From Pseudomonas folii (lineage in GTDB: Bacteria > Pseudomonadota > Gammaproteobacteria > Pseudomonadales > Pseudomonadaceae): a stretch of DNA of 64,000 nucleotides. The translations under genes were made by a program, and so were the position numbers. Within the stretch, counting starts at the first letter, position 1, and each line of letters begins with the position of its first letter. Location: NCBI RefSeq assembly GCF_014357575.1, contig NZ_JACONW010000008.1, forward strand, positions 1 to 64,000. Reading direction: 5' to 3'. Below, one piece after another: positions 1 to 64,000 of the stretch. The notes below the pieces were generated by a model, which made no database searches, was not told the origin of the DNA, and was given only the letters and a program-made list of their open reading frames with translations.

Positions 1-181
1 TTCGATTTCATGGTTAACGAATTTATCGCATGAACTGACGCCATCGCGAGCAAGCTCACTCCTACAGGTCCAATGGCTGCCTCAATGCAGCGCCGTGTCG
101 GCTCTAACGGCAAATGCATTTCAATTCAGAGTACTGAGTTTCGTTTGATCAGCGTCATGCGTACTTCTACAGGAGACATTT

Positions 182-928
182 ATGGATAAAGTTCTCATCA
201 TCACCGGTGGCTCCCGGGGTATCGGTGCCGCCACTGCATTGCTTGCCGCAGCCCAAGGCTATCGAATTTGCATCAACTACCACTCCGATCATCAGTCTGC
301 CGAACGTATCTGTGAGCAGGTCCGGGCGATGGGCGCGCCGGTGATGGCGGTCCAGGCTGACGTCAGTAATGAGGATGAAATCGTGCGCCTGTTCGCCCGG
401 GTCGATGCCGAGTTCGGACCGGTAACTCACCTGGTCAATAACGCTGCAACAGTGGCTCACGCCTCTCGTGTCGAAGAGCTGACCGAGTTCCGTTTGCTGA
501 AAATGATGATGACCAATGTGGTCGGTCCGATCCTGTGCAGCAAGCATGCGCTGCTGCGCATGTCCCCCCGGCATGGGGGTAAAGGCGGTAGTATCGTCAA
601 TGTGTCCTCGGTTGCATCACGTCTCGGTTCCCCCGGTGAATATGTCGACTATGCGGCCTCCAAGGGCGCGCTCGACACGTTCACTACGGGCCTGGCCCGG
701 GAAGTGGCAGGCGAGGGCATTCGCGTCAACGCCGTTCGGCCTGGTTACATTTTTACTGATTTCCATGCCCTGAGCGGTGACCCCAACCGGGTCAGCAAAC
801 TGGAATCCGGTATTCCCATGGGCCGTGGCGGCGTCGCCGAAGAAGTTGCTGAAGCAATCGTCTGGCTGTTGTCAGAAAAGGCGTCGTATGCAACCGGCAC
901 ATTCATCGATCTGGGTGGTGGTCGCTGA
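182..928 (+). CDS. SDR family NAD(P)-dependent oxidoreductase
   Basis: Classical short-chain dehydrogenase/reductase of 248 aa, a usual family length. Visible motifs: the glycine-rich nucleotide site TGGSRGIG at residues 8-15, NNAA at 86-89, the catalytic serine near 142, and YAASK with Tyr157 and Lys161. The C-terminus ends in the DLGGG pattern common in FabG-like enzymes. The ATG has a good Shine-Dalgarno (AGGAG) 6-7 bases upstream. It stands alone, convergent with the MocR-type regulator whose stop lies 5 bp beyond. The family reduces or oxidises carbonyl/hydroxyl groups in the cytosol; nothing in the sequence or context names the substrate. Confidence 0.9.
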   Translation: MDKVLIITGGSRGIGAATALLAAAQGYRICINYHSDHQSAERICEQVRAMGAPVMAVQADVSNEDEIVRLFARVDAEFGPVTHLVNNAATVAHASRVEELTEFRLLKMMMTNVVGPILCSKHALLRMSPRHGGKGGSIVNVSSVASRLGSPGEYVDYAASKGALDTFTTGLAREVAGEGIRVNAVRPGYIFTDFHALSGDPNRVSKLESGIPMGRGGVAEEVAEAIVWLLSEKASYATGTFIDLGGGR

Positions 929-933
929 TCGGT

Positions 934-2391
934 TCAGCTTGCAAGCATAGAGTGAATGATCCGTCCAAGGGTCTGCATGGCTTTATCCGACGCGTCGTTC
1001 CAGGCGCCGCCGTAATTCAATCGAATGCAGTGGCGGAAACGTCGGGTCGGAGAAAAGATCGGGCCCGGCGCGATGCTGACTCCCTGGGCCAGCGCTATCT
1101 TGAATACCTGCAATGAATCGACTAGCTCTGGCAGTTCCAGCCACAGGAAGTAGCCGCCTTCTGGCTGACTGACTCGGGTCTGTGCCGGAAAGTAGCGCGC
1201 AATGGCCCCCAGCATCGCCCGTTGCTGATCCTCAAGGGCGTAGCGCAGTTTCCGCAAATGCCGGTCGTAGCCGCCATGCTGTAGATAATCAGCAATCGCC
1301 GCCTGGGCGGGCATTGATGCGCAAAGCGATGTCATCAGCTTCAAACGTTCGATTTTCTGCGCATAGCGCCCGGCGGCCACCCAGCCGATCCGGTAGCCAG
1401 GCGCCAGGCTCTTGGCAAACGAACCGCAGTGCAACACCAAACCCTCCGTATCAAACGCCTTGGCCGGTCTGGGCGCGTGAGGCCCGTAATACAGCTCGGC
1501 ATAGACATCGTCTTCGATCAGCGGCACCTGATGTTCCCGCAGCAGCTCGACCAGCGCTTGCTTGCGAGCTTGGGGCACTAGCGCGCCCGTGGGATTCTGA
1601 AAGCTGGTCATGCACCAACAGGCCTTGATGGGATGGCGCTGTAGCGTCTGCGCGAGGATGTCCAGGTCGATGCCGTCTCGAGGATGCACCGGAATTTCCA
1701 CCGCCTTGAGTTTGAGGCGCTCCAGCACCTGCAGGCAGGCGTAAAAAGCCGGCGCTTCGATGGCAACCAGGTCACCCGGCTCGGTGACAGCCTGCAGGCA
1801 GAGGTTCAGCGCTTCCAGCGCGCCGTTGGTGATCAGCAGTTCCTCCATGGGCAGTACCAGCCCGCCAACCCTGTAGCGCAATGCAATTTGCTGGCGCAGT
1901 TGCGGGTGGCCGGGAGACATGTCGGTGACTACCATCCGTGGGTCCATGTCCCGACTGGCACTGGCCAGTGATCGCGACAAGCGCTGCATGGGAAACAGCA
2001 TCGGACTGGGGAACGCTGAGCCAAAAGGCACAGTGTTGGGGTCTTTGATGGAGTCCAGTACCGAGAACACCAGTTCGCTGACATCCACTTCGGTGGACTC
2101 GCCCACCTTGGCGTCCTTCAGCGGTTCGTTGAAGCTGTGGCCGGATTGATCCAGTGCCTTCGGGTTAACGAAATAACCGGAGCGAGGTCGTGCACTGATC
2201 AACCCGCGGCGTTCCAGCAGGTAATACGCCTGGAACACGGTTGACGGGCTGATGCCGTGGGTCTGACTCGCATAGCGCACCGACGGTACCCGCTGCCCCG
2301 GAGCCAGAACGCCGGTCCGGATCAGTTCGGCGATGGTATCGGCATATTTCTCGTAGCGCTTCATGGCGTCTCGCGGGCTGTGTTCGATCAT
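934..2391 (-). CDS. MocR-type regulator: GntR HTH fused to PLP aminotransferase fold
   Basis: 485 aa with two parts. Residues about 10-75 form a GntR winged helix (SYFV-type end at SGYFVNP); residues about 110-480 form a fold-type I aminotransferase domain. The PLP Schiff-base lysine is Lys327 in SFAKSLAPGYR; Asp294/Asp295 with Tyr297 (DDVY) and NPTG at 266-269 complete the cofactor site. Such proteins normally act as PLP-sensing transcription regulators rather than enzymes. An alternative ATG nine codons inside (2364) would trim the N-terminus without touching the HTH. Neighbours do not reveal the regulated pathway: no PLP synthesis, GABA or taurine genes are adjacent. Confidence 0.88.
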   Translation of the reverse strand: MIEHSPRDAMKRYEKYADTIAELIRTGVLAPGQRVPSVRYASQTHGISPSTVFQAYYLLERRGLISARPRSGYFVNPKALDQSGHSFNEPLKDAKVGESTEVDVSELVFSVLDSIKDPNTVPFGSAFPSPMLFPMQRLSRSLASASRDMDPRMVVTDMSPGHPQLRQQIALRYRVGGLVLPMEELLITNGALEALNLCLQAVTEPGDLVAIEAPAFYACLQVLERLKLKAVEIPVHPRDGIDLDILAQTLQRHPIKACWCMTSFQNPTGALVPQARKQALVELLREHQVPLIEDDVYAELYYGPHAPRPAKAFDTEGLVLHCGSFAKSLAPGYRIGWVAAGRYAQKIERLKLMTSLCASMPAQAAIADYLQHGGYDRHLRKLRYALEDQQRAMLGAIARYFPAQTRVSQPEGGYFLWLELPELVDSLQVFKIALAQGVSIAPGPIFSPTRRFRHCIRLNYGGAWNDASDKAMQTLGRIIHSMLAS

Positions 2392-2576
2392 GTCAGACGC
2401 TCATATCTACGGCTTGGCAGGTAGCCATAGGGTGAGCGGCGGAGGTAATAGAGAACAGCGTCAGCTTAACGATAAAAAACCGGATCAGATAGCGCAAGGC
2501 TGCTGCACTCTTGCGTTCCGCTGCTGTCCATTCCTGCACTCGAACCTGAACGCGACGAACGCGCAGACATGCCTTC

Positions 2577-2646
2577 CTGTAGGAGCTGCCGAAGGCTGCG
2601 AAGCATTCATCCTGACGCACCGCCATCGCAGCCTTCGGCAGCTTAC
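2577..2646. repeat. REP-like palindrome, type A
   Basis: Imperfect inverted repeat: arms GAGCTGCCGAAGGCTGCGA and its complement, flanked by TGTAGGAG and TTACA, loop about 30 bp. Near-identical copies lie at 30261-30335 and 46212-46283. It sits upstream of the MgtC-like gene. Confidence 0.8.
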
Positions 2647-2686
2647 AGATTCAACGTTTGTCCGCTACACAATCCAAGGAGCAACA

Positions 2687-3217
2687 ATGACCGCATGGTG
2701 GCAAGAAGTCTGGTTAACGCTGCAATCCGAATTTTCCGATATTACCGATGCCTCGCAGCTGACCCGGATCACGGTTCGACTCACGCTCGCGGCATTGCTT
2801 GGCGGGATTCTGGGTTTTGAACGGGAACATAAGGGCAAGGCGGCGGGGGTACGCACGCACATGCTGGTGTCCATGGGGGCCGCGCTTTTTGTGCTGGCTC
2901 CTCATATGGCGGGTGCCGATGACGCTGCGCTTAGCCGGGTCATTCAGGGCATCGTCGCAGGGATTGGCTTTCTGGGGGCCGGAACAATCCTCAAGGATCG
3001 CGCGCAACGCACCGATCAGGTCAAGGGTCTGACCACGTCAGCGGGGTTGTGGATGACCGCCGCGATCGGAATCGCGGCGGGGATGGGGCGGGAGGCTACA
3101 GCGGTGTTAAGCACCATCCTGGCGTTGGGCATCCTGAACCTGATGCCGATTGTCGTGAACAAGATTGACCCGACGGAAGACAACCCGGACAAAAAGGACG
3201 GTTCGGAAAAGCCTTGA
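2687..3217 (+). CDS. MgtC/SapB family inner-membrane protein
   Basis: 176 aa. The open frame extends further upstream, but the ATG at 2687 has AAGGAGC six bases before it and gives a normal MgtC N-terminus. Four to five hydrophobic helices follow a short polar start. The family signature GGILGFEREHKGKAAGVRTH near residues 39-58 and the GIGFLGAGTI stretch near 92-101 are typical of the MgtC N-terminal domain; the C-terminal ACT-like domain of Salmonella MgtC is absent. MgtC proteins aid survival in macrophages or low magnesium, partly by acting on the F1Fo ATP synthase; the function in this organism is inferred only from family. Confidence 0.88.
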   Translation: MTAWWQEVWLTLQSEFSDITDASQLTRITVRLTLAALLGGILGFEREHKGKAAGVRTHMLVSMGAALFVLAPHMAGADDAALSRVIQGIVAGIGFLGAGTILKDRAQRTDQVKGLTTSAGLWMTAAIGIAAGMGREATAVLSTILALGILNLMPIVVNKIDPTEDNPDKKDGSEKP

Positions 3218-3226
3218 TCGGCATCT

Positions 3227-3403
3227 TTATTCAGGGAAATCCTCACCCAAAATAGCTGGTGGCTCATTCGGTGGCGGGTCACCGATAGGGTCCGGTGTCA
3301 CCTCGGGTGGAGTCGATGGCGGCTCCTGATCGGGTGTTGGCACCGGCAAAGCGGGGTCGTCGATCATCGGATCGGGTGTTTCAGCTGGGACTGGAATGCT
3401 CAT
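3227..3403 (-). CDS. small proline-rich hypothetical protein
   Basis: 58 aa, about one third proline, built of PxPDP/PPEVTPDPIG-like tandem units and acidic residues, with no signal peptide or hydrophobic segment. The ATG at 3403 is preferred over the upstream start of the same frame because GAGGTGACGCC precedes it. It is convergent with the MgtC-like gene 9 bp away. Such low-complexity proteins occur in many pseudomonads without known role; I do not recognise a function. Confidence 0.6.
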   Translation of the reverse strand: MSIPVPAETPDPMIDDPALPVPTPDQEPPSTPPEVTPDPIGDPPPNEPPAILGEDFPE

Positions 3404-3747
3404 TGGCGTCACCTCTACTTTGGAAATGCACAGGGGCAAATACGTTTGCAACATGACATTTTCTGGACACGCCTGTTTTGACCGCACGCATTCGCGGATG
3501 GCTCAAGCGATTAACGGGCGGCGCAGGAATCTGCGGCTAAGCTGACACTCGGCATGTGCGCATCGACTGCAAACCTCTTTGAACTTTTCCCGTCCAGGAC
3601 CGCTCGGAAACCAGTAGGCCGGATTCAGTCAGTTGACTGTGGCCACTCAAAAATTCTTGCTCAGGTAGCCAGCGGTAAGGCGGCCTGACCATCGTCAATG
3701 CATGGATTGCACAGGAGCGTCCCCAGGGGCGTGAGGAGTGATGCTCG

Positions 3748-5775
3748 ATGAATGTGACCGCTGATCAGCCGTATGGCCCGGATTCCCTGGCCCGTGATGT
3801 TTCAAACCCGACTCGACCTCTACCTTTGACCCAAGCCCTGCAACTGCCGCGGATCGTGATTGAAGACACGACTCCGGTAATTGATGGCGGGTTATTTGCT
3901 GTCAAAGGCATCATTGGTCAGCCCGTGACAGTGACCAGCAAAGTGTATGCAGACGGTCACGACAAACTGGCCGTTCACATTAGCTGGCGTTCTGTTTCCG
4001 AGGAGACCTGGCACAGCGCGCCTATGCAGGAGCTGGGTAATGACAGCTGGACCGGTGAATTCACGCCGACCAGTGTCAGCCGTTATATTTTCCGTCTCGA
4101 AGCGTGGATCGATCAGTTCGCCAGTTATCGCTATGAGCTGGAGAAGAAGTTCGGTGCCGGCGTTTCCATCGAGCTGGAGTTGACTGAAGGCCGGATTCAC
4201 CTTGAACACGCTGCCGAACGCAGTTCCGGAGAGCTCAAGACGCAAATTCTCGGTGTTCTTGGCGAGCTGGAAAAGGCTGAGCCCGAAGCCCGTGTAGCGC
4301 TGCTGCTGAACAGCGAAACGTCGGCGCTGATGAGTCAGGCTGACAACCACGCGTTCCTCAGTCGCAGCGTTGAGTTCCCGCTGGATGTGGAGCGTGAACT
4401 GGCGCAATTCGCCAGTTGGTACGAACTGTTCCCGCGTTCGATCACTGATGATCCCGAGCGTCACGGCACCTTTAATGATGTGCACAGCCGTTTGCCAACG
4501 ATTCGCGACATGGGTTTCGACGTGCTGTATTTCCCGCCGATTCATCCCATCGGTCGTTCCCATCGCAAAGGACCCAACAACTCCCTGACGGCTGGCCCGA
4601 ATGATCCCGGTAGCCCTTATGCCATCGGCAGTGAAGACGGCGGCCACGACGCGATCCACCCGCAACTGGGCAGTCGCGAGGACTTCCGCAATCTGGTGGC
4701 GGCTGCAGCCGAGCACGGTCTGGAAATCGCCCTGGATTTCGCCATCCAGTGTTCTCAGGACCACCCGTGGCTCAAGGAGCATCCGGGCTGGTTCACCTGG
4801 CGTCCGGACGGCACGATCCGCTATGCGGAGAATCCGCCGAAGAAGTATCAGGACATCGTTAACGTTGATTTCTACGCGCCAGATGCGATTCCGAGCCTGT
4901 GGCTTGAGTTGCGCGACGTGGTGCTGGGTTGGGTCGAGGAGGGGGTGAAAATCTTCCGGGTCGACAATCCCCACACCAAGCCTTTGCCATTCTGGCAGTG
5001 GATGATCGACGACGTCCGCAGCCAGCATCCGGATGTGATGTTCCTTGCAGAAGCCTTTACCAAGCCAGCGATGATGGCGCGGCTGGGCAAGGTCGGTTAT
5101 TCCCAGAGCTATACCTATTTCACTTGGCGTAACACCAAGGCTGAGTTGTCGCAGTACTTCACCGAGCTCAATGAAGCTCCTTGGCGTGATTGCTACCGGC
5201 CAAACTTCTTCGTCAATACACCCGATATCAATCCGCACTTTTTGCATGAGTCCGGGCGTGCCGGATTCCTCATTCGTGCTGCGTTGGCAACCATGGGCTC
5301 GGGTCTGTGGGGCATGTATTCCGGCTTCGAATTGTGTGAGTCGGCACCCGTACCGGGCAAGGAAGAGTATCTGGACTCCGAGAAGTACCAGTTACGCCCT
5401 CGGGACTACACCGCGCCCGGCAATATCATTGCCGAGATTGCCCAGCTCAATCGCATTCGCCGCCAAAACCCGGCGCTGCACACCCATCTGGGCCTGAAGC
5501 TGTACACGGCCTGGAATGACAACATTCTGTATTTCGGCAAGCGCAGCGCTGACGGCAGCAACTTTGTGCTGGTTGCCGTCAATCTTGATCCTTTCAATGC
5601 GCAGGAAGCGCATTTCGAATTGCCCCTGTGGGAAATGGGTTTACCAGATGACGCGGCCACCTCCGGTGAAGACTTGATGACCGGACACCGCTGGACCTGG
5701 TACGGAAAGTCCCAGTTCATGCGTCTCGATCCTTCGTATCAGCCTTTCGGCATCTGGCGTATCCAGTCCAATTAA
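3748..5775 (+). CDS. glgE: alpha-1,4-glucan:maltose-1-phosphate maltosyltransferase
   Basis: 675 aa GH13 subfamily 3 enzyme, full length for GlgE. It transfers maltosyl units from alpha-maltose-1-phosphate to the non-reducing end of alpha-1,4-glucan. An N-terminal beta-sandwich region (about 35-200) precedes the (beta/alpha)8 barrel. By motif, the nucleophile is Asp406 (KIFRVDNPHT) and the acid/base Glu435 (MFLAEAFTKP). First gene of a three-gene operon: treS/maltokinase starts 12 bp after its stop and glgB overlaps the next. The GAGGAG-containing leader lies a little far (about 11 bases) from the ATG, so initiation may be moderate. In pseudomonads this pathway is linked to osmotic and desiccation tolerance. 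Confidence 0.96.
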   Translation: MNVTADQPYGPDSLARDVSNPTRPLPLTQALQLPRIVIEDTTPVIDGGLFAVKGIIGQPVTVTSKVYADGHDKLAVHISWRSVSEETWHSAPMQELGNDSWTGEFTPTSVSRYIFRLEAWIDQFASYRYELEKKFGAGVSIELELTEGRIHLEHAAERSSGELKTQILGVLGELEKAEPEARVALLLNSETSALMSQADNHAFLSRSVEFPLDVERELAQFASWYELFPRSITDDPERHGTFNDVHSRLPTIRDMGFDVLYFPPIHPIGRSHRKGPNNSLTAGPNDPGSPYAIGSEDGGHDAIHPQLGSREDFRNLVAAAAEHGLEIALDFAIQCSQDHPWLKEHPGWFTWRPDGTIRYAENPPKKYQDIVNVDFYAPDAIPSLWLELRDVVLGWVEEGVKIFRVDNPHTKPLPFWQWMIDDVRSQHPDVMFLAEAFTKPAMMARLGKVGYSQSYTYFTWRNTKAELSQYFTELNEAPWRDCYRPNFFVNTPDINPHFLHESGRAGFLIRAALATMGSGLWGMYSGFELCESAPVPGKEEYLDSEKYQLRPRDYTAPGNIIAEIAQLNRIRRQNPALHTHLGLKLYTAWNDNILYFGKRSADGSNFVLVAVNLDPFNAQEAHFELPLWEMGLPDDAATSGEDLMTGHRWTWYGKSQFMRLDPSYQPFGIWRIQSN

Positions 5776-5787
5776 CAGGGAATGACC

Positions 5788-8700
5788 ATGGCAAAGAAAC
5801 CCAAGAGCGCGGCCTTTATCAAAGACCCGCTCTGGTACAAAGATGCAGTGATTTATCAGGTCCACGTGAAGTCGTTCTACGATTCCAACAACGACGGCAT
5901 CGGTGACTTTCCCGGCCTGATCTCCAAGCTGGATTACATTGCCGACCTGGGTGTAAACACCATCTGGCTGCTGCCGTTCTATCCATCGCCGCGTCGTGAT
6001 GATGGTTATGACATTGCCGAATACAAAGGTGTACACAGCGACTACGGCACCATGGCCGACGCGAAAAAATTCATCGCCGAAGCCCACAAACGCGGTTTGC
6101 GGGTCATCACTGAGCTGGTGATCAACCACACCTCGGATCAGCACCCGTGGTTTCAGAAAGCTCGTAAGGCCAAGAAGGGCTCCAAGGCACGGGATTTCTA
6201 CGTCTGGTCTGATACCGACGATAAGTACGATGGCACTCGCATCATCTTTCTGGACACCGAAAAGTCCAACTGGACCTGGGACCCGGTCGCTGAGCAGTAT
6301 TTCTGGCACCGTTTCTATTCACACCAGCCGGATCTGAACTTCGATAACCCGGTGGTGATGGAAGCAGTGCTGGACGTGATGCGTTACTGGCTGGACATGG
6401 GCATTGATGGCCTGCGTCTGGATGCGATTCCGTACCTGATCGAGCGCGACGGCACCAACAACGAAAACCTGCCTGAAACTCACACGGTGCTCAAGCAGAT
6501 CCGTGCCGAGATCGACGCCAACTATCCCGACCGGATGCTCCTGGCGGAGGCTAACCAGTGGCCGGAAGACACTCAGCTGTATTTCGGCGACACCAAGGGT
6601 GACAACGGCGACGAATGCCATATGGCGTTTCACTTCCCCTTGATGCCGCGCATGTACATGGCGTTGGCCCAGGAAGACCGTTTCCCCATCACTGATATTT
6701 TGCGGCAGACCCCGGAAATTCCAGCCAATTGTCAGTGGGCGATTTTCCTGCGCAACCACGATGAGCTGACCCTGGAAATGGTCACTGATCGCGAGCGCGA
6801 TTACTTGTGGAATTACTACGCCGCCGACCGCCGCGCCCGGATCAATCTGGGCATCCGTCGTCGTCTGGCACCGTTGATGCAGCGCGATCGTCGCCGGGTT
6901 GAGCTGCTCAACAGCATGCTGCTGTCGATGCCGGGCACCCCAACCTTGTACTACGGCGACGAGATTGGCATGGGTGACAACATCTATCTCGGTGACCGGG
7001 ATGGCGTGCGGACCCCGATGCAGTGGTCTATCGACCGCAACGGCGGCTTCTCGCGTGCCGACCCGGCCAGTCTGGTGTTGCCACCGATCATGGACCCGCT
7101 GTACGGCTTCCAGTCGGTCAACGTAGAGACCCAGAATAACGACCCGCATTCGCTGTTGAACTGGAATCGGCGCATGTTATCCGTGCGCAAGCAGCAAAAG
7201 GCGTTCGGGCGCGGCGTGCTGAAAATGCTGTCGCCGAGCAACCGACGTATTCTGGCCTACACCCGTGAATACACCGGGCCGGATGGCAAGACCGAAATCA
7301 TTCTTTGTGTTGCCAATATGTCCAGCGCCTCTCAGGCGGCTGAGCTGGAGCTTTCCGCCTACGCGGGCACCGTGCCCGTGGAAATGCTGGGTGGCAGTGC
7401 GTTCCCGCCTATTGGTCAATTGAATTACCTGTTGACGCTGCCGCCTTATGGCTTCTATTGGTTCTTGCTGGCCGCAGAAAACCAGATGCCCACCTGGCAT
7501 GTGGAACCTGCACAAAGCATCCCGGATTTCCCGACTATGGTCCTGAAAAAACGTCTCGAAGAATTGCTCGACGAACCTCTGCGCACCGTGATGGAACAGA
7601 ACTCACTGGCGCAGTATTTGCCCAAGCGTCGCTGGTTTGCGGCCAAGGATAAAGCCATCGACAAGGTACACATCGCTTATGCGGTGCGCTTTGGCGATGC
7701 CGCACATCCTGTGTTACTGAGTGAAATCGAAGTCACGGCGGGCGACCATCACGCGCGCTATCAGCTGCCATTCGGCATGCTGGCTGAAGACGACATCAGC
7801 AGCGCCTTGCCTCAGCAACTGGCGTTGGCTCGTGTGCGTCGCGGTCGTCAGGTGGGGTTGGTCACCGACGCTTTTACGCTGGAAACCTTCATCCGCGCGG
7901 TGGTGCACGGGATGCAAGTGCAAACCGTGCTGCCTAGCAGCGAAGGGGAGTTGCGTTTCGAGCACACGTCTCAGTTGCCGCCGCTGGGCCTTGGCAATGA
8001 GTCTGAGGTTCGCTACCTGTCGGCCGAGCAGTCCAACAGCTCTGTGGTCGTTGGTAGCAGCCTGGTGCTGAAAATGATTCGTCGGGTCAATCCGGGTATC
8101 CATCCGGAATTGGAGATGGGCGCTTACCTGACCAACGCCGGTTACAAATACATCTCGCCGCTGCTGGGCTCCGTAGTGCGCGTCGGCAACGATGGTCAGC
8201 AACACTTGCTGATGATCGCCCAAGGTTATCTGAGCAATCAGGGCGATGCCTGGGAATGGACCCAGAACAATCTGGAACGGGCTGTTCGTGACGAAATGTC
8301 CCACGGTATTTCCGGCCAGGAACAGCATTACAACGCACTGCTGGAGCTGGAAGATTTCGCGGGCAATCTGGGCAAACGTCTGGGCGAAATGCATCAGGTC
8401 CTGGCGTCGTCCACCGACAACCCGGATTTTGCAGTGGAAGTCACCAGCGTCAAGGACAGCCAGGCTTCCGGGAAAAGCGTCACCGCTCAAATGGAGCACG
8501 CGCTGAAGTTGCTGGAACAGAACAAGTCAGGGCTGGAGCCGGTAGATCAGCAACTGGTCAGTGATTTGCTGGCCAATCGCAAGAAGGTTCTGGCCCATGT
8601 GCAAGCGTTGGCCAAGCGTTCGGTGGGCGGTCTGCGGATCAGGGTTCACGGCGATCTGCACCTCGGTCAGGTTCTGGTGGTCAAAGGTGATGCTTACCTG

Positions 8701-9111
8701 ATCGACTTCGAAGGCGAGCCCGCGCGATCGGTTGAGGAGCGGCGTGCCAAATACAGCCCGTTCAAGGATGTCAGCGGCGTGCTGCGTTCCTTCGATTATG
8801 CGTCGGCCATGGCCGTGCGCAGCGCACAGAGCGTCGACACATCGCCGGAAGCTGCCGAAGCACGTCGCCGTGTTGCTGAAACTTATTTGAACCAGGCCCG
8901 CGCTGCCTTCATCGAAGGTTATCGTTCGGCCACTGCCGGACTGGCCCACGCCTGGAAAGACGCCAAGGGTGAAAAAGCAGCACTTGAGCTGTTCACCCTG
9001 GAAAAAACCGCTTATGAAGTGGTCTACGAAGCTGAAAACCGCCCGACCTGGCTGTCCGTGCCGTTGCAAGGTTTGCGTGGTCTGCTCAATCTGTCTGATG
9101 GAGAGTCTTGA
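5788..9111 (+). CDS. treS: trehalose synthase fused to maltokinase (TreS-Pep2/Mak)
   Basis: 1107 aa fusion. The first ~550 residues are a GH13 trehalose synthase/maltose alpha-glucosyltransferase that interconverts trehalose and maltose; the nucleophile is the Asp of DGLRLDAIP near residue 212 and the acid the Glu of LLAEANQW near 254. Residues ~590-1107 are a maltokinase with an aminoglycoside-phosphotransferase-like core ([10 protein letters not shown] and YLIDFEGEP) making maltose-1-phosphate for GlgE. The ATG at 5788 is chosen over 5782 because AGGGA would abut the earlier codon but is 6-7 bases from this one. Its stop TGA shares one base with the glgB ATG (TGATG), so the two are translationally coupled. 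Confidence 0.95.
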
Positions 9112-11342
9112 TGAATGCGCCTGACAAAACTGGTGCGGGTCAGCAACTGATGCCCGCTGCCGTAGACATGGATGCATTGATCCGTGCCGAACACCGTGAT
9201 CCTTTTTCGATCCTGGGCCCGCATGGCGATGGTGCCAACGGGCAGATTATCCGGGCTTATCTGCCTGCGGCGTTAAGCGTGACGGTACTCGCTCGTGAAG
9301 GCGGGCATGAACTGGGCACGTTGGAAATGAGCGAAGTGCCGGGCTTTTTTGTCGGACGCTTCCCTGACGTCCAGCCTTACTTGTTGAAGATCAACTGGGC
9401 GGGCGGTGAGCAGATCACTGAAGACCCGTACAGCTTCGGCCCGCTGCTGGGCGAGATGGACTTGTACCTGTTTGCCGAGGGTAATCACCGCGATCTGAGC
9501 AGTTGCCTGGGCGCACAAGTGACCACGGTCGAAGGCATTCAGGGCGTACGTTTTTCGGTTTGGGCACCCAACGCTCGCCGCGTCTCGGTGGTCGGCAGCT
9601 TCAACAATTGGGACGGCCGCCGTCACCCAATGCGCCTGCGCCATCCTACGGGGGTGTGGGAAGTGTTCGTTCCCCGTCTGCAACCGGGGGAGCTCTACAA
9701 ATTCGAGATACTCGGCCCTCACGGGATTCTGCCGCTCAAATCCGACCCGATGGCGTTGGCAACGACACTGCCGCCGGATACTGCGTCCAAGGTGTCGGCA
9801 CCGCTGCACTTTGAATGGCACGACAACGATTGGCTGCAATCCCGTGGCGACCGTCACGGCACCCATGCGCCGCTGTCGATCTACGAGCTGCACGCCGGTT
9901 CCTGGCAGATGGAGCAGAACGACGAAGGCCAATGGCGTCAGTACAACTGGCGTGAACTGGCAGATCGTCTGATTCCGTACGTGAAGGAACTGGGCTTCAC
10001 TCACATCGAACTGATGCCGATCATGGAGCATCCGTTCGGTGGTTCGTGGGGCTATCAACTGCTGGCGCAATTTGCCCCGACGTCGCGCTACGGTTCGCCC
10101 GAGGATTTCGCTGCGTTCGTCGATGCCTGTCACCAGGCCGAAATCGGCGTGATTCTGGACTGGGTGCCTGCACACTTTCCTACCGATACCCACGGTCTGG
10201 CGCAGTTTGACGGCACGGCACTGTATGAATACGCCAACCCACAGGAAGGCTTCCATCAGGACTGGGACACGCTGATCTACAACCTGGGTCGCACCGAAGT
10301 GCATGGCTTCATGCTGGCGTCGGCACTGCACTGGCTCAAGCACTACCACATCGATGGTCTGCGCGTGGATGCCGTGGCTTCGATGCTTTATCGGGATTAC
10401 TCGCGTAAAGCCGGGGAGTGGGTGCCTAACCGTTTTGGTGGTCGTGAAAACCTCGAAGCCATCGATTTCCTGCGCCACCTCAACGACGTGGTTGCACTGG
10501 AAGCACCAGGCACTCTGGTGATTGCCGAAGAATCCACCGCATGGCCGGGTGTCAGCCAGAGCACACAGCAGGGCGGCCTTGGCTTTGCCTACAAGTGGAA
10601 CATGGGCTGGATGCATGACACGCTGCATTACATGCAGCAGGATCCTATCCACCGCGGCCACCATCACAGCGAGCTGAGTTTCGGTTTGATGTATGCCTGG
10701 TCAGAGAAATTCATCCTGCCGATTTCCCATGATGAAGTGGTTCACGGCAAGCATTCCCTGATCGACAAAATGCCCGGTGATCGCTGGCAGAAATTTGCCA
10801 ACTTGCGGGCTTACCTGACGTTCATGTGGACCCATCCGGGCAAGAAGCTGTTGTTCATGGGGTGCGAGTTCGGTCAGTGGCGCGAGTGGAATCACGACGA
10901 ACAACTGGATTGGTACTTGTTGCAGTACGCCGAGCACATCGGCGTGAAAAAACTGGTGAGCGATCTCAATCGGGTTTACCGCGAAGAGAAGGCGCTGCAC
11001 GAGCGTGATACCGAGCCGATGGGCTTCCAGTGGTTGATTGGGGACGATGCTGCCAATAGCGTGTTTGCCTACATGCGCTGGAGCAAGGAGGGCGAGCCAT
11101 TGCTGGTGGTTGCCAACCTCACCCCGGTGCCGCGTGAGGCCTATCGCGTGGGCGTGCCATTTGGCGGCAACTGGACAGAGTTGCTAAACAGCGACGCCGA
11201 AATGTATGCAGGTTCGAACCTGGGTAATGGCGGCGGCGTGCACGCTGATGAGGTTAAAAGCCATGGTCAGCCAGTCTCGCTGGTACTGAACCTGCCGCCG
11301 TTGGCGGTGTTGATTCTCAAGCCTAAGGCGAGTGAGGGTTAA
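9111..11342 (+). CDS. glgB: 1,4-alpha-glucan branching enzyme
   Basis: 743 aa GH13 branching enzyme that introduces alpha-1,6 branches into the GlgE product. Two N-terminal CBM48/N1-N2-like segments (about 20-110 and 125-225) precede the catalytic barrel; the nucleophile lies in [18 protein letters not shown] and the acid in [12 protein letters not shown]. The start ATG overlaps the treS stop by one base; an upstream in-frame TTG exists but is not needed. No glgA, glgC or glgX is within the window, consistent with glucan being made through maltose-1-phosphate here rather than ADP-glucose. Confidence 0.96.
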
Positions 11343-11454
11343 TCGCGTCAAGTAGAAGCACCGAGGCGCTCCAATCGCGGGCAAGCAGCTCTCCCACAAT
11401 GGACTTTCGGTCTGATGTGGGAGATTCCATGTGTGCCTGCAAGCTGAATTTCGA

Positions 11455-11543
11455 CTTGGGGCTTGCTTTAGCCGGGAAGGCGATATTCCTGACGATACAT
11501 GTGTCAGCTGTAACAGCTCTTCCCGGCTAAAGCCGGTCCCACT
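11455..11543. repeat. REP-like palindrome, type D, downstream of glgB
   Basis: Arms CTTTAGCCGGGAAG and CTTCCCGGCTAAAGCCGGTCCCAC flank about 45 bp. The same element recurs at 25631-25723 and 27680-27773. The 302-bp gap between glgB and the autotransporter stop holds this, a half-copy of another arm around 11377-11395 (GCGGGCAAGC..CTCCCACA), and no gene. Confidence 0.8.
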
Positions 11544-11644
11544 TCACTGCGCCAATCTCGGGATCACATCAGACCTGTAGGGGCTGGGCTTGGTCTGGGC
11601 CACACTCCGATGATAAGGCTGGATGCGATCTACGTTGGACCGCA

Positions 11645-14272
11645 TTACCAACTCACCCGTACCCCCAGATTTCCTGCGATCCCACTCAAGTACTGGTTAT
11701 CCATATTCTCGCTGTAGTCTGCGCTGAGATAGACGCTCACCCCCGGCGAAACCGTGGCCACGACGCCTGCACCTGCGTTGGCGTAGCTAAAGCGGTGCTT
11801 GGTCTTTATCTTGTCGGTGTGATTGAAAGTGACGGTGTCTGCACCGTCAAAGTTGTGCCACAGGTTTGTGCGCACGTAGGGCTCAATGGGCAACCCACTG
11901 ACCATGTACCGAGCTTTAAGGCGCGCGCCAAGCCGTGCCGTATTCCAGGACTGGGAGTCGAAGGACACATCCGATATACCGTCGTTCTGGCTGTCGAGCT
12001 TGATGTGCTGATGGATTAACTGTGCTTGCGGTTCGATAACCCAATCAGCGCCAAGAGGAATCGGATACCCGGCTTCAACAGATAACGTCAGTGCACGACC
12101 TTTGGTGTCAATGCGCACGCCTCGATCAGAGCGGCTGTAGCCATCCAGTCGGGTGCCCATGGCGACGGCATCGACATACCAGCCTTTGGGATCAGTCAGT
12201 GTCCAGTAAAGCCCGAGGCTGTCGCCTTCGAGTTTCAGCTTGCCGGTTTTACGGTCCTGAAACCCGCCCGCGAAGCCTTTCACGTCGCCATCGAGTCGAC
12301 TATGCCCGACAAACAGGCCAGCGCGTTGTATCCGCTCGTTGTCGTGCTGTGCAGCATAAAGGTCGTGACCGACTTGATAGCCCTTGAGCGAGGCGTCAAG
12401 GCTTGGATCAACTGTACCGGACCAGCTCTGTTTTACACTGCTGCCAAATATCCGCCCCCAGCCAGCCGGCGCCCACCCTGACTCTGTTAACAGGCTCTGC
12501 TCACCCTGACGATCATGAAAAGTGCCCAGCGACATCAGCGTCAGCACCGCAGCTGCGGGAGGCACTACGGCGTAGTTCGGTACTTCCAGGCGATAGAGGG
12601 GAATCGGTGCTGCACCAGCAACTGCTGCCGGTAGCGGCGGGGTGCCGATGGCTGCAACTGGCGCAAACGCCGCGGGTTGCAAAGGGGCTGTTGTCGGCGG
12701 TGTTGGAGTGCCTGGACTGGCGGGTAACGTCGGTGTTGTGGGCTGAGAGGGTTGCCCGGGAGGGACAGGCGTCGGCGTTTCTGGATTGGGCACAGCCAGC
12801 ACGAGAGGAGGCGCCAGCACGGTCGAACGCAGGAACCAGCTGTTTTCTGATCCCGCCGTAGCGCCTCCTTTAAACAGGTAATAGTCGTAAGCGCCGACCG
12901 ATAGTGAGTTGCCCAGTGAAAACGCGGTGTTTTCGCTGGTGGCGCCGTTATTGGCCTCCACGACCTGAATACCGTTCTGCGCAGTTGCAGCACCCGGACC
13001 GCCCAGGTTGGTGACATTGATTTGCGTCGTGCCGGACAGGCTGCCTTGAGAGACCACCAGTTTGTCGCTCGACGATGAATCGTCACCCAGCACGGATTGC
13101 AGCAGCAGTCGTCCATTGCTGCCTGCGTAGTTGCCGTTGATAGTGAGAGTGTCGGTCGCCGTGCCGTTGCGGCTTAGGTCTAGCGTGCCGGCATTGTTTA
13201 GCGTTGCCAGCTGCACGGCACTGAACGGGCGCACGCCACCGGAACTGGAGGTGATAGTGCTGCTCGTGTCGACGTTCAAGACGCCGGTGCCGCTCGCTGT
13301 ATCGCCAAGCACTATTTCGCCATTCAGATCCAACAGGCTGCCGTTGTTCAGGTTGACTGTCTCCCAATTGGCGTAGCGAGCCGGGACCGATGTGCTGACC
13401 GCATCGAAAGTGAGCAGGTCGGTGCCCAACCCGCCATCGAGTAGCGGGTTGGCTCCCAGCGTCGTTTCGTTGAGTTGGGTCAGGAAGGCAAGGTCATTGC
13501 CGTCTGCCATCAATACCGTGCCTCTGACAAAACCAGCGTTGCGCCAACTGAACGTGTCATTACCGAAGCTGGCACGTATCCCGCCTTTCACCTCGCCACC
13601 AGAAACCGTGATGCTGTCATCGCCACCACTGACGCTGATGACCCCGCCAATGCTGCCACCGGACAAGATAATCGTGTCCCGGCCAAAACCCGTCACCAGA
13701 TTATTGATAATGGTGCCGCCCGACATATCGAACAGATTATCGTCCAGTTTCATGTCGACCCGGCCGATGCTGCCACCGGTCATGCGGGCGATATCACCGT
13801 CTTCGAATGCGGTGCTGATCGTACCTCCTGTCATCAGGAAGGTATCCAGGCCATCGCCTTGGGTGAGCGAACGCATTGTCCCTCCACTCATGAAGAAGTC
13901 ATCGGGGTCAAAGCTCTGATTCACGTCACCGGTAATAGTCCCGGCCGTAATGCGGAAGGTATCGACCCCGGCGCCCTGATTGAAGTCGCCAACGATGCTC
14001 CCGGAATTCATCTCGATGTGGTCCTGACCGGCACCGAATGAAACGTTGCCGATGATGGAGCCGGTGCCCCCCACAGGAAAAATCAGCGTGTTGTTCCCGC
14101 CAGGGTTGGTCAGCGGGCCGCTGCTACCGCTGTCGCAAATCTGGATGTCGGAGCCGATGGTGGAGTTCAGGTCACAGGCCGCTTCAGTCGATTCGGGGAG
14201 GAGGGTGATTACTATTGCCAGGGCTATTCCGGTGTAGCCAGTTGCATCGTTACGAAACCATATTTTTCTCAT
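11645..14272 (-). CDS. autotransporter (type Va secretion) with Gly-Gly repeat passenger
   Basis: 875 aa. Residues 1-31 look like a signal peptide ending ..ESTEA, followed by a Cys pair region. The passenger (about 33-300) is made of ~20-residue units of the form SGGTI..G.G.D.F.M, suggesting a beta-helix; a longer non-repetitive part follows. A Pro/Thr-rich linker (about 495-560) leads to a C-terminal ~270-residue beta-barrel ending in the terminal aromatic ..RVSW expected for outer-membrane insertion. No protease or lipase motif (GDSL, catalytic triad) is evident, so an adhesin-like or unknown surface role is inferred. Single gene with a 220-bp upstream gap. Confidence 0.9.
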   Translation of the reverse strand: MRKIWFRNDATGYTGIALAIVITLLPESTEAACDLNSTIGSDIQICDSGSSGPLTNPGGNNTLIFPVGGTGSIIGNVSFGAGQDHIEMNSGSIVGDFNQGAGVDTFRITAGTITGDVNQSFDPDDFFMSGGTMRSLTQGDGLDTFLMTGGTISTAFEDGDIARMTGGSIGRVDMKLDDNLFDMSGGTIINNLVTGFGRDTIILSGGSIGGVISVSGGDDSITVSGGEVKGGIRASFGNDTFSWRNAGFVRGTVLMADGNDLAFLTQLNETTLGANPLLDGGLGTDLLTFDAVSTSVPARYANWETVNLNNGSLLDLNGEIVLGDTASGTGVLNVDTSSTITSSSGGVRPFSAVQLATLNNAGTLDLSRNGTATDTLTINGNYAGSNGRLLLQSVLGDDSSSSDKLVVSQGSLSGTTQINVTNLGGPGAATAQNGIQVVEANNGATSENTAFSLGNSLSVGAYDYYLFKGGATAGSENSWFLRSTVLAPPLVLAVPNPETPTPVPPGQPSQPTTPTLPASPGTPTPPTTAPLQPAAFAPVAAIGTPPLPAAVAGAAPIPLYRLEVPNYAVVPPAAAVLTLMSLGTFHDRQGEQSLLTESGWAPAGWGRIFGSSVKQSWSGTVDPSLDASLKGYQVGHDLYAAQHDNERIQRAGLFVGHSRLDGDVKGFAGGFQDRKTGKLKLEGDSLGLYWTLTDPKGWYVDAVAMGTRLDGYSRSDRGVRIDTKGRALTLSVEAGYPIPLGADWVIEPQAQLIHQHIKLDSQNDGISDVSFDSQSWNTARLGARLKARYMVSGLPIEPYVRTNLWHNFDGADTVTFNHTDKIKTKHRFSYANAGAGVVATVSPGVSVYLSADYSENMDNQYLSGIAGNLGVRVSW

Positions 14273-14496
14273 GACCGCGCTCCCTGCTGCGGGGTCAGGG
14301 AGGCTTTCACTGCTTCATCAATGCCAGCAACCGCGCCGTAGTCGAGCGACTGCGGGGCAGTCGCTCAGGATCCTGATTGTTTTCAATAAGCAATCATTTC
14401 AACGAGTAACAACAGAAGTTAAGGAGACAATCCGAGGCCCGTCAAGAAGTTGACCGACCGCAGGTAGGTATCGAGGGTTTTTATGCGCAACGGCTA

Positions 14497-15297
14497 TTAC
14501 AGATGCACTTCGACCGCCAAAGGCAGATGGTCCGAGAGATGTGTCCAGGGCTTGTTACCCAGAATCCGCGGCTCATGACTGGTGGCGTTACGCAGATAAA
14601 CCCGGTCCAGACGCAGCATCGGGAAACGTGCCGGGTAGGACTTAGCCAGCGCGCCGTGGTGGCGTTCGAAGACTTCGTGCAGATACTCACAACGGGCCAG
14701 GCGTTTATTGCCGCGCAATTGCCAGTCATTGAAATCCCCCGCGATGATCACCGGCGCATGGCTGGGCAGGGAGTCCAGCAGTTTGCAGAGCAGGTCCAGC
14801 TGTAACTGCCGGTGACTTTCCAGCAAGCTGAGGTGCACGCAAATCGCGTGGACTTCATCGTGGCCGGGCACCTGAAGTACGCAGTGCAGCAAGCCACGGC
14901 GCTCGGGGCCGGTGATGGAAATATCGAGATTGCGGTGCTGCAGGATCGGGTATTTCGAGAGGATCGCGTTGCCGTGGTGACCGTCGGGGTATACCGCATT
15001 GCGACCGTAGGCAAAGTCGCTCCACATGCTGTCGGCCAGGAATTCGTAATGTGAGGTTTCTGGCCAGTCAGGGTGTCGCGAAGCGTGGCGCTCGTGGCTG
15101 CCCAGCACTTCCTGGAGAAACACCAGGTCGGCACTGGTGCTGCGCACAGCTTCGCGCAGTTCGGGGAGGATGAAACGTCGATTGAGCGCAGTGAAGCCTT
15201 TGTGCGTATTGACCGTGAGTACGCGCAATCGGTGAATGTCGGGGGTATCACTCATGTCCACTAGGTCGGCGCTTACGCCAGCAGGATCAGGGGGCAC
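14497..15297 (-). CDS. endonuclease/exonuclease/phosphatase (EEP) family protein
   Basis: 266 aa from a GTG at 15297 that has AGGAG seven bases upstream; an internal ATG at 15255 (MSDTPDI..) is the main alternative, with weaker ribosome binding. EEP fold motifs: the metal-binding Glu in FLQEVLG, the AGDFNDW motif near the middle and the C-terminal SDHLPLAVEVHL with catalytic His. The family includes Mg-dependent nucleases, phosphodiesterases and phospholipases; substrate cannot be read from the sequence. The MFS transporter gene lies 64 bp upstream on the same strand. Confidence 0.85.
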   Translation of the reverse strand: MPPDPAGVSADLVDMSDTPDIHRLRVLTVNTHKGFTALNRRFILPELREAVRSTSADLVFLQEVLGSHERHASRHPDWPETSHYEFLADSMWSDFAYGRNAVYPDGHHGNAILSKYPILQHRNLDISITGPERRGLLHCVLQVPGHDEVHAICVHLSLLESHRQLQLDLLCKLLDSLPSHAPVIIAGDFNDWQLRGNKRLARCEYLHEVFERHHGALAKSYPARFPMLRLDRVYLRNATSHEPRILGNKPWTHLSDHLPLAVEVHL

Positions 15298-15361
15298 GCG
15301 GATGCTCCTATAAACGGGGTATGTAGATCGGACTGGTGCGTAGTGCTCCAGTTCATCTTTT

Positions 15362-16576
15362 TTATGCCCCGCTAACCTGAGCCCTCGCACGACGCGACAG
15401 CAGTACCGTCAGGCCAAGCCCGCCAATTGACAGCAGCGAAGCGAAGAAGAAAATCCACGAATAACCCAACCCCAAGGCAATCGCGCCCATGATCGGTCCG
15501 GCGATGGCCAGAGCCAGATCGAAGAACACAGCATAAGCACTCAACCCGGCGCTACGGCTGCTGGAGGGCACTTGCTTGATCGCTTCGACGCCCAACGCCG
15601 GATAGACCAGCGACAGACCTAAGCCCGTCAGACCCGCACCGGTCAAGGCAAATGCGGTGTTGGGCGATACCCAGAGCAGCACCAGTCCCAGGGTTTCGAC
15701 GCCCATGCAGAGAATGGCCGAGGTAAAACCGCCCAGTCGGTTGATCGCACCGATAAACAACAACCGCGCCGCGATAAAGCACACGCCGAAGACGCTCAGG
15801 CACCAGGCCGCACCTTCCCAGCCGCGGCTGACATAAAACAGAGTGATGAACGTGGTCATGGTGCCGTAGCCAATCGACGCCAGGGTCAGGCTCAGACCGT
15901 AGGGTGCAATCCGGCCAAACACCGACCAGAAGGGCAGCCGCTCGCCCTTGATCACCGGCGGTGCGGTTTGTTTGCGGATCACCAGCAGCGACAGGGAGGC
16001 CATGACTGACAAGGCGATGCCCAGGGTGTAGAAACCCAGTTCCTGACTCATCAGATAGCCCAGGGGCGCACCGATGGCGATGGCGCCGTAAGACGCGATG
16101 CCATTCCATGAAATGGCCCTGGCGGTGTGTTCCGGGCCAACCTTGCCGATGCACCAACTGATACTGCCCACGCCGATCAGCCCTTGGGAAACCCCCAGGA
16201 ACAGCCGGGATATAATCAGGATAGTCAGGCTAACGGAGGGCAAGTGATCCAGCATGGCTGCAGCGAAGGTCAACACGCCGCTCAGCGTGATGCCTGACAT
16301 GCCGTAGACCACGGCCAGCTTGGTGCCGATGGTGTCGCAGATCTTCCCGGCCACCGGACGGCTGAGCAGGGTCGCAAGGTATTGCGAACCAATTGTCAGA
16401 CCTGCGATCACTGCGCTGAAGCCCAGTTGGTCATGGACGTAACCTGGCAATACCGCAATCGGTAAACCAATGCACAGGAAGGCAACGAAGGTATAGAAGA
16501 CGACAGAGATGATCTGCAGGGTGATCATCATGGAGCTGGGCTGTGCGGCAGGCGAGGGCGGGGTGGCAACGGACAT
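15362..16576 (-). CDS. MFS transporter, YhhS/YfcJ-like
   Basis: 404 aa with twelve predicted membrane helices. The ATG at 16576 (MSVATPP..) with AAAGAG upstream is favoured over the longer frame. The region LPIAVLPGYVHDQLGFSAV and the motif-A-like SRPVAGKICDTIGTK between helices 2 and 3 closely resemble E. coli YhhS/YfcJ, putative efflux carriers of arabinose-like or other small molecules. Divergent from the lactonase-like gene, sharing a short 170-bp intergenic region. Substrate unknown. Confidence 0.87.
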   Translation of the reverse strand: MSVATPPSPAAQPSSMMITLQIISVVFYTFVAFLCIGLPIAVLPGYVHDQLGFSAVIAGLTIGSQYLATLLSRPVAGKICDTIGTKLAVVYGMSGITLSGVLTFAAAMLDHLPSVSLTILIISRLFLGVSQGLIGVGSISWCIGKVGPEHTARAISWNGIASYGAIAIGAPLGYLMSQELGFYTLGIALSVMASLSLLVIRKQTAPPVIKGERLPFWSVFGRIAPYGLSLTLASIGYGTMTTFITLFYVSRGWEGAAWCLSVFGVCFIAARLLFIGAINRLGGFTSAILCMGVETLGLVLLWVSPNTAFALTGAGLTGLGLSLVYPALGVEAIKQVPSSSRSAGLSAYAVFFDLALAIAGPIMGAIALGLGYSWIFFFASLLSIGGLGLTVLLSRRARAQVSGA

Positions 16577-16748
16577 TGGGCTCTTTCGCTGGCAGGCGGT
16601 TGGGAGTGGCCACATCATCGCCCCGGTCGCAGACAAATGAAAGCAGGCTAACGATTTAAACACGCAGCAATTCGTAAAACAGTAATTGCTGGAAATCTAA
16701 AGTGGTCATAGGATGACTGACCACAACCATAAAAATAAAGGATCTTCT

Positions 16749-17876
16749 GTGAGCAAACCCCTTCTTATGGCCGCTGCGGTCGTCTGTGGTTTAAGCATGA
16801 ACGTCAATGCGTCGACCTTCGCTTATATCTCCAGCCCTGTTGACGGACTGATTTCCCAATACAGTCTGGATGAAGCCAGCGGGAAGCTAAGCCTGGTGGA
16901 GCAGACCAAGGCAGGAGACATGGTCAACCCGATGGCCATCAGTCCAGATGGCAAAGTGTTGTACGCGGCGTTGCGGGTGAAACCTTTTCAGGTGGTGGGC
17001 TTCAGCATTGATCCCAAAAGCGGGCGTTTGACTGAACTGTCCCGAGGCCCGCTGGCTGAAAGCCTGGCTTACCTGTCCACGGACCGCAGCGGCCGCTTCC
17101 TGATGGGTGCTTCTTACGGCGCTGATGCCATCACGGTGCAAGCCATCGATGAAGCGAAGAAACCCGACGAAAAAATCCAGACTTATAAAACCGGCCCGCA
17201 TGCGCACTCGGTCCGCACCGATCCGAGCAACCGCTTTGCTTACGCCGGCAACCTCGGTGCTGATCACGTGCTGCAATATCGGCTGGACGACAAGACCGGA
17301 GCACTGACGCCGATCGGCAGTGGCTTTGTCAGCGTACCGGCGAAAACCGGCCCTCGGCATCTGGCTTTTTCCAGCGACGGCAAGTTTCTGTTTGTCGATG
17401 GCGAGATGAGCGGCACCGTCACTGCGTTTTCGATTGACGACAAGACTGGCGCACTGACTCAAGTGGCCCAGGCCAGTGGTATTCCAGAGCGTTTGAAACT
17501 GGTCCACGGTGAAGTGCGAGACGCGAGCAACAACGACCTGAAGGATGACCCGACGCCACGCATCTGGGCAGCTGACCTGCGCTTGTCGCCAGACGGCAAA
17601 CTGCTGCTCATGACTGAGCGCACCACCAGTTCGGTATCGGCATTCGCAGTCGATGGCGCAACTGGTGCGTTGACCTTTCTTGATAACTACCCGGTGGAAG
17701 AGAAGCAGCCGCGCAATATCGCCTTCTCGCCAAACGGCAAGTGGGTGCTGGTGACCGGTGAAAAAGCCGACAAGGTAGGTGTTTACAGCGTGGGGGACAA
17801 GGGTGCGCTCAAGCGCGCCAGTGAAGCGGAGTCTGGCAAGGGCGCATTGTGGGTCGAGGTCCTGCAGATCCAGTAA
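16749..17876 (+). CDS. exported lactonase-family beta-propeller protein
   Basis: 375 aa from the GTG at 16749, which has AAAGGA six bases upstream and yields a clean signal peptide (..AAAVVCGLSMNVNA before STFAYIS). An ATG at 16713 is in frame but would add twelve polar residues ahead of the signal. The mature part is a seven-bladed propeller of the 6-phosphogluconolactonase/YbhE type: repeated units ..DKTGALT.. and SPDGK at blade edges (for example near 45-60, 205, 245 and 335). A periplasmic location argues against a role in the pentose phosphate pathway; substrate not known. Confidence 0.85.
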   Translation: MSKPLLMAAAVVCGLSMNVNASTFAYISSPVDGLISQYSLDEASGKLSLVEQTKAGDMVNPMAISPDGKVLYAALRVKPFQVVGFSIDPKSGRLTELSRGPLAESLAYLSTDRSGRFLMGASYGADAITVQAIDEAKKPDEKIQTYKTGPHAHSVRTDPSNRFAYAGNLGADHVLQYRLDDKTGALTPIGSGFVSVPAKTGPRHLAFSSDGKFLFVDGEMSGTVTAFSIDDKTGALTQVAQASGIPERLKLVHGEVRDASNNDLKDDPTPRIWAADLRLSPDGKLLLMTERTTSSVSAFAVDGATGALTFLDNYPVEEKQPRNIAFSPNGKWVLVTGEKADKVGVYSVGDKGALKRASEAESGKGALWVEVLQIQ

Positions 17877-17891
17877 TGCCTGCCCTGAAAT

Positions 17892-17922
17892 AAAAAGCCC
17901 GGTCAGATTGACCGGGCTTTTT
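17892..17922 (+). terminator. bidirectional Rho-independent terminator
   Basis: AAAAGCCCGGTC, 5-nt loop, GACCGGGCTTTTT. T-run on the plus side and A-run on the other allow use in both directions; follows the lactonase-like gene by 15 bp. Confidence 0.9.
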
Positions 17923-17959
17923 CATTTCAGGCTGTGTGGAAGAGCTCGAGTGATGCCCC

Positions 17960-18042
17960 GGTAGGAGCGAACTTGTTCACGAGGGGCCATTCCAGTAACG
18001 GCATTACTGCCTGACACTCTCGCCAACAAGTTGGCTCCTACC
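17960..18042. repeat. REP-like palindrome, type C
   Basis: Arms GGTAGGAGCGAACTTGTT and CAACAAGTTGGCTCCTACC around a ~45-bp centre. Related arms occur alone at 19921-19945 and in a mosaic at 30429-30494. Confidence 0.8.
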
Positions 18043-18074
18043 GGTTTTGCAAGCTCAAAGATTGATCAGCCTTA

Positions 18075-19661
18075 TCAGAACACCACACCCTGACTACGCA
18101 GGTAGTCATCGTAGGTGCCGCTGAAGTCGGTTACGCCGTCCGGGCTCAGCTCGATAATGCGTGTAGCCAGCGAGGACACGAATTCACGGTCGTGGCTGAC
18201 GAAGATCAACGTGCCTGGATAGTTTTCCAGCGCAAGGTTCAGCGCTTCAATGGATTCCATGTCCAGGTGGTTGGTCGGTTCGTCCATGATCAGTACGTTT
18301 GGCTTTTGCAGGATCAGCTTGCCAAACAGCATGCGGCCTTGTTCACCACCGGAAATCACCTTGACCGATTTCTGGATCTCGTCGTTGGAGAACAACATCC
18401 GGCCCAACGTACCGCGGATCATCTGCTCGCCCTGAGTCCACTGGCCCATCCAGTCGAACAGCGTGACGTCGTTTTCGAAGTCGTGAGCGTGGTCCTGAGC
18501 GTAGTAACCCAGTTCCGCAGCGTCGGTCCACTTCACACTGCCGGCGTCCGGAGTCAGCTCGTTGACCAGCGTGCGCAGCAGGGTGGTCTTGCCGATACCG
18601 TTCGGGCCGATGATCGCCACGCGCTCGCCTGCTTCAACCTGGAAGCTGAAATCCTTGAACAGAGGCTTGCCGTCGAAGCCTTTCGCCATGCGCTCGACGA
18701 TGACCGCCTGACGGTGCAGCTTCTTGGTTTGTTCGAAACGAATGAACGGGCTGACACGGCTGGAAGGCTTGACTTCGGCCAGCTGGATCTTGTCGATCGC
18801 CTTGGCGCGGGAAGTCGCCTGCTTGGCTTTCGAGGCGTTGGCCGAGAAGCGGCTGACGAACGATTGAAGCTCGGAAATCTGTGCTTTCTTCTTGGCGTTG
18901 TCCGACAGCAGTTGCTCGCGGGACTGGGTCGCCACGGTCATGTACTCGTCGTAGTTGCCCGGGAACAGACGCAGCTCGCCGTAATCCAGGTCAGCCATGT
19001 GGGTGCACACGCTGTTCAGGAAGTGACGGTCGTGAGAGATGATGATCATCAGGCTGTTACGCTGGGTCAGGATGTTTTCCAGCCAGCGAATGGTGTTGAT
19101 GTCCAGGTGGTTGGTCGGTTCGTCGAGCAACAGCACTTCAGGGTCGGAGAACAGCGCCTGGGCCAGCAGCACGCGCAGTTTCCAGCCTGGCGACACTTCG
19201 CTCATCGGGCCGTTGTGCTGTTCGATGCCGATACCCAGACCCAGCAGCAATTCACCGGCACGGGATTCCGCGGTGTAGCCGTCCATTTCTGCGAATTCGG
19301 TTTCCAGTTCGGCGACGGCCATGCCGTCTTCTTCGGTCATTTCCGGCATCGAGTAGATGCGGTCACGCTCTGCCTTGACCTTCCACAGCTCTTCGTGACC
19401 CATGATCACCGTATCGATCACGGTAAATTCTTCGTAGGCGAACTGGTCCTGACGCAACTTGCCCAGACGCACATTCGGCTCGAGCATCACTTGCCCACCA
19501 GAAGGCTCCAGATCGCCGCCCAGGATCTTCATGAAGGTGGATTTACCGCAGCCGTTGGCGCCGATCAGGCCGTAACGGTTACCGGCACCAAACTTGACCG
19601 AGACGTTCTCGAACAAGGGTTTGGCGCCGAACTGCATGGTGATATTCGCTGTGGAGATCAA
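18075..19661 (-). CDS. ybiT: ABC-F ATPase, YbiT-like ribosome-associated factor
   Basis: 528 aa soluble protein with two ABC domains and no membrane segment. Walker [10 protein letters not shown] near 34-42 and GPNGIGKTT in the second half; signature/Walker B ..[11 protein letters not shown] and ..[11 protein letters not shown]; the ABC-F linker (about 240-300, rich in Lys and Ala) lies between. Closely resembles E. coli YbiT across its length. The start codon is TTG with AAGGTAAGG upstream, matching the E. coli N-terminus. ABC-F proteins bind the ribosomal E site; YbiT contributes to translation under stress. Single gene. A 530-codon frame on the opposite strand is only its shadow. Confidence 0.92.
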
Positions 19662-20106
19662 TTACCTTACCTTTCAATAACTTGGATTTGGCTGGATGCA
19701 GCCGATACCGATTTGATGCCCGTTTCCGTCTTTGCCCTGGCGATTTTTATCACGGGCCGAGGCCATTCTTTGGGCCATATCTAGCCAGCATCTGCGACGT
19801 AAAGAGTCGGATGACTGGAAATGAATGCGGGATTCATGCCGAATTTGGCGCGCATTGTCGCATAGAGTGAGTGGCAGTTGTATGGCAAGCAGGATTAATC
19901 ATCCATCGCGTGCGCGCCGTCGGTAGGAGAGAACTTGTTCGCGAGGCGGCGTCCCTGACACGCCGACTCGCCATCAACCTGACTGCCAAAGGGGCGCAGA
20001 GCCCTGCCAGCGAATTTGCAGTAATAAAGGACTGAACTGCCGCTTTCCCGGAGATGTCTAGTAACCATCGCTTCCACATTCGGAAGCTGTCCGAGGAGTA
20101 CAGCCT
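19662..20106. other. 445-bp gene-free stretch
   Basis: Separates the divergent ybiT and hemerythrin-like genes. It holds one arm of a type C REP element (19921-19945) and presumably both promoters; I see no credible reading frame or tRNA. Confidence 0.5.
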
Positions 20107-20550
20107 GTGAATATTTTTGAAGCCTTGAGAGAAAGTCATGACCGTCAGCGCAACTATGCCGACATTCTGGTCAAGACCAGCGGTGACAACATTGAGCGTG
20201 TAGAGGCCTACAAGCAGTTGAAAGCTGAACTTCAGGCCCATGAAACCGCCGAAGAGCGCTTCTTCTATATCCCGCTGATGGAACATGACAACGGTATCGA
20301 TCTGAGTCGTCATGCGATCTCGGAACACCATGAGATGGACGAGATGATGGAAACCCTGGACGAGACCGAGATGTCCAGTCCTGCCTGGCTGGCCACTGCC
20401 AAGAAGCTGTCCGAGAAGGTTCACCATCACTTGAAAGAAGAAGAGCAGAAGTTCTTTCAGATGGCGGGCAAGTTACTCGACGAGCAGCAGAAACAATCCC
20501 TGGCTGGCAAATACGTCAAGGAATACGAAGAGCAGCTCACTGAGGCGTGA
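20107..20550 (+). CDS. hemerythrin domain-containing protein
   Basis: 147 aa, all-helical, from a GTG with GAGGAG about 8 bases upstream. Di-iron ligand pattern of hemerythrin-like proteins: His11, His45, Glu49 (HETAEE), His74/75, His108 region (VHHHLKEEEQKFF) with Glu113. Bacterial proteins of this class bind or sense oxygen or nitric oxide, or act in iron and redox stress; which applies here is not visible. Stand-alone gene. Confidence 0.88.
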   Translation: MNIFEALRESHDRQRNYADILVKTSGDNIERVEAYKQLKAELQAHETAEERFFYIPLMEHDNGIDLSRHAISEHHEMDEMMETLDETEMSSPAWLATAKKLSEKVHHHLKEEEQKFFQMAGKLLDEQQKQSLAGKYVKEYEEQLTEA

Positions 20551-20631
20551 AAAAGCGGGGCGGGTGCATGTCTGGTTCATGCGCTTTGCCCAGCGGTGTA
20601 GACTCCGCTTTTTTCGCGTTCAAGGAATGTC

Positions 20632-20976
20632 ATGAAACTTCTGATTTCGGCACTGGCCCTGGCGGTGCTGGCTGGCTGCACATCGCCGTCCAACCAGGCG
20701 CGCGCTGTTGGCCCCTACAAGACCTATTCGAGTCAGAAAACTGCGGCGGTGGTTGCGCAGTGCATTGAATATTCCTGGCAGGACGAGGCACTGATGGGGG
20801 CCGAGGCGGATGCCTTTTTGCAGTCCAGTGAGAAGGGCTTCACTGTTTACAACACGGGCGCAGAGTTCTTTGTCGATGTGCAGCCTCAAGGCGGTGCAAG
20901 CGCGATCCAGTATTACGCGCCGTCTTCCAATCTGGCGACTGAGCGTCGCGGTGCTGCGTTGGTGACTTGTTTGTAG
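20632..20976 (+). CDS. small outer-membrane-type lipoprotein, hypothetical
   Basis: 114 aa. Residues 1-15 are a lipoprotein signal with lipobox LAGC; the residue after Cys is Thr, not Asp, so sorting to the outer membrane is expected. AAGGA precedes the ATG. The mature part has no repeat or known domain; two further Cys (one at the C-terminus, VTCL) might form a disulphide. Function not recognised. Ends 21 bp before a strong terminator shared with the convergent gene. Confidence 0.8.
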   Translation: MKLLISALALAVLAGCTSPSNQARAVGPYKTYSSQKTAAVVAQCIEYSWQDEALMGAEADAFLQSSEKGFTVYNTGAEFFVDVQPQGGASAIQYYAPSSNLATERRGAALVTCL

Positions 20977-20996
20977 GCATCAACCTGAAATCAGGA

Positions 20997-21031
20997 CAAA
21001 AAAAGCCCGGCTTCAATAGCCGGGCTTTTTT
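20997..21031 (+). terminator. bidirectional terminator between convergent genes
   Basis: AAAAAAAGCCCGGCT, short loop, AGCCGGGCTTTTTT. Serves the lipoprotein gene on plus and the Gly-rich protein gene on minus. Confidence 0.9.
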
Positions 21032-21044
21032 ACGTTCGCACCGA

Positions 21045-21374
21045 TCAATTATCGGGGGATCCAGCAGCACCGCCACCGGTGCCGTTAGGGCCGTTCTTGC
21101 CTGGGCCGCCAGTTTTGCCGACCGCACTGCCGGTGGTGCCGCCATCAACTGACTTGCCTGCGCCTGAACCCGTGGCCCGGCCATTTGCGTCAGCGCTTTT
21201 GGTGCTGCCCGATGATGGAGCAGGATGGGTGCCCGGTGGCACTGCCGAGCCAGTTTGCACACCGCCAGTTTCAGGTTTTACAGGACCCGTGCTGGTGGAA
21301 GCTGCGAAAGCGGAGCCAAACGAAAGTGAAAGCAGGCCTGCGAGCAATAAGTTAGTCGTCTTTGACTTCATCAT
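21045..21374 (-). CDS. exported Gly/Thr-rich hypothetical protein
   Basis: 109 aa starting at the ATG at 21374 (GGAGA six bases upstream; a second ATG follows at once). A signal peptide of about 24 residues (..LSLSFGSAFAA) is followed by a disordered chain of Gly, Ser, Thr and Pro (TGSAVGKTGG-like units). No domain. Possibly an envelope or matrix component; function unknown. Confidence 0.7.
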   Translation of the reverse strand: MMKSKTTNLLLAGLLSLSFGSAFAASTSTGPVKPETGGVQTGSAVPPGTHPAPSSGSTKSADANGRATGSGAGKSVDGGTTGSAVGKTGGPGKNGPNGTGGGAAGSPDN

Positions 21375-21474
21375 GGTACGTCTCCAATTTATGAGCGTTA
21401 CCCGATATTGGTCAGCCACCCCCTTGCAAGAGTGCCCTTTATGGCGACGAACGGTCACGCCCCGCGGGCCAAGG

Positions 21475-21804
21475 TCAAGGTTCCAGCTTGTTCAGCTCGC
21501 AATATTCGACCCAGTCCATGCCGGCCATCTGGGCCACTTCCTTATGCACCTCACGGCGCTGGCTTTCATATTCCTCAGCGCTTGCAGCGGTCAGTTGCAA
21601 AGTAAGCTCCCAGGCAAACAAACCTTGACGTTCGGCCTCGGCCTCGAAGGCCTCATGCAAACACTCCTCGCGATATTGATCACGTGTCAGTCCGGCAGCC
21701 TGCGCGGCCAAGGGATTGAGCTTTTCCAGCTCCTGTTGCAGTTCGGGACGCTGCGCCAGGAAAGTTTCCAGCGCCAGTTTGTGCGGATGTTCTGCTGTAG
21801 CCAT
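21475..21804 (-). CDS. conserved hypothetical protein (DUF6388-like)
   Basis: 109 aa, acidic and helical, no membrane segment. The pattern YREECLHEAFEAEAERQGLF followed by WELTLQL and a C-terminal ..MDWVEYCELN matches, from memory, a small Pseudomonas family without known function (DUF6388); the family name is not verified. Good GGAGAT ribosome site upstream of the ATG. Confidence 0.7.
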   Translation of the reverse strand: MATAEHPHKLALETFLAQRPELQQELEKLNPLAAQAAGLTRDQYREECLHEAFEAEAERQGLFAWELTLQLTAASAEEYESQRREVHKEVAQMAGMDWVEYCELNKLEP

Positions 21805-22076
21805 TGGATCTCCGTTGTATTTTTTTCGGGCATGTCATCAGACAGACCATCGCGGATGATACTCGTTGGTTTTTTTCCATCCAGTGCTGTGGCACACTCG
21901 AAATTATGTTTCCGCTATTTCAGATTATGTTCCGATATAGCGGAATTGATATTGTGATACGAGATTGTCTTGCGTCTCGGACACAGCGCTTTGGCAACAC
22001 CGGATTTGTTGGATCGCCGCCCGCTCGCTCCAACAGTTTATTCGGTTGATTAACTTCTATTTGAGAGGAGATCTTC

Positions 22077-22466
22077 ATGAGCATCACTCGTTATGGCGCT
22101 GGTAGCGTCGCCGGGGGCGGTCAACCACGTCCTTTCGCTCGCGCTGTAGAAGCTGACGGCTGGCTCCATGTCTCGGGTCAAGTGCCCGCCGAAAATGGCG
22201 AAATCATTGTCGGCGGTATCGTTGAGCAGACCCACAAGACACTGCAGAACCTGGTAGCGATCCTCACTGAAGCTGGTTATGGGCTGGAAGATGTGGTCCG
22301 GGTTGGCGTCTGGCTGGAAGATCCGCGGGATTTCTGGAGTTTCAACAAAGTGTTCGGTGAATACTTCACACCCGAACACGCTCCGGCTCGCGCCTGCGTG
22401 CAGGCCAGCATGATGGTTGACTGCAAGGTCGAGATTGACTGCGTGGCTTACAAGAAAAAGGCCTGA
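22077..22466 (+). CDS. RidA family (YjgF/YER057c) enamine/imine deaminase
   Basis: 129 aa, normal for RidA. Motifs SGQVP near 38-42 and the HAPARACVQASMM region (101-113) with the conserved Arg that binds the imino acid carboxylate. RidA proteins hydrolyse reactive 2-aminoacrylate-like enamines released by PLP-dependent dehydratases. It precedes an IclR regulator and a PLP dehydratase-like enzyme by 155 bp and 936 bp, which fits removal of the enamine made by that lyase. Strong AGGAGA site upstream. A REP-like element separates it from the next gene, so it may be a separate transcript. Confidence 0.9.
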   Translation: MSITRYGAGSVAGGGQPRPFARAVEADGWLHVSGQVPAENGEIIVGGIVEQTHKTLQNLVAILTEAGYGLEDVVRVGVWLEDPRDFWSFNKVFGEYFTPEHAPARACVQASMMVDCKVEIDCVAYKKKA

Positions 22467-22510
22467 CCGGCAGGCGCTGCCGCGCTGCCCGCGGCGGCAC
22501 ACAGTCGACC

Positions 22511-22599
22511 GGTAGGAGCGCACGAGCAACGCGAGGCCGCGATAGCGGTGTATCAGACAGGCCGCCATCGCTGCCTCGCGGGGCTCGTGAGCTTCTACA
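22511..22599. repeat. REP-like palindrome, type B
   Basis: Arms GGTAGGAGCGCACGAGCAACGCGAGG and CCTCGCGGGGCTCGTGAGCTTCTACA. A second member lies at 38023-38105. Located between the RidA and IclR genes. Confidence 0.75.
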
Positions 22600-22621
22600 G
22601 TAAATATCGAAGGATGCGCAT

Positions 22622-23386
22622 ATGACCGAAGACACCATCAAACGCCGTGCCCGTGGGCTTGATCGGGCGTTCGATATCCTCGACTTTCTCAAGGAACAGG
22701 CCAGACCGATGCGGCCCAACGAGATCGCCAACGGGATTGGCGGCCCCAAGTCGACGGTCTATGAACTGGTCGGCTCGCTGCTGGAGCGACGCATCCTGGA
22801 GTCCGTGGGCAGGGACGGGCATGTCTACCTGGGGCGTCAGCTGTATTTTCTCGGTCAGGCGCACTTGCGCCATTTCGACTTCACCCGCGAGGCCGAAGTC
22901 TGCCTGGGCGAGATCGTCAGTCAGACCCGGGAAACTGCGCAGATGTGCCTGCTCAATGGCCGCAAGTACACCGTCGCGCTGATGAAAGAGGGTGAGCGAC
23001 ACTTTAGGATCTCCTCCAATATCGGCGAAAACGCGCCGATTCCGTGGACTGCTTCCGGGCGTTTGTTGCTATGCCACCTTAGCGATCAGGAAATAGTCGA
23101 CCTGATTGATACCGATGATTTTGTGTTGCCCGATGGTCAGCGCCTGCCACTTGAGACCTTCCTGAGCGAGATTCGCAAGGCGGGTGAGGAAGGCTTCTTT
23201 TCCTTCGATAGTGTTGCTGACACTTTCACTCATTGCTTCGCGGCGCCAGTCAAAGACGAACATGGCGTGTGCATTGCAACGCTGTGCATCGTTGCTCCAC
23301 GAGCAGATGCAAAAAAACATTACGCCGACTACCGCAGGGTGCTGATCGACAGCGCCAACGGGCTTGCGAGTCGCATCAATGAATAA
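22622..23386 (+). CDS. IclR family transcriptional regulator
   Basis: 254 aa. N-terminal winged HTH (about 12-75, ..RPMRPNEIANGIGGPKSTV..) and C-terminal GAF-like effector domain (about 85-250) with ..APIPWTASGRLLL and a Cys-containing ..FAAPVKDEHGVCIATL segment. IclR regulators usually control catabolic operons for small acids or sugar acids. AAGGA upstream. The lyase gene starts 16 bp after its stop, so this is the local regulator of the lyase-kinase pair, probably autoregulated. Confidence 0.9.
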   Translation: MTEDTIKRRARGLDRAFDILDFLKEQARPMRPNEIANGIGGPKSTVYELVGSLLERRILESVGRDGHVYLGRQLYFLGQAHLRHFDFTREAEVCLGEIVSQTRETAQMCLLNGRKYTVALMKEGERHFRISSNIGENAPIPWTASGRLLLCHLSDQEIVDLIDTDDFVLPDGQRLPLETFLSEIRKAGEEGFFSFDSVADTFTHCFAAPVKDEHGVCIATLCIVAPRADAKKHYADYRRVLIDSANGLASRINE

Positions 23387-23402
23387 TATCCGGGAGAGCA
23401 CC

Positions 23403-24608
23403 ATGACTATTGCAGCTGTAGAAAAGGGCGCCGCCGCTCCAGGCGATCATCTGGTGCGTGATGTAAGTCTGCCGGCGCTGGTGATTCATCGTCAGGCGCT
23501 GGACCATAACATTCGCTGGATGCAGGCATTTGTCACGAACAGCGGTGCTGAATTGGCGCCTCATGGCAAAACCAGCATGGTGCCCGCGCTGTTCCGTCGT
23601 CAGTTGGAAGAGGGCGCCTGGGGCCTGACCCTCGCCACGGCAGTGCAGACGCGCGCGGCCTACGCCCATGGCGTTCGTCGGGTGTTGATGGCCAACCAGT
23701 TGGTCGGCACCGCAAACATGGGGTTGATCGCCGAGATGCTCGCTGATTCGATGTTCGACTTCCATTGCATGGTCGACCATCCGGATAACGTCGCTGCGTT
23801 GGGCGAGTTCTTCGCGGCCCGTGGTCTGCGTTTGAATGTGATGATCGAATACGGCGTGGTCGGCGGTCGCTGCGGTTGCCGTACCGAGCAACAGGTCCTG
23901 GAACTGGCCGAGGCGATCGCGGCCCAGCCAGCCTTGGCGCTGACCGGTATCGAAGGCTACGAAGGGGTGATTCACGGTGATCAGGCTGAAAGCGGTATTC
24001 GCGCTTTCGCGGCCTCGCTGGTGCGTCTGGCAGTGGATCTGCAGGATCGCGGTGCATTTGCACTGGAGCGGCCTATCGTTACCGCCTCGGGGTCGGCCTG
24101 GTATGACCTGATCGCTGAAGCTTTCGACGAGCGTCAGGTGCGTGAGCGATTCCTCGGTGTGTTGCGTCCCGGCAGCTATGTCGTGCATGACCACGGTATC
24201 TATAAAGACGCGCAATGCTGCGTGCTGGATCGCCGCAGTGATCTGCACGAAGGTCTGCGCCCGGCAATGGAAGTCTGGGCCCATGTTCAATCGATGCCTG
24301 AGCCCGGCTTCGCCGTGATTGCCATGGGCAAACGCGATGTTGCCTATGATGCGGGCTTGCCAAGCCCATTGCTCTGCTACAAGCCTGGTGTCGTGCCGGC
24401 GCAAGGCGTGGATGTCAGCGCCTGCAAGGTGACAGCGGTGATGGATCAGCACGCCTTCATGAACGTTGCGCCGGGTTGTGAGCTGAAAGTCGGCGACATC
24501 ATTGCGTTCGGTTCTTCTCACCCATGCCTGACGTTCGACAAGTGGCGCAGTGGCTGTCTGGTGGATGAAAACCTGCAAGTCATTGAAAGTTTCGACACGT
24601 ATTTCTAG
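23403..24608 (+). CDS. PLP-dependent amino acid lyase, D-serine dehydratase/D-glucosaminate dehydratase-like
   Basis: 401 aa fold-type III enzyme: N-terminal alanine-racemase-like barrel with Lys56 (APHGKTSMV) as PLP lysine, and a C-terminal domain with the Zn site His373-Pro-Cys375 (SSHPCLTF) typical of eukaryotic-type D-serine dehydratase. Relatives include D-threonine aldolase and, from Pseudomonas fluorescens, D-glucosaminate dehydratase, which yields 2-keto-3-deoxygluconate (KDG) and ammonia. Because a KDG-type kinase starts 18 bp downstream and RidA lies upstream, I favour a sugar-amino-acid substrate over plain D-serine; this is inference. Start chosen by GGGAGA and conservation of the N-terminus. 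Confidence 0.85.
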   Translation: MTIAAVEKGAAAPGDHLVRDVSLPALVIHRQALDHNIRWMQAFVTNSGAELAPHGKTSMVPALFRRQLEEGAWGLTLATAVQTRAAYAHGVRRVLMANQLVGTANMGLIAEMLADSMFDFHCMVDHPDNVAALGEFFAARGLRLNVMIEYGVVGGRCGCRTEQQVLELAEAIAAQPALALTGIEGYEGVIHGDQAESGIRAFAASLVRLAVDLQDRGAFALERPIVTASGSAWYDLIAEAFDERQVRERFLGVLRPGSYVVHDHGIYKDAQCCVLDRRSDLHEGLRPAMEVWAHVQSMPEPGFAVIAMGKRDVAYDAGLPSPLLCYKPGVVPAQGVDVSACKVTAVMDQHAFMNVAPGCELKVGDIIAFGSSHPCLTFDKWRSGCLVDENLQVIESFDTYF

Positions 24609-24626
24609 TCTCTGGAGTCGCACTCG

Positions 24627-25571
24627 ATGAGTGAGCTGATCAGCCATAGTCACCCGCGGATCGCCCTGATCGGCGAATGCATGATCGAGCTGCAGCAGCA
24701 TGCCAGTGGCGCTCTGCAACAGAGCTTCGGCGGCGACACGCTCAATACGGCGGTGTACATGGCCCGCCAGTTGGGCAGCAGCGCCCAGGTGGATTATGTC
24801 ACCGCGCTGGGCGATGACAGTTTCAGTGATGCCATGTGCCAGGGCTGGGCGCAGGAGGGCGTCGGGTTGAGCAAGGTGCAGCGGCTGTCGGGCCGGTTGC
24901 CGGGGTTGTACTGTATTCAGACTGATGCCAGTGGCGAGCGTCGTTTTCTGTATTGGCGCAACGAAGCTGCGGTGCGTGACTGCTTCAATACACCGGAGGC
25001 GGACACGGTTCTGGGCTCATTGCCGGACTATGACCTTCTTTACCTGAGCGGCATCACCCTGGCGGTGCTGGGCGAGCAGGGGCGGCAACGTCTGTTTTCA
25101 GCGCTGGCCAAGGCGCGTGCCACGGGTGCGAGGGTTGCCTTCGACAACAACTACCGGCCTCGTCTGTGGGCCTCGGTGGAGCAGGCGCGTGAAGCGTATC
25201 GCGCGTGTCTGGCCCATGTTGACGTGGCTTTGCTCACCGAGGACGACGAGCAGGCTCTGTTCGGGTACACCGAAAGTGAACAACTGCTAAGTGCCTACCG
25301 CGATCTGGGTATCAGCGAAGTCGTGGTCAAGCGCGGTTCGCAAAGCTGTCTGGTGGAATCGGGCGGTGAACGCTATGAGATTCCTGCCCACCGAGTGGAG
25401 CGGGTCATCGACAGCACCGCGGCGGGGGATTCGTTCAGCGCGGCTTATCTGTCGATGCGCTTGCGAGGCGGCAGCCCGATGCAGGCCGCTGAAGCCGGGC
25501 ATCGTCTGGCGAGCGTGGTGATTCAGCATCCGGGGGCTTTGATTCCCAGAAGTGTGATGCAGGGGTTGTAG
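24627..25571 (+). CDS. PfkB family sugar kinase, probably 2-dehydro-3-deoxygluconokinase
   Basis: 314 aa ribokinase-fold enzyme. Substrate-side motif GGDTLNTAVYMARQLG at 35-50 and ATP/anion-hole motif DSTAAGDSF at 262-270 with catalytic Asp268; the usual GAGD reads AAGD. The GECMIEL opening and SGITLAVL region match KDG kinases (KdgK). It would phosphorylate 2-keto-3-deoxygluconate to KDPG for the Entner-Doudoroff aldolase. Last gene of the IclR-lyase-kinase set; a REP element follows. Confidence 0.87.
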   Translation: MSELISHSHPRIALIGECMIELQQHASGALQQSFGGDTLNTAVYMARQLGSSAQVDYVTALGDDSFSDAMCQGWAQEGVGLSKVQRLSGRLPGLYCIQTDASGERRFLYWRNEAAVRDCFNTPEADTVLGSLPDYDLLYLSGITLAVLGEQGRQRLFSALAKARATGARVAFDNNYRPRLWASVEQAREAYRACLAHVDVALLTEDDEQALFGYTESEQLLSAYRDLGISEVVVKRGSQSCLVESGGERYEIPAHRVERVIDSTAAGDSFSAAYLSMRLRGGSPMQAAEAGHRLASVVIQHPGALIPRSVMQGL

Positions 25572-25630
25572 GTGATTCTGTGGGACCTTGGGCGACTTAT
25601 GTGGGAAGTCTATATTTGACCGGAAACTGA

Positions 25631-25723
25631 CGTGGGACCGGCTTTAGCCGGGAAGGCGGTATTTCTGATGCCCCATTTTTAGCGACTGTGAGGGCCTCTT
25701 CCCGGCTAAAGCCGGTCCCACGC
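25631..25723. repeat. REP-like palindrome, type D
   Basis: CGTGGGACCGGCTTTAGCC...GGCTAAAGCCGGTCCCACG around a ~50-bp centre, downstream of the kinase gene. Confidence 0.85.
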
Positions 25724-25782
25724 CAATATCTGCGGTTGCATAGAGCCTCGCTCCATCAGGGACATCTGGGTTTGAGAAGGGC

Positions 25783-26058
25783 TCAATCCCGATAAAACAC
25801 CTGAACCAGGTGATAACCAAACTTGCTCTTGATCGGCCCATGCACCGTACGCAGCGGCTTTTTGAAAATCACCTGATCAATCGCGCCTACCATTTGCCCA
25901 GGGCGGACTTCACCCAGATCGCCGCCGCGTTTACCTGAAGGGCAGGTCGAATGCTTTTTGGCCAGCACGTCAAAGGCTTCACCCTTGGCAATACGCTGTT
26001 TGAGTTGTTCGGCCTCTTCGGCGGTTTTCACCAGAATGTGGCGGGCTTGGGCTTTCAT
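25783..26058 (-). CDS. ppiC: parvulin-type peptidylprolyl isomerase
   Basis: 91 aa single-domain parvulin without signal peptide, so cytosolic. Pattern KAQARHILVKT at the N-terminus, GGDLGEVRPGQMV in the middle and FGYHLVQV at the end are the conserved core and active-site residues. The ATG at 26058 follows the E. coli PpiC length; the longer frame would add an unrelated 38 residues. A paralogue about half identical sits at 38189-38470. Confidence 0.9.
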   Translation of the reverse strand: MKAQARHILVKTAEEAEQLKQRIAKGEAFDVLAKKHSTCPSGKRGGDLGEVRPGQMVGAIDQVIFKKPLRTVHGPIKSKFGYHLVQVFYRD

Positions 26059-26294
26059 GAGTCGGGAGCCTGAAGAAAAAACGGCGGCTATTATCACACA
26101 GCGGTCAGGACTTGTTCCCAGGTACTGTCCGGAATGGCAAAAATACGTTCTCTGTTGCACAACCGGCTTCATCTATCATTGCTTCACGATGTCTTCTACC
26201 GCCAAGCTATGCGCACTCATCCCGGATCGCGATCCGGTTGAACGTCGCATGAGATGCGGCCTCTTTCAGTCAAATCATGTGTGCGGTGTTGCTT

Positions 26295-27467
26295 ATGGAT
26301 TTTCCGGCGTTGTTGAAGACTCTGGCCAGTCAGGATGGATCGGACCTTTATCTTTCTACTGGGGCGCCGCCCTGCGCCAAGTTCAATGGTGTGCTCAAGC
26401 CGTTGGGCACTGAGTCTCTCAAGCCTGGGCAAGTAGCCCTGGTTGCCGACGGGCTGATGGATGCCGAGCAGAAGCGGGAATTTCATCGTGATCTGGAGAT
26501 GAACCTTGCGGTGTCCATGGCCGGGATCGGTCGTTTCCGGATCAACATCTTCATGCAACGCAATGAAGTGTCGATCGTGGCGCGCAACATCAAGCTGGAT
26601 ATCCCGCGTTTCGAGGACCTGCACCTGCCACCGGTGCTGCTCGATGTGATCATGGAAAAGCACGGCCTGGTGCTTTTTGTGGGGGCGACCGGTTCAGGCA
26701 AATCCACCTCACTCGCAGCGCTGATCGACCATCGCAACCGCAATGCCAGCGGGCACATCATCACCATTGAAGACCCGGTGGAGTTCATTCACAGGCACAA
26801 GAAGTCGATCGTCAATCAGCGTGAGGTCGGGGTTGATACCCGCAGTTTTCGCGCCGCATTGAAGAACACCCTGCGCCAGGCACCGGATGTCATCCTGATC
26901 GGTGAAATCCGCGATCGGGAAACCATGGAACATGCCCTGGCCTTTGCCGATACCGGGCATTTGTGCCTGTCGACACTGCATGCCAACAATGCCAATCAGG
27001 CGCTGGACCGAATCATCAACTTCTTCCCGGAAGAGCGGCGTCAGCAGTTGCTGCAGGACCTGGGCAACAACCTCAAGGCGTTCGTTTCCCAGCGTCTGGT
27101 CAAGACTCTGGATGGCAAGCGCAGGGCGGCAGTGGAAGTCATGATGGGCACGCCGACCATCCGCGACCTGATCCAGCGTAACGAGTTGACCGAGCTCAAA
27201 GGCATCATGGAAAAGTCCGGAAATCTCGGCATGCAGACCTTCGACAGCGCGCTGTTCGATCTGGCCGCAGCTGGTGTGATCAGCGAAGAAGAAGCGCTCA
27301 AATACGCCGATTCCCAGAACAACGTCCGCCTGCGTCTCAAGCTGCATGGTGAAGGTGTAACGGCCAACCCCACCGCCGCCCCGAGCGCTCCCGTCGGCAC
27401 TTCCAGCGTGAATGTATCGGACTGGGGATTGGTGGATGAGCGCGATGAGGGTGGGGGGCAGAGTTGA
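26295..27467 (+). CDS. PilT/PilU family type IV pilus retraction ATPase
   Basis: 390 aa from the ATG at 26295, which matches the PilT/PilU N-terminus (MDFPALLKTL..GSDLYLSTG); an ATG six codons upstream is also open. Walker A GATGSGKST at 130-138, Walker B-like DVILIGEIRD, and the HANNANQALDRIINFFP stretch of PilU/PilT. More like PilU than PilT at the C-terminus. No other pilus gene is adjacent, so it is an orphan ATPase here; it could be the chromosomal pilU or an extra paralogue. No clear ribosome site precedes either start. Confidence 0.85.
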   Translation: MDFPALLKTLASQDGSDLYLSTGAPPCAKFNGVLKPLGTESLKPGQVALVADGLMDAEQKREFHRDLEMNLAVSMAGIGRFRINIFMQRNEVSIVARNIKLDIPRFEDLHLPPVLLDVIMEKHGLVLFVGATGSGKSTSLAALIDHRNRNASGHIITIEDPVEFIHRHKKSIVNQREVGVDTRSFRAALKNTLRQAPDVILIGEIRDRETMEHALAFADTGHLCLSTLHANNANQALDRIINFFPEERRQQLLQDLGNNLKAFVSQRLVKTLDGKRRAAVEVMMGTPTIRDLIQRNELTELKGIMEKSGNLGMQTFDSALFDLAAAGVISEEEALKYADSQNNVRLRLKLHGEGVTANPTAAPSAPVGTSSVNVSDWGLVDERDEGGGQS

Positions 27468-27473
27468 TTTTAT

Positions 27474-27664
27474 ACCGGGCAAGCCCAGCTCCCACAGAGT
27501 TATGTGCTGGCAGCGCGATAGCTTCTCTGAAGTAAGCCGTCGCGGGCTAGCGTTGCTTTGACAGGCGAGCGCTTTCTCCTGTGGGAGCCGGGCTTGCCCG
27601 CGATGCAGACGCCGCGATTTTGCAGTGGAACCGAGTTGATTTTATCGCGGGCAAGCACCGCCCA
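27474..27664. repeat. cluster of type E REP-like arms
   Basis: Copies of CGGGCAAGCCC.GCTCCCACAG and its inverse (GTGGGAGCCGGGCTTGCCCGCGAT), then TCGCGGGCAAGCACC.GCCCACAGG. The 372-bp gap up to 27839 contains this cluster and a type D element and no gene. Confidence 0.7.
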
Positions 27665-27679
27665 CAGGAATCACTTATG

Positions 27680-27773
27680 ACGTGGGACCTGCTTCAGCCG
27701 GGAAGGGGCCTGCACATTCAGTACATCTTCATCGTCAGAAATGCAGCCTTCCCGGCTAAAGCCGGTCCCACGT
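27680..27773. repeat. REP-like palindrome, type D
   Basis: ACGTGGGACCTGCTTCAGCC...GGCTAAAGCCGGTCCCACGT; third copy of the family in the window. Confidence 0.85.
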
Positions 27774-27839
27774 CGACTTGCGGGCAAGCATAGAATCTCC
27801 CACAGGACTGCATTTCAAATTTCGAGTGGTCTGATTACC

Positions 27840-28610
27840 TCACTGCGCCAGCCACCCGCCATCCACATTCCACGCCGCGCCACGGACCTGGCTGCCAGCA
27901 TCGCTGGACAGGAATAACACCAGTTCGCCCAACTGTGACGGTGTGACGAACTCCAGCGACGGCTGTTTCTCGGCCAGCAGGTCATGTCTGGCCTGATCCG
28001 CATCGCCACTGGCCGCTGCCCGATCATTAATTTGCTGCTGGACCAATGGCGTCAGCACCCAGCCGGGGCATATCGCATTGCAGGTGACATTGGTCGTGGC
28101 GGTTTCCAGGCCGACGACTTTGGTCAGGCCGATCACGCCGTGCTTGGCCGCCACGTAGGCGGCTTTGCCGGTAGATCCCACCAGACCGTGTACCGACGCG
28201 ATGTTAATGATGCGTCCCCAGTTTTTGGTTCGCATGCCAGGCAGGCACAGGCGGGTAGTGTGGAAAACCGAAGACAGGTTGATCGCGATAATCGAGTCCC
28301 AGCGTTCAACGGGGAAATCCTCGACAGCATCAACGTGCTGGATACCCGCGTTATTGACCAGGATGTCGACCCCACCAAACTCACGCTCGGCGTACTCGAT
28401 CATCTCGGCGATCTGCTCGGGTTTGCTGACGTCTGCTGGATGATGACCCACCTTGCCGCCGAACTTCGCAACTTCGGCAATTACCGCCGACGCATCGCCG
28501 AAACCGTTGAGGATCAAGTCAGCCCCAGCCTTGGCAAGCGACAAGGCAATGCCCAGTCCTATACCGCTGGTAGAGCCGGTGACCAGTGCCGTTTTACCTT
28601 TAAGACTCAT
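27840..28610 (-). CDS. bdhA: 3-hydroxybutyrate dehydrogenase
   Basis: 256 aa SDR enzyme oxidising (R)-3-hydroxybutyrate to acetoacetate with NAD. Motifs: TGSTSGIG near 11-18, NNAGIQHVDAVEDFP typical of this subfamily, and YVAAKHG with the catalytic Tyr and Lys; the C-terminal ..GAAWNVDGGWLAQ is also characteristic. The ATG at 28610 has GAGG upstream. It follows the GntP-type permease by 10 bp, forming a two-gene operon; the sigma-54 activator upstream on the same strand is the expected regulator. Confidence 0.93.
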   Translation of the reverse strand: MSLKGKTALVTGSTSGIGLGIALSLAKAGADLILNGFGDASAVIAEVAKFGGKVGHHPADVSKPEQIAEMIEYAEREFGGVDILVNNAGIQHVDAVEDFPVERWDSIIAINLSSVFHTTRLCLPGMRTKNWGRIINIASVHGLVGSTGKAAYVAAKHGVIGLTKVVGLETATTNVTCNAICPGWVLTPLVQQQINDRAAASGDADQARHDLLAEKQPSLEFVTPSQLGELVLFLSSDAGSQVRGAAWNVDGGWLAQ

Positions 28611-28620
28611 ACGTTGCGCC

Positions 28621-30012
28621 TCACACAATGCCAGTAGCGTAGAAAGTGCCGATTACCACGAACACAGCCAGTGTCTTGATAATAGTGATACCGAAAATGT
28701 CTTTGTAAGCCTCGCGGTGGGTCAGTCCAGTGACCGCCAGCAAGGTAATCACTGCGCCGTTATGCGGCAAAGTGTCCATACCGCCACTGGCCATGGCTGC
28801 CACTCGGTGCAGCACCTCCAAAGGGATGTTGGCGGCATGGGCGGCACTGATGAAGGTTTCCGACATGGCCGCCAGGGCGATGCTCATACCGCCAGACGCC
28901 GACCCGGTAATCCCGGCCAGCAAGGTTACAGTGATAGCTTCGTTGACCAGCGGGTTGGGAATGCCTTTGAGCCAGTCCGCCAGCACCAGAAAGCCTGGCA
29001 GGGAGGCGATGACCGCGCCAAAGCCGTATTCCGAAGCGGTATTCATCGCCGCCAGTAAAGCGCCGTTGACCGCACTTTTGCTGCCTTCTGCCAGGCGACT
29101 GCGAATGGCCGTGAAGCCGAACGCCAACACCATCAGAATCCCGATCAGCAGCGCCGCCTCGACCGCCCAGATGGCGGTAAGCTTGGCGATCTCGGTCTGT
29201 ACCGGAGTCGCCATGCCCGGCAGGGCCAGCGTATGTGTCTTGCCGTACCATTGAGGGATCCACCAGGTGAACAGCAGATTCATCACCCCGACCAGCAGCA
29301 AGGGCAAAATTGCAATCCACGGATTCGGCAGCTTGATGTCTTCCGGAGTGTCGGGTTCATTTCGAAGCTCAATGCCGTAACCTTCACCGGCGCGCTGGGC
29401 TTTATTGCGTTGGCGCTGCAAATAGAGCATGCCCGCGCAGAATACGAAAATGGTGCCGATCACACCTAGCCAAGGCGCGGCCCACGCGGTGGTATTGAAG
29501 AAGGTGGTGGGAATGATGTTCTGGATCTGCGGAGTGCCGGGCAGGGCGTCCATGGTGAACGAAAACGCACCGAGGGCGATGGTCGCCGGTATCAAACGTT
29601 TGGGGATGTCACTTTGACGGAACATCTCTGCCGCAAACGGATAGACCGCGAACACCACGACGAACAGTGAGACGCCGCCGTAGGTGAGCAGGGCGCAGAC
29701 CAGTACGATGACCAGCATCGCCTGGCGGGTGCCCAGTACGCCGATGGCCGCCGCTACGATAGCCCGGGAAAATCCGGACAACTCGATCAGCTTTCCAAAC
29801 ACGGCACCCAGCAGAAATACCGGAAAGTACAGCTTGATGAAGCCGACCATCTTGTCCATGAACACCCCGGTGAAGGCCGGGGCCACGGCGGATGGATCCG
29901 TCAGCAGCACTGCGCCGAGGGCGGAAATAGGGGCGAAGAGGATAACGCTGTAACCACGATAAGCAGCAAGCATCAACAGCGCGAGGGCTGCCAGGGCGAT
30001 GATTACACTCAT
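28621..30012 (-). CDS. GntP family permease, probable 3-hydroxybutyrate importer
   Basis: 463 aa, about 12-14 membrane helices, full GntP length. Hydrophobic segments start at once (VIIALAALALLMLAAYRGY), and the central LPGTPQIQNIIPT motif is a GntP hallmark. Family members import gluconate or other hydroxy acids; linkage to bdhA and an enhancer-binding protein mirrors the PA2003-PA2005 locus of P. aeruginosa and points to 3-hydroxybutyrate. AGGAGA precedes the ATG. A candidate sigma-54 promoter lies about 125 bp upstream. Confidence 0.88.
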   Translation of the reverse strand: MSVIIALAALALLMLAAYRGYSVILFAPISALGAVLLTDPSAVAPAFTGVFMDKMVGFIKLYFPVFLLGAVFGKLIELSGFSRAIVAAAIGVLGTRQAMLVIVLVCALLTYGGVSLFVVVFAVYPFAAEMFRQSDIPKRLIPATIALGAFSFTMDALPGTPQIQNIIPTTFFNTTAWAAPWLGVIGTIFVFCAGMLYLQRQRNKAQRAGEGYGIELRNEPDTPEDIKLPNPWIAILPLLLVGVMNLLFTWWIPQWYGKTHTLALPGMATPVQTEIAKLTAIWAVEAALLIGILMVLAFGFTAIRSRLAEGSKSAVNGALLAAMNTASEYGFGAVIASLPGFLVLADWLKGIPNPLVNEAITVTLLAGITGSASGGMSIALAAMSETFISAAHAANIPLEVLHRVAAMASGGMDTLPHNGAVITLLAVTGLTHREAYKDIFGITIIKTLAVFVVIGTFYATGIV

Positions 30013-30138
30013 GGAGTGTCTCCTGGCCTGGGAATCCGGCGTACTCAGAGGCCGCCGAGAGCGCTCTGCATGGTTCGCTGAATCCTGTCGGCATATTGTT
30101 ATTGTTTTCGGCTGCGGGAGTGCCGCTTGAGGGCTATA

Positions 30139-30153
30139 GCGGGAATCGTGCCA
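30139..30153 (-). promoter_or_regulatory. candidate sigma-54 (-24/-12) promoter of the permease-bdhA operon
   Basis: On the minus strand TGGCAC, 5 nt, CCGC: the invariant GG and GC are 10 nt apart as required, and the -24 half is perfect; the -12 half has CC where TT is usual. Transcription would start near 30128, about 115 nt before the permease ATG. An RpoN activator gene lies just upstream. Confidence 0.55.
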
Positions 30154-30260
30154 GTTTTCAAAGCATTGATATTTATGGGCTTTTGCTAATTGGCCGAGTC
30201 TGGGATCAGGTTCCGTCTCTGAATCGAGACTGTTTATTTGCTTTGAAAAAACATTCGAAC

Positions 30261-30335
30261 CCTGTAGGAGCTGCCGAAGGCTGCGAAATGGTCATTCCTG
30301 ACACACCGCGATCGCAGCCTTCGGCAGCTCCTACA
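30261..30335. repeat. REP-like palindrome, type A
   Basis: TGTAGGAGCTGCCGAAGGCTGCGA...TCGCAGCCTTCGGCAGCTCCTACA, the most perfect copy of this family in the window. Confidence 0.85.
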
Positions 30336-30355
30336 AAAGGCTTGGTAGATGGATC

Positions 30356-30494
30356 CGTAGGAGCGCGCTTGCCCGCGATAGCGTCAGTACAGCCAATAAA
30401 TTTTTTGACTGAACACCGCGTTGCAACGGTAGGAGCGAACTTGTTCGCGAGGCATCTCGCCTGACAGACCGGGTCGCGGGCAAGCGCTTCCACA
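30356..30494. repeat. mosaic REP-like region
   Basis: Left arm GTAGGAGCGCGCTTGCCCGCGA at 30357 can pair with TCGCGGGCAAGCGCTTCCA ending at 30494, but a type C left arm (GGTAGGAGCGAACTTGTTCGCGAG) sits between them. It looks like one element inserted into or recombined with another. The 717-bp gap 30013-30729 holds this, two other elements and the promoter, and no gene. Confidence 0.6.
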
Positions 30495-30573
30495 GCTAAA
30501 AAAGCACGCCGAATCAGATGGTTGAATATTGTTTGACAGCATCGACGATGTTGGGCGTGAGATACAGAACCCA

Positions 30574-30662
30574 TGTGGGAGCGGTGCTTGCCCGCGATTC
30601 AGGCGCCGCGGTTCATTAGACACACCGAGGTGCCTGAATCGCGGGCAAGCACCGCTCCCACA
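30574..30662. repeat. REP-like palindrome, type E
   Basis: TGTGGGAGCGGTGCTTGCCCGCGATTCAGGC...GCCTGAATCGCGGGCAAGCACCGCTCCCACA: arms of about 30 bp with near-perfect complementarity. Confidence 0.9.
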
Positions 30663-30729
30663 AGAGAGCTCGAGTGCCCATGGAGATCGCATACAATCAT
30701 GCATTCTCCATTCAGAGACTAAAGTCTCT

Positions 30730-32142
30730 CTATTGAGACTCGGCAATCCCCAGCGCGGCCATTTTCTTGTAGAGCGTCGAGCGACCGAGTCCAAGTTGGC
30801 TCGCGGCTTCCACAACATTCCCTGCGCACTGCACCAATGCCTGCTCGATCAATTGCCGATCAAAGCGTTGTCGGGCCTGACTGAAAGTTTCGAAGCAGGC
30901 GGGCTGAGATGCTTCGCTCCGGCTGTTGATCGGGACCAGGCTGCCGATCGACGCCCTGATCTCTTTGGCATTGAGAACCAGGTCATCACTCAGCAAGGCC
31001 GCGCGCTCCAGCACGTTACGTAGCTCGCGAATATTGCCCGGCCACGCGTGCTGCGCCAGTAATGCCTGTGCGCCCGGATCGAGTTCGTGCTGGCTGCGCA
31101 GTTCTTCGAGGATCGATTCGCTGAGCGCAGGCAGGTCATCCAGCCGTTCGCGCAATGGCGGCACCTGGATCGGCAAGACGCTCAAACGGTAATAAAGGTC
31201 TGCGCGGAACTGACCGCGTTTGATTGCGGCTTCAAGGTCAGTGGAGGTCGCAGCAATCAGCCGGATATCGCTCTTGTGCACCTGGTTGGAGCCGACAGGC
31301 TCGTACTCTTTTTCCTGCAGGACTCGCAGCAGTTTGCTCTGCAAGGGCAGTGGCATGTCGCCGATTTCATCGAGAAACAACGTGCCGCCCTGGGCGATCT
31401 GCAGTTTGCCCGGTCGCCCCTTGCGATCTGCGCCGGTGAAAGCGCCCGGCGCGGTGCCGAAAAACTCCGCCTCCAGTAACGTTTCCGGAATGGCCGCGCT
31501 GTTGATGCTGACAAATGCTTTGTGCGCCCGTGGTGATGCGTTGTGAATCGCATGGGCCAGCAATTCCTTGCCGGTGCCCGTTTCGCCCAGCAGCAGAACG
31601 GGGGATTCAGCACTGGCGCTGCGTCGCGCGCGGCGCTTGACTTCCAGGCTGGCCGCGCTGGTGCCAATGAAATGCGCAAAACTGTATTTGGCCTGGCGGG
31701 CACGCAACAACGAACGGGTCGAGGCCAGTTCCTCTTGCATGCTCAGGTAGCGCTTGAGCAGCGGCGAAAGCGACTGCAGCTCATCAAACAGGGCGAAACC
31801 GATGGCTCCGATCAAATCGCCGGTGTCATCGTGAATGGGCAAGCGCATGACCACCAACGGGTCCTTGGCGGTGTCCATCATGTCCAGCAGGATTGGCCGC
31901 CCGTTGGTGGCGACCTGGCGCAGCAGGCTGCCGGGGATGACCTTCTCACAGGGTTGGCCGAGCGCCAGGCTGGAATCCTGCAACCCGAAGCGGCGGGCGT
32001 AACGTTCATTGATCCAGACAATTTTTGCGTTTTTGTCGACAATCACGGTGCCCTCGCTCGACTGCTCGATGATTTCGAACAGCGAACGAATCGCCAGTTG
32101 CCGAACCCTGCGGTAATCGTTAAGGCTATGGCTCTCTTTCAT
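30730..32142 (-). CDS. hbcR: sigma-54-dependent activator of 3-hydroxybutyrate catabolism (PAS-AAA+-Fis)
   Basis: 470 aa enhancer-binding protein. N-terminal PAS domain (about 20-120, ..TVIVDKNAKIVWINERYARRFG), AAA+ domain (about 155-385) with Walker A GETGTGKE, the sigma-54 contact loop GAFTGA and Walker B ..LFLDEIGD, and a C-terminal Fis-type HTH (..VVEAASQLGLGRSTLYKKM). Position beside the permease-bdhA operon matches PA2005 (HbcR) of P. aeruginosa, shown to act with RpoN in (R)-3-hydroxybutyrate use. The PAS domain suggests direct ligand sensing. Assignment to HbcR rests on domain layout and synteny. Confidence 0.85.
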   Translation of the reverse strand: MKESHSLNDYRRVRQLAIRSLFEIIEQSSEGTVIVDKNAKIVWINERYARRFGLQDSSLALGQPCEKVIPGSLLRQVATNGRPILLDMMDTAKDPLVVMRLPIHDDTGDLIGAIGFALFDELQSLSPLLKRYLSMQEELASTRSLLRARQAKYSFAHFIGTSAASLEVKRRARRSASAESPVLLLGETGTGKELLAHAIHNASPRAHKAFVSINSAAIPETLLEAEFFGTAPGAFTGADRKGRPGKLQIAQGGTLFLDEIGDMPLPLQSKLLRVLQEKEYEPVGSNQVHKSDIRLIAATSTDLEAAIKRGQFRADLYYRLSVLPIQVPPLRERLDDLPALSESILEELRSQHELDPGAQALLAQHAWPGNIRELRNVLERAALLSDDLVLNAKEIRASIGSLVPINSRSEASQPACFETFSQARQRFDRQLIEQALVQCAGNVVEAASQLGLGRSTLYKKMAALGIAESQ

Positions 32143-32195
32143 GGGGTGTTCCGTTGTGCGTCACCGGCGTCTGGCCGTACAGAATGCCCTTTTTT

Positions 32196-33779
32196 TCAAC
32201 TGAATCCAGGGTGTGCCGCCGCCAACAATTCCTTGGTGTAAGGATGTTGGGGGGCGTCGAACAGATCGTGACTGGCGCCACGTTCGACAACTTTGCCATC
32301 CTTGACCACGATCACGTCGTGGGCCAGTGCTTTGACCACGGCCAAGTCATGGCTGATGAACAAATACGTGAGTCCGTGCTTTTCCTGTAACTGGCGCAGC
32401 AAGGCCACGACTTGTTTTTGAACGGTCCGGTCCAGTGCCGAAGTCGGCTCATCCAGCAGAATCAACGCTGGTTTGAGGACCAGGGCCCTGGCAATGGCGA
32501 TCCGTTGGCGCTGGCCACCCGAGAACTCATGGGGGTAGCGATGACGGCTTTGCGGGTCGATGCCGACTTCTTCCAGCACCCGAATGACTTCAACCTCGCA
32601 TTGCGTCGCGTCCATCTCGCTATGAACTTCAAGTCCTTCGCTGATGATTTGCGCCACGGACATACGCGGGCTGAGGCTTCCATAAGGGTCCTGGAAAACC
32701 ACCTGCATCTGCTTGCGCCACGGGCGCATTTGCTTCTGATTCAAGTCGTCCAGGCTTTGTCCTTGAAAACGGATACTGCCACGCGATTCAAGCAGGCGCA
32801 GGATTGCCTGACCAAGTGTCGATTTCCCCGAGCCGGATTCGCCCACGATACCGAGGGTTTTGCCGCGTTCAATGCTCAGGCTGATGTCATCCACTGCTTT
32901 CAGGTATTCCTTGTGCTGGCGGAAAATCCCGCCACCCAGTGAGAACCAGACGCGCAGGTTCTCCACCTCCAGCACTTTCTCCCGACTGTCACGGGGCAGC
33001 GGCTCGCCAGCAGGCTCGGCGTCGAGCAGCAGTTTGCTGTAGGGGTGCTGTGGCTGTTTGAACAAGGAGTGGCAATTGGATTGCTCGACGATTTCCCCGG
33101 CGCGCATCACGCAGACTCGCTGGGCAATGCTGTGCACCAGATTCAGGTCATGGCTGATCAGCAGCAGCGACATGTTCAAGCGCTGCTGCAGCTCTTTGAG
33201 CAGCAGCAGGATCTTGCGTTGCACCGTGACATCCAGCGCAGTGGTCGGCTCGTCGGCGATCAGCAACTCCGGCTCACAGGCCAGGGCCATGGCGATCATC
33301 ACCCGCTGGCGCTGGCCACCGGACAACTCGTGGGGATAAGCCTTCAGCCGTTTTTCCGGTTGCTGGATTCCCACCAGTTCGAGCAATTCAATGATGCGTT
33401 TCTGGGCAGCCCGGCCCGTCAGCCCCTTGTGCAGCAGAAGGGTCTCACCAATTTGTTTGGATACGGTATGCAGCGGGTTAAGGGAGGTCATCGGCTCCTG
33501 AAAGATCATCCCGATCTGATTACCCCGCAAGCGGCGTAATGTGCGGTTGTCTGCACCGAGCAGCTGTTTGTCCCGGTAAAGAATGCTACCGGTGCTGACC
33601 GTGCCTTTGGCGGGCAGCAATTGCAGGATCGAATGGGCGGTAACTGACTTGCCGGAGCCGGATTCACCCACCAGCGCCAGACACTCACCGGCGCGGATAT
33701 CCAGACTCAGGTTCTTGACCACCGTTTGCCCGCTGAAGGCGACGCAAAGGTCACGGATTTCAATCAGGTTGTCCGACAT
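32196..33779 (-). CDS. yejF: peptide ABC transporter, fused double ATP-binding subunit
   Basis: 527 aa with two complete ABC domains: Walker A GESGSGKS in each half, signatures LSGGQRQR and FSGGQRQR, and Walker B ..LLIADEPT and ..LILLDEPT. This fused form is typical of YejF, against separate DppD/DppF subunits. The ATG at 33779 lies 1 bp after the yejE stop; the longer frame overlaps that gene. Energises the YejABEF importer, which in enterobacteria takes up oligopeptides and peptide-nucleotide antibiotics such as microcin C. Confidence 0.92.
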
Positions 33780-33780
33780 A

Positions 33781-34803
33781 TCAAGACCTCGGGTCGAAGG
33801 CATCACGCAGCGCCTCGCCAATGAACACCAGCAGTGACAGGATCAACGCCAGGGTGAAGAAAGCGGTCAACCCCAGCCAGGGTGCTTGCAGGTTCTGTTT
33901 GCCCTGGGCGATCAACTCCCCCAGGGAAGCGCTGCCAGCGGGCATGCCGAAACCCAGGAAGTCCAGCGCTGTCAGGGTGGAAATCGCCCCGGTGAGGATA
34001 AACGGCAGGTAACTCAGGGTCGCGTTCATCGCGTTGGGCAGGATATGCCGGGTGATGATCTTGCGGTCGCTCATGCCCAAGGCGCGAGCGGCTTTGACGT
34101 ATTCCAGATTGCGGCCGCGAAGAAACTCGGCGCGCACCACATCCACCAGCGCCAGCCATGAAAACAGCGCCATGATGCCCAGCAACCACCAGAAATTGGG
34201 CTCGACGAAACCGGACAAGATGATCAGCAGATACAGCACCGGCAACCCTGACCAGACTTCCAGCAAGCGTTGACCGATCAGATCGACCCAGCCGCCGTAA
34301 TAACCCTGCAGCGCACCCGCGGCGATACCGATCAGGGCACTTATAGTGGTCAATACCAGTGCAAACAGAATCGACACCCGGGCACCGAAAATCACTCGGG
34401 CCAGCACGTCACGCGCCTGATCATCGGTGCCCAGCCAGTTTTGTGCTGTTGGCGGGCTGGGGGCAGGGCGATTGAGGTCGTAATTGGGGGTGTTATCGCT
34501 GAACGGAATGGGCGGAAAGAGCATCCAGCCGTCACCTTTTCTGATCAGGTCCCGGACGTAATCACTGCGGTAGTCCGGTTGAAACGGCAATTGGCCGCCA
34601 AACTCTTGCTCGGTGTAGCGCTTGAGTGCGGGGAAATACAGCGAGTCCTGATAACTGAGAACCAGCGGCTTGTCATTGGCGATCAACTCGCCACCCAGTG
34701 TCAGCAGGAACAGACCGCAGAACAGCCACAGCGACCACCAGCCTCGGCGGTTATTGCGGAAGCGGTCCAGTCGTCGTTGGGCCAGCGGAGACAGTCTGTT
34801 CAT
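33781..34803 (-). CDS. yejE: peptide ABC transporter permease
   Basis: 340 aa with an N-terminal membrane anchor (WWSLWLFCGLFLL), a long periplasmic loop (about 45-130) and five further helices; the EAA-like loop ..AARALGMSDRKIITRHILPNA is that of DppC/YejE permeases. Its start shares one base with the yejB stop (TGATG), so the subunits are coupled. Confidence 0.92.
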   Translation of the reverse strand: MNRLSPLAQRRLDRFRNNRRGWWSLWLFCGLFLLTLGGELIANDKPLVLSYQDSLYFPALKRYTEQEFGGQLPFQPDYRSDYVRDLIRKGDGWMLFPPIPFSDNTPNYDLNRPAPSPPTAQNWLGTDDQARDVLARVIFGARVSILFALVLTTISALIGIAAGALQGYYGGWVDLIGQRLLEVWSGLPVLYLLIILSGFVEPNFWWLLGIMALFSWLALVDVVRAEFLRGRNLEYVKAARALGMSDRKIITRHILPNAMNATLSYLPFILTGAISTLTALDFLGFGMPAGSASLGELIAQGKQNLQAPWLGLTAFFTLALILSLLVFIGEALRDAFDPRS

Positions 34804-35873
34804 CAGACATTCCTCGCGCTGAAGTCGATTCGTGGATCGACCAGGGTATAGCAGATATCGCCTACCAGTTTTATCAGCAGGCCAAACAGTGTGAAGATGA
34901 ACAGCGAACCGAATACCACGGGATAGTCCCGTGAAACCGCCGCTTCATAGCTCATGCGTCCCAGACCATCGAGGGAGAAAATCACCTCGATGAGCAGTGA
35001 GCCTGCAAAAAACACGCTGATGAATGCCTGGGGAATACCCGCTACCACCAGCAACATGGCGTTGCGAAACACATGACCGTACAGAACGCGGCGCTCGCTC
35101 AAGCCTTTGGCCCTGGCCGTCACCACGTACTGGCGGGTGATTTCATTCAGAAACGAGTTTTTGGTCAGAATCGTCAGCGTCGCGAAACCACCAATGACCA
35201 GTGACGAAACGGGCAGCACCAGATGCCAGAAGTAGTCGGCGATCTTGCCCACGGTGCTCATCTGCTCGAAGTCTTCGGAAACCAGCCCGCGCACCGGGAA
35301 CCAGTTAAGCGACGTGCCCCCGGCGAAAAGCACCACCAGCAGCATCGCAAATAGAAACGCCGGCATTGCGTAGCCAATGATGATGGCGGTGCTGCTCCAG
35401 ATATCGAACTGGCTGCCGTGCCTGACTGCCTTGCGAATACCCAGAGGGATCGAGACCAGGTACGTGATCAGCGTTGCCCAAAGCCCCAGTGAAATGGACA
35501 CCGGCATTTTTTGCAGAATCAGGTCGGTGACCGTTGCGCCCCGGAAGAAGCTTTTACCGAAATCCAGCTGCGCATAGCTTTTGAGCATCAGCCACAGGCG
35601 TTCGTGCAGAGGCTTGTCGAAACCATATTGATGTTCGATTTCCTTGATCAGTTTCGGGTCGAGGCCGCGAGAAGCGCGTGACGAGTTGGCATTGATTGAC
35701 TCGCTGGATGCGCCGCCGGCGCTGGAACTGGCACCACCTACGCCCTGCAAGCGGGCAATGGCCTGCTCAACGGGGCCACCGGGGGCCGCCTGTACGATGA
35801 AGAAGTTGACCAGCAAAATGCACAGCAGAGTCGGAATGATCAGCAACAGACGTCGCAATAAATAGCCGAGCAT
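34803..35873 (-). CDS. yejB: peptide ABC transporter permease
   Basis: 356 aa DppB/YejB-type permease: N-terminal helix [20 protein letters not shown], then the [10 protein letters not shown] motif of this class, a Ser/Gly/Ala-rich insert (about 47-70) and a C-terminal helical bundle with the EAA loop ..[20 protein letters not shown]. Its ATG directly follows the yejA stop codon without any gap. Confidence 0.92.
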
Positions 35874-37742
35874 TCACTTCATCTCCGAGGCGACGGCGGA
35901 AGCACCGCGTTTTTCTGCGAACTGCTCGTTGGTCAGCGGAACAGGACTGACCTCCCACCACGTTTCAATCGCCTCCGCATTACTGGCCTGGATTTTCGGG
36001 ATGCCGAAGCGATTCCACCACAGCGTCGACGCGCCCGGCGGGTAATAATTGGGAATCCAGTAATAGCCCCATTGCAGCACCCGATCCAGACAATGGGCGT
36101 AGTCCACCATGGTGGACTTCTGATCGGCGCTGACCAGTCCGGCGATCAGGCTGTCCACGGCGGGGTCCTGCAGCACCATATAGTTGGTGGAGCCGGGGTC
36201 GCGAGCACCTTTGGAGCCGAAATTGTTATAAAGCTCCATGCCGGGCGAGGTTGAAACCGAGTAGCCGGTCACGATCATGTCGTAATCACGGGCCATGACC
36301 CGGTTCAGGAATTGCGCCGCATCAATGCGGCGGATCTCGAAGTCGATACCGATCTGCGCCAGATTGCGCTTGTAAGGCAGCAGGATTTTTTCAAACCCGG
36401 CCTGGCCGTTTAGAAACGTAAAGGTAAACGGCTCACCTTTGGCGTTGACCAGATGATCGCCCTTGGGCGTCCAGCCAGCTTCTTCCATCAGCTTCAGTGC
36501 CTCAAGCTGCTTGTCCCGGATGTATCCCGTGCCGTCTGTTTTCGGGGTGTGGAACACTTTATCGAAAACTTCCGGCGGCACGTTGGCGCGCAGTGGCTCA
36601 AGGATTTTCAGTTCGGCTGGCGTCGGCAGCTCAGTGGCCGCCAGAGACGAGTTGGAGAAGTAGCTGTTCTGGCGGATGTACATGTTGCGCATCATCTGCC
36701 GGTTGGTCCATTCAAAGTCCCAGAGCATGGATAGCGCCTGGCGCACCCGGCGATCCTGAAAGATGGGGCGGTCCAGGTTGAAGACAAAACCTTGAGAACT
36801 CTGCACGGCACCTTTGGCCAGTTGGGCCTTTTGCAGGCGGCCGTCGGTCAATGCCGGGCTGTCATAGAGAATCGAGTAGGCCGTGGCGGAGTACTCACGG
36901 TTGTAGTCGTAGGCACCGCCCTTAAGGACTTGCCGGGCGACGTCAATGTCGCCGAAGTACTCGACACTGAAGGTGTCGAAGTTGTAGGAACCGCGGTTCA
37001 CCGGCAGATCCCTGGCCCACCAGTCCGGATCGCGGGCGAACGTGATACTGCGTCCCGGGTCCACCTTGGCGACTTTGTAGGGACCGCTGCCCACCGGAAT
37101 CTCAAAGCCGCCACCGCCCGCAAAATCGCGGGTTTTCCACCAGTGTTCCGGAAAAACCGGCAGGGAAGTGAGGTCCAGCGGCAGCGTGCGATTTTCACTG
37201 GATTTGAAGTCAAAGCGGATCCGGGTCGGTGATTCAACCTCAACGCCCTTGATGTCCTGAAATTGTGTCCGGTATGACAAGCTGCCTTGCGTCATCAGCA
37301 GGTTGTAGGAGTAGCGCACGTCTTCGGCCGTAATAGGCATGCCGTCTGCGAAGCGGGCTTTCGGGTTGATATAGAACCGCAGCGACAGGCCGTCCTCGCT
37401 GCGCTCGATGCGTTCGGCGACCAGACCATAAACGGTGTAAGGCTCGTCCAGCGATCGTACGGCCAGTGGTGAATACAGCATGCCGTTGATTTGCGACACA
37501 CCGGTGCCTTTGTCGAGATAGGGCATCAGGTGGTCGAACTGGCCGATTTCCTGAGCCGAGCGACGCATGCTGCCACCTTTTGGCGCGTCCGGATTTACAT
37601 AGTCGAAATGCTTGAAATCCGCAGGGTAACGAGGGGCTTCGCCATAGACCGTCAGGGCGTGCTGCGGCGCAGCGGACAATAATTGAGGGCCAGAGAGCAG
37701 GGCCAGTAGTGCCACGATCAGCGATGAAAAAACAAAACGCAT
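35874..37742 (-). CDS. yejA: extracellular peptide-binding protein of the Yej transporter
   Basis: 622 aa solute-binding protein family 5. The ATG at 37742 begins a standard signal peptide (MRFVFSSLIVALLALLSG..SAA), while the open frame continues 46 codons upstream without signal character. SBP_bac_5 landmarks: ..PDAPKGGSMRR.. near 45-55 and ..ARFADGMPITAEDVRYS.. near 130-145. Captures peptides in the periplasm and passes them to YejBE. First gene of the tightly packed yejABEF operon. Confidence 0.92.
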   Translation of the reverse strand: MRFVFSSLIVALLALLSGPQLLSAAPQHALTVYGEAPRYPADFKHFDYVNPDAPKGGSMRRSAQEIGQFDHLMPYLDKGTGVSQINGMLYSPLAVRSLDEPYTVYGLVAERIERSEDGLSLRFYINPKARFADGMPITAEDVRYSYNLLMTQGSLSYRTQFQDIKGVEVESPTRIRFDFKSSENRTLPLDLTSLPVFPEHWWKTRDFAGGGGFEIPVGSGPYKVAKVDPGRSITFARDPDWWARDLPVNRGSYNFDTFSVEYFGDIDVARQVLKGGAYDYNREYSATAYSILYDSPALTDGRLQKAQLAKGAVQSSQGFVFNLDRPIFQDRRVRQALSMLWDFEWTNRQMMRNMYIRQNSYFSNSSLAATELPTPAELKILEPLRANVPPEVFDKVFHTPKTDGTGYIRDKQLEALKLMEEAGWTPKGDHLVNAKGEPFTFTFLNGQAGFEKILLPYKRNLAQIGIDFEIRRIDAAQFLNRVMARDYDMIVTGYSVSTSPGMELYNNFGSKGARDPGSTNYMVLQDPAVDSLIAGLVSADQKSTMVDYAHCLDRVLQWGYYWIPNYYPPGASTLWWNRFGIPKIQASNAEAIETWWEVSPVPLTNEQFAEKRGASAVASEMK

Positions 37743-38022
37743 TACTGGGATCCTGACTGACGTCGGCGGGCAAACATCAGGGTTAAGGGGGGCGATGATT
37801 AAAGTCATACGACAGGCACGGCCAGACATTGTTCTTGACCGTGGAATACAGGCTTCAACAAGGTACCGGAACCCGGGCACGTTTGTAACCGGATGATGCG
37901 CAGTGCGCCAACGGGTTTTATGCCAAAACCAAGCAATTTGCTTGCCTGGGAAAGGGCATTGGGGATAAATGCCTTCCCTTTAGTGGATCCTGACGCCGCG
38001 CTGTCGGGCAGCAGAAGGCAGA

Positions 38023-38105
38023 CCTGTAGGAGCGCACGAGCACCGCGAGGCCGCGATGGCGGTGCATCAGCCTGACCGCTTTCGCCGCCTTCGGCACCTC
38101 CTGCA
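38023..38105. repeat. REP-like palindrome, type B
   Basis: CTGTAGGAGCGCACGAGCACCGCGAGGCCGCGATGGCG... with a diverged right arm (CGCCGCCTTCGGCACCTCCTGCA) resembling type A. It sits in the 446-bp gene-free gap upstream of yejA. Confidence 0.65.
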
Positions 38106-38138
38106 AGGTCGGCTATCGTAAGGTTCGCGCCACAAACA

Positions 38139-38169
38139 AAAACGGCCCGCCGTAAGGCGAGCCGTTTGT
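38139..38169 (-). terminator. terminator of the parvulin gene
   Basis: On the minus strand ACGGCTCGCC, loop TTAC, GGCGGGCCGT followed by TTTTTGTTTG, 20 bp after the stop codon. Confidence 0.85.
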
Positions 38170-38188
38170 GAACATCAGTGGCGAGGAA

Positions 38189-38470
38189 TCAATCCTGGCG
38201 GCTGGTCACTTCCAGCAGGTGGTAACCGAACTGGGTTTTCACCGGGCCTTGCACGACGTTAACTGGCGCGCTGAACACAACAGTGTCGAACTCCTTGACC
38301 ATCTGGCCTGGGCCGAACGAGCCCAGATCACCGCCTTGACGGCTGGAAGGGCAGCTGGAGTTGGATTTGGCGACTTCCGCGAAATCAGCACCGCCTTCGA
38401 TCTGCGCTTTGAGTTCGTTGCATTTCTCTTCGCTGGATACAAGGATGTGGCGGGCAGTGGCTTTAGCCAT
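38189..38470 (-). CDS. ppiC: parvulin-type peptidylprolyl isomerase
   Basis: 93 aa cytosolic parvulin, with ATARHILVSS, GGDLGSFGPGQMVKEFD and FGYHLLEVTSRQD. Closer to E. coli PpiC than the copy at 25783-26058. GGAGTAATT precedes the ATG. Single gene ending in a strong terminator. Confidence 0.93.
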   Translation of the reverse strand: MAKATARHILVSSEEKCNELKAQIEGGADFAEVAKSNSSCPSSRQGGDLGSFGPGQMVKEFDTVVFSAPVNVVQGPVKTQFGYHLLEVTSRQD

Positions 38471-38573
38471 GGGGAATTACTCCTGTCAAAAAAAAGAAAG
38501 AGCCTACCGGATTAAGGAAGGCATTTCTCGATAAAGTTCAGGGCAATAACCATGGGATGCGTTGAGCGGCGTT

Positions 38574-38590
38574 TGTCCGCCGCTCTTTTT
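38574..38590 (+). terminator. plus-oriented terminator-like hairpin behind aroF
   Basis: GAGCGGCG, loop, CGCCGCTC then TTTTT on the plus strand (38573-38590 approximately), although both neighbouring genes are on minus. The stem may still end the aroF transcript weakly or stop antisense reading. Confidence 0.4.
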
Positions 38591-38596
38591 CGCTCG

Positions 38597-39679
38597 TTAC
38601 CTGTAGCGCAATTTGCTTACGGCGTCGCGCAGCAGATGCTCGGTCGAGTCCCATCCCAGGCAGCCATCAGTCACCGAAACCCCGTAACGCATGGATGCGC
38701 TGATCGGCTGGCAGCCTTCAAACAGATGACTTTCGATCATCATGCCGACCAGCGATGAATCGCCTTGCAAGCGCTGCGCGAGCACCTCATTGAACACCTC
38801 GGGCTGACGCAACGGGTCTTTGCCACTGTTCGCATGACTGCAGTCGACCATGATGCGTTCGGCAATTCGCTGTTTCGCAAGGTTCTCGCGTACTTGCGCC
38901 ACGTTCTGACGATCGTAGTTAGGGCCTTTGTGCCCACCGCGCAGCACGATGTGAGTGTCCGGATTGCCCTGGGTTTCGATAATCGCCGGATGACCCTGGC
39001 GATCCATACCGAAATGACGATGCCCATGAGCAGCCGAACGCATGGCGTCACAGGCAATGGCGACGCCGCCGTCAGTCCCGTTCTTGAAGCCCACTGGCAT
39101 GGGCAGGCCGCTGGCCATCTCCCGGTGGATCTGCGACTCGGTGGTGCGAGCGCCGATTGCCACCCAACTGAGCAGGTCATCGAAGTAGCCGGCTGCCATG
39201 GGTTGCAGGATCTCTGTTGCAACAGGCAGTCCCAGGCGAAGCATCTCGCGCATCAGATGACGCGAGAGCGTCAGGCCCGCCGCCATGTCATCACTGCCAT
39301 TGAGTTGCGGATCATAGGCCAGGCCTTTCCAGCCGACCGTGGTACGAGGCTTTTCTACGTAGGCGCGCATCACCAGCAGCATTTGATCGCTGACTTCACC
39401 GGCAAGTGCTGCCAGGCGTTCGGCGTATTCGATCGCTGATTGCGGATCATGGAGGGAGCAGGGGCCTACAACTATCAGCAGGCGGGTGTCTTCGCCATTG
39501 AGGATGGCGCGAACAGCGCGGCGATGCGCGGCGACTTGATCGCTTAAAGCCAGATCCAGAGGCAGTTGGGATTTCAGTTGCAGCGTACTTGGCAGGCGCT
39601 GCGGGGCAGGGATGCTGTCGAGCATGGTCAGGTTGCGGGTCGACAGGTCAGACGGTTTCACGGCGATAGACGAATTCAT
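38597..39679 (-). CDS. aroF: 3-deoxy-7-phosphoheptulonate (DAHP) synthase, class I
   Basis: 360 aa AroFGH-type enzyme condensing PEP and erythrose-4-phosphate, first step of the shikimate pathway. Signature regions: VVGPCSLHDPQSAIEYA near 90-106, MRAYVEKPRTTVGWKG near 123-138, GFKNGTDGG and ..MVDCSHANSGKDP with the metal-binding Cys and His. The ATG at 39679 has GGAAGC upstream; an in-frame start 20 codons earlier is less likely. A leader with two aromatic-rich mini-ORFs and a strong terminator precedes it, so transcription is probably controlled by supply of Tyr/Phe/Trp. Which aromatic acid feedback-inhibits the enzyme cannot be told with certainty; the leader favours Tyr. Confidence 0.93.
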   Translation of the reverse strand: MNSSIAVKPSDLSTRNLTMLDSIPAPQRLPSTLQLKSQLPLDLALSDQVAAHRRAVRAILNGEDTRLLIVVGPCSLHDPQSAIEYAERLAALAGEVSDQMLLVMRAYVEKPRTTVGWKGLAYDPQLNGSDDMAAGLTLSRHLMREMLRLGLPVATEILQPMAAGYFDDLLSWVAIGARTTESQIHREMASGLPMPVGFKNGTDGGVAIACDAMRSAAHGHRHFGMDRQGHPAIIETQGNPDTHIVLRGGHKGPNYDRQNVAQVRENLAKQRIAERIMVDCSHANSGKDPLRQPEVFNEVLAQRLQGDSSLVGMMIESHLFEGCQPISASMRYGVSVTDGCLGWDSTEHLLRDAVSKLRYR

Positions 39680-39720
39680 GGTTCTGCTTCCTGGGCTGGC
39701 GGGGCAGGCCCGCTTGAGCC

Positions 39721-39873
39721 CTACTGGGGTGTTCGACAATTTGCCGGTTGGGCGTTCTGTAATGGGTTGCCACCTGTCAGTGACCGAACGGAGGCGGCTT
39801 GCTGTCCCGAACGGAGGCTGCTAAATCGCCAGGCAGTGCAGATGTCGGAGCGGTAATAGGTGCTGTAGGTCAT
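39721..39873 (-). CDS. Tyr-rich mini-ORF just upstream of aroF
   Basis: 50 codons beginning MTYSTYYRSD, with AGGA eight bases before the ATG: three Tyr codons among the first seven and Trp and Phe at residues 15 and 17. It ends 41 nt before the aroF start. Two direct repeats with the core GCCTCCGTTCGG lie within it. Behind its stop a GC-rich hairpin (GGGCT..GCGGG..CCCGC..AGCCC) ends just ahead of the aroF ribosome site. It could be a second regulatory leader or a coupling peptide; coding is supported only by start signals and composition. Confidence 0.5.
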   Translation of the reverse strand: MTYSTYYRSDICTAWRFSSLRSGQQAASVRSLTGGNPLQNAQPANCRTPQ

Positions 39874-39910
39874 GTCGTAATCCTCGATTCGATTCAATTT
39901 TCAGGGGCGT

Positions 39911-39948
39911 TAAAAAACAAAACCCCCGGTCGGGTAGCCGACCGGGGG
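39911..39948 (-). terminator. strong terminator/attenuator in the aroF leader
   Basis: On the minus strand CCCCCGGTCGG, loop CTAC, CCGACCGGGGG followed by TTTTGTTTTTTA: an 11-bp GC stem with U-run, lying between two leader ORFs and upstream of aroF in the same direction. No gene it could serve as plain terminator lies between it and the leader peptide, which supports an attenuator role. Confidence 0.85.
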
Positions 39949-39997
39949 TAGAGAATTCTCTGGTTGGCGTCCCCTTGATATGGGCGCCGGATGGGTA

Positions 39998-40141
39998 TCA
40001 GGCGCGCCAGTGGCTAAACCAATACCCAAAATAAGAAGTGCTTTGCGGAGCGACGTTTGCTGACTGACCACGCACGGCTGCACGCGCTGCCAGACGATCA
40101 ACGCTGGTCTGCAACAGTAGCTGTGAGGTGGATGGCAACAT
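39998..40141 (-). CDS. aromatic-rich leader peptide of the aroF attenuator
   Basis: 47 codons (ATG at 40141, GGAGA six bases upstream). The last eleven residues contain a run of two Tyr, two Phe and two Trp: Y37, F38, Y40, W41, F42, W45, then a TGA 49 nt before the terminator stem. That is the layout of amino-acid biosynthetic leader peptides, in which a ribosome stalled at scarce aromatic tRNA codons favours an antiterminator. A competing hairpin (GGCGCCC..GGGGACGCC) and a GGGG/CCCC pairing that would take the 5' arm of the terminator are visible in between. Too short for routine gene finders. Confidence 0.7.
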   Translation of the reverse strand: MLPSTSQLLLQTSVDRLAARAAVRGQSANVAPQSTSYFGYWFSHWRA

Positions 40142-40374
40142 GACACGTCTCCGTTAAGTGCAGCGAGCTTACTTCAGCCTTGCGGGCCATTTCAATCAGA
40201 AATATCAATGGCGGCTATAGGCGGATTCAGCGAGATCAGTTGAGGGACTCGCGTTTTTTCGTTCAACGAGTTCGAGACAAGATGTTTAAAACCATAGAGG
40301 AATCGAGAAGATTCCTACGGGCGAGTGTCCATTAATACCGCGTATTCATCTGCATTTTCTGACGCAGAAAAATC

Positions 40375-40608
40375 TCAATCAGCAGCCGCTTCGACCTGAC
40401 GTTGTGGCTCGGCGGGAATGATACCGTCTTTCATGCCCAGTAAAACCGCCACTTTGTGGGCTTCTCCACGCCGACCCTTCTTGCGGCCAGCCAAAACCTG
40501 ATATGTGGTTGCCGGATCAATGCTGTGCTCACGGGCAAACTCTTGAACAGATTTACCTTGATGTTCAAGCCATGCTTTGGCTTGTGCGGCAGTGCGTATT
40601 CCGGGCAT
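40375..40608 (-). CDS. small HTH DNA-binding protein
   Basis: 77 aa with a central helix-turn-helix-like segment (SVQEFAREHSIDPATTYQVLAGRKKGRRGEA.. region, residues 20-50), rich in Lys/Arg, and an acidic tail. Resembles small phage or plasmid-type DNA-binding proteins common in pseudomonads. Divergent from the XRE regulator at 40690 with an 81-bp shared control region, like a cro/cI pair, but no phage structural genes are near. Targets unknown. Confidence 0.75.
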   Translation of the reverse strand: MPGIRTAAQAKAWLEHQGKSVQEFAREHSIDPATTYQVLAGRKKGRRGEAHKVAVLLGMKDGIIPAEPQRQVEAAAD

Positions 40609-40689
40609 AGTTCAAAACCGTTCAAATCAGTTTAATTTAACTCGATTCTACCATTCGTAAGGATGGGGTCAACAGGATTACGCATTCAA

Positions 40690-41043
40690 ATGAGTGGAAT
40701 AGGTTCCCGACTGAGAAAAGAAAGAGAACGCCTGGGTTTATCTCAGCGAGCTTTTGGAGAAATCGGAGGCGTGGAGGCCAACGCTCAGGGCAAATACGAA
40801 AGTGGTGACCGTGCCCCCAAGGCCGATTACCTCGCAGCCATCGCCGCAAAGGGCGTGGATGTATTGTTTGTTCTGACCGGAAGCGCTACGCCTATCCTTG
40901 TCGAAAATCTAAGCAATGCTGAGGAGAAAGTTCTGGGTAGCTACCGTACCCTTACCAAGGAAGATCAGGATGCCATCAGGCGATTGACCATCACCATGGC
41001 TGAGCTGTCAGCTTCATATGCGATCCAGAACAAGGCGCGTTAA
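40690..41043 (+). CDS. XRE family regulator, CI-like
   Basis: 117 aa from the ATG at 40690; a start nine codons upstream is open. N-terminal HTH (about 2-65: SGIGSRLRKERERLGLSQ..) followed by a short helical tail without a peptidase domain, unlike SOS-cleavable repressors. Divergent with the small HTH gene. It ends 111 bp before a strong terminator that isolates gacA. Role unknown; possibly a domesticated phage regulator. Confidence 0.85.
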   Translation: MSGIGSRLRKERERLGLSQRAFGEIGGVEANAQGKYESGDRAPKADYLAAIAAKGVDVLFVLTGSATPILVENLSNAEEKVLGSYRTLTKEDQDAIRRLTITMAELSASYAIQNKAR

Positions 41044-41153
41044 CCCTGGGGGAGTTTGAAACTTCACTGTGTTAACGATTAGCGGCGCAAATAATTTCAT
41101 CATTTGAGGGCATCGGTGATAGCGTGTCCTCAGCGCCATATCAAAATCATTGT

Positions 41154-41196
41154 GGGCCAGACCTTGCGTGACGCTAGGTCTGGCCCTTTGTTTTTG
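41154..41196 (+). terminator. Rho-independent terminator upstream of gacA
   Basis: GGGCCAGACCT, 11-nt loop, AGGTCTGGCCC, then TTTGTTTTT. Confidence 0.9.
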
Positions 41197-41241
41197 CTAT
41201 GGTGACCCGTATTCGTTATGACCGTTTTGCGAGGTGTCTGC

Positions 41242-41886
41242 TTGATTAAGGTGCTAGTTGTTGATGACCATGATCTTGTCCGGACAGGCATTACGCGCAT
41301 GTTGGCCGATATCGATGGGCTTCAGGTAGTTGGCCAGGCGGACTCTGGCGAAGAATCGCTAAAGAAGGCGCGCGAGCTGAAACCGGACGTTGTGCTGATG
41401 GACGTCAAGATGCCCGGCATCGGCGGCCTGGAAGCGACTCGCAAAATGTTGCGCAGCCATCCTGAAATCAAGGTTGTGGCCGTTACGGTCTGCGAGGAAG
41501 ATCCTTTCCCAACGCGGCTGTTGCAAGCCGGGGCGGCGGGTTACATGACCAAAGGTGCTGGCCTGGCAGAAATGGTGCAAGCCATTCGTCTGGTCTTTGC
41601 CGGGCAGCGTTACATCAGTCCGCAGATCGCTCAGCAACTGGCTCTCAAGTCTTTTCAGCCGCAGGTCAACAACTCGCCTTTCGATCTGCTCTCGGAGCGT
41701 GAGATCCAGATTGCCCTGATGATCGTTGGCTGCCAGAAAGTCCAGACCATCTCCGATAAGCTGTGTCTGTCCCCCAAAACCGTAAATACCTACCGTTACC
41801 GTATCTTTGAGAAGCTGTCGATTGGCAGCGATGTCGAGCTGGCTTTGCTGGCGGTACGTCACGGCATGGTCGATGCCAGCGCCTGA
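41242..41886 (+). CDS. gacA: GacA response regulator (FixJ/NarL type)
   Basis: 214 aa. Receiver domain residues 1-120 with the acidic pair DD near 8-9, phospho-acceptor Asp54 ([10 protein letters not shown]) and Lys near 104; LuxR-type HTH at 145-205 ([35 protein letters not shown]). The start is TTG with GAGGTG upstream, as in other pseudomonads. GacA, phosphorylated by GacS, turns on Rsm small RNAs and thereby secondary metabolism and virulence traits. uvrC begins 1 bp after the stop, the usual gacA-uvrC operon. Confidence 0.97.
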
Positions 41887-41887
41887 A

Positions 41888-43711
41888 ATGAACCCACCGT
41901 TTGACCCGAGTGCCTTTCTTGCAACCTGTAGCGGTCGTCCTGGCGTGTATCGCATGTTCGATACCGAGGCGCGCCTGCTGTATGTCGGCAAAGCCAAGAA
42001 TCTGAAAAACCGGCTGGCGAGCTACTTTCGCAAGACCGGCCACGCCCCAAAGACCAGTGCATTGGTCTCGCGGATCGCTCAGATCGAAACCACCATCACC
42101 GCCAATGAAACCGAGGCGCTGCTGCTTGAGCAGACGCTGATCAAAGAATGGCGGCCGCCTTACAACATTCTGCTGCGCGACGATAAGTCCTATCCCTACG
42201 TCTATCTTTCGGATGGCGACTTTCCGCGTCTGAGCATTCATCGCGGCGCCAAGAAACCCAAAGGTCGTTATTTCGGTCCTTACCCCAGTGCCGGCGCGGT
42301 GCGGGAAAGCCTGAGCCTGATGCAGAAGACCTTTCTGGTGCGTCAGTGCGAAGACAGCTTTTACAAGAACCGCACCCGACCGTGCCTGCAATACCAGATC
42401 AAACGCTGCAAGGGGCCTTGCGTCGGTCTCGTGGAACCCGAGGTTTACGCGGAAGATGTGCGCCACTCGGTGATGTTCCTCGAAGGTCGCAGTAATACGC
42501 TGACCGACGAGTTGAACGCGCTGATGGAAAAAGCCGCCATGAGCCTGGATTTTGAACAGGCTGCCGAACTGCGCGACCAGATTGCGTTGCTGCGCCGGGT
42601 TCAGGATCAACAGAGCATGGAAGGCGGCACGGGTGATGTGGATGTCGTTGCCGCGTTCGTCAACCCCGGCGGTGCTTGCGTGCACCTGATCAGCGTGCGC
42701 GGGGGCAGAGTGCTGGGTAGCAAGAACTTCTTCCCGCAGGTCGGTATCGAGGAGGAGGTGGGCGAGGTCATGTCGGCCTTCCTGTCGCAGTATTTCCTTG
42801 GCGGTGTTGATCGTGAGCTGCCAGCTGAAATCATCGTCAATGTGCTGCATGACGACTTCCCGACCCTGATCGACGCCATTGAAGAGTCCCGAGGCCGCGA
42901 ACTGGTGATCAGTCATCGGGTGCGTGGCACTCGTGCCCGCTGGCAGCAGATGGCGGTGACCAACGCGGAACAGGCATTGGCTGCGCGGCTTGCCAATCGT
43001 CAGCATGTGGCGGCGCGCTTCGATGCACTGCAAAAGGTTTTGAAACTCGACGAGCCGCCGTTGCGCCTTGAGTGTTATGACATCAGCCATTCCAGCGGTG
43101 AAGCCACAGTGGCCTCCTGCGTGGTATTTGGTCCTGAAGGGCCGATCAAGTCGGATTATCGCCGCTACAATATCGAAGGTGTTACGGCAGGGGATGACTA
43201 TGCCGCCATGCACCAGGCGCTTACCCGGCGTTTCAGCAAACTGAAAGACGGCGAGGGCAAGCTGCCGGATATTCTGCTGGTTGACGGTGGTAAAGGGCAG
43301 ATGTCCATGGCTCGGGATGTATTGAATGAACTGGCGGTGCCTGACCTGATCCTGCTGGGTGTTGCCAAAGGTACTACTCGTAAGGCAGGCTTTGAAACGC
43401 TGTACCTTAACGATTCCGCTCACGAATTTACCCTGCCGGGGGATTCACCGGCGCTGCACCTGATTCAACAGATTCGCGACGAAGCTCACCGTTTTGCAAT
43501 TACTGGACACCGGGCACGGCGCGGCAAGACACGGCGCACTTCGAGTCTTGAAGGCGTTGCCGGAGTAGGGCCGACACGGCGTCGGGACCTGCTCAAGCAT
43601 TTTGGTGGTTTGCAGGAATTGTCCCGCGCCAGCATCGAAGAAATCGCAAAAGCGCCCGGAATCAGTAAAAAGCTTGCAGAGTCGATTTATGCGAACCTGC
43701 ACAGCGAGTAG
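41888..43711 (+). CDS. uvrC: excinuclease ABC subunit C
   Basis: 607 aa, full length. GIY-YIG nuclease domain at the N-terminus ([23 protein letters not shown]), UVR motif near 205-240, RNase H-like nuclease domain (..[12 protein letters not shown].. and ..LLVDGGKGQ..) and C-terminal helix-hairpin-helix pair. Makes both incisions in nucleotide excision repair with UvrB. ATG immediately follows gacA; the large opposite-strand frames here are shadows. Confidence 0.97.
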
Positions 43712-43743
43712 AATGCCCGCTCACCTCGTAGCAAGTTGTGCCG

Positions 43744-44304
43744 ATGAATATCCCTAATCTGATCACCGTTCTACGTGTCCTCCTGATTCCGATCTTCATT
43801 CTGCTGTTTTATCTGCCTTACCACTGGAGCTACATGGCAGCCAGTAGCGTGTTCGCTTTTGCCGCGGCGACCGACTGGCTCGATGGTTATCTGGCTCGCC
43901 GTCTGGAGCAAAGCACGCCGTTTGGCGCGTTTCTCGATCCGGTGGCGGACAAACTGATGGTTGCAGTGGCACTGGTATTGCTGGTTCAGGCCCACGCCAA
44001 TCTATGGCTGACACTGCCTGCAGCGGTGATTATCGGCCGTGAGATCGTTATTTCCGCGTTGCGCGAATGGATGGCCGAACTGGGCGCCAGGGCCCAGGTT
44101 GCGGTATCCAACCTGGGCAAATGGAAGACCGCTGCGCAAATGCTTGCGCTGGTCATCCTGCTGGCTAATCCCCCTGCGTTCACTTTCTGGGTGGTGTTGG
44201 GTTACGTGTTGCTGATTCTTGCTGCAGGCCTGACTTTATGGTCGATGCTGCAATACCTGAGAGCTGCATGGCCGCATCTGAAAACCACGGCCGATAAAAA
44301 ATAA
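43744..44304 (+). CDS. pgsA: CDP-diacylglycerol-glycerol-3-phosphate 3-phosphatidyltransferase
   Basis: 186 aa inner-membrane enzyme for phosphatidylglycerol-phosphate synthesis. The CDP-alcohol phosphotransferase motif D-G-x2-A-R-x8-G-x3-D-x3-D is complete in [26 protein letters not shown] (residues about 40-68). ATG at 43744, 32 bp after uvrC; a GTG two codons earlier is possible. Confidence 0.96.
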
Positions 44305-44321
44305 GTTTTTAAAACAAAGGG

Positions 44322-44349
44322 TTGACGGCGCGGTTTGAATCTATAGAAT
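44322..44349 (+). promoter_or_regulatory. promoter of the tRNA-Gly/tRNA-Cys unit
   Basis: TTGACG, 16 bp, TAGAAT, with transcription start expected near 44356, then a GC-rich discriminator (GCGCCCG) typical of stringently controlled tRNA promoters. Confidence 0.65.
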
Positions 44350-44367
44350 AGCGCCCGTCACCAAGAT

Positions 44368-44443
<76 letters not shown>

Positions 44444-44489
44444 AGTTTGTACACATTGAGTGTTTGTTGTTTGGGCACTGGATGTTTGA

Positions 44490-44563
44490 GGCCGAGTAGC
44501 AAAATGGTTATGCCGCGGATTGCAAATCCGCTTACGCCGGTTCGATTCCGACCTCGGCCTCCA
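44490..44563 (+). tRNA. tRNA-Cys(GCA)
   Basis: 74 nt with encoded CCA; acceptor GGCCGAG/CTCGGCC, anticodon GCA at 44522-44524, T-loop GGTTCGATTCC. Follows tRNA-Gly by 46 nt in one unit. Confidence 0.97.
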
Positions 44564-44570
44564 CTATTAA

Positions 44571-44602
44571 AGAACCCGAAGATTAACGTCTTCGGGTTTT
44601 TT
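44571..44602 (+). terminator. terminator of the tRNA-Gly/Cys unit
   Basis: AACCCGAAGA, loop TTAAC, GTCTTCGGGTTTTTTATT, 8 nt behind tRNA-Cys. Accessory-type DNA starts beyond it. Confidence 0.92.
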
Positions 44603-44803
44603 ATTGCGTGGGAAAATCCTGCAGGAGCGATCGAGGCGGCTATCCACATTGCTTGCGATCGCAGCTGATATTGCCAATGGTTCGATTGTTTTCTTCGGTT
44701 GGGCTTTTAGCCAGTCGGCGAAAGAAAGGCAGGTTTCTCTATCTCGTGGTCATCGACTTGATCCAGGTCGCTCCAAGGGTCGTTCCGTACGAGAACCCAT
44801 CCT

Positions 44804-45106
44804 TTATCTATCGAGCCTGTCGAGCGCTTCCTTCAGGCCCGAGATTGCAGATAGTGCCCACAGGTGGTGCTGCTCTGTACTGTGCCCGAGAGTGATGTCG
44901 TATCCGAGCATCGATGATGAGTGAGCGCGTAGCCGCTCGATGTTTTCGGCAGCGTACGGAGCGCGCTCCTTGAAATACTCATCGAGTCCTTTAGTAAGGA
45001 TAGATATCGCGCTGAATGCCGCGGCATGCAGAAACAGATCGTCTGTCCCGCGTGCAGCGCTGAGAAGATCTTCTATTTTGTTGAGAGCCTGTTTCGGGTC
45101 ATTCAT
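44804..45106 (-). CDS. hypothetical helical protein
   Basis: 100 aa, predicted all-alpha (ALNKIEDLLSAAR, FLHAAAFSAISILTKGLDEYFKER), no membrane segment or signal. Weak ribosome site. The 200 bp between the tRNA terminator and its stop show no gene. No relative recognised. Confidence 0.55.
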   Translation of the reverse strand: MNDPKQALNKIEDLLSAARGTDDLFLHAAAFSAISILTKGLDEYFKERAPYAAENIERLRAHSSSMLGYDITLGHSTEQHHLWALSAISGLKEALDRLDR

Positions 45107-45201
45107 CAGATAATCTCGATCTGTAACGCTCGGGTGAAGCCAGAAACTACTGCTCGGCCCGCATCGCCGCCACTGGCAATTACCCGGATTTCTGGAGATG
45201 T

Positions 45202-45492
45202 TTAGAGCCTGGAAGCCTGAATGGCTGCTTCGAACAAAGGGCCCGTGATCCGGCGGCTTTTGTACTCACTGACAAAATAATTGATTCGGTTAGCCAGGTG
45301 CTGAATGGATAGCCAGCCTAAGCCTATGTAGTCGCGCAATTCTTCATCGTTGAGTTTAATCAGGCATTCATAACTCACAAAAGACGCCTCGCAGTTGACG
45401 AGGATATAGATTGAGCCATCTCCTGCGCGAAGAAGCTGCCAATAATCATCCGTTGTGTGATATGTCGCAGGCGTGAGCTGAATCAGATCCAT
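45202..45492 (-). CDS. hypothetical protein
   Basis: 96 aa soluble protein, mixed charge, with aromatic-rich stretch YWQLLRAGDGSIYILVNCEA. Size and make-up resemble small orphan immunity-type proteins of accessory regions, but no family is recognised. Upstream site AAGAAG is modest. Confidence 0.55.
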   Translation of the reverse strand: MDLIQLTPATYHTTDDYWQLLRAGDGSIYILVNCEASFVSYECLIKLNDEELRDYIGLGWLSIQHLANRINYFVSEYKSRRITGPLFEAAIQASRL

Positions 45493-45587
45493 GTTTTATC
45501 TTCTTACCTTACCGTGCAGGTTCTAACCATAACATGACTGCGAGAGACGATTCTTGAACGCCGGCTATAGGTCCGAAGCGGTTGTTA

Positions 45588-46079
45588 TCATGTGATGGTT
45601 TTAGCCATTTCAGAGGTTCCCATCCAGCCAATTTGCTCATACACGGGCTTTCCAGTCTTGGTTGCGTGTAGCACGGCGAAGGTGAGTCCTCGTCTGGCAA
45701 ACTCAGTTTCGGCTAGTTGCATCAAGCCTGAAGCCAGGCCACGACGCCGGTATGCCGGCTCGACAAATACATTGAGCACGTAACCACGCTGACCCATGGT
45801 GGGGTGCGAAGGGTGGGGTGGCCAGTCGATGGTCATAAGACCAATGGCTGCAACAACCTGATCAGCATCGCAGAGTGCAAATCCGTAGTAGCGACCATCA
45901 TCCAGCCGCTCCTCAAGCCATGGACGAAAATGTTCAGTCATGGCTTGTAAATTCTCAGGATTCCCGCCAGCTTCAAGAAACATTGTTTGACGGTGCAAGC
46001 TGATCATATTGGCGTCATCTCGACCAAGAGGTCGGCATTGCAGCCCGGAAAACTCGATACGTCCTTGTGGTTCAATCAT
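45588..46079 (-). CDS. GNAT family N-acetyltransferase
   Basis: 163 aa GNAT fold. Acetyl-CoA loop in the pattern V.P.YRRRGLASGLM (VEPAYRRRGLASGLMQLAE, about 113-131), beta-4 GYVLNVFVE before it, and the C-terminal ..KPVYEQIGW. The ATG at 46079 is preferred; the longer frame runs through a REP-like element. Substrate unknown. Confidence 0.85.
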   Translation of the reverse strand: MIEPQGRIEFSGLQCRPLGRDDANMISLHRQTMFLEAGGNPENLQAMTEHFRPWLEERLDDGRYYGFALCDADQVVAAIGLMTIDWPPHPSHPTMGQRGYVLNVFVEPAYRRRGLASGLMQLAETEFARRGLTFAVLHATKTGKPVYEQIGWMGTSEMAKTIT

Positions 46080-46211
46080 TACTTTCTCGTTGCCGGGTGG
46101 GTGTCGAAGAAAAAACAGACTATGGTATTTCAGGAGTAAGCGTCCAGCCTCAGCCGCCTGTGACTCCTGTCCATAACTCGCTACGCGCGAGCTGGAAATC
46201 TGGATCGAACC

Positions 46212-46283
46212 CGTAGGAGCTGCCGAAGGCTGCGAGGCATTCACCCTCACACACCGCCATCGCAGCCTCCGGCAGCGCTTACA
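46212..46283. repeat. REP-like palindrome, type A
   Basis: CCGTAGGAGCTGCCGAAGGCTGCGA...TCGCAGCCTCCGGCAGCGCTTACA. The rest of the 356-bp gap (46080-46435) shows no gene. Confidence 0.8.
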
Positions 46284-46435
46284 GAAAGTGCATTTCAATC
46301 ACTTCTGTAGCATGGCTGATTCGCGGGGCGATTCACCAATCCGGCCCCATACCGCACTTTTCTCGATTTTCCCGATCTATGTCTGTCCCGACCGCGCTGA
46401 TTTCCCGCGCGGACAGCGAATCTGACTGAGTGACG

Positions 46436-47185
46436 ATGGATCGCACGTTACCTGCATGTTTCATTCAATTGATGCGCCAGCCGCTGTTGATGGCGGTGGT
46501 TTTTCTGCTCGGTATCAGCGGTTGCAGCCAGCAGCAGGGCCGCGATATCGCCAATCAATTCAGCAAAGGCAAACCTGACGAGATCTTCCAGACCAGCGTT
46601 GACCGTATGGCCACGTTAGGCATGCACGACAATCTGCAAAGCCTGTATCTGTTGATGAACAAGCTTTATATGCGCAATCCTAACCAGTGGCGGCAATCGG
46701 GTTACACCGATGAGGTCAGTGCTGCGCGGGCGATCCGCCAAGCCATAGAATTGCGTCAGCCGTTGCCCGCCCTTGGGGAGCGTCGGGATCTGGCAGCGCT
46801 AAGTTATTCCTTGAGTCCGGAGTTTCGCGGCGATCGTGTCGGGGCATTTATCTACGCGATTGGTAGCATGCTGATCACTGCTCACGGGGGCCGCACCGAG
46901 TTTTATGTAACGGACTCCATCAATCCGCAGTTCGTCAGCAATGCTGCCCGTAATATCGAAAAAGCCACCTGGTTGCTGAGCCAGCGTCAGGATGCCAATG
47001 GCGAGCTGTTGCTGTTCTCCAATGAGATATCCGACCAAACCAGTAACCTGAGTTTCGCCGTGGAGTTTGGCAAGATAGTCGCGCGTCTGGATTTGCTGGC
47101 GCAGATTCAGGATGAGCGTTACCGGCGTATTGGCCTTAATTACGCGCAGAGTTTATTGCTGATGAATTTTCTGCCGGTGCAGTAG
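46436..47185 (+). CDS. lipoprotein, conserved hypothetical
   Basis: 249 aa. Hydrophobic lipoprotein signal near residues 15-30 with lipobox GISGC (Cys about 30); the next residues are Ser-Gln, expected to go to the outer membrane. Mature part is helical (..LQSLYLLMNKLYM.., ..AARAIRQAIELRQPL..) and shows ..VGAFIYAIGSMLITAHGGRTEFYVTD.. in the middle. The internal ATG before MRQPLL would give a shorter signal but lacks a ribosome site. Function not recognised. Confidence 0.8.
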   Translation: MDRTLPACFIQLMRQPLLMAVVFLLGISGCSQQQGRDIANQFSKGKPDEIFQTSVDRMATLGMHDNLQSLYLLMNKLYMRNPNQWRQSGYTDEVSAARAIRQAIELRQPLPALGERRDLAALSYSLSPEFRGDRVGAFIYAIGSMLITAHGGRTEFYVTDSINPQFVSNAARNIEKATWLLSQRQDANGELLLFSNEISDQTSNLSFAVEFGKIVARLDLLAQIQDERYRRIGLNYAQSLLLMNFLPVQ

Positions 47186-47301
47186 TGGATAAGTAAGCGG
47201 CGTGCGCGCGTACGCATGCTTGTGCTTTGTTCGAAAGGATTCGCTAAGGTGTAAAGGCCGCGTTGCCAGCGCGGCCGTGACATGAGTCGAGAGGGATAGC
47301 A

Positions 47302-48201
47302 TTAGTTCGCCAGACCGTCGTCCCGCATGTTCTGCAAGTCAGTCAAAAGCGTTGGCCCCTGTGGATTCCATTGCAAGGCCTCTCTGGTCAGGGTGCTGGA
47401 GGCAGACATATCTTTGCTCACGAAAGGGGTTAGCCAGCCAAAATGAGCGGCTGCGCTTTCCGCATCCATAGCAACTAACGGTAGCCCCCATTTATGAGCG
47501 ATCATCTCCGCGATGCGCCTGAATGGAACAGACTCTTCAGCGGTAGCGTGATAGCGCGAACCGGATGCCTGCCTTTCCAATGCCAGGCGATACAGCTGCG
47601 CCGTGTCCTTGATATGCGTTGCGGACCAGCCGTTGAGCGCGCCTTCGATATAAGCAGAGATTCCAGTCTTGCGGGCTAATCCAATGACCTCCGTCACCAA
47701 GCCTTGCTTTCTGGTGTCGTGAATCTGGGAAAGACGCATGACCGAGACATTAACGCCTCGTTGAGACAGTTCCAGGCCCGCCAGTTCCGAGGCCACTCTG
47801 GGATTGGGATGGTCAGGGTTAAAAGAGTTCTCGAGCGCTTTTTGCCCGGGCACCGTCGAACCCATTGCCGTGCTTGAGCTGATGATCAGCGGGCAGTCAC
47901 TTCCTTCAAGTGCCGCACCGAGAGCAAGAATTGCACGTCGATCTTTCTGGCAGTTTTCCATAAAGTTCGCAAAGTTGTGATCGAAGGCGGTATGGATCAC
48001 GCCATCACATTCGCTGGCACCACGTTGCAGGCTTTGCAGGTCTTCGATATTTCCCGGATAAGCGTGCATCCCGATTGCTGCCAGCGCTTGTCTACCTGAC
48101 TCGGAACGCGTAAGTCCGGATACCTCGTGCCCTGATGCAATCAGCTCCGACGCGACATGTGAGCCAATAAACCCTGTTGAACCAGTTAAAAAGATACGCA
48201 T
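47302..48201 (-). CDS. NAD-dependent epimerase/dehydratase-like (extended SDR) protein
   Basis: 299 aa. Rossmann motif TGSTGFIGSHVA at 6-17; mid-part SSSTAMGS corresponds to the catalytic Ser/Thr, but the usual YxxxK is not evident (..PRVASELAGLEL.. occupies that place), so it belongs to atypical extended SDRs whose activity is uncertain. GAGAG precedes the ATG. Divergent from an XRE/MmyB-like regulator 98 bp away, a common SDR-regulator pairing in which the regulator controls the enzyme. Confidence 0.85.
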   Translation of the reverse strand: MRIFLTGSTGFIGSHVASELIASGHEVSGLTRSESGRQALAAIGMHAYPGNIEDLQSLQRGASECDGVIHTAFDHNFANFMENCQKDRRAILALGAALEGSDCPLIISSSTAMGSTVPGQKALENSFNPDHPNPRVASELAGLELSQRGVNVSVMRLSQIHDTRKQGLVTEVIGLARKTGISAYIEGALNGWSATHIKDTAQLYRLALERQASGSRYHATAEESVPFRRIAEMIAHKWGLPLVAMDAESAAAHFGWLTPFVSKDMSASSTLTREALQWNPQGPTLLTDLQNMRDDGLAN

Positions 48202-48299
48202 GATCGAACTCTCTATGTGCTGATCCGATACAGTGCGCTTAAGCTGCATCCTGTAAAAGCAGGGACATTATCAGGGTATAAATACTACTGGGATAAAAC

Positions 48300-49133
48300 A
48301 TGCCGGACCCGTCGAATAACGCACTGGGACTTTACTTGAAGGATTGTCGGGGCCGTATTGATCCTTTGGCTCTCGGATTCCCGGCAGGGCGACGTCGCAC
48401 TCCTGGTTTACGTCGGGAGGAAGTTGCGGCCAGGGCAAATATCAGCCCCACCTGGTATACGTGGCTTGAGCAAGGTCGGGGCGGAAACCCGTCAGCGGAA
48501 GTGTTGAACCGGATTGTTGAAAGTCTTTTGTTGACCGACTCCGAGCGAGAGCATGTTTTCATGCTCGCGTTCGGCCATCCGCCGGAAGTGGTCTACAAGC
48601 CGCCCGAGGGAGTTACACCCCGGCTACAACGGCTGCTGGACAGTTTTGAGACCAGCCCAGCCATTATCAAAAGCGCGACATGGGATGTGCTTGCCTGGAA
48701 CCGTGCCGCGGCGGCTGTGCTCACTGACTATGGGACGCTGCCGTTTGAACAGCGCAATATCCTGCGGCTGATTTTCTGCAGCCCGAAGATTCGCGCGGGG
48801 CAACTTGACTGGGAAGCAACGGCAAGGTTTGTGGTCGGTGCATTCAGGGCGGATGCCATTCGGGCCGGTGCCCAATCGGAAGTCGCCAGACTTGTGGAAG
48901 AACTCTGTGCACAGAGCCCCGAATTTGCTTCGTTCTGGCGTGACAATGATGTGCGTGTCCATGGTGACGGAGTCAAACGCCTGCGACACGAAACCCTTGG
49001 ATTGATCGAGCTCGAATATTCCGGCTTTGCCGTAGAAGGCCGCCCGGACCTGGGAATGATTGTTTATAGTCCTATGACGAAATCGGACGCTGATCGAATC
49101 CGTGCACTTATTCAAGCGTCGGTAGCCAGCTGA
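48300..49133 (+). CDS. XRE family regulator with MmyB-like ligand domain
   Basis: 277 aa. HTH_3/HTH_31 at about 10-85 with the RRTPGLRREEVAARANISPTWYTWLEQGR signature of this class, and a C-terminal PAS-like MmyB domain (about 105-270; ..WDVLAWNRAAAAVLTDYG..) thought to bind small hydrophobic ligands. Probably regulates the divergent SDR gene. Confidence 0.88.
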   Translation: MPDPSNNALGLYLKDCRGRIDPLALGFPAGRRRTPGLRREEVAARANISPTWYTWLEQGRGGNPSAEVLNRIVESLLLTDSEREHVFMLAFGHPPEVVYKPPEGVTPRLQRLLDSFETSPAIIKSATWDVLAWNRAAAAVLTDYGTLPFEQRNILRLIFCSPKIRAGQLDWEATARFVVGAFRADAIRAGAQSEVARLVEELCAQSPEFASFWRDNDVRVHGDGVKRLRHETLGLIELEYSGFAVEGRPDLGMIVYSPMTKSDADRIRALIQASVAS

Positions 49134-49251
49134 TATCAGGTCAGTGCCCGGATCATATCCGGTTGACCTAAGCCGCCGTGGTTAGAAGGTGCCTTTGTAA
49201 GGTGCTTGCGAAATAAACATGTCTTGCAACGGCGATCTTTTTAATCATCTG

Positions 49252-50088
49252 CTAAAAAGACACTCGACCGGTAATGCAGTTTTGAACTTCCCCTCCGACC
49301 CAGATACGCTCGCCGATTTGTTCCACCTGAATTCGTCCGAGACGTCCCAACGCTGTACCTTGGCTGGCGGCATATCGTTTTGGCATTAGCCCGGCTGGTA
49401 TTAGCCATTGGGCAAGGCCGGCATTAAGGCTACCAGTAACAGGGTCTTCGGTAGACCTGTTACTAATAAAGGCTCGAACTTCGATATCAGCTTCTGCATC
49501 TCGCCCGATCCAAGGCGCAAAGGCTCCTACGTTCAACCCGTTCAGTGCTGCATAGTCTGGATGTATTGCCAACAATTCTTCACGCGACCGCAGCATTACG
49601 ACGACCCAACCCGGGCCGTTGTCTGCCCATTGGCTCGCAATGATACGGTCAGGCGCAACACGCAACCCATCGATGATGCGGCGCAAAACATCGTCTTCAA
49701 CCGCGCCTCCACGTAGCAAAGGTGGTGCCGCGAAAGCCAGGCGAGGGCCGTCGCATCGGATGTGAACCAAACCTGCACCACATTCCTGAACGACTTCTTT
49801 ACGTTGCGATAAACCATTATCCCCCAGCCACACGTAACAGCTGCCTAAGGTAGGGTGGCCAGCGAAGGGAAGTTCACGCATTGGAGTAAAGATACGTACA
49901 CGATAATCCGCATCAGGATTGGTAGGACGCATGAGAAATGTAGTCTCGCTGAGGTTTGTCCAGCGTGCGAACGCAGCCATTTGTTCGGTGGTCAGATCAT
50001 CAGCGTCGCTTACGACTGCGAGGGCATTGCCTTCCAGGGGCTTGCTAGCGAATACATCGACCTGGTGAAAACTCAGTGTATTGGGCAT
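49252..50088 (-). CDS. PhzF family isomerase-like protein
   Basis: 278 aa, two-domain diaminopimelate-epimerase fold. N-terminal FHQVDVFASKPLEGNALAVV with the catalytic-type Glu, ..LPFAGHPTLGS.. in the middle, and ..STEDPVTGSLNAGLAQWL.. in the C-terminal half. True PhzF acts in phenazine synthesis, but isolated copies like this one are widespread with unknown substrates. No phenazine genes are near. GAGAG precedes the chosen ATG. Confidence 0.9.
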   Translation of the reverse strand: MPNTLSFHQVDVFASKPLEGNALAVVSDADDLTTEQMAAFARWTNLSETTFLMRPTNPDADYRVRIFTPMRELPFAGHPTLGSCYVWLGDNGLSQRKEVVQECGAGLVHIRCDGPRLAFAAPPLLRGGAVEDDVLRRIIDGLRVAPDRIIASQWADNGPGWVVVMLRSREELLAIHPDYAALNGLNVGAFAPWIGRDAEADIEVRAFISNRSTEDPVTGSLNAGLAQWLIPAGLMPKRYAASQGTALGRLGRIQVEQIGERIWVGGEVQNCITGRVSF

Positions 50089-50302
50089 AAAGCTCTCGCA
50101 AGTCGGCATACATGTGAAAGGTAACCCTAAATAGATCGCAGGATAGTGTCCACATACTTGATCGATCAGCACCCAGGTACTGCGTGGTGCCATCGACTAT
50201 GCGGCAGCAACTCACCAATCTGATTAATCTTCTGCGTTGGCAGCGTGATACGGTAGTAAACCGCAATGGAGTAACCATCGCGGTGATGGACAGGAAGAGT
50301 GT

Positions 50303-50635
50303 ATGCAACTCGAAGTCAGCGGCAACTGGATTTTCGGAGAGGGGATAAGGTTTGAAGTTGAATATCCCGCCCTTGAAGCTGTGTTAATCAACCGACGGGT
50401 GCTGGTGACGTTTGACTGGATGGCTTTTGAGAGGAGTGCTCCTGCGCGAAATCTCTTCTGCTACGACTCGTCAGGCAATCTGCTTTGGCGAGCACCCGCT
50501 ATTGGAATCGGGGCCGTCGATGCCTATACCGGTGTAACGAATGAGGAGCCCCTTTGGGTAGGAAATTTTTCTGGATTCAATTGCCGGATAGATGAAACAT
50601 CTGGTCAGGTTCTACAGACTTGCTTCACTAAATAA
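50303..50635 (+). CDS. small beta-rich hypothetical protein
   Basis: 110 aa with alternating hydrophobic strands (FEVEYPALEAVLINRRVLVTFDW, NLLWRAPAIGI, VGNFSGFNCRIDETSGQVL), like one or two propeller blades; no signal peptide. Strong AGGAAGAG site before the ATG. Such lone beta proteins are often immunity factors or islands' orphans; no function is recognised. Confidence 0.65.
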   Translation: MQLEVSGNWIFGEGIRFEVEYPALEAVLINRRVLVTFDWMAFERSAPARNLFCYDSSGNLLWRAPAIGIGAVDAYTGVTNEEPLWVGNFSGFNCRIDETSGQVLQTCFTK

Positions 50636-50925
50636 ACACTGCCTTCAGGTAGCGTCAGGCGCCTGAAAGCTAACGGGGTTTTTTGCGACCTGAAGATTTT
50701 ACGTTTTCTTTATATTCCATCCTCTCGATTTACCTAAAATTTACGCCTTTCGCTAAGACGTCTGACGGCCACTCCGGCCCGGATAGCCTGGTGCCCGAAA
50801 CGGCGTGGCGAAACCTCCGCTAATCAAACACAACGCGCGTATTGAAGAATTCGTGTATGGCCTCTGTATCAGGCGAAGAAATGCGCCTGTTTATAGAGCC
50901 GCCCCCAACACAGTGAGAACCGCTC

Positions 50926-52827
50926 TTGACTCAATCGTCGACCATTACCGCTGAGAGTACCGTTAAAAAAAGCACAGCAAGCGGACTGCTAATTGCCGCC
51001 ATTGGCGTTGTGTATGGAGATATCGGTACCAGCCCTTTATATACGATGAAAGAGATTTTCGGCGGCCATTACGGGGTGCTACCCACAGAAGCTGGGGTCT
51101 ATGGCGTTCTGTCACTCATCTTTTGGTCGCTCATCTGGGTCGTAACGATTAAATATGTGCTGTTCATCCTTCGAGCAAGTCATCAGGGTGAGGGCGGCAT
51201 TATGGCGCTGACAGTGCTGGCTCGCAGAGCAACGGTAGGGCTTCCGAGACTGCAAACGCTGTTAGTCATGCTTGGGATCTTTGGTGCCGCGCTGTTTTAC
51301 GGCGACAGCATGATCACCCCTGCGATTTCGGTTCTGTCAGCGGTCGAGGGCCTTGATCTGGCGTTTGATGGCATCAGCGCGTGGGTCGTACCTATAGCTA
51401 CGATTATTTTGATCGCGTTATTTGCCATCCAGAAACACGGGACTGCAAAGATTGGTGCACTGTTCGGCCCGGTCATGGTTCTTTGGTTCGTCGTCCTGGG
51501 TTGCTTGGGCGTGCACGGTATCATTCAGCGTCCAGAGGTGCTGCAGGCACTGAATCCGGTATGGGCGTTCAATTTTTTCATCAGTCACCCAGGTATCGGC
51601 ATCACGATTCTGGGCGCTGTCGTGCTCGCCTTGACGGGTGCAGAAGCCCTTTATGCTGACATGGGCCATTTCGGGCGCAAGCCGATTGCAAGGGCGTGGT
51701 TTCTGTTGGTCTTGCCAGGCCTGGTGTTGAACTACTTCGGCCAAGGCGCGCTGATATTGGGTACACCGGATGCCGTGCGGAACCCATTTTATCTGTTGGC
51801 ACCTGACTGGGCACTGCTGCCCATGGTAGCGCTGTCGACGTTGGCAACTGTTATCGCCTCACAGGCCGTCATTTCGGGCGCGTTTTCGCTGACCCATCAG
51901 GCCATTCAATTGGGCTATGTGCCGCGAATGTTCATTCAACACACCTCAAGCCAAGAGCAAGGGCAGATCTATATAGGCGTTGTAAACTGGGCCTTGATGG
52001 TCGGCGTCGTACTTCTGGTCATCGGCTTTGAATCGTCAGGTGCATTGGCTGCCGCTTATGGGGTCGCTGTAACTGGCACGATGTTGATTACCACCTTTCT
52101 GGCTTCGGCAGTTGCTCTGCTGCTGTGGAATGCTCCGCGCTGGTTTGCCATTCCCATGCTGTTCGGATTCCTGCTCGTCGATGGTCTGTATTTCGCTGCC
52201 AATGTGCCGAAGATTTTCCAGGGCGGTGCGTTTCCGGTCGTTGCGGGCATCGCGCTCTTCGTGTTGATGACAACGTGGAAGCGGGGTCGTGAAATCTTGA
52301 TGGAGCGACTGGATGAAACCCATCTTGCTCTGCCGGTATTTGTCGAGAGTATTGCCGCTGGCCCGCCGCATCGGGTGCAAGGCACGGCGGTCTTCCTGAC
52401 GGCTAAGTCCGGCGCGGTTCCACATGCCTTGCTGCACAACATGCTGCACAATCAGGTGTTGCATGAGCAGGTCGTTCTCTTGACGGTCATATCTGACGAG
52501 AGACCACGGGTGCCGCCCAATGAGCGTGTTGAGGTAGAGAGCTGTGGGGAAGGGTTTTACAGAGTCACTCTTAATTTCGGTTTTATTGAAGAGCCGGATG
52601 TACCCCGCGCGCTGCTCCACTGTCGATTCGATGGACTGGAGTTTGCTCCAATGCGTACAACGTATTTCCTGAGTCGAGAAACCATCATCCCTACCAAACA
52701 GATCGGGATGGCGCTTTGGAGAGAACGCCTCTTCTCGTTCATGTTGAAGAACGCCAACGGAAGCCTCAGGTACTTCAATTTGCCGGTTAACCGGGTTATT
52801 GAGCTCGGTACACAAGTGGAGATGTAG
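50926..52827 (+). CDS. kup: Kup family K+ uptake protein
   Basis: 633 aa, twelve membrane helices (about 18-450) and a soluble C-terminal domain (about 470-633). [19 protein letters not shown] near 26-44 is the Kup/HAK signature, then [18 protein letters not shown] and [15 protein letters not shown]. Start is TTG with GTGAGAA upstream; no ATG or GTG in frame gives the N-terminus before the signature. Low-affinity K+/H+ symport of the inner membrane. The 290-bp gap upstream holds no gene and no riboswitch that I recognise. Confidence 0.95.
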
Positions 52828-53060
52828 GTAAGGCCGACTCTGGGGGGCTTGCGCTGCTTGAATGCCAATCCAGGCTGGTCCGTGAACCTTTCAGGACACG
52901 TGCTAGCCGTAGAGAAGGTTGATGCCCGCTTGGCTTGCCGCTGACGTTCGAACCGAACTTGTCCCCAGCGCCTGTAAAAGGTTCTCCACGCGGGCAGAGA
53001 ACAATTTGAACTGCCGCTCCCTCAAGGTGCCGAAACAGCACCAACCATGAGGACAGTGCA

Positions 53061-53177
53061 ATGACTGACGAAAAGAAAGAGCCGCCGAAAGATGACACAC
53101 CTGCTCATTCCACCAAGGAAGAGCAGGAACGTCTGAAGGATTTCAATAAGGGTGGTATTCCGCCTGGCGCCTGCTGA
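53061..53177 (+). CDS. 38-aa hydrophilic protein
   Basis: ATG with AGGACA eight bases upstream, 38 codons, Lys/Glu/Asp-rich (MTDEKKEPPKDD.., ..KEEQERLKDFNKGGIPPGAC) and probably disordered. Small proteins of this make-up are common in pseudomonads. Below usual length cut-offs. Confidence 0.55.
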   Translation: MTDEKKEPPKDDTPAHSTKEEQERLKDFNKGGIPPGAC

Positions 53178-53188
53178 GCGGCCGACGT

Positions 53189-53224
53189 CGCTATTCGCGC
53201 CTTGCTTCGAGCGCGCGAATAGCG
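53189..53224. terminator. perfect 12-bp hairpin between convergent small genes
   Basis: CGCTATTCGCGC, 12-nt loop, GCGCGAATAGCG, without U-run on either side. Lies between the 38-aa gene and the gene ending at 53247. Confidence 0.5.
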
Positions 53225-53246
53225 GCTGCAGGTGATTTGCGTCGAG

Positions 53247-53489
53247 CTAGCGAGGCTCTTCGACGGATTCCCGATTAATTCGTCCAGCCTTCACCTCATC
53301 TACGAAGCTGAGCAGGTTCGATTCGCAAGCCTGATAATTATTTACGATTTCCCTTATTGCATCAGCTTCCGTCTGGTTGCCAGCATCAGCTAAATCCTGC
53401 GCCTTTTTGTGCAGATCCGCGGACGACCACTTGAGCAGAAATGCTGCCGACACAAGTGCATCCCGAAGTTCCTGATTATCCCTGGTCAT
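53247..53489 (-). CDS. hypothetical helical protein
   Basis: 80 aa, all helical and acidic (LRDALVSAAFLLKWSSADLHKKAQDLADAG..), no membrane segment. No family recognised. ATG preceded by AAAGGACC. Confidence 0.55.
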   Translation of the reverse strand: MTRDNQELRDALVSAAFLLKWSSADLHKKAQDLADAGNQTEADAIREIVNNYQACESNLLSFVDEVKAGRINRESVEEPR

Positions 53490-53630
53490 GCCTGTCTGGT
53501 CCTTTTTAAAGTCGACCCTCTTTAGTTCAGAGGTAGTTCAGAGGTCGAAGACGCGCCAAATTGTATCTTGAATACGTACTCGATATTTAGCGAGAAAAGG
53601 GTTGAGTCGCGGCTATGGTTTTGAGGCCCG

Positions 53631-53676
53631 GAAAACAACAAGGGCCTACGCCAGAAATCTGTGTAAGCCCTTGATT
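53631..53676 (-). terminator. terminator copied from the tRNA-Leu unit
   Basis: On minus CAAGGGCTTAC..GATTTCTGGCGTAGGCCCTTG then TTGTTTTC. Differs at only a few positions from the terminator at 61105-61150 that follows intact tRNA-Leu. Confidence 0.75.
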
Positions 53677-53680
53677 TAAA

Positions 53681-53740
53681 ATAATGTTCCGCGCCGTTAT
53701 CGAATCGGCAGTCCAGGGCGAGGCATTCTAAGGCCCGGTC
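53681..53740 (-). pseudogene. decayed 3' portion of a tRNA-Leu-like gene
   Basis: Read on minus, the segment aligns with the tRNA-Leu at 61157-61242 from anticodon arm to 3' end: loop CTTAGAA against CTTAAAA, T-arm GCCGATTCGATAACGGC against GCCGGTTCGACCCCGGC, then a ruined acceptor stem. The 5' half is gone. Together with the copied terminator it marks a duplicated tRNA locus or an old attachment site. Confidence 0.65.
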
Positions 53741-53807
53741 TGAGCGTTTGACAATCATAATGATAAACATAAAGAAGCCCGCATCATGCACGGCTTGCGC
53801 GTCTGGC

Positions 53808-54071
53808 TCAGAGATCCTTTTTCACCTCTTTGTCGATGTGCTTGTCAGCCTTGTGGCGCTCTTTGTCATCATGTTTAGCGCCTTTATCCACCTCGTCTGC
53901 GTCGTGCTTCACGCCTTTATCCACTTCCTTTGCATCATGTTCAACACCTTTGTCCAATTCACGATTGTCGTGCCGGATGCCTTTCTCCAGTTCGCTTTCA
54001 GCCAAAGCGAGAGGTACGGCCGCGCCCATCAGGAAAGTAGCGGTTATTGCCGACAGAATGAATTTGCCCAT
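53808..54071 (-). CDS. exported protein with 11-residue charged repeats
   Basis: 87 aa. Signal peptide of about 24 residues (GKFILSAITATFLMG..LALA) followed by five successive 11-residue units of the form HDxxEVDKGxK (last ones HDDKERHKADK and HIDKEVKKDL). Eleven-residue amphipathic periodicity recalls LEA group 3-type or hendecad coiled-coil proteins; His and Asp at fixed positions might bind metal. The ATG at 54071 has GGGAGAA upstream. Function unknown; periplasmic stress protection is only a guess. Confidence 0.75.
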   Translation of the reverse strand: MGKFILSAITATFLMGAAVPLALAESELEKGIRHDNRELDKGVEHDAKEVDKGVKHDADEVDKGAKHDDKERHKADKHIDKEVKKDL

Positions 54072-54378
54072 TGAATTTCTCCCAAGCGTGAAAAACTGAC
54101 CCGTCATGGACCATCAATTTCGAGCATAGGCCAAGGATATCGGGCCTTCAAGGCACTCGATGAAGCGTTTCACTTGGCTGAGGACAAGCAGGATTTGACT
54201 GGTGATGACGACGGCTCGGTGACTGTCAGATGGGATTGCTCGCGGTTCAGGATCGCTCGGTTGGGGCGATAGAGGAGCGGCAGTAGGTGTATGCGCCATT
54301 CTGGCTATCAGAATCAGGCCAAGCCGGTTGAATTGTCGGCAGGTCTCTTTGTCAGCTTTCTTTTAAGGAGGAACGCTC

Positions 54379-54561
54379 ATGGCAGTCACATTGAAAACGC
54401 TAACCGGTGAAGATATCCCAAGTGAGCATCGTCGCCCCGATCTTGAAGCCCTGATCGAAGTGAAAAGTCACGACGGAACGCTTCATTATCTGGAGTCAGA
54501 AGAAGAGGCGGCGAACCTGGTTGTGGATTTGCACAAGGAAGATCAGGAGGAGGGCGGCTGA
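54379..54561 (+). CDS. 60-aa hypothetical protein
   Basis: Very strong ribosome site (AAGGAGG, 7 bases) before ATG; acidic (about one quarter Glu/Asp), with SHDGTLHYLESEEEAANLVVDL. No family recognised. A GC hairpin AGCCCGC..GCGGGCT at 54588-54611 follows without U-run. Confidence 0.6.
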   Translation: MAVTLKTLTGEDIPSEHRRPDLEALIEVKSHDGTLHYLESEEEAANLVVDLHKEDQEEGG

Positions 54562-54690
54562 CGAATACCTTAATTCCGCGCAAAGAAAAGCCCGCGATGG
54601 GGGAGCGGGCTAAGGCCTGATAGAGCCTGTAATTAGATTACGAGACGCTATGTGAAAACAATGTGAAGAATGGCCGGTTGGTTGGGCCTT

Positions 54691-54960
54691 TTATCTGCTC
54701 TCCATCCTGAAAACAATCGCACGGTAATAGGCCGCCAGCCAGCCGATGCCGGTCCATCCCAACAGCAGGTTCAGCTTGAAGATCGAATTGCGGATCTCGA
54801 CCCCATGAGTGATGGCGTAAAGAGTGGGGTAGAAATAAAGTCCGACTGCGCTTGTGATGAACAATAGGTTTGCAGCTGTAGCGGCCAAGCCCTCGCCATT
54901 TCGACATAGGTAGCTGAACGTGAGTAGAAGGATCAGCAGGATCCAACCAAAGATATGCAT
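54691..54960 (-). CDS. superinfection-immunity-like small membrane protein
   Basis: 89 aa with an N-terminal helix (GWILLILLLTFSYLC), a second at 27-45 (LLFITSAVGLYFYPTLYAI) and a third containing KLNLLLGWTGIGWLAAYY. The N-x-LLGWTxIGW motif is the hallmark of the superinfection immunity family (Imm protein of phage T4 and many bacterial homologues). T4 Imm blocks DNA entry of related phages at the inner membrane; bacterial copies are mostly untested. Confidence 0.75.
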   Translation of the reverse strand: MHIFGWILLILLLTFSYLCRNGEGLAATAANLLFITSAVGLYFYPTLYAITHGVEIRNSIFKLNLLLGWTGIGWLAAYYRAIVFRMESR

Positions 54961-55154
54961 CTAAAGCGCCTTATCGAGTTATCGTCGCGCCGATGGAGGC
55001 GTTCTGATATCACTATGGGCGTGTGGCGAAAAGAATCCTGCTCAAAAAAATCTATAGGGTCGATAGCCTGAATGTACGGTCCGGCTTCTTGTCCCTTTGA
55101 CCACTACATCATGTCTTTGGAATAACCACGTTGATTATGATCCTGGAGTTTTTC

Positions 55155-55280
55155 GTGCCTGAACTGCGACAGTCGAAAATCCATCTGATTGACTGGTCTG
55201 TTCAGGGGAAGGCCTCGCCTGCCGATGACCGGGATGCTGTAAAAGCTTTAGTGGGGAAGTGGGCGTTGCTCAATCCATAG
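55155..55280 (+). CDS. possible 41-aa protein in a gene-poor stretch
   Basis: GTG with TGGAG six bases upstream, 41 codons with a bacterial-like composition (PELRQSKIHLIDWSVQ..). An ATG six codons earlier lacks a ribosome site. Otherwise 54961-55373 shows nothing. Weakly supported. Confidence 0.3.
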   Translation: MPELRQSKIHLIDWSVQGKASPADDRDAVKALVGKWALLNP

Positions 55281-55373
55281 AGTCGAACTCCATAACCTTA
55301 CCGTTCGTCAGAACCCGAGCACTATCAAGGAGATGACTAGTCGATAAATAGCCAATAATTAAAAGGGATTTTT

Positions 55374-55592
55374 ATGAACTCCAATTTTTTTGACACAACC
55401 AACGCACATGATCTGGTCGTTGAACTCGACAGAGCGACTGAGATAATGATGTCCCTGCATGTGGGACAGGTTGGCGGTGAGCAGTGGAGGGATGCGTGCT
55501 CGCGTCAGCAGAGTGCCTTTCGGGTATGGCGTGAATACCTCTATCGCAAAGCTGATGAGAAGCCGCCAGCGCGGTTGCTTAGCATCGGCTGA
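55374..55592 (+). CDS. small hypothetical protein, paralogue 1
   Basis: 72 aa; AAGGGA before the ATG. The core HDLVVELDRATEIMMSLHVG...W.....RQQSAFRVWREYLYRK is clearly related to the protein at 56048-56278. Predicted helical; Trp/Arg-rich second helix. No family recognised. Confidence 0.6.
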   Translation: MNSNFFDTTNAHDLVVELDRATEIMMSLHVGQVGGEQWRDACSRQQSAFRVWREYLYRKADEKPPARLLSIG

Positions 55593-56047
55593 CATTACAG
55601 GCGCAGGCCTCTCCTGATGCCTCGCGGCTGGTTATGCTGGCGCGATTATCGTTAGTGCGGCCGCTCGAACAATTGCGTGACGAGTTCAGAACTCGTGTCT
55701 CAGTGATAATGAAATGCCCCCCATGCCTGGACTACTCAGCGCCTGCTGAGTCGCTGTCCTTCATTAATACGAACACAGATTTGTTGCCGAACGAGGCGAG
55801 AGTTTCGTGTACCCCCATAGCGGATCGGCCACGCTGATCATACGCCACTTGGCGCTCCATTCTCGGCCTCAACGCAAAAGTGCCTTTCCTGCCAGCCACG
55901 TTTTCCGGTATTCCGCACAGTACTTGGATTGGCTTTCGAAACGCTGAGCGACCCTGCGAAGTATCCGTTCGTCTGAAACTTTGAAATCCGCGTGCAGACT
56001 CGATTTGTCATGGTCTCATTTGTTCACCTCTTAAGAAGAAGCCAACA
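55593..56047. other. 455-bp stretch without a supported gene
   Basis: A 67-codon frame at 55634-55837 lacks a ribosome site and protein-like make-up. No RNA gene or repeat recognised. Confidence 0.4.
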
Positions 56048-56278
56048 ATGGTCCTCATAAGGAAAATTTCCGAAGGCAGTCATGACCTGTTGAGCCAGCT
56101 CAATCGCGCTACGGCAGAGATGATGTCTCTGCCGATAAGTAGCATCGGCAGCTGCGAGTGGCGAATCGCCCAATCTCGTCAGGAGCAGGCATTCCTCCGA
56201 TGGCATTGCTACATCAGTAAGGAAAATGTTCTGAGACTCAAGGAGCCGCGGTTAGCCACTACTGCACACGTTGCCTGA
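56048..56278 (+). CDS. small hypothetical protein, paralogue 2
   Basis: 76 aa. HDLLSQLNRATAEMMSLPIS...W.....RQEQAFLRWHCYIS matches the 55374 gene over about 45 residues (roughly 45% identical by eye); ends diverge. Upstream AAGAAG is moderate. The two genes are 455 bp apart and on the same strand, an old tandem duplication. Confidence 0.55.
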   Translation: MVLIRKISEGSHDLLSQLNRATAEMMSLPISSIGSCEWRIAQSRQEQAFLRWHCYISKENVLRLKEPRLATTAHVA

Positions 56279-56672
56279 TTTCGAAAATCCACTCTCATCC
56301 GCCTGACACTACCGCACCTGGTCATTGGTGAGGGTGTGTGCGGCAGGCTGTCGCGACTGCTCAGGCGGGGCTTCGTAGAGACCTCTGCCTGCGCGGGTCG
56401 CGATTTTTGTCTGCCGGGCAGTGGATCCTCGTCTGGGCTTTCGACTTCGCAGACCAAGGCTCGAAGTCGAGCGGCTTCCGTGTCGCATGCGGGTTGGTAG
56501 CATTCAGGCAGGTACGTCATGGCTTGCGTTCAGTGCAGCGTGATTTGGGATGATGAGGAAAGCTGATGCCGATTTGACCTTCATAGAAACAGCCCCCTAC
56601 TGAGCAGGTTTCATCACCAGCGCCCACCGCATCGCTGCTGAATTTTCGCGATGTGCCTGAGGAGGAGGCCGT
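56279..56672. other. 394-bp stretch without a supported gene
   Basis: Overlapping frames on both strands (for example 56338-56553 and 56209-56520) have no start signals and look like high-GC shadows. Possible decayed coding DNA. Confidence 0.4.
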
Positions 56673-56720
56673 ATGAAAATGCTTATAATCAAACACGGCT
56701 ATCAGGCAGGGAGCTTTTGA
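56673..56720 (+). CDS. 15-codon upstream ORF
   Basis: ATG with GAGGAGGAGG 5-6 bases upstream, 15 codons, stop TGA one base before the GTG of the two-helix protein. The strong ribosome site suggests that it is translated, perhaps to couple or control the next gene. Confidence 0.4.
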   Translation: MKMLIIKHGYQAGSF

Positions 56721-56721
56721 A

Positions 56722-56895
56722 GTGGGGATTGTTTTAAGCATGATTTTGACGTTGGGCGGGTTCATGCTGGGCGCCACCGTCATCTATGAGTTGCCCGGGA
56801 TCAGTCACGAGACCGGTACCTGGCTTTTTGTCGCCTGGATGGTCTTACAGACTCTTATACTCCGTTACATCGAAATCAAAATCACCGGACGCTGA
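56722..56895 (+). CDS. 57-aa protein with two membrane helices
   Basis: GTG start with AGGGAG eight bases upstream. Helices at about 2-22 (IVLSMILTLGGFMLGATVIY) and 33-50 (WLFVAWMVLQTLILRYI) separated by a short polar turn; basic tail EIKITGR. Holin-like or small regulatory membrane protein; no family recognised. Preceded by a 15-codon ORF one base away. Confidence 0.55.
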   Translation: MGIVLSMILTLGGFMLGATVIYELPGISHETGTWLFVAWMVLQTLILRYIEIKITGR

Positions 56896-56923
56896 CGGTT
56901 GGCTAAAGAAGTAGATCGAAATA

Positions 56924-57322
56924 ATGAAAATAGAAAATCTGGAAGTGTTTTCAGCAGAGGTTAAAAAAGCTGATTTTTTTCAATTTCTGCAAGCCATCGA
57001 TGATTGGGATTCACTATTGGATCAGCGAGATGAGGAGGGCTTTGACGCTTCATGGGTAGCGCAGAACGAGCACCTCGCAGCGTTGAGTTACAGCGCTTCA
57101 GCTGATGAAGCTGACATCACCAAGCTGAGGGAGTATGCCTTTAAAACGGCTCTGCGCCTTACTAGCAACGCTGAGGCTGCTGGATACGTTTCAGACGATA
57201 TTGGTTTGTTGGCGGAAGCATTTTCAAAAAAAATCATGACAGCGTGGCTGGGTGAATTATTGAGTTCGTATATTTCTGGAAGCTTTCCTCACCGGCCTTT
57301 CAAGTTGAGTGATTGTAACTAG
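56924..57322 (+). CDS. hypothetical acidic helical protein
   Basis: 132 aa with lower GC than its surroundings. Predicted helical, acidic, no signal peptide (..DFFQFLQAIDDWDSLLDQRDEEG..). Size, charge and low GC fit the immunity proteins that accumulate as orphans in polymorphic toxin islands, but no toxin is adjacent and no family is recognised. Confidence 0.6.
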   Translation: MKIENLEVFSAEVKKADFFQFLQAIDDWDSLLDQRDEEGFDASWVAQNEHLAALSYSASADEADITKLREYAFKTALRLTSNAEAAGYVSDDIGLLAEAFSKKIMTAWLGELLSSYISGSFPHRPFKLSDCN

Positions 57323-57463
57323 TGTGCTGTTCGCGAAATGACTTTTAGCGGCTGCGCTCTGGATTTTATTCCAGCCCTGGAGAGCTTATAAACAGGGCTC
57401 TGGGTATCACGCTTAGCCCTGAATGAACGGTCGAGCTCAAGCAGCGGATGTGGGTGAACATAC

Positions 57464-58072
57464 ATGGTGATGGTTAAAGAAATCGTATTTTCTGACGATT
57501 TAAAAAGCGCTGGCATTGTTATAGGTGGTGACTCAGTAAGATTAAATACTTGGCCGATGAACCCTGATGGAGAAGCTCTGGTATTAATTGCCACCATAGA
57601 CTGCGCCGCCTTGAGGAGGGTTCACGATTACAACTCAATACCCCAAGAGGGCATGCTGTATGTTTTTTCAACCTACAGCAGCTCTGATTATTTCCTCGAC
57701 AATGTCACTTACAGTGGTGACGCTTCAGAGTTGGAGTCGATATCCAGTGGTTACACGCTAGTAGTTGTGGAGAGCTCAGGCTCGGAAATTATTAGCCCGG
57801 GTGATAGGGTTCCGAAAACGAACACCGCATTTTGCGACAAAGAAGTACGAGATGACGAGTTTCCAGTATTCTCGATGCTTACAAACACCCCACCTAATGG
57901 AATAGCGTTACCCTCGGAGGTGTTGGAAGAATACGAGTTTGTGATGCAGCTATACTCATCAGACTTTCCAGATCCATATAAAGATATATTTTATTTGACC
58001 GATGCTGTTGGATGCCTTCTCTTGAAAAGAGACGGCTCAGGCAACGGATTGTTTTTCGTGCACACGGCGTAA
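57464..58072 (+). CDS. hypothetical protein, perhaps DUF1963/YwqG-like
   Basis: 202 aa, beta-rich, acidic. LVLIATIDCAAL near 45-56 and the ending YLTDAVGCLLLKRDGSGNGLFFVHTA recall the YwqG/DUF1963 fold, in which a long beta-sheet protein ends in a G-x-G-x-x-F strand; the match is from memory and uncertain. DUF1963 proteins often sit as immunity or orphan genes in toxin islands. Low GC as in the preceding gene; no toxin is beside it. Confidence 0.55.
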   Translation: MVMVKEIVFSDDLKSAGIVIGGDSVRLNTWPMNPDGEALVLIATIDCAALRRVHDYNSIPQEGMLYVFSTYSSSDYFLDNVTYSGDASELESISSGYTLVVVESSGSEIISPGDRVPKTNTAFCDKEVRDDEFPVFSMLTNTPPNGIALPSEVLEEYEFVMQLYSSDFPDPYKDIFYLTDAVGCLLLKRDGSGNGLFFVHTA

Positions 58073-58126
58073 GTAGCGCACCGCAAACGTGCCCTCTGAT
58101 CCTGAATCGGCAGGACGCCGGGGTAG

Positions 58127-58600
58127 GTGCTGAAAACGAGCGTTCCAGCTCAAAAACAACAAGGGACTCACTGCCAATGCGGCTGCGCACTCAAGCGTAT
58201 AGGTGAATACGCCAGCGAGAAGCTGGACTACACGCCGGGCGTATTTATCGTTGAATGCCACATCCGTGGCAAATGGGTCAGCGATGATTGCGAAACACTG
58301 ATTCAGGCGCCGGTTCCGGCGCAGATCATCGACAAGGGTATCCCGGCAGCTGGGCTTCTGGCGCACATCATGATCGCCAGGTTTGCCGACCATCTTCCGC
58401 TTTACCGCCAGGATCGATTTTGATTCGAGCCGGCCTGGCGATTCCACGTTCAACATTGGCCCAGTGGGTAGGCGTGACGGGGGGCAGTTGCGGCCTCTGG
58501 TTGATGCATTGAACGACGTGGTACTCAAATAGCACGTCATCCACGCCGATGAAACTCGTGCAGATGCTCGCTCCAGGTTTGAAGAAACACAAAGCAGTTC
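58127..58600 (+). pseudogene. broken IS66-family transposase fragment
   Basis: Zinc-finger-like CQCGCALKRIGEYASEKLDY, then PVPAQIIDKGIPAAGLLAHIM and FADHLPLYRQDR in one frame, continuing as IRAGLAIPRSTLAQWVG in another after an apparent single-base loss near 58420, and as VDAL..HVIHADET with a stop further on. These are the middle parts of the IS66 TnpC transposase. Both ends, TnpA/TnpB and terminal repeats are missing. The end abuts the ABM monooxygenase gene, so insertion and decay shaped this junction. Confidence 0.8.
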
Positions 58601-58602
58601 TT

Positions 58603-58947
58603 TCATTCATGAGCTTGTTTGCTATCGCCCGGCGCTTGATCACGATCCTCAAGACTATAATCTCGAACTACTTGAGCGATGCGCAGGTGATAGTCATCGA
58701 AAACCTGCCTGCGGCCTGCTAATTGAGCCGAACGATGTAGCTCAAGGCCGCGCCACCGCTTAATAGCTTCCTCGTCACGCCAAAATGACAGTGAGAGAAC
58801 CTTTCCTGGTTCACTTAGGCTTTGGAAACGCTCAACTGAGATGAAACCATCCAGCTCTGCTAGCAATGGTCTCAGTTGAGCGGCAAGGTCAAGATACCGC
58901 GGGTATTGCTCCTCATGAGGCCATGCTTCAAAGATAACTGCGATCAT
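58603..58947 (-). CDS. antibiotic biosynthesis monooxygenase (ABM) domain protein
   Basis: 114 aa dimeric ferredoxin-like fold: IAVIFEAWPHEEQYPRYLDLAAQLRPLL, FISVERFQSL and LSLSFWRDEEAIKRWRGLELHRSAQ follow the ABM pattern of strand, helix, strand and conserved W/H. Such proteins act as cofactor-free oxygenases, haem-degrading enzymes or stress proteins. Its ATG overlaps the P450 stop by 4 bp (ATGA), so both are made together and may act on one substrate. Confidence 0.82.
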   Translation of the reverse strand: MIAVIFEAWPHEEQYPRYLDLAAQLRPLLAELDGFISVERFQSLSEPGKVLSLSFWRDEEAIKRWRGLELHRSAQLAGRRQVFDDYHLRIAQVVRDYSLEDRDQAPGDSKQAHE

Positions 58948-60104
58948 TGCTGAGTTTCCCGATCACGATAAAAATGAGGGATGCGACCATTAAGGGAGGG
59001 CAAATAACTCCACCGATAAGGACGGGCAGACGAGGCTGGTTGTCGATGCAGCCATGCCAAAACCGCCTCAGAGGCGATAGTCAACGCAAGTTGCTGGCCA
59101 GGACATTTATGTCGTCCTGAGCCAAAGCTGAAAGTTCGTCGTTGCGTTCGTTTGACCAAGAGTCTATCGGGGTCTGAGTTCGCGTAGGGATCTCTATTGG
59201 CTGAAGCAAGTAACACTAGAACGGTATCACCCGCCTCCAGGACGATGTCTCCGATAGTGCATCTCTTCGCAACGAATCGCCGGGTGTTTTGCACGGGCGA
59301 GCCGTAGCGCGCTACCTCTTCCACCAAGTCTGCAACGAGCATCTGCGTAGGTTGCATGTCTTTAATCAGATCAGGGTTAAGATGGAGCGCTACAAGGGTG
59401 TTGCCGATCAGGCCCGCGGTGGCTTCGCAGGTCTGTGACAACAGGCCGATCAGGTTAGCGATCAATGCATCATGATCTCTCCAGTCGGTGGCTTCGCATC
59501 CGCTCCAGATATGGCTCAAGAAGCGGTTACTTTCATCGTCGTTACTCAGCAGCGCGCTGAATAATTGACTAAGTCGAGTGGCCCCGGAATTAGCTTCACC
59601 GAGTTGAATTTCGCTGCTTAACGGCGACAGGCAGGCGACAAAATCCCGTGTCAGCCTCGCTACTTCCTGTAGCCGGCTGGATGGTAGGCCTATCAAGGCG
59701 GCAACAACGGAAACCGGTAACGTGAACATCAACTCATCTACGTTTTCGATCGGGTTATCGAGGGTCTCGACCACACGTGACACGATGTCTGCGATGCTAT
59801 CTGTCTCGACAGAGGCCAAGGCAGGTTCAATAGCCATCCTGGGGCACAGGTGCTGCGGGCCGTCGTTCATGCGCATCAAACGACCGAAAATCGTTCCTGC
59901 CACGCCTTGCGCAATCGCGTGAGGAATCGGCTCGTTTAGCGGACGCACCCGACAGTCGGGATGCCCCAGAATGGCTTGGACAGCTTTGGCACTACTTGCA
60001 ATCCATAAGCGAAGATCTGCATCGAATAGCAGGCCGTTTTGTCGCCTGAGGCCTGAGTAATAAATGTAGGGATCAGCATGGGTAGCTGCTTCAAAAGGCG
60101 TCAT
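58944..60104 (-). CDS. cytochrome P450
   Basis: 386 aa soluble bacterial P450. Haem loop FSFGSGRHKCPGQQ with Cys334 as iron ligand, K-helix ExxR as Glu263-Arg266 (EEVAR), and an I-helix read as ..QTCEATAGLIGN.., where the usual acid-Thr pair is split by one residue. The ATG at 60104 has AGGA eight bases upstream, while a GTG six codons earlier lacks one. No ferredoxin or reductase gene is adjacent, so it borrows redox partners. Divergent from an ArsR-type regulator, coupled to the ABM gene. Substrate unknown. Confidence 0.92.
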   Translation of the reverse strand: MTPFEAATHADPYIYYSGLRRQNGLLFDADLRLWIASSAKAVQAILGHPDCRVRPLNEPIPHAIAQGVAGTIFGRLMRMNDGPQHLCPRMAIEPALASVETDSIADIVSRVVETLDNPIENVDELMFTLPVSVVAALIGLPSSRLQEVARLTRDFVACLSPLSSEIQLGEANSGATRLSQLFSALLSNDDESNRFLSHIWSGCEATDWRDHDALIANLIGLLSQTCEATAGLIGNTLVALHLNPDLIKDMQPTQMLVADLVEEVARYGSPVQNTRRFVAKRCTIGDIVLEAGDTVLVLLASANRDPYANSDPDRLLVKRTQRRTFSFGSGRHKCPGQQLALTIASEAVLAWLHRQPASSARPYRWSYLPSLNGRIPHFYRDRETQQ

Positions 60105-60178
60105 TCCAGAAGTCCTGTTCACAAAGAACGGCTACTATCGGACATCCTTCATGGTGACGATTCGCTCAGGAACGAAAT

Positions 60179-60949
60179 ATGGACGCTCGAAGCAATGACA
60201 CCGCGACTTCCAGGGTAGCCGGGGCTATTGCCGAACCAGCGAGGACTAAAATGCTTTGTTCGCTGATGGACGGCCACGCCCGTACCAGTACCGAAATGGC
60301 CGTCATCGCCGACGTCAGTGCATCCACGGCGAGCGCGCATTTGGCAAGACTAAAAGAGGACTGTTTGGTAAAGCTGCACACGCAGGGCAGGCATCGTTAC
60401 TACAGTCTGGCTGACGCGCAAGTGGCCCAGGCTATTGAGGCCCTCATGGTGATCAGCCAAAACGCAGATGCACAATATGTGTCCACGACCCCAACCCGAT
60501 TGCAGTTCGCGCGTACCTGTTATGACCATATGGCAGGAACACTGGCTGTACAACTGCACGATCATTTCATGGCGTCAGGCTGGTTAGTCGTGCCGGTTTC
60601 CGGGGAGAGTATGTATCAGCTTACGATGAGCGGCGAAAAAGCCATGACCCATCTCGGTATCGAGATAGGAAAAGTAAGGGCACAACGGCGGCGTTTCGCG
60701 TGCGCCTGCCTGGACTGGAGCATGCGGCGCCCTCATCTTGCCGGAGCACTTGGCGCGGCTTTTCTACAGACGGTCATAAGCCGCGAGTGGGTTATCCAAG
60801 ACCTTGATAGTCGGGCACTCGCATTGACATCCAAGGGCCGAAAGGAGCTGTCTGGCCGATTCGGGATCATGCTGGAAAACAATGAGAGGGAGAGATCAGT
60901 CGTGGGGAATGCGACACGACCCGCCGAGCATGCTTTGCCAGCGCGATAA
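60179..60949 (+). CDS. ArsR-family winged-helix regulator with extra C-terminal domain
   Basis: 256 aa, much longer than typical ArsR (about 110). Winged HTH at about 10-90 (AIAEPARTKMLCSLMDGHARTSTEMAVIADVSASTASAHLARL); no metal-binding ELCVCDL motif. The additional ~150 residues with CACLDWSMRRPHLAGALGAAF (Cys pair and Trp) look like the C-terminal part found in long ArsR members. Diverges from the P450-ABM pair with 74 bp between starts, and is most likely their repressor; GTTC-5-GAAC at 60117-60129 is a candidate operator half. Confidence 0.85.
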   Translation: MDARSNDTATSRVAGAIAEPARTKMLCSLMDGHARTSTEMAVIADVSASTASAHLARLKEDCLVKLHTQGRHRYYSLADAQVAQAIEALMVISQNADAQYVSTTPTRLQFARTCYDHMAGTLAVQLHDHFMASGWLVVPVSGESMYQLTMSGEKAMTHLGIEIGKVRAQRRRFACACLDWSMRRPHLAGALGAAFLQTVISREWVIQDLDSRALALTSKGRKELSGRFGIMLENNERERSVVGNATRPAEHALPAR

Positions 60950-61104
60950 TTACTTATCCCTTCAACCAGGCATCTATCAAGAAGCGTGCATTGCTTCGCG
61001 TACCCATCGAAAATCAACCTGTATTAGCGGGACGCATACGGCGGAAAAGAAAAGGCAGATTTTGTAGGTCTGCAGGGCGCCGGAGAAGGCGGGGAATTGC
61101 GGAC

Positions 61105-61150
61105 CGAAAACAACAAGGGCCTACGCCAGAAACCTGGGTAAGCCCTTGAT
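61105..61150 (-). terminator. terminator of tRNA-Leu
   Basis: On minus AAGGGCTTACCCAG, loop GTTT, CTGGCGTAGGCCCTT, then GTTGTTTTC, just behind the tRNA. Copied at 53631-53676. Confidence 0.85.
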
Positions 61151-61156
61151 TTTAAA

Positions 61157-61242
61157 TGGTGCCCCGAGCCGGGGTCGAACCGGCACGTCCAAAGGACGAG
61201 GGATTTTAAGTCCCTTGCGTCTACCAATTTCGCCATCGGGGC
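61157..61242 (-). tRNA. tRNA-Leu(TAA)
   Basis: 86 nt with encoded CCA: acceptor GCCCCGA/TCGGGGC, long variable arm (CGTCCTTTGGACG), anticodon loop CTTAAAA with TAA, T-arm GCCGGTTCGACCCCGGC. On the opposite strand to the Gly/Cys pair. Confidence 0.97.
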
Positions 61243-61262
61243 GGTAGCGCTGAAGAGCAGGG

Positions 61263-61291
61263 AATATATACACCCAACCCCCTTGAAGCAA
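61263..61291 (-). promoter_or_regulatory. promoter of tRNA-Leu
   Basis: On minus TTGCTT, 17 bp, TATATT, with transcription start near 61256, 14 nt before the tRNA. Confidence 0.6.
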
Positions 61292-61403
61292 GCCCGCAAG
61301 ATATTGAAATAAGACAAGATCTTGCATTTTGGGCCAGAAAGAACGTGAGGGCCTCGTCTGTCGGGACCGAGACCCTTGCTGAGCAGGCAACCTGCGGACC
61401 GTA

Positions 61404-63959
61404 TCAGGCGTTTAGAACCTGCCTCAAAAACGGCGCGGTTTTGCTCGCTGCAACTTTCACCACCTGCTCCGGAGTTCCGGCAGCCACGATCTCGCCGCCC
61501 TGATCGCCTGCGCCGGGGCCTATGTCGATCACCCAGTCGCTTTGGGCCACGACGCGCATTTCATGCTCGACAACCACAACGCTGTTGCCAGCATCCACCA
61601 GAAGGTTGAGTTGTTTCAACAAGCGGTCGACGTCGGTCGGGTGCAGGCCGGTGGTAGGTTCATCCAAGACGTACAACGTTGCGCCGCGCTGAGTGCGTTG
61701 CAGCTCGGTGGCGAGTTTGATGCGCTGTGCTTCACCGCCCGACAGCTCTGTCGCGGGTTGCCCGAGGCGCAGATAACCCAGGCCGATATCGCGGAGCACG
61801 GTCAGCGGCCTTAGCACCGCAGGTTCGTCTTTGAACAACGCTACCGCGTCATCCACGGTGAGTCGAAGCACTTCGGCGATATTCAATCCTTCCCAGGTGA
61901 TGGTCAGGGTTTCAGGGTTGTAGCGCGCACCTTGGCAGGTAGAGCAGGGTGCGTAGACGCTGGGCATGAAGAGCAGCTCAACACTGACAAAGCCTTCGCC
62001 TTCGCAAACCGGGCATCGTCCTTTGGCAACGTTGAAGGAGAACTGACCCGCGTCGTAGCCTTTCTTGCGTGATTCTGGGGTGGCGGCGAACAGCTTGCGC
62101 ACCTGATCGAAGAGGCCCGTGTACGTGGCGAGGTTTGAACGTGGGGTTCGGCCAATGGGTTTCTGGTCGACCTTGATGAGCCTGCGAATCGCGTCCAGTC
62201 CGCTGACAACCTTGCCGCTGGCGGATTGCGGAGCGTCGTCTTCCAGGCTCGGCGCATCGGTCTCGGTATTTTCAGTGACATGGCCCAGATGCGAGCCCAC
62301 CAGCTCAAGCAGCGCATGGCTGACGAGGCTGGATTTGCCCGAGCCGGATATACCCGTGACTGAGGTAAAGCAGCCTAGGGGAAATGCAGCATCGAGGCTG
62401 TTCAGGTTATTGCGCGTGACACCTTCCAGCTTCAGCCAGTCGGTTGCGTTGCGTCGCTTCGGTTTACCGGCTTTGTGTTCGGCAAACAGGTGTAACCGGG
62501 TCTGGGACTCTTCGACTTCCGCAAGTCCGGCCGGCGGACCGCTGTAAAGAACGCGCCCGCCGTGTTCGCCAGCCGCTGGGCCGACATCGATCAGCCAGTC
62601 AGCGCGGCGCATGGTTTCCAGATCATGCTCGACCACAAACAGTGAGTTGCCCGCGGCTTTCAAGCGTTGCAGGGCGCTGAACAGTGCCTCGCCGTCAGCG
62701 GGATGCAGCCCGGCAGAGGGTTCGTCCAGCACGTAAATAACGCCGAACAGCTGCGAGCCGAGTTGTGTCGCCAGACGCAGTCGTTGCAGTTCTCCGGACG
62801 ACAGGGTTGGCGTACTGCGTTCCAGTGCCAGATAACCTAGGCCCAGATCGGCCAGGGTACTGACTCTCGCCAAAAGATCCTGAGCGATCCTTTGCGCAGC
62901 AATACGTTTCTCGATAGACAGCTCGGCTTCAAGTGGCGCGTCGGAGGCGGCGACGGGACGCAACACCTCAGCCAGTTGCAGCAGAGACATCTGGCCCAGT
63001 TCACCGATATCGAAACCGGCAAACTTCACTGACAGTGCGGCCTGCGTCAGGCGCTTGCCTTCACACAGTGCGCACGGGCTGCCGATCATGAATTGTGCAA
63101 CGCGCTTCTTCATCAGGGCGCTTTGCGAGTGTGTGAAGGTGTGCAGCACGTAGCGACGTGCCCCGGTGAAAGTGCCTTGATAGCTGGGTTCAAGTTTCTG
63201 TTTCAGGGCCTTGCGGGTCTCTGCAGGTGTCAGGCCGCCGTAAACCGGCACGGTGGGTTGTTCGTCGGTGAACAGAATCCAGTCCCGCTGCTTCTTCGGC
63301 AAGTCGCGCCATGGAATGTCCACGTCGTAGCCAAGGGTGACGAGAATATCCCGCAGGTTCTGGCCTTGCCATGCAGTAGGCCACGAGGCGATGGCACGCT
63401 GGCGAATGGTCAACGAATCATCCGGGACCATCGACTGTTCAGTCACCTCATAAACCCGACCCAAGCCATGGCACTGCGGACAGGCCCCCTGAGGCGTATT
63501 GGGCGAGAAGTCCTCGGCGTACAGCATAGGCTGCCCGGCGGGGTAGCTGCCCGCGCGGGAGTACAGCATGCGGATCAGGCTCGACAGGGTCGTCACACTC
63601 CCCACCGAGGAACGTGTGCTCGGCGTGCCGCGCTGCTGTTGCAAGGCTACTGCCGGGGGCAGCCCTTCGATAGAGTCCACATCAGGCACGCCAACCTGAT
63701 CGATCAGTCTTCTGGCGTAGGGCGCAACTGATTCAAAGTAGCGGCGCTGGGCTTCGGCATACAGCGTCGAGAACGCCAGCGAAGATTTGCCCGAACCGGA
63801 AACGCCGGTGAACACCACCAGCGCGTCACGGGGCACATCCACGTCGACGTTTTTCAGATTGTGCTCGCGTGCGCCGCGTACTCGCACGAAACCGTTGTGC
63901 TGCTGAGGTGCTGCGGCGGAGAGGGTCTTTTCGTCGGGAGGGGTGTGCTGTGAAGTCAT
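61404..63959 (-). CDS. UvrA2-type excinuclease paralogue
   Basis: 851 aa, about 90 shorter than UvrA. Two ABC modules: Walker [10 protein letters not shown] near 52-60 and GISGSGKSS in the second half; signatures [12 protein letters not shown] and [12 protein letters not shown]; Walker [13 protein letters not shown] and [12 protein letters not shown]. Zinc fingers [15 protein letters not shown] and [17 protein letters not shown] are present. The N-terminal region that binds UvrB is much reduced, the mark of class II UvrA (UvrA2, also DrrC-like), associated with DNA-damage or drug tolerance rather than normal excision repair. Stand-alone; the window ends 41 bp upstream of its ATG. Confidence 0.9.
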
Positions 63960-64000
63960 CGTCCAGCCTTGTCATTGAATAAAGGCGACGGCACGGCCCA

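Follow-up and report, generated by a model that had tools for sequence, protein, structure and literature searches.

The stretch analysed here (the window) comprises positions 1 to 64,000 of the Pseudomonas folii contig NZ_JACONW010000008.1 and carries on its reverse strand aroF, the product of which is assigned to class I DAHP synthase by Pfam (PF00793, E 7e-79) and NCBIfam (NF009395, 525.9 bits against a cut-off of 343). The first-pass annotation, made from the letters alone, had placed an aromatic leader peptide and an attenuator upstream of this gene, on the same strand. The parts it named were confirmed. The 47-codon ORF (ORF1) is correctly positioned, starts with ATG and is preceded by GGAG 7 nt upstream, and its residues 37–45 (Y F G Y W F S H W) indeed hold two Tyr, two Phe and two Trp in nine codons. 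Two further features had gone unmentioned, namely a match to the Rfam family P15 and a second leader ORF (ORF2). The order of elements shown by sequence comparison is a promoter-like block, ORF1, a set of conserved and partly covarying helices, the putative terminator, ORF2 and aroF (Table 1). A second DAHP synthase copy of the same genome, located on contig C18, has no such leader upstream.

Table 1. Features of the aroF leader region; positions are those of the window.
Feature	Position	Strand	Basis
Promoter-like block: TTGAAA (40190-40195), 18 nt, TAAGCT (40166-40171)	40166-40195	(-)	consensus, 25-locus alignment
ORF1, 47-aa leader peptide, end TSYFGYWFSHWRA; ribosome site GGAG 40149-40152	39998-40141	(-)	reading in relatives
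Rfam RF00627 'Pseudomonas sRNA P15'	39923-40040	(-)	covariance model match
Arm 1 GGGTAT, within aromatic cluster; partner arm 3	40022-40027	(-)	alignment
Arm 2 GGCGCGCC, final ORF1 codons; partner arm 4	40001-40008	(-)	alignment
Arm 3 ATACCC, at/after ORF1 stop; partner arm 1	39993-39998	(-)	alignment
Arm 4 GGCGCCC; partner arm 2 or arm 5	39982-39988	(-)	alignment
Arm 5 GGGGACGCC; partner arm 4, or arm 6 weakly	39966-39974	(-)	alignment
Intrinsic terminator: arms 6 and 7 with U-tract	39912-39949	(-)	scan and alignment
ORF2, second leader ORF, MTYSTYYRSDICTAWRFSSLRSGQQAASVRSLTGGNPLQNAQPANCRTPQ; GAGGA 39881-39885	39721-39873	(-)	reading in relatives
63-nt ORF2 element: TGGCGATTTAGC (39820-39831) and predicted H-type pseudoknot	39769-39831	(-)	alignment
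Predicted pseudoknot arms	a 39807-39814, b 39793-39798, c 39784-39791, d 39769-39774	(-)	
GC-rich hairpin between ORF2 stop and aroF ribosome site	39693-39721	(-)	folding against shuffles
aroF, class I DAHP synthase	38597-39679	(-)	profile matches

Related loci were collected in two sets, the best 30 matches, with the window's own locus among them, and the best 80 of 594 named loci from genome contigs. The second set is drawn mostly from Pseudomonas and Stutzerimonas, with Halopseudomonas, Salinicola, Halomonas, Chromohalobacter, Cobetia and others. Without L109, which is too short, this leaves 109 loci, the top-scoring among the matches listed. They are not all independent: as some genomes are present twice under different names (e.g. 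L010/L039 and L026/L063), the number of independent genomes is below 109. In two genomes of the same genus (G014, G027) the sole match, at ~52% identity, was the other DAHP synthase copy. For the first leader, six loci were skipped (L010, L039, L098, L102, L107, L108), as were L002 and L110, which have no scripted ORF1, giving 87 distinct regions. Of these, 51 entered alignment A1, from which the halomonad-type regions except L089 and many near-copies were left out. Alignment A2 holds 53 of 54 distinct ORF2 elements, L098 being omitted for a 3-base insert.

An ORF1-type peptide is present in all 109 loci, from Pseudomonas to the halomonads. A strict script that included the terminator recovered 100 of them, and nine were recognised by eye; in these nine (four Salinicola, five Halomonas) the peptide is present, and the U-tract behind the terminator-like hairpin is weak and interrupted. 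The aromatic run, the loss of which in relatives would have counted against attenuation, is thus retained throughout. The peptides end in FYFGYWFSHWRA, YFFYGYWFSQRRA or YYFGYWFSRRRA in pseudomonads and in GYWYWFIAGVP or FFGYGYWFRTGVP in halomonads. The exact core TAYTGGTTY is held by 106 loci, in 100 of which it is in frame with a start and a ribosome site. When the cores of ORF1 and ORF2 were sought in the present genome, TGGCGATTTASC was found to occur once and TAYTGGTTTAGC twice, the other copy lying within a coding-looking stretch (by eye) without a leader.

The composition of the cluster bears out the proposed mixing of all three aromatic acids, as Phe, Tyr and Trp replace one another. 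Counted from the stop in 107 loci, position −12 is F in 59, Y in 20 and W in 8, position −11 is Y in 63, F in 29 and W in 4, and position −10 is F in 67 and Y in 22, followed by Y at −8 (93), W at −7 (83) and F at −6 (83); because the stop served as the anchor of these counts, loci in which it is shifted are not in register. The expectation of synonymous-only change in the aromatic codons failed, the changes being mostly swaps of one aromatic residue for another. The codons themselves are strongly biased. Over 91 loci, 202 of the 217 Tyr codons of ORF1 are TAT and 224 of its 271 Phe codons are TTT, the corresponding figures for aroF being 68 of 535 and 17 of 451. We read this bias as selection either for slower codons or for A+U-rich RNA, two alternatives that the data cannot tell apart. 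Among loci the N-terminal part of ORF1 varies freely in both length and sequence, as expected if only the frame and the final cluster matter, and its substitutions are spread over the three codon positions (0.31/0.35/0.35) with no third-position excess; the frame is kept, the amino acids are not. Frame conservation and the ribosome site point to ORF1 as a translated leader ORF rich in pathway codons.

An alignment of 25 of the 109 loci, chosen for diversity, revealed the consensus TTGAA-N17/18-TAAG(C)T some 50 nt ahead of ORF1, with departures in several loci (e.g. TTGC or TATGGT). In the window this promoter-like block (40195-40166) would put the transcription start near 40159, i.e. upstream of ORF1 and not downstream of the terminator, where a start would have been at odds with attenuation. 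A sigma-70 promoter scan did not list the block at 40166-40195.

The GC stem and U-run proposed earlier as terminator were recovered 48 nt past the ORF1 stop, as a stem at 39949-39922 (-) of 12 pairs, 10 of them G-C, with a loop of 4 and the tail TTTGTTTTTT. A terminator scan of the region found 3 terminator-like sites against 3.0 in shuffles, so the scan by itself is no proof of a terminator; conservation is, as the script recovers an intrinsic terminator downstream of the leader ORF and ahead of the structural gene in 100 of 109 loci. The fold of the 251-nt leader is 4.4 sd below dinucleotide shuffles, none of 200 shuffles being as good. Seven arms are visible in the 51 aligned leaders, arm 5 with the consensus GGG(N)CGCC. 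Across these 51 sequences the helices 1:3, 4:5 and 6:7, which together make up the terminated fold, have 98.2% of cells paired, and changes on both sides of a pair occur in 5 pairs and 12 cells, compared to shuffle means of 0.8 and 1.0. One of the five pairs is in helix 1:3, where two loci combine arm 1 GGTTAT with arm 3 ATAACC, and four are in the terminator, whereas none is in 4:5. Two of the three helices of the terminated fold, 1:3 and the terminator, hence covary.

Helix 4:5 and the alternative helix 2:4 are mutually exclusive. In a single fixed-register test neither 2:4 nor 5:6 gave covariation, so the covariation anticipated for the stems was found in 1:3 and the terminator and was absent from these two. 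As the register of 2:4 shifts in some clades, an arm-swap test was used, chosen after the negative single-register result. In halomonads helix 2:4 is kept with a different sequence; arms 2 and 4 of this type reach −29.7 kcal/mol when paired together, compared to −10.2 to −16.5 kcal/mol when combined with arms from other clades, a preference that comes with longer stretches too. There was no clear own-partner preference for 2:4 in the other clades or for helices 4:5 and 1:3. The competing hairpin and the GGGG/CCCC pairing (39971-39974 with 39944-39948) suggested by the first-pass annotation are present; the GGGG/CCCC antiterminator forms the weakest part of its proposal. In 25 chosen loci the 5:6 stretch averages −5.5 kcal/mol against −25.8 kcal/mol for the terminator; helix 5:6 is seen in most of the 25 folds, weak and without covariation. 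Being that much weaker than the terminator, it would have to act in the brief time before arm 7 is made, and the step from a free arm 5 to read-through is the weakest of the switch.

The influence of a translating ribosome was modelled by folding RNA that ends just before arm 7 with the ribosome footprint barred from pairing. Averaged over 88 pseudomonad-type loci, the predicted probability of helix 4:5 is 0.70 without a ribosome and 0.75–0.82 with the A site on the last five codons. It falls to 0.19–0.36 with the A site on codons −12 to −7 (in the common form F Y F G Y W), bounded by 0.55 at codon −13 and 0.59 at −6, and over codons −12 to −7 the probability of helix 5:6 increases from 0.02–0.05 to 0.15–0.20. 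Once the A site reaches the stop codon, 4:5 drops to 0.41, which implies that the ribosome must leave the stop for 4:5 to form fully. When 26 chosen loci were folded with three footprint sizes, the scaled score of 2:4 went from 0.24–0.33 to ~1.1–1.2 on most of the cluster and was 0–0.18 beyond. Helix 2:4 supplants 4:5 over about the same codons, the exact codons moving by one or two with footprint size; with the largest footprint 4:5 also falls (0.25) at the last A-site position tested, without 2:4. In this model, both the 88-locus average and the 26 chosen loci show a ribosome-dependent choice of exclusive helices. Twelve loci shown singly give a more varied picture: the switch is clear in L001, L007 and L071, L023 switches but reaches a 4:5 probability of only 0.33 when free, L068 switches partially, L089 is erratic, L030 and L088 show little and L096 hardly any change, and no switch was found in L004, L101 and L103. 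Thus, the three typical halomonads shown (L096, L101, L103) do not fit the switch model.

A leader model searched against 194 genomes of the order gave 25 matches at E<=0.001, 18 of them at E<1e-6. Thirteen of these 18 were read, and a DAHP synthase frame lies downstream in every one, including L149, which lacks a scripted aromatic ORF and nevertheless has a YWF core there. It is also found downstream in L152 (E 4.8e-5), while the weaker matches L155 and L159 show neither the core nor a DAHP synthase frame. Among 20 extra upstream stretches, comprising the C18 copy and 19 from other families of the order, a similar aromatic ORF was found in L115 (WWFGYGFYFSQ) and L122 (FFFGYYFSQ), and an aromatic ORF without resemblance in L123. 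L115 and L122 represent two other families of the order, and the ORF in L115 spans ~335 to 200 bases before the DAHP synthase match.

The window scores 131.4 bits over the full covariance model of RF00627 (gathering threshold 70) and is a member of the P15 family, which was reportedly first described by Livny et al. in 2006. The Rfam model starts inside ORF1 and stops short of ORF2, and its consensus fold, with helices 1:3, 4:5 and 6:7, is the same terminated fold as found here; Rfam types the family as Gene, not Cis-reg, i.e. as an RNA gene where we see a leader. P15 most plausibly represents the terminated form of the aroF leader, leader peptide included. The earlier statement that such leaders are not standard annotation needs correction in two respects: the spot is not unannotated, as Rfam calls it sRNA P15, and a leader peptide for a DAHP synthase is reported in Corynebacterium in the part of PMC11802643 covered here. 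In the literature searched, which left most subscription papers outside, no paper on P15 as an attenuator was found, nor, among the titles matched for leader peptides, any concerning Pseudomonas DAHP synthase. The P. aeruginosa transcriptome study PMC3460626, in the part covered, makes no mention of P15.

Two other explanations of the conserved RNA have to be weighed against attenuation. P15 could be a trans-acting sRNA with its own targets, in which the ORF is incidental. The Rfam type Gene would fit, and a stable terminated RNA, ~250 nt long if counted from the predicted start, would arise either way. Still, this is very unlikely, considering the in-frame cluster with its interchangeable F/Y/W and TAT/TTT bias, the DAHP synthase downstream in 13 of 13 loci read at E<1e-6, and the predicted loss of helix 4:5 on the aromatic codons in the pseudomonad average. 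Besides the leader function, P15 may have an additional role in trans. A metabolite riboswitch, suggested by a conserved, structured 5' leader with a terminator at its end, is hardly credible. Among Rfam matches to E 1 no riboswitch family, and hence no known aptamer, was matched, P15 being accompanied by just weak sub-threshold matches (e.g. His_leader, 20.5 bits); moreover, a riboswitch would leave the ORF and its codon bias unexplained, and this candidate was rejected.

The aroF leader is thus very probably a transcription attenuator of the trp/phe/his class, operated by the translating ribosome, and the terminator is followed by a second translated leader ORF. The trp/phe-type reading of the first-pass annotation is in this respect supported, and its observation goes beyond chance. 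With ample charged aromatic tRNAs, the ribosome would clear the cluster and leave, arms 1:3 and 4:5 would form, and with them the terminator, releasing the short leader RNA P15. When any of the aromatic tRNAs is short, the ribosome would halt on the cluster and cover arm 1, so that arm 2 could pair with arm 4; arm 5, once freed, might then pair with arm 6 before arm 7 is made, and RNA polymerase would read on. ORF2 would be translated on the read-through RNA.

The E. coli trpL and pheL attenuators resemble this arrangement in their pathway-codon leader ORF, competing hairpins and intrinsic terminator, and each of them serves a single amino acid. A precedent for DAHP synthase is AroR from the leader of the aroF operon in Corynebacterium glutamicum, a leader peptide with Phe-Tyr-Phe that, according to the part of the review PMC11802643 covered here, controls aroF by attenuation, credited there to Neshat et al. 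2014; the AroR leader is predicted in PMC4046766, likewise covered in part. AroR shares with the present case leader-peptide attenuation of a DAHP synthase gene and Phe-Tyr-Phe in the peptide, whereas it belongs to another phylum, has no Trp named and responds to Phe, not Tyr (same part of PMC11802643). A second leader ORF is not mentioned in the covered parts of PMC11802643 and PMC4046766. DAHP synthase control in E. coli is described in the former as relying on TyrR and TrpR, not on attenuation. The first leader is accordingly a known kind of device at a place for which no earlier report was found, and it explains P15: an orphan catalogued sRNA gains a concrete job. Through a single sensor that answers to all three aromatic amino acids, pseudomonads could in this way govern entry to the shikimate pathway, and the leader is of relevance to the metabolic engineering of aromatics in P. 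putida.

The second leader ORF, located between terminator and aroF, is the surprising part, by virtue of a fixed core and a likely pseudoknot. A search by DNA motif, not by an amino-acid rule, found TGGCG(A/C)TTTA(G/C)(C/T) in 105 of 109 loci, and in all 105 it is in frame with an ATG and a ribosome site; the four loci without ORF2 are all Salinicola. The core TGGCGATTTA(G/C)C, encoding Trp-Arg(CGA)-Phe(TTT)-Ser/Thr, is kept near letter-for-letter from Pseudomonas to halomonads. In 104 scripted ORFs the codons are TGG (104), CGA (103) and TTT (104), followed by AGC, AGT or ACC; the script demanded W/Y, R, F and S/T, which partly predetermines the amino acids but not the codons. The share of aromatic codons is 30% ahead of the Trp and 0.5% past the core, and the third-position share of changes is raised, to 0.41 before the core and 0.44 in the 63-nt element. 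In L100 (Cobetia) the WRFS core sits inside GYWRWRFSG, with an extra Trp-Arg ahead. Within the wider sample the motif occurs in 8 of 14 loci with a DAHP synthase downstream and was not seen in the other 6 (L142, L143, L145, L147, L149, L152); ORF1 can be present without ORF2, which makes the two separable. A model of the 63-nt element matched 5 of the same 194 genomes, and the motif was found in none of the 20 extra upstream stretches (the C18 copy and 19 other-family loci). By its conservation ORF2 is real; its function is putative.

In 54 distinct sequences, of the fluorescens/putida type and from halomonads, the motif is followed without gaps by two interleaved helices, with one 3-base insert further on. 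These helices have 93.0% of cells paired in 53 sequences, but shuffles reach 91.2%. The outer pair 18-48 is CG in 44, GU in 6, AU in 1 and UA in 1, while the inner pair 21-45 is mismatched in 41 of 53. Cells changed on both sides number 9 against a shuffle mean of 2.6, and pairs with double changes 2 against 1.6. Sliding the partners by +3 gives 13 double-changed cells and a covariation of 0.113 versus 0.075, at 61.7% paired. We consider the pseudoknot likely and moderately supported. Pairing begins eight bases past the TTT codon, a spacing at which pseudoknots halt ribosomes. The 24 loci of the aeruginosa/stutzeri type have a short ORF2 without the pseudoknot stretch, which L067 lacks as well.

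The relation of ORF2 to aroF differs between clades. In seven loci of the halomonad type the end of ORF2 overlaps the aroF start or lies no more than 7 bases from it, whereas in most pseudomonads 37-50 bases separate the two, with a GC-rich hairpin in the gap (mean z −2.3 relative to mononucleotide shuffles; of 79 distinct non-halomonad sequences, 46 are below −2). Control of the aroF ribosome site by ribosomes on ORF2 was considered and rejected, since the predicted access to that site is flat in three clades whatever the ribosome position on ORF2 (24 of 68 long-type, 24 of 24 short-type and 11 of 12 halomonad-type loci). Programmed frameshifting is ruled out by the reading frames, as the frame of ORF2 relative to aroF varies among loci and the −1 frame stops at once at TTTAG. 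Base-pairing partners were also sought for GTCGAACACC and for TGGCGATTTAGC of ORF2, and none consistent across clades was found from 420 bases before to 160 after the ORF2 stop. By eye, the 3' half of ORF2 (e.g. 39721-39770 (-)) looks C/A-rich and G/U-poor in many fluorescens-type loci, a composition that Rho loading sites share.

Most likely, if with little direct support, the aromatic-rich start and the fixed core before the pseudoknot would serve ribosome pausing in a second, translational or Rho-linked layer of control. A bolder proposal, which we offer as a speculation with some chance of being right, is that ORF2 is a new amino-acid sensor, an arresting uORF that gates AroF translation or Rho termination by aromatic supply. 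Arrest would then result from the nascent Tyr-rich Trp-Arg-Phe peptide together with slow CGA/TTT codons and the pseudoknot. If so, DAHP synthase would be under two different leader-peptide sensors in series, a first that is transcriptional and tRNA-based and a second that acts on read-through messages. Two short ORFs per leader, as here, are known from the Salmonella mgtCBR tandem attenuators (PMC3641672) and the two leader peptides of ermB (PMC8274638), neither of which concerns amino-acid biosynthesis.

ORF2 might instead encode a small functional protein, possibly a partner of AroF. Its ~50 codons and good ribosome site, the conserved start and the CRTPQ C-terminus of fluorescens-type loci, together with its position adjoining aroF (touching or overlapping in some halomonads) and the raised third-position share (0.41, 0.44), are what a protein-coding gene might show. 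We regard this as unlikely given that the length goes down to ~29 codons with only WRF and RT kept, that protein function does not demand the retained wobble positions of the core (CGA 103/104, TTT 104/104), and that aromatic codons are so unevenly placed around it. Alternatively, TGGCGATTTA(G/C)C could be the site of a DNA- or RNA-binding protein and ORF2 a by-product. That the motif is in frame with an ATG and a ribosome site in 105 of 105 loci, behind a Tyr-rich start, makes this rather improbable, even if the core is near-invariant in nucleotides, is single-copy in this genome and has no conserved base-pairing partner among those sought. Under the preferred reading of ORF2 as a regulatory leader, its core, conserved between Pseudomonas and halomonads, constitutes a testable target for new translational control.

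Further upstream, between the aroF leader and a response regulator gene, sits a divergent pair composed of a 77-aa frame without a Pfam match at 40375-40608 (-) and a helix-turn-helix regulator at 40663-41043 (+). A helix-turn-helix frame that by eye resembles the latter is found in L112 near base 2030.
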